The position numbers and the translations under genes are program-made. The notes under the pieces are model-generated. The model was not told where the DNA came from and did no database searches. It saw only the letters and a program-made list of their open reading frames with translations. Positions 1-9,596 of a stretch of 9,596 nt of DNA are shown piece after piece. The stretch covers positions 1 to 9,596 of the forward strand of contig JAGVCB010000049.1 in assembly GCA_020059445.1 (NCBI GenBank), in the 5' to 3' direction. The stretch's first letter is position 1; the number at the start of each line of letters is the position of its first letter. Origin of the DNA: Polynucleobacter sp. GTDB taxonomy: Bacteria > Pseudomonadota > Gammaproteobacteria > Burkholderiales > Burkholderiaceae.

Positions 1-90
1 CGCACCTGTGAAATCTGCTGCGAAGGCTGTTGTTACTGTTGAAAGTGCAATCGCACCAGCAACCAATGATTTTGTAAATAATGCTTTCAT
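1..90 (-). CDS. pstS: PstS phosphate ABC transporter substrate-binding protein, N-terminal fragment (runs off the window)
   Basis: Only the first 30 codons are present. The gene starts at ATG 90-88 and continues past the left edge. The visible peptide is a Sec signal peptide: basic start MKALFTK, a hydrophobic core of Leu, Val, Ala and Ile, then a likely signal peptidase I site after AFA. The mature protein begins ADFTGA, matching the start of PstS proteins (usually A-D/S-x-TGAG-A-FP). PstS is the periplasmic high-affinity phosphate-binding subunit of the PstSCAB importer. A good ribosome binding site (AGGA, 6 nt before ATG) and a candidate Pho box promoter lie upstream. In Burkholderiales the pst operon usually follows glmM, which supports the call. 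Arsenate is a known competing ligand of phosphate transport, relevant to the neighbouring ars genes. With 30 residues visible, another secreted binding protein cannot be fully excluded. Confidence 0.75.
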   Translation of the reverse strand, partial: MKALFTKSLVAGAIALSTVTTAFAADFTGA

Positions 91-130
91 AAAGTTTCCT
101 TATTCAATGACGCACGACGCGACATGAGGG

Positions 131-164
131 ACTTTACCTAGCGTATATGAAAGTTTTGTGACAT
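131..164 (-). promoter_or_regulatory. Candidate PhoB-dependent promoter of pstS (Pho box plus -10)
   Basis: Read on the minus strand, 164-147 is ATGTCAC-AAAA-CTTTCAT. This has the 7+4+7 layout of a Pho box and matches 15 of 18 positions of the E. coli consensus CTGTCATAWAWCTGTCAY. Exactly 10 bp further comes TAAAGT (136-131), 4 of 6 to TATAAT, at the spacing used by PhoB-activated promoters, where the box replaces the -35. The predicted start near 124 gives a leader of about 34 nt containing the pstS Shine-Dalgarno. Seen: box, spacing and -10. Inferred: PhoB binding. Confidence 0.6.
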
Positions 165-251
165 CTTGAGAGATTCTCGTTAATCAACTAGATTACAATA
201 AGCATATAAAAATCATATACTTAAATTTAAAATATTCATGAGACTCAAGTA

Positions 252-277
252 AAACATGCCCTTTAAAGGGCATGTTT
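252..277 (-). terminator. Palindromic intrinsic terminator downstream of acr3
   Basis: This is a perfect 26-bp palindrome with AAACATGCCC and GGGCATGTTT arms around a TTTAAA centre. It lies 43 nt after the acr3 stop codon. Read on the minus strand it ends in GTTTTACTT, a short U-run, so it can end the arsenic operon transcript before pstS. No plus-strand gene precedes it. The insulation would keep read-through of the ars operon from reaching pstS. Confidence 0.65.
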
Positions 278-314
278 ATTACAAGCAAAAGACAGTTTTT
301 ACATGCCTTTGAAA

Positions 315-334
315 GCTTTATCAGGCTTTATCAG
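315..334. repeat. Tandem 10-bp duplication across the acr3 stop codon
   Basis: GCTTTATCAG occurs twice in direct tandem (315-324 and 325-334, plus-strand reading). On the coding strand this gives ...GAT AAA GCC TGA TAA, so the duplication creates the last codons and puts two stop codons in a row. It is probably a slippage duplication that slightly changed the C-terminus. Confidence 0.7.
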
Positions 335-1334
335 GTGCCCAACGGTTTACCAGTGCCACCAAGCTCAACATCACTGGCACTTCAACCAAGACACCCACCA
401 CAGTGGCTAAAGCTGCCCCCGAGTTCAAGCCAAAGAGCGAGATGGCTACAGCCACAGCCAATTCAAAGAAGTTAGAGGTACCAATCAAACAGGCAGGGCC
501 TGCCACTTGATGAGGCAACTTCAATAACTTGGCACCCCAATAAGTGATAAAGAAAATGCCATAGGTTTGAATGATCAATGGTATTGCAATCAAGCCAATC
601 ACCAAAGGTTTATCAATGATGGTTTGAGCCTGGAATCCAAACAACAAAACCACAGTTGAAATCAAACCAAGGATTGAGGCTGGTTTAATACTCGCCACAA
701 ACTGACTCACTGCATCAGCAGATTTCTTTTGCAACAAACTTCTTGTTAAAACTCCCGCAATCAAAGGAAGAACAACATACAAAAGTGTTGAGAGTACCAA
801 GGTCTCCCAAGGCACAGTGACATTAGTCACACCCAATAAGAAGGCAGCGATCGGTGCGAAGGCCACCACCATGATGAGGTCATTGATTGAAACTTGCACC
901 AAGGTGTAGCTAGGATCTCCTTTGACCAATTGACTCCAAACAAACACCATGGCGGTGCACGGGGCCACACCTAACAAGATCATGCCCGCGATGTACTCTG
1001 AAGCTTCTTGAGGATTAACCAAGCCAGCAAAAATATACTCAAAAAACAAAACACCCAACACTGCCATCGTGAATGGCTTGACCAACCAGTTAATGATGAT
1101 GGTCAAAAACAATCCAGCCGGTTTTTTACCCACATCTTTGACCGCTGACCAGTCAATTTGAACCATCATTGGGTAAATCATGACCCAAATGAGAATGGCC
1201 ACGATCAAATTAACGTTGGCAAATTCCAAACCTGCAATGACTTGGAACACTCCAGGAATCGACAAACCCAGAACCACGCCTAAAACGATGGCCAAGGCCA
1301 CCCAAACTGTTAAGTAACGCTCAAATAAACCCAT
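321..1334 (-). CDS. acr3: Acr3-family arsenite efflux permease
   Basis: This 337-residue protein is full length for the Acr3 (BART superfamily) arsenite transporters. It exports As(III) across the inner membrane, driven by the membrane potential. It is almost entirely hydrophobic, with about ten membrane segments (roughly residues 8-28, 41-60, 74-98, 112-135, 143-168, 176-199, 217-236, 244-266, 276-302 and 306-330). The family cysteine is C126 in [13 protein letters not shown], and the essential glutamate of the last segments is E318 in [20 protein letters not shown] (285-295) is also typical. It starts at ATG 1334 with only a weak purine-rich ribosome site, 71 nt after arsC. It is the last gene of arsR-arsI-arsC-acr3 and is followed by a palindromic terminator. 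ArsC makes its substrate from arsenate, and ArsI can supply more from organoarsenicals. ArsB is a different family and does not fit. Confidence 0.95.
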
Positions 1335-1405
1335 GGTGTTTCTTTCTTTTTGTTTTGCTTGTTTTGATCTTAGTTCTCTGTATTTGATATTTAATTTTTT
1401 GGCAA

Positions 1406-1897
1406 TTACTTAACTTCTGCAAGTTTCTTAAGTTCTGCCTGAATGGTCATGCCGTCTAATTTTTCAAGTGGCATCGCCGCCAAAAGATCCATGCGTTTTT
1501 TTAAACCATACATCACTGCTTTGAATGCTTGTCTCTTATCATCATCAGAGCCTTGTACCTGTGATGGGTCAGGGTATCCCCAATGAGCAGTGGATGGCTT
1601 ACCTGGCCAGAATGGGCAAACCTCGCCAGCAGCGTTATCGCAAACCGTGATGATGAAATCCATTTGAGGTGCATCATCTTTGCCATAAACATCCCAGCTC
1701 TTTGAAATCAATTTTTCTTCTGGATAACCCATTCCTAGTGCTAATTCAGCGGCAAAAGGGTTGACCTTCGTGCCAGGTGTTGAGCCCGCTGAATAACCGA
1801 TAAAGCGACCACTCTCATGAGTTGAAGCGATGGCTTCTCCAAGAATAGAACGCGCAGAGTTGTGTGTGCATAAAAAGAGGATGTTGTATTTTTTCAT
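1406..1897 (-). CDS. arsC: Arsenate reductase ArsC, low-molecular-weight phosphatase family
   Basis: This 163-residue cytoplasmic enzyme reduces arsenate to arsenite. The P-loop CX5R is at residues 10-16 (C-T-H-N-S-A-R, followed by S17), which places it in the LMW tyrosine-phosphatase fold and not in the glutaredoxin-fold ArsC of E. coli plasmid R773. Resolving cysteines are C86 ([10 protein letters not shown]) and C94, eight residues apart. The phosphatase-type acid D110 sits in [19 protein letters not shown] is characteristic of proteobacterial ArsC encoded beside acr3. The electron donor (thioredoxin, or glutathione and glutaredoxin) cannot be told from the sequence. It starts at ATG 1897 with a modest purine-rich site (AAGAGAAG), 61 nt after arsI and 71 nt before acr3. 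Role in the operon: make arsenite for Acr3 and, through arsenite, the inducer of ArsR. Confidence 0.95.
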
Positions 1898-1958
1898 GAT
1901 GAGCTTCTCTTAAAAATGAGTGATAAAAATTAATTAAATGGTTAATTTAGTTGAAAGC

Positions 1959-2435
1959 TTATGAACAGCTTTTTGTTGTTTTTTTGATTGAACCAATTGA
2001 AACACTGGCTGTGGTTGACGGAACACAGCAAGCACTGGCCTCAGCAGTGCTTACGGCTGCTTCGTTAAAAACCGGAATTGAATCCAAGGTGTGAAAAGTT
2101 TCCCAAGGAATACCAGAGGGATCATTCACCCAGTACTTATCTGACTTGGCATAACAGCAAGCAGTTCCCTCTTCTTCAACCAAGTCAGCCTGTAATGTGT
2201 CTAGACGAGTCTTCATGTCAGATAGCTCTGCAGCGTCTTCCACTTGAATACCCAAATGGTTTAAACCTTCGGCCGCACCTCTGGCAGAAATTGCAAAGTT
2301 GATCTTTGGATCTTCTAATTGCCATTTGGCGTAATCAGTTTTTTCAGTAGTAGGTTCTGTGGCAAACATCTTTGAGTAGAAAGAAATACTTTCTTTCAAA
2401 TTTTTTACTCCCACGTGAATGTGCATGCGTTTCAT
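1959..2435 (-). CDS. arsI: ArsI/CadI-family VOC metalloenzyme (probable C-As lyase)
   Basis: This 158-residue cytoplasmic protein has one vicinal-oxygen-chelate (glyoxalase-like) domain. The ArsI family members that have been studied are Fe(II) dioxygenases that cleave the carbon-arsenic bond of trivalent organoarsenicals such as methylarsenite, releasing As(III). Family marks are KTDYAKWQLEDP (32-43), the likely metal ligands H5 (or H7), H60 (LNHLGIQV) and E112 (WETF), and the vicinal thiol pair C93-C94 (EGTACCYAKSDKYWVNDPSG), which binds the arsenical in characterised ArsI. After residue 120 comes a low-complexity Ser/Thr/Ala tail with extra cysteines C136, C137 and C157. The start ATG 2435 overlaps the arsR stop by 4 nt (ATGA) and has a clear AGGAG 7 nt upstream, so translation is probably coupled. 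CadI-like cadmium-induced proteins share the fold. The ars operon favours the arsenic role, but the substrate is inferred. No arsM methyltransferase is in view. Confidence 0.85.
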   Translation of the reverse strand: MKRMHIHVGVKNLKESISFYSKMFATEPTTEKTDYAKWQLEDPKINFAISARGAAEGLNHLGIQVEDAAELSDMKTRLDTLQADLVEEEGTACCYAKSDKYWVNDPSGIPWETFHTLDSIPVFNEAAVSTAEASACCVPSTTASVSIGSIKKTTKSCS

Positions 2436-2767
2436 GATTGAACTCCTGAAATGTTTGAATTATTTTCTTCGGTGAGACAGGGTTGACCACCACAACAGTT
2501 AAACAAAAGAAAGTCCATGAGGTTGGTCACTTGTCTTGAATGTGGTCGATAAATCAAGTTTCTACTTTGACGTTCAACCAAAATAAGATTGGCCTGATAA
2601 AGTTCCTTGAGATGAAAAGACAAAGTGGCCGCTGGAATACCCAGGGTCTCTTTGATTTCTGAAGGAGTGACTCCCTCAGCGCCCTTTTGAACAATCAGTC
2701 GAAAAATATTGAGCCTTGATTCTTGACCAAGGGCTAGGAAGGATTGAACTGCGTCAGAATTTTTCAT
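2432..2767 (-). CDS. arsR: ArsR-family arsenite-responsive transcriptional repressor
   Basis: This 111-residue winged-helix repressor has a helix-turn-helix at about residues 34-57 (SEIKETLGIPAATLSFHLKEL) and a beta-wing near 62-74. It lacks the classic ELCVCDL metal site. Instead it carries the C-terminal triad C91, C92 and C97 (NCCGGQPC), the arrangement of the Acidithiobacillus ferrooxidans type, in which three such cysteines bind As(III). A two-cysteine methylarsenite sensor is less likely, since the third cysteine is present. The frame stays open upstream to 2887, but I choose ATG 2767: the protein then begins like its family (MKNSDAVQSFLALGQESRL) and the extra 40 codons would run through the promoter. 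The ATG has no convincing Shine-Dalgarno and the mRNA may be leaderless. It is first in the arsR-arsI-arsC-acr3 operon and presumably autoregulates through the palindrome 2769-2786. Confidence 0.93.
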   Translation of the reverse strand: MKNSDAVQSFLALGQESRLNIFRLIVQKGAEGVTPSEIKETLGIPAATLSFHLKELYQANLILVERQSRNLIYRPHSRQVTNLMDFLLFNCCGGQPCLTEENNSNISGVQS

Positions 2768-2768
2768 G

Positions 2769-2786
2769 ATTCCATGATAATGGAAT
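2769..2786. promoter_or_regulatory. Probable ArsR operator (perfect inverted repeat) over the -10
   Basis: ATTCCAT-GATA-ATGGAAT is a perfect inverted repeat with 7-bp arms, ending one base before the arsR start codon and covering the candidate -10 (2779-2774). A dyad of this size over the promoter of an arsR gene is the usual layout of an autorepressor site. Binding by ArsR is inferred and not shown by the sequence. Confidence 0.6.
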
Positions 2787-2807
2787 AATATGACAGATAT
2801 ATGACAT
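2774..2807 (-). promoter_or_regulatory. Pho box promoter of the arsR-arsI-arsC-acr3 operon
   Basis: On the minus strand, 2807-2790 reads ATGTCAT-ATAT-CTGTCAT. This agrees with 17 of 18 positions of the E. coli PhoB-binding consensus CTGTCATAWAWCTGTCAY; only the first base differs. Exactly 10 bp downstream is TATCAT (2779-2774), 5 of 6 to the sigma70 -10, the canonical Pho-promoter spacing. There is no recognisable -35. The predicted transcription start, 7 nt beyond the -10, is at about 2767, the A of the arsR ATG. The same layout occurs at pstS. PhoB control is inferred from this match. Confidence 0.7.
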
Positions 2808-2880
2808 TTCAGTGATAGCCCGCCCCGCCAATTAAGGCGCCTGAGTGAACTTTTTGTGACTTGCCTTATTTGTCTTGAAA

Positions 2881-2920
2881 TTGACACCTCAGTCCACGAA
2901 AATCTTTAAAAATAAGGGAG
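2881..2920 (+). promoter_or_regulatory. Candidate promoter and ribosome binding site of the small plus-strand gene
   Basis: A perfect -35 (TTGACA, 2881-2886) is followed after 18 bp by TTTAAA (2905-2910), 4 of 6 to the -10 consensus. The Shine-Dalgarno AAGGGAG (2914-2920) lies 6 nt before ATG 2927 and decides the start. The predicted transcription start (about 2917) would fall inside the Shine-Dalgarno, so the true start may be a little upstream and the -10 is uncertain. The ribosome site itself is clear. Confidence 0.45.
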
Positions 2921-2926
2921 TTATGT

Positions 2927-3124
2927 ATGTATACCTATGAAGAAGCCGTTAAACAATTACAAGAAACTGGTTCCATCAGTTTAATGAATTTCAAAGAGTT
3001 GCCTTACGATGACCTAGAGGAACTATTAGAAGAAATTAAGAAGTGGTGCGTCTATGCCAACGGCAACAAAGACAAGCTAGAGAAAAAATCCAAGAAAAAG
3101 GATAAAAAGAAGAAAAAGAAGTAA
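2927..3124 (+). CDS. Small protein of unknown function with a polylysine tail
   Basis: I do not recognise this 65-residue protein. It has two parts. Residues 1-46 look like a compact, acidic, mostly helical unit (EEAVKQLQETG, then NFKELPYDDLEELLEEIKKWC) with a single cysteine, C41. Residues 48-65 are almost all lysine, 11 of the last 13 being Lys. No membrane segment or signal peptide is seen. The gene appears real: it has a strong Shine-Dalgarno at the right distance, a TTGACA-containing promoter candidate, ordinary codon use in the first part, and its own terminator (3144-3188). It diverges from arsR across 159 bp and converges on glmM. The basic tail suggests binding to nucleic acid or another polyanion, but that is a guess. 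Whether it came with the ars genes or was already next to glmM cannot be decided here. Confidence 0.75.
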   Translation: MYTYEEAVKQLQETGSISLMNFKELPYDDLEELLEEIKKWCVYANGNKDKLEKKSKKKDKKKKKK

Positions 3125-3141
3125 TCCAGCTCTTCGCTGAA
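3103..3141 (-). terminator. Possible glmM terminator using the polylysine codons of the opposite gene
   Basis: Read on the minus strand after the glmM stop, TTCAGC-GAAGA-GCTGGA (3141-3125) can form a 6-bp stem with one G-U pair and a 5-nt loop. It is followed by a long T-rich stretch (ATTACTTCTTTTTC and onward) that is the complement of the AAA/AAG lysine codons of the small plus-strand gene. The stem is weak and the first Ts are interrupted, so this is tentative. Confidence 0.35.
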
Positions 3142-3143
3142 CA

Positions 3144-3188
3144 GGCCCAGAGATTTCCTCAAACAGGAATGGTCTGGGCTATTTTTTT
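3144..3188 (+). terminator. Intrinsic terminator of the small plus-strand gene, inside the 3' end of glmM
   Basis: GCCCAGA (3145-3151) pairs with TCTGGGC (3173-3179). Inside it TTCCT (3155-3159) pairs with AGGAA (3165-3169), closing a short loop. A run of seven Ts follows at 3182-3188. On the opposite strand no T-run follows the hairpin, so it acts for the plus strand. It begins 20 nt after the small gene's stop and covers the last codons of convergent glmM. Confidence 0.75.
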
Positions 3189-4499
3189 GGCCTGATCTTG
3201 AGCTTGGAGAGCATTTTGTGCTTCGACCATCACTCTGAGCAAAGGTTCTGTGCCTGATGGCCGAATCAAGACTCGGCCACTGCCGCTGAGGTTTTTCTCT
3301 GCTTGTGTGATTGCCTCTTGGATTTTGGTATCAGTCTTCCAGTCATAACCTTGTTTGTATTTCACATTGATCAAGGTTTGAGGGAACAAAGTCACCTTCT
3401 CTAATAGTTGCGCCAAAGTTTGTTGATTTTGCTTCAATGCAGACAACACTTGGAGTGCTGCCACGATCCCATCACCAGTCGTGTGCTTGTCAAGACAGAT
3501 GATATGTCCAGAGCCTTCACCGCCCAATTGCCAATTGTTTTCTTTTAGCTTCTCAAGAACATAGCGATCACCCACTTTGGCGCGCTCAAATTCAATCCCT
3601 TCAGCTTGAATGGCTTTTTCAACGGCCAGATTCGTCATCAAAGTACCAACCACGCCTTTGACCGATTCACCCGCATCTTTTTTGGCCTTGGCAATCAAGT
3701 AAAGAAGTTCATCGCCGTTGAATAATCTGCCATGAGCATCGACCAGTTGAAGACGATCAGCATCACCATCAAGTGCAATACCAAGATCTGCTTTTTCCTC
3801 TTTGACTTTTTCAATCAATGCTTTGGGTGCTGTAGCACCCACACCATCATTGATGTTTTTACCGTTAGGATGAATACCAATCGAAACAACTTCAGCACCT
3901 AACTCATGGAAGACATGTGGGGCAATGTGATATGCCGCACCATGAGCACAATCCACCACCAACTTAAGACCATGAAGACTCAAATGATTCGGGAAGGTAC
4001 TTTTACAAAATTCAATGTAACGACCAGTAGCATCATCCAAACGCTTTGCTTTACCCAAGTGAGCTGAGTCCACGCAGTTCATCGGCTCATTGAGAGCCGC
4101 TTCGATTTGTAATTCAACAGCATCATCTAATTTGTCACCATTGGCAGAAAAGAATTTAATGCCGTTGTCGTGATAAGGATTGTGTGAAGCCGAGATCACA
4201 ACCCCTGCAGATAGTCGAAGCGTTCTGGTGAGATAAGCCACTGCTGGAGTTGGCATTGGGCCACACAACATCACATCCACACCAGCAGCTGAGAAGCCAG
4301 CTTCTAGAGCGGCTTCTAACAAGTAACCTGAAACACGGGTGTCTTTACCAATCAATACAGTGGGCTTGCCATGAGTGCCAGCATTTTTAGCCAATACTTG
4401 ACCGGCAGCGTAACCCAAGCGCATCACAAAGTCAGGGACGATCGGAAACTTGCCGACTTCCCCACGAATACCATCTGTACCAAAATATTGACGTGTCAT
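3159..4499 (-). CDS. glmM: Phosphoglucosamine mutase GlmM
   Basis: GlmM converts glucosamine-6-phosphate to glucosamine-1-phosphate, which GlmU turns into UDP-GlcNAc for peptidoglycan and lipopolysaccharide. At 446 residues it is full length for the alpha-D-phosphohexomutase family. The N-terminus YFGTDGIRG (5-13) is diagnostic for GlmM. The phosphorylated serine is S105 in ISASHNP (102-108), the Mg2+ loop DGDADR is at 244-249 (D244, D246, D248), the sugar-binding loop GEGSGH at 327-332 and the phosphate-binding RPSGTEP at 413-419. All catalytic parts are intact. It starts at ATG 4499, 9 nt after the folP stop, with no clear Shine-Dalgarno, which suggests coupling to folP translation. It is the last gene of ftsH-folP-glmM. 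Its final codons also encode, on the other strand, the terminator of the small convergent gene. In related Burkholderiales pstS usually follows directly; here the ars module intervenes. Confidence 0.97.
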
Positions 4500-4508
4500 A
4501 TATGCATT

Positions 4509-5369
4509 TTATAAGTATTCTTGGGCGGCACACCAAATTTTCACAGCATCAATGGTTTGATCAACATCATGCACCCTCAATACCCTGGCCCCACGCTCTA
4601 AAGCCATCAGAGCTGCCGCCACGCTCGCGGTTTGACGATGAGCCATGTCTTTGCCTGTGATAGCACCCAAACTGGATTTTCTAGAAATCCCAGCGACCAC
4701 CGGGAAGCTGTGTTGGCAGAATGCTTGAAAGTGAGCCAACATGGCCATGTTGTGCGCCAAGGTTTTACCAAAACCAAATCCTGGATCAATGGCTAAACGA
4801 TCGCGATCAACACCTTCATCTTCTAAAGCCACGCATCGCTCTATCAAGAAGCCATTCACTTCAGCCACCACATCTTGGTAGTGTGGATCGAATTGCATGG
4901 TCCTTGGATCTTTTTGCATGTGCATGAGCATCACACCACATGTGCTGTTAGTAACAGCTTCGATCGCATGCGGTTGTCTGAATGCCCAAATATCATTCAC
5001 GCAATCAACACCAAGATTGATTGCAGCACTCATGACTTTTGCTTTGTAGGTATCAATTGAGATTGCTACCGGCGCATCTTTAAGTAGCTCTAAGACAGGC
5101 ATGACGCGGTCTAACTCTTCTTGTAGAGACAAGGGTTCAGAACCAGGACGACTGGACTCGCCACCCACATCAATCATTTCTGCGCCTTCAGCGATCAATC
5201 GTTCTGCTTGCTTGAGTGCTGCATCACGATTAGCAAAAAGACCACCATCAGAAAAAGAGTCTGGTGTGACATTGAGGATGCCCATCACCACCGGAGCCGT
5301 GCGTTTGTTCCAGTCAAAAAGAAAACGCCCGCAGCGCCATGCCACGGGCGTTAAATCATGCTTTGCCAT
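4509..5369 (-). CDS. folP: Dihydropteroate synthase
   Basis: FolP joins p-aminobenzoate to dihydropterin pyrophosphate to give 7,8-dihydropteroate, a cytoplasmic folate step and the target of sulfonamides. The 286 residues are a complete TIM barrel with all signatures: MGILNVTPDSFSDGG (29-43), DVGGESSRPGS (67-77), IDTYK (105-109), VNDIWAF (124-130), LMHMQ (148-152), DPGFGFGK (195-202), GISRKS (227-232, catalytic-loop K231) and RVHDV (265-269). There is no sign of a resistance-type duplication or insertion. ATG 5369 shares its A with the ftsH stop (TAATG), so translation is probably coupled. The ftsH-folP-glmM order is common in proteobacteria. Odd: codons 6-18 contain a strong terminator-like hairpin and T-run, so part of the ftsH transcripts may end before folP and glmM. 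Confidence 0.97.
   Translation of the reverse strand: MAKHDLTPVAWRCGRFLFDWNKRTAPVVMGILNVTPDSFSDGGLFANRDAALKQAERLIAEGAEMIDVGGESSRPGSEPLSLQEELDRVMPVLELLKDAPVAISIDTYKAKVMSAAINLGVDCVNDIWAFRQPHAIEAVTNSTCGVMLMHMQKDPRTMQFDPHYQDVVAEVNGFLIERCVALEDEGVDRDRLAIDPGFGFGKTLAHNMAMLAHFQAFCQHSFPVVAGISRKSSLGAITGKDMAHRQTASVAAALMALERGARVLRVHDVDQTIDAVKIWCAAQEYL
5316..5352 (-). terminator. Terminator-like hairpin within the first codons of folP
   Basis: On the minus strand AACGCCCG (5352-5345) pairs with CGGGCGTT (5331-5324). The stem extends inward by TGGC/GCTG (two G-U and two G-C pairs) to 12 bp, closing a 5-nt loop ATGGC. The T-run TTTTCTTTTT (5325-5316) follows at once. It lies 17 to 54 nt after the ftsH stop and within folP codons 6-18. 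In form it is a full intrinsic terminator; whether it ends transcription or is masked by ribosomes on folP is unknown. Confidence 0.55.
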
Positions 5370-7252
5370 TAAGCCGCCGCTGGGGCGCCCCCTTCGGCAA
5401 CCACTGTTGTACCACCCGTACCGCCGCCATTATTTGGCGCGCTTGGTGGATACTTCGGTGGACGTGGGTCTTTACCAGCCATGATGTCATTCACTTGATC
5501 GGCATCGATGGTCTCCCATTCGAGTAATGCCTTGACCATGACTTCCACTTTGTCACGATTGTCTTCAAGAATCTTCTTGGCCACAGCGTATTGCTTGTCA
5601 AGAATCGCACGGATCTCAACGTCTACTTTTTGCTGTGTGGCTTCAGACACTGATTTAGAGCTCATGGGGCCAAACATTCCTTGCTGGTCAGGATCAACAT
5701 AAACCATCGTACCGAGCACATCACTCATGCCGTAACGAGTGACCATGTCACGCGCCATTTTCGTGGCTCGCTCAAAATCATTCGATGCACCGGTGCTACT
5801 TGAGTTCAAGAAAATTTCCTCAGCCAAGCGACCGCCGAACAAGATTGAAATCTCCTCCAACATTTTGTCTTTGTACATGTTCACACGATCATGCTCAGGC
5901 AACTGCCAAGTCACACCCAACGCCCAACCACGCGGCATAATGCTGACCTTGTGAACAGGATCTGCCTTTGGCAATACCTTGGCCACAACCGCATGACCTG
6001 ATTCGTGATAAGCCGTGTTGCGACGCTCTTCTTCACGCATCACCGCAGACTTACGCTCAGGACCCATGAAGATTTTATCTTTCGCATCTTCAAAGTCTTG
6101 CATGTCAACTGTGCGTTTATTGCGGCGCGCCGCAAACAAAGCTGATTCGTTCACCAAGTTGGCCAAGTCTGCACCTGAGAATCCTGGTGTACCACGAGCC
6201 AATACCGCTGCATCAACGTCAGTGCTGATAGGCACCTTGCGCATGTGTACTTTAAGAATCTGTTCACGACCACGGATATCAGGCAAGCCGACATATACCT
6301 GACGGTCGAAACGACCTGGACGCAATAGGGCTTTATCCAGCACATCTGAACGGTTGGTTGCAGCAATCACAATCACACCGCTGTTCGCTTCAAAACCATC
6401 CATCTCAACCAACATCTGGTTCAGCGTTTGTTCGCGCTCATCATTACCACCGCCCATGCCAGCACCACGATGGCGACCAACAGCATCGATCTCATCGATG
6501 AAGACGATACAAGGCGCTTGCTTCTTCGCATTTTCAAACATGTCGCGCACACGAGCTGCACCAACACCGACAAACATCTCAACGAAGTCTGAGCCTGAGA
6601 TGGCGAAGAACGGCACTTTCGCCTCGCCAGCGATGGCTTTTGCCAGCAATGTTTTGCCTGTTCCAGGAGGACCTACCAAGAGAACACCTCTTGGGATGTG
6701 ACCGCCCAGCTTTTGGAATTTCGTTGGGTCTTTCAAGAAATCAACGAGTTCAAAAACTTCTTCTTTGGCTTCATCACACCCAGCAACATCTGCAAATGTG
6801 ACAGCGTTTGTATTTTCATCAATCAAGCGAGCTTTTGATTTACCAAATGAAAAAGCTCCGCCTTTGCCACCACCTTGCATTTGGCGCATCATTAAGAACC
6901 AAAAACCAATGATCAACAACGTTGGGCCCAGGTAGTACAAAATAGACACCAAGAGACTTTGCTCTTCATCTGCTTTACCAGTTACTTGAACGCCGTATTT
7001 CATCAAGTCACCAACCATCCAGATGTCCCCAGGGCTGACAACAGTATATTTTTGGCCATCGATTGGAACCACCTGAATGTTGCGACCTTGAACATCCACT
7101 CTCTTCACTTTGCCATTTTTGGCATCCTCCATGAATTGAGAATAGGTGATGTTTTCTTGAGCACGTGGCTTGTCGAATTGCTTGAAGACAGTGAACAGCA
7201 CGAGACCCACAATGAGCCACACACCAACTTTCTGCATCAAATTATTATTCAC
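5369..7252 (-). CDS. ftsH: ATP-dependent zinc metalloprotease FtsH
   Basis: FtsH is a hexameric inner-membrane AAA+ protease that degrades misassembled membrane proteins and regulatory proteins (in E. coli, sigma32 and LpxC). This 627-residue copy is full length. Membrane segments lie at about 9-24 and 103-122, with a periplasmic domain between them. The AAA module has Walker A GPPGTGKT (194-201), pore motif MFVGVG (226-231), Walker B IVFIDEID (249-256) and the second region of homology with RPGRFD (311-316). The zinc protease site is HESGH (416-420), with the third ligand D492 in SNDFERAT. The Gly/Pro/Ala-rich tail from about 596 is disordered. The start is GTG 7252, chosen because the strong AAGGAGG sits just upstream and family members begin MNN; the next ATG (codon 6) is too far from it. 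A 10-bp inverted repeat lies in the leader. It heads ftsH-folP-glmM. Confidence 0.98.
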
Positions 7253-7256
7253 AAAG

Positions 7257-7263
7257 CCTCCTT
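7257..7263 (-). promoter_or_regulatory. Strong Shine-Dalgarno that fixes the GTG start of ftsH
   Basis: AAGGAGG, complementary to the 16S rRNA tail, lies 4 nt before GTG 7252. The nearest in-frame ATG is 15 nt further on, outside the working range, so translation should begin at GTG. The spacing is slightly short, which may moderate initiation. Confidence 0.8.
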
Positions 7264-7305
7264 AAGGCAGATATATCTATAGACCATGTAATTCTACTCC
7301 CTCCC

Positions 7306-7330
7306 CTTTTCAAGTGCTGAACTTGAAAAG
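7306..7330. repeat. Perfect inverted repeat in the rlmE-ftsH intergenic region
   Basis: CTTTTCAAGT and ACTTGAAAAG, 10-bp perfect arms, flank a 5-nt centre GCTGA, 54 nt before the ftsH start. Neither side is followed by a T-run (on the ftsH strand comes GGGGAGGGAG), so it is not a standard terminator. It could be an operator or an mRNA leader hairpin of ftsH. The rest of the 156-bp intergenic stretch is AT-rich, without a promoter I can defend. Confidence 0.6.
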
Positions 7331-7408
7331 TCATTAAATCCCATAGATTTGTTATGGTTTTAGCCTTTTTCACTGGCTTTTTGAGGTTTTTATTCTCAAG
7401 TCAAACAC

Positions 7409-8080
7409 TCACTTAAGATGTTTTCCTAAGAGAAAAGTTTCAGCCGATTTGTCTCTCGACGCTTTGGGCTTTCTAGGGGTGACTATTTTGAAGACTTTTT
7501 TGAATGATTCCACGATTTGGCTATAGCCACTGCCATGAAAGCACTTGATCAATAGGGCGCCATTGGGTTTAAGGTGGGCCTGGGAGAACTCCAAGGCCAA
7601 ATCAGCCAAATGCCCCATTCGGGCGGCATCAGCGGTTGATACACCCGATAAGTTTGGTGCCATGTCGGATAGCACCAAATCAACCCTTGGTCCTTCAGCA
7701 GAGTTTCCGGGCAATAAGGCTTCGAATTGCCTCAAAACCTCTTCCTCTCTGAAGTCACCTTGTAAAAAGGTCACGTCAGCAATGTCTTCCATTGGCAGAA
7801 TATCAATCGCAATGATCTTGCCAAAAGGTTTGCCATCGGGGGTGTCTGCGTTCTTTTTACCGAACTCCACCAAACGATTGCGGGCATATTGAGACCAGCT
7901 GCCAGGCGTACTGCCCAAGTCGACCACCACCATGCCAGGACCAATCAAACGATCTTGCTCATCAATTTCTTTTAATTTATAAGCTGCGCGCGCACGATAC
8001 CCTTCCCTTTGCGCCATTTTGACGTAGGGGTCGTTGAGGTGATCATTCAACCAGTCTTTATTAAATTTGTTCTTTGCCAC
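7409..8080 (-). CDS. rlmE: 23S rRNA 2'-O-ribose (U2552) methyltransferase RlmE
   Basis: RlmE (FtsJ, RrmJ) methylates the 2'-OH of U2552 in the A-loop of 23S rRNA in the 50S subunit, using S-adenosylmethionine. The protein has 223 residues, close to the family size of about 209. The SAM-binding motif [15 protein letters not shown] is at 51-64. The catalytic tetrad is K35 (AYKLKEID), D139 (LSDMAPN), K179 ([10 protein letters not shown]) and E214 (SAETFLLGK), aligned with E. coli K38, D124, K164 and E199. Motif I has S-T where many relatives have A-A or S-A, a mild change. The start is GTG 8080 with a weak ribosome site; the N-terminal stretch [23 protein letters not shown] is family-conserved, so a later start is unlikely. 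It is divergent from yhbY, another 50S-related gene, and upstream of ftsH; rlmE-ftsH pairing is widespread. Confidence 0.96.
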
Positions 8081-8102
8081 GCTGTTCCACTTCTGTGTTC
8101 AA

Positions 8103-8117
8103 TGAGTGATTCACTCA
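8103..8117. promoter_or_regulatory. Palindrome in the rlmE-yhbY divergent promoter region
   Basis: TGAGTGA-T-TCACTCA is a perfect dyad with 7-bp arms, 22 bp before the rlmE start. A possible -10 for yhbY, TATAGT (8123-8128, 5 of 6), lies 5 bp from it, without a good -35. The overlapping TATACA on the other strand (8126-8121) could serve rlmE. The dyad could be an operator for both genes, but no known regulator matches that I recognise. Nothing else stands out in 8081-8218. Confidence 0.4.
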
Positions 8118-8218
8118 ATTTGTATAGTTAGATCACTCCATTTTCCGCTCTTTTTCATCTAGCACCCCATACTTTGCAATTTAATGCCTTATCATTGAGG
8201 TCTTCCAAAGAAATTTCT

Positions 8219-8698
8219 ATGCCAATACTTGAATTATCCTCTGCCGAACGCTCGGCACATCGCTCAGACGCCCATGCGTTAAAACCCATTGTTTTAATTG
8301 GTGCTGATGGCCTAACGCCAGCAGTTGTCAAAGAGGTGAACAATGGCCTTAACTTTCATGGCTTGATCAAAGTTCGCGTTTTTGGCGATGATCGCGAAAC
8401 TCGTGTGGCGATCTACAACCAATTGTGTGATGAGTTAAATGCTGCACCGATTCAACACATCGGTAAGTTATTGGTTCTTTTTAGACCTAAGGTAGAAAAA
8501 GAAGTCACTGAAAAGCGCCGCGGTAAATCTGGTGGCCCTAAAGTTGTGATGGTGAAAAAGTTTACGCGCAACCCTCAGCGTCGTCCAAAACCAGTGGCCA
8601 CCACTGTTCTTGGTAATGAGCGAGTGGCTGCAGGTGGTCAAGTGAAGCGTGCCAAGCCACGTCAAACCAGTGCCAAAAAGAAACAGCTCAGCCGTTAA
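8219..8698 (+). CDS. yhbY: YhbY-type CRM-domain ribosome assembly/RNA-binding protein with a basic extension
   Basis: The CRM (YhbY) domain covers residues 1 to about 90 and binds RNA; E. coli YhbY associates with pre-50S particles. The conserved core is visible: LKPIVLIGADGLTPAVVKEV with the GxxG loop GADG, then HGLIKVRVFGDDRETR, and IGKLLVLFRP at the end. The frame is open upstream to a TTG at 8174, but I choose ATG 8219, because the protein then begins like its family (MPILELSSAERSAHRSDAHALKP). The result is 159 residues, against about 97 in E. coli. The extra 65 or so residues are rich in Lys, Arg, Pro and Gly, probably disordered and RNA-binding; such tails occur in betaproteobacteria. 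It is divergent from rlmE, which also acts on the 50S subunit, and ends at a strong bidirectional terminator. Confidence 0.92.
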   Translation: MPILELSSAERSAHRSDAHALKPIVLIGADGLTPAVVKEVNNGLNFHGLIKVRVFGDDRETRVAIYNQLCDELNAAPIQHIGKLLVLFRPKVEKEVTEKRRGKSGGPKVVMVKKFTRNPQRRPKPVATTVLGNERVAAGGQVKRAKPRQTSAKKKQLSR

Positions 8699-8730
8699 TT
8701 TTTTAACTCTGAGTCTCCAATCAACAAATG

Positions 8731-8761
8731 AATAAGCCGCTGATGACAGCGGCTTATTTTT
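8731..8761. terminator. Bidirectional intrinsic terminator between yhbY and the DUF4149 gene
   Basis: AATAAGCCGCTG and CAGCGGCTTATT form a perfect 12-bp stem with an ATGA loop. On the plus strand it runs into TTATTTTTAA. On the minus strand it ends in CTTATTCATTTG, a weaker U-run. It lies 32 nt after the yhbY stop and about 50 nt after the stop of the convergent DUF4149 gene, so it should serve both, better for yhbY. Confidence 0.88.
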
Positions 8762-8807
8762 AACTTGCTCGTTTGCTTTGCTTGGTTACTTTGTTTTTTC
8801 TTTCATC

Positions 8808-9278
8808 TTATTCTATCGGCTTACTCAAGCGCCACAAGAGCACCAAGCCAATCAACGATTGCAGCAAATATACAATGCTTGAATAGGTATGAAGTCTACT
8901 GAAGGCTTCAGCCAAAGGTGAGAGCATCACCGGAAAGCCATGACTCAGAGCTTCCTCACGCAAAGAGTCCATCATGGGCTCAAAAATGAATGCAGACACT
9001 CCTGCGCAAATCAACATGGCCATTAAATACCAGCGGATATTTTTATAACGGCCACAGCCACGCTTGACCAATAGATTGGCGAAGACAATCAAACCCACGC
9101 TGAGGATCATGCTGATGATCCCCTCGATGCGGAACAGTGCACCAGCAACCATGCCAGCGACCTGGCGGTCTGAAAGGGTTGCAAATAAAGTGGGAGTCAC
9201 GATATAGCCCACCGTGATGATGCTACCCACCCACAGAGTCAAGATGAAAACAAAAACTCGTTGGGCAGTGATGTGCAT
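8808..9278 (-). CDS. DUF4149-family integral membrane protein
   Basis: This is a 156-residue inner-membrane protein of unknown function with four predicted membrane helices (about residues 7-29, 52-70, 82-100 and 132-150). Notable residues inside or beside the membrane are R50-E52 (LFRIEG) and the loop FEPMMDSLREEAL (99-111) followed by FSRLHTYSS (126-134). This pattern matches the DUF4149 proteins encoded next to greA in many Burkholderiales; the family call rests on the hydropathy layout and the location. The start is ATG 9278, with a weak ribosome site, 48 nt after greA, so both are probably on one transcript. It ends at the bidirectional terminator shared with yhbY. No catalytic motif is seen. 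Confidence 0.8.
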   Translation of the reverse strand: MHITAQRVFVFILTLWVGSIITVGYIVTPTLFATLSDRQVAGMVAGALFRIEGIISMILSVGLIVFANLLVKRGCGRYKNIRWYLMAMLICAGVSAFIFEPMMDSLREEALSHGFPVMLSPLAEAFSRLHTYSSIVYLLQSLIGLVLLWRLSKPIE

Positions 9279-9326
9279 CAGAAAGTTTCTTGAGGTTCGC
9301 CTGAGCTTGGTTTCAAGTTGGCTGGA

Positions 9327-9596
9327 TTAAATATATTTAACGTTCAGAATCTCAACTTCACGACTGCCGCCCGGTGATGAGAACGTGGCAACATCACCCT
9401 CTTCTTTACCGATCAGCGCTCTAGCAATTGGGGAGCTGATAGAGATTTTATTGGCTTCTAAATCAGCCTCGTCATCGCCCACGATTTGATAAGTGGCTTT
9501 TTTGCCATTTTCTAAATCTTCAATTTCAACTGTGGCCCCAAAAACAATGCGACCTTCAACATCCAATGTTGAAGGGTCGATGATCTGAGCAGCGGC
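9327..9596 (-). CDS. greA: Transcription elongation factor GreA, C-terminal part (start outside the window)
   Basis: The last 89 codons are present and the frame is open to the right edge. GreA enters the RNA polymerase secondary channel and stimulates cleavage of backtracked RNA. The visible part is the end of the coiled coil/linker (AAQIIDPSTLDVEGR) and the complete C-terminal FKBP-like domain. It shows the family signatures VFGATVEIEDLENGKKATYQIVGDDEAD and KISISSPIARALIGKEEGD, then a PGG (SSPGGSREVEIL) and the end VKYI. The catalytic acidic tip of the N-terminal coiled coil is not in the window. GreB is unlikely given the ISISSPIARALIGKEEGD segment. DUF4149 follows 48 nt downstream. Confidence 0.96.
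   Translation of the reverse strand, partial: AAAQIIDPSTLDVEGRIVFGATVEIEDLENGKKATYQIVGDDEADLEANKISISSPIARALIGKEEGDVATFSSPGGSREVEILNVKYI

Follow-up and report, generated by a model that had tools for sequence, protein, structure and literature searches.

A near-consensus Pho box in the -35 position of a Polynucleobacter arsR promoter: predicted joint control of an arsenic detoxification operon by PhoB and ArsR

Introduction

Arsenate is a look-alike of phosphate and enters the cell via phosphate transporters, so that scarce phosphate should raise arsenic stress. Marine picocyanobacteria carry phosphate/arsenic gene islands, and the arsenite oxidase (aio) genes are, in the available parts of the literature, often flanked by ars and pst genes. 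Regulatory links between the two elements have been published in both directions, with PhoB acting on arsenite oxidase genes and ArsR acting on pst/pho. According to the accessible portions of these reports, PhoBR of Halomonas sp. HAL1 controls the arsenite oxidase genes aioBA at low phosphate via a Pho box that is 56% identical to the Escherichia coli consensus, lies antisense and is found within 21 bp of the start codon (PMC4563254), PhoB of Agrobacterium acts on aioXSR at low phosphate (PMC7533571), and ArsR1 of Agrobacterium tumefaciens 5A represses phoB1 and pstS1 (PMC7965956). The excerpts at hand further describe an ars cluster of Nodularia spumigena that includes the gene of the phosphate-binding protein SphX (PMC3610870), and list arsR of Cupriavidus metallidurans among leaderless mRNAs (PMC7563307). 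In E. coli, the accessible data place a PhoB binding site inside arsR, with RNA values of 61 in the wild type and 66 in the phoB mutant, that is, no effect; binding near arsR therefore need not regulate. In the open-licence literature, as far as its accessible text goes, we found no report of a PhoB-driven ars detoxification operon, and arsenic terms do not occur in PMC1906773. Here, we describe an ars operon of Polynucleobacter whose promoter is predicted to be under such control.

The ars locus and its promoter

The window (the whole stretch of 9,596 nucleotides that was analysed) is contig C143 of a 1.14 Mb assembly that consists of 226 contigs and is 66.5% complete. The nearest named locus among the best 80 of 579 confirmed relatives is that of Polynucleobacter sp. 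AM-26B4, with an identity of 91% for ArsR and 97% for GlmM. The minus strand carries arsR, an arsI-like gene, an arsC-like gene and acr3 in this order, and pstS begins behind acr3, at 90:

2435..2767, minus strand: arsR, with its ATG at 2767; Pfam HTH_20 and HTH_5 above cut-off
1959..2435, minus strand: arsI-like gene (ArsI/CadI family); NF041414 above cut-off
1406..1897, minus strand: arsC-like gene, thioredoxin type by best match; Pfam LMWPc domain above cut-off
321..1334, minus strand: acr3, arsenite efflux; TIGR00832 above cut-off
247..277 (approximate limits), minus strand: strong hairpin, possible terminator, in the acr3-pstS gap; 11-bp stem, folding z-score -4.4
1..90, minus strand: start of pstS, which runs on into contig C209

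ArsR scores 54.4 bits against NF033788, just below the cut-off of 55, and the best family of the arsC-like gene, TIGR02691, is matched at 59.2 bits, far below its cut-off of 174.3. The first 14 bases of the window also form the end of contig C209, on which pstS is matched from residue 2 of its family model and which carries phoB as well; this places the ars operon immediately upstream of the pst genes. Positions 252-277 of the acr3-pstS gap form a 26-nt self-complementary stretch, AAACATGCCCTTTAAAGGGCATGTTT; the hairpin makes co-transcription of ars and pst seem unlikely, although it is absent from the terminator-scan listing. A small divergent gene (2927-3124, plus strand) encodes 65 amino acids with a lysine-rich end and has no Pfam or NCBIfam match at E 0.001; its relative in genome G032 adjoins pstS with no ars genes between.

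The following elements were located upstream of arsR and, for comparison, upstream of pstS:

2790..2807, minus strand: Pho box ATGTCATATATCTGTCAT, predicted PhoB site; one mismatch to the E. coli consensus, 21.6 bits by the genus pstS matrix
2774..2779, minus strand: -10 hexamer TATCAT, 5/6 to TATAAT
2769..2786, minus strand: perfect dyad ATTCCAT-GATA-ATGGAAT around the -10, ArsR operator as predicted from the sequence
2801..2818, minus strand: overlapping weak box CTATCACTGAAATGTCAT, possible third half-site; 8.0 bits
2845..2862, minus strand: distal box-like site AAGTCACAAAAAGTTCAC; 13.7 bits
147..164, minus strand: Pho box of pstS, ATGTCACAAAACTTTCAT; 25.8 bits, four mismatches to the E. 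coli consensus

The arsR box comprises two direct repeats of 7 bp that stand 4 bp apart, matches the E. coli consensus CTGTCATAWATCTGTCAY at 17 of 18 positions, and is separated from the -10 by exactly 10 nt (2780-2789), which puts it in place of a -35; the window's arsR promoter has no TTG -35. An initial annotation of this DNA had reported the minus-strand box, the hexamer 10 nt away and the perfect dyad over that hexamer, and all three were recovered at these positions. Its further claim that the arsR box is better than the pstS box holds against the E. coli consensus (one versus four mismatches) but not by the genus matrix (21.6 versus 25.8 bits, the latter for a box that itself belongs to the matrix training set). 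The arsR ATG (2767) stands only 6 nt behind the -10, which would put the start point on the start codon, and the arsR mRNA is thus likely to be leaderless.

Further upstream, the 18-mer at 2801-2818 may represent a third half-site at a distance of one 11-nt repeat, and the distal site at 2845-2862 lies exactly 55 nt, or five 11-nt repeats, from the main box. A similar sequence precedes arsR in five of seven other aligned loci (L010, L008, L012, L009, L005), and another lies in G032 between the small gene and pstS, which have no ars genes between them there; pst, ars or the small gene may be what the distal site serves.

pstS reference promoters and conservation in the genus

The pstS promoters of the genus provided a reference for PhoB sites. 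pstS was found by DNA search in 6 of 61 genomes and by the family model in 55 of 61, and the scoring matrix was built from 26 genus pstS boxes, of which 24 came from 30 loci and two were the boxes of L121 and L144; of the loci outside the 24, L121, L132, L136 and L144 had been mispicked, and no start was found for L134 and L141. TANNNT follows exactly 10 nt behind the box in all 24 pstS boxes (the 26-box set minus L121 and L144). Behind the 79 arsR boxes of at least 4 bits it follows at 9 nt in 36, at 10 nt in 24-26 and at 11 nt in 14-17, five boxes being readable in two ways. The layout of the two promoters is therefore alike, with a less strict spacing at arsR.

Of 121 genus genomes, 101 encode an ArsR at E 1e-20 or better. 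For 104 of 109 arsR starts, the zone 20-26 nt before the ATG has its best consensus score at 22, 23 or 24 nt, and with the pstS matrix the arsR site is the top one among 283 upstream positions for 92 of the 109 genes. This site reaches at least 4 bits in 79/109 genes, compared with 0.027% of background positions, and stays below 4 bits in 30/109; the window's box is the third highest of the 109, and box quality drops with distance. Six genes are clearly without the site (G091, G003b, G025b, G069b, G077b and G110.2, the last being the second of two tandem arsR genes). Column information over 80 register-22 upstreams is 1.04 bits in the box and 1.30 in the last 22 columns, against 0.07-0.08 further upstream. 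The dyad core TTCnA-N6-TnGAA is present in 102/109 arsR upstreams, always 2 nt before the ATG, and its centre is TATAAT in 57 of these 102. The initial annotation had named a box not conserved among related strains as grounds for giving up its reading; in the genus alignment the box, its spacing, the dyad and the start codon recur through the genus, and the arsR box is, as judged from these upstream regions, a genus trait and not one of the window's strain alone.

An inverted TGACA-N6-TGTCA repeat, perhaps the site of another regulator, lies just upstream of a weak arsR box in one clade (L227, L231, L233, L225, L230). ArsR loci of the same kind also occur, among the best 80 of 579, in records labelled Methylopumilus, Bordetella parapertussis, Bacteroidetes and Obscuribacter (L088, L089, L096, L108), which reflects either horizontal transfer or misbinned contigs.

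Specificity of the box and the two regulators

None of 200 dinucleotide shuffles of the whole window contained a box as good, by consensus or by matrix. MTGTCATNNNNMTKTCAT occurs a single time in the whole assembly, and the genus Pho-box pattern TGTCAYANNNNNKTCAYA has exactly two matches there, at pstS and arsR. With at most one mismatch, the pattern finds 13 assembly sites versus two for the reversed control pattern; 7 of the 11 one-mismatch sites are inside reading frames of at least 100 codons and 4 are outside, two of them without a clear target and the other two as follows:

G000 C209:717-734 and 5253-5270 (L277, L278): box-like sites, in the gap between a PlcP-like phosphoesterase gene and an acyltransferase gene and in the ppx/ppk gap

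The domains found beside these sites are Metallophos and Ppx-GppA, and the genes are named PlcP-like and ppk here. Both sites are likely to be further parts of the Pho regulon, with lipid remodelling among its functions. By matrix, at least 8 bits are reached in 51 named loci by 23 of 51 arsR genes and by 6 of 580 other genes; pstS (2) and PlcP-like genes (2) are the top four of these six, the place of pstS being partly circular, since the matrix was built from pstS. In L085 and L087, a PlcP-like gene whose box scores high (about 4100-4940, minus strand) is situated a few kb away from arsR.

Both presumed regulators are encoded. PhoB of the window's assembly scores above the family cut-off (346.6 versus 296.2 bits), as it does in 114/121 genus genomes, leaving 7/121 without. 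Its DNA-binding domain aligns with that of E. coli PhoB at E 5e-37, with VEERTVDVHIKRLRAAL facing VEDRTVDVHIRRLRKAL in the region that we take to be the recognition helix. ArsR matches PDB 6j05, presumably the Acidithiobacillus ArsR, with Cys 91, 92 and 97 aligned; these three C-terminal cysteines, which we assume to bind arsenite, are invariant in 20 aligned ArsR.

The genomes lacking PhoB were considered as natural knock-outs and set aside. The only single-contig, 99% complete member of the seven is G017 (L154, L155), a complete small genome with an arsR box-like remnant of 6.2 bits, stops in pstS, an arsC matched in two frames and an asymmetric arsR dyad; because pstS, operator and arsC decay as well, G017 is no test of PhoB control.

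Proposed control and alternative explanations

Taken together, the DNA data make it probable that PhoB activates the arsR-arsI-arsC-acr3 promoter during phosphate starvation and that ArsR keeps it repressed as long as arsenite is absent. The reading of the initial annotation is supported in this form, with PhoB binding, the phosphate response and the two-input logic as its predictions. In its favour are the two exact pattern matches, the matrix ranking, the shared layout with pstS, the column information, the rarity of such sites at other genes, the encoded PhoB and, by the main thresholds given below, the lack of loci with both box and TTG -35; against it stand the genes below 4 bits, the loci with neither element, the one locus with both when any TTG is counted, the box-like remnant of G017 and the E. 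coli case of PhoB binding in arsR with no effect on RNA. Phosphorylated PhoB would bind the direct repeats and recruit RNA polymerase without a -35, ArsR would cover the -10 and block it until arsenite is present, and transcription would start at or beside the A of the ATG and yield a leaderless arsR mRNA. Such an arrangement would have the cell prepared to reduce arsenate and export arsenite at times of high Pst uptake and hence of high arsenate entry. With PhoB and ArsR on one promoter, arsenate detoxification would follow phosphate starvation.

As to how the two inputs are combined, the missing -35 favours an AND gate, and the good -10 leaves room for an OR. The comparison of box and -35 among relatives drew on the best 80 of 579 confirmed relatives and on 23 of 30 further loci, the window's own locus and six same-genus loci being left out, and the resulting 103 loci (57 close and 46 distant) include the identical-ArsR pairs L246/L083, L244/L078 and L253/L114. 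With thresholds of at least 4 bits for the box and at least 4/6 matches at 16-18 nt for a TTG -35, 50 loci have the box, 11 the -35, none both and 42 neither; no -10 was found in 8 distant loci of these 42. When any TTG is counted, it occurs in 18 of 104 loci, one of which (L261) has a TTG plus a box. The box label requires 18 changes on the ArsR tree, versus a shuffled mean of 35.1 (0/500 as low), but only 12/98 inner branches are well supported, and an independent-pairs test of box versus -35 gave no signal either way. Because of this weak tree support and the uninformative pair test, it is from the pattern that we infer that the box and the -35 replace each other.

We tentatively propose, at close to an even bet, an AND gate in a freshwater Burkholderiales lineage that crosses families, in which ars would be core to the Pho regulon, the box would stand for the -35 of relatives, and arsenite alone would be insufficient in phosphate-replete cells. 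PhoB may instead bind and only add to a weak PhoB-independent promoter, so that arsenite alone would induce phosphate-rich cells. This OR-like behaviour is a serious possibility, if not the outcome that we expect: the -10 is TATAAT in many relatives (the 57/102 dyad centres above) and a -35 may be dispensable, but none of the 57 close loci has a TTG -35, and the box sits at the spacing expected for -35 replacement.

Whether PhoB is the activator can be questioned on the grounds that many OmpR-family regulators bind direct repeats and that the PhoB model matches nine regulator genes in the window's assembly (one above cut-off) and up to 19 in relatives. Binding of the TGTCAT repeats by another response regulator of this family, in answer to a different signal, is nevertheless unlikely, given that a matrix made from pstS promoters alone finds the arsR site, that the motif also stands beside the PlcP-like and ppx/ppk genes, and that the arsR box differs at a single base from the PhoB consensus of E. 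coli. Even less credit is due to the idea that the repeats are the outer part of the ArsR operator, with no role for PhoB. Box and dyad do adjoin and are conserved together, and ArsR footprints elsewhere can be long; against this, the dyad persists in 18 of 29 distant named loci, and several of these have a TTG -35 but lack the box, as in Cupriavidus and Azohydromonas, where a TTG at the -35 place and a dyad-like repeat are followed directly by the ATG, and the same repeats occur at pstS, with no such dyad seen in the pstS sequences read. The clade's operon lies between the small gene and pstS and shares the distal site with the ars-free stretch of G032, but it is the least probable account of all that the arsR site is a functionless by-product of the neighbouring pst promoter after ars insertion, as the proximal box is kept where ars is elsewhere, with 37 of 51 close named loci reaching 4 bits and only 4 of the 51 having pstS in the locus (up to 16 kb each).

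Implications for arsenic defence

If the ars operon is wired to PhoB, the bacterium answers the cause of arsenate uptake and not only its result, and the defence would be on at the very time at which arsenate uptake is predicted to increase. Phosphate status would then govern how these bacteria resist arsenic and release arsenite, and tests in media rich in phosphate could overlook the resistance. Whether an ArsR promoter that is otherwise constant carries a Pho box or a -35 is visible in its sequence, so that the connection of arsenic defence with scarce phosphate can be tested in different lakes and lineages.

Comparison with known systems

With class II PhoB promoters, represented by pstS of the genus, the arsR promoter shares a Pho box about 10 nt before the -10 and the lack of a -35; it differs from them in the dyad over the -10 and the start codon directly behind. 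As far as the available part of its source goes, arsR of C. metallidurans is alike in having the -10 directly before the start codon, and the Cupriavidus loci examined here have a TTG -35 and no Pho box. N. spumigena likewise keeps arsenic and phosphate genes together, with no Pho box at arsR described in the portion of the report at hand (PMC3610870). In A. tumefaciens 5A, the accessible account shows ars and pst/pho genes that adjoin and are cross-regulated (PMC7965956), but with the direction reversed, as there ArsR represses pst/pho, whereas here PhoB is predicted to activate ars. The aio systems of Halomonas and Agrobacterium, so far as their reports are accessible, are alike in that PhoB, via a Pho box and at low phosphate, acts on arsenic genes, those genes serving arsenite oxidation. 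In the window, by comparison, the predicted target is a detoxification operon, and its near-consensus box occupies the -35 position.
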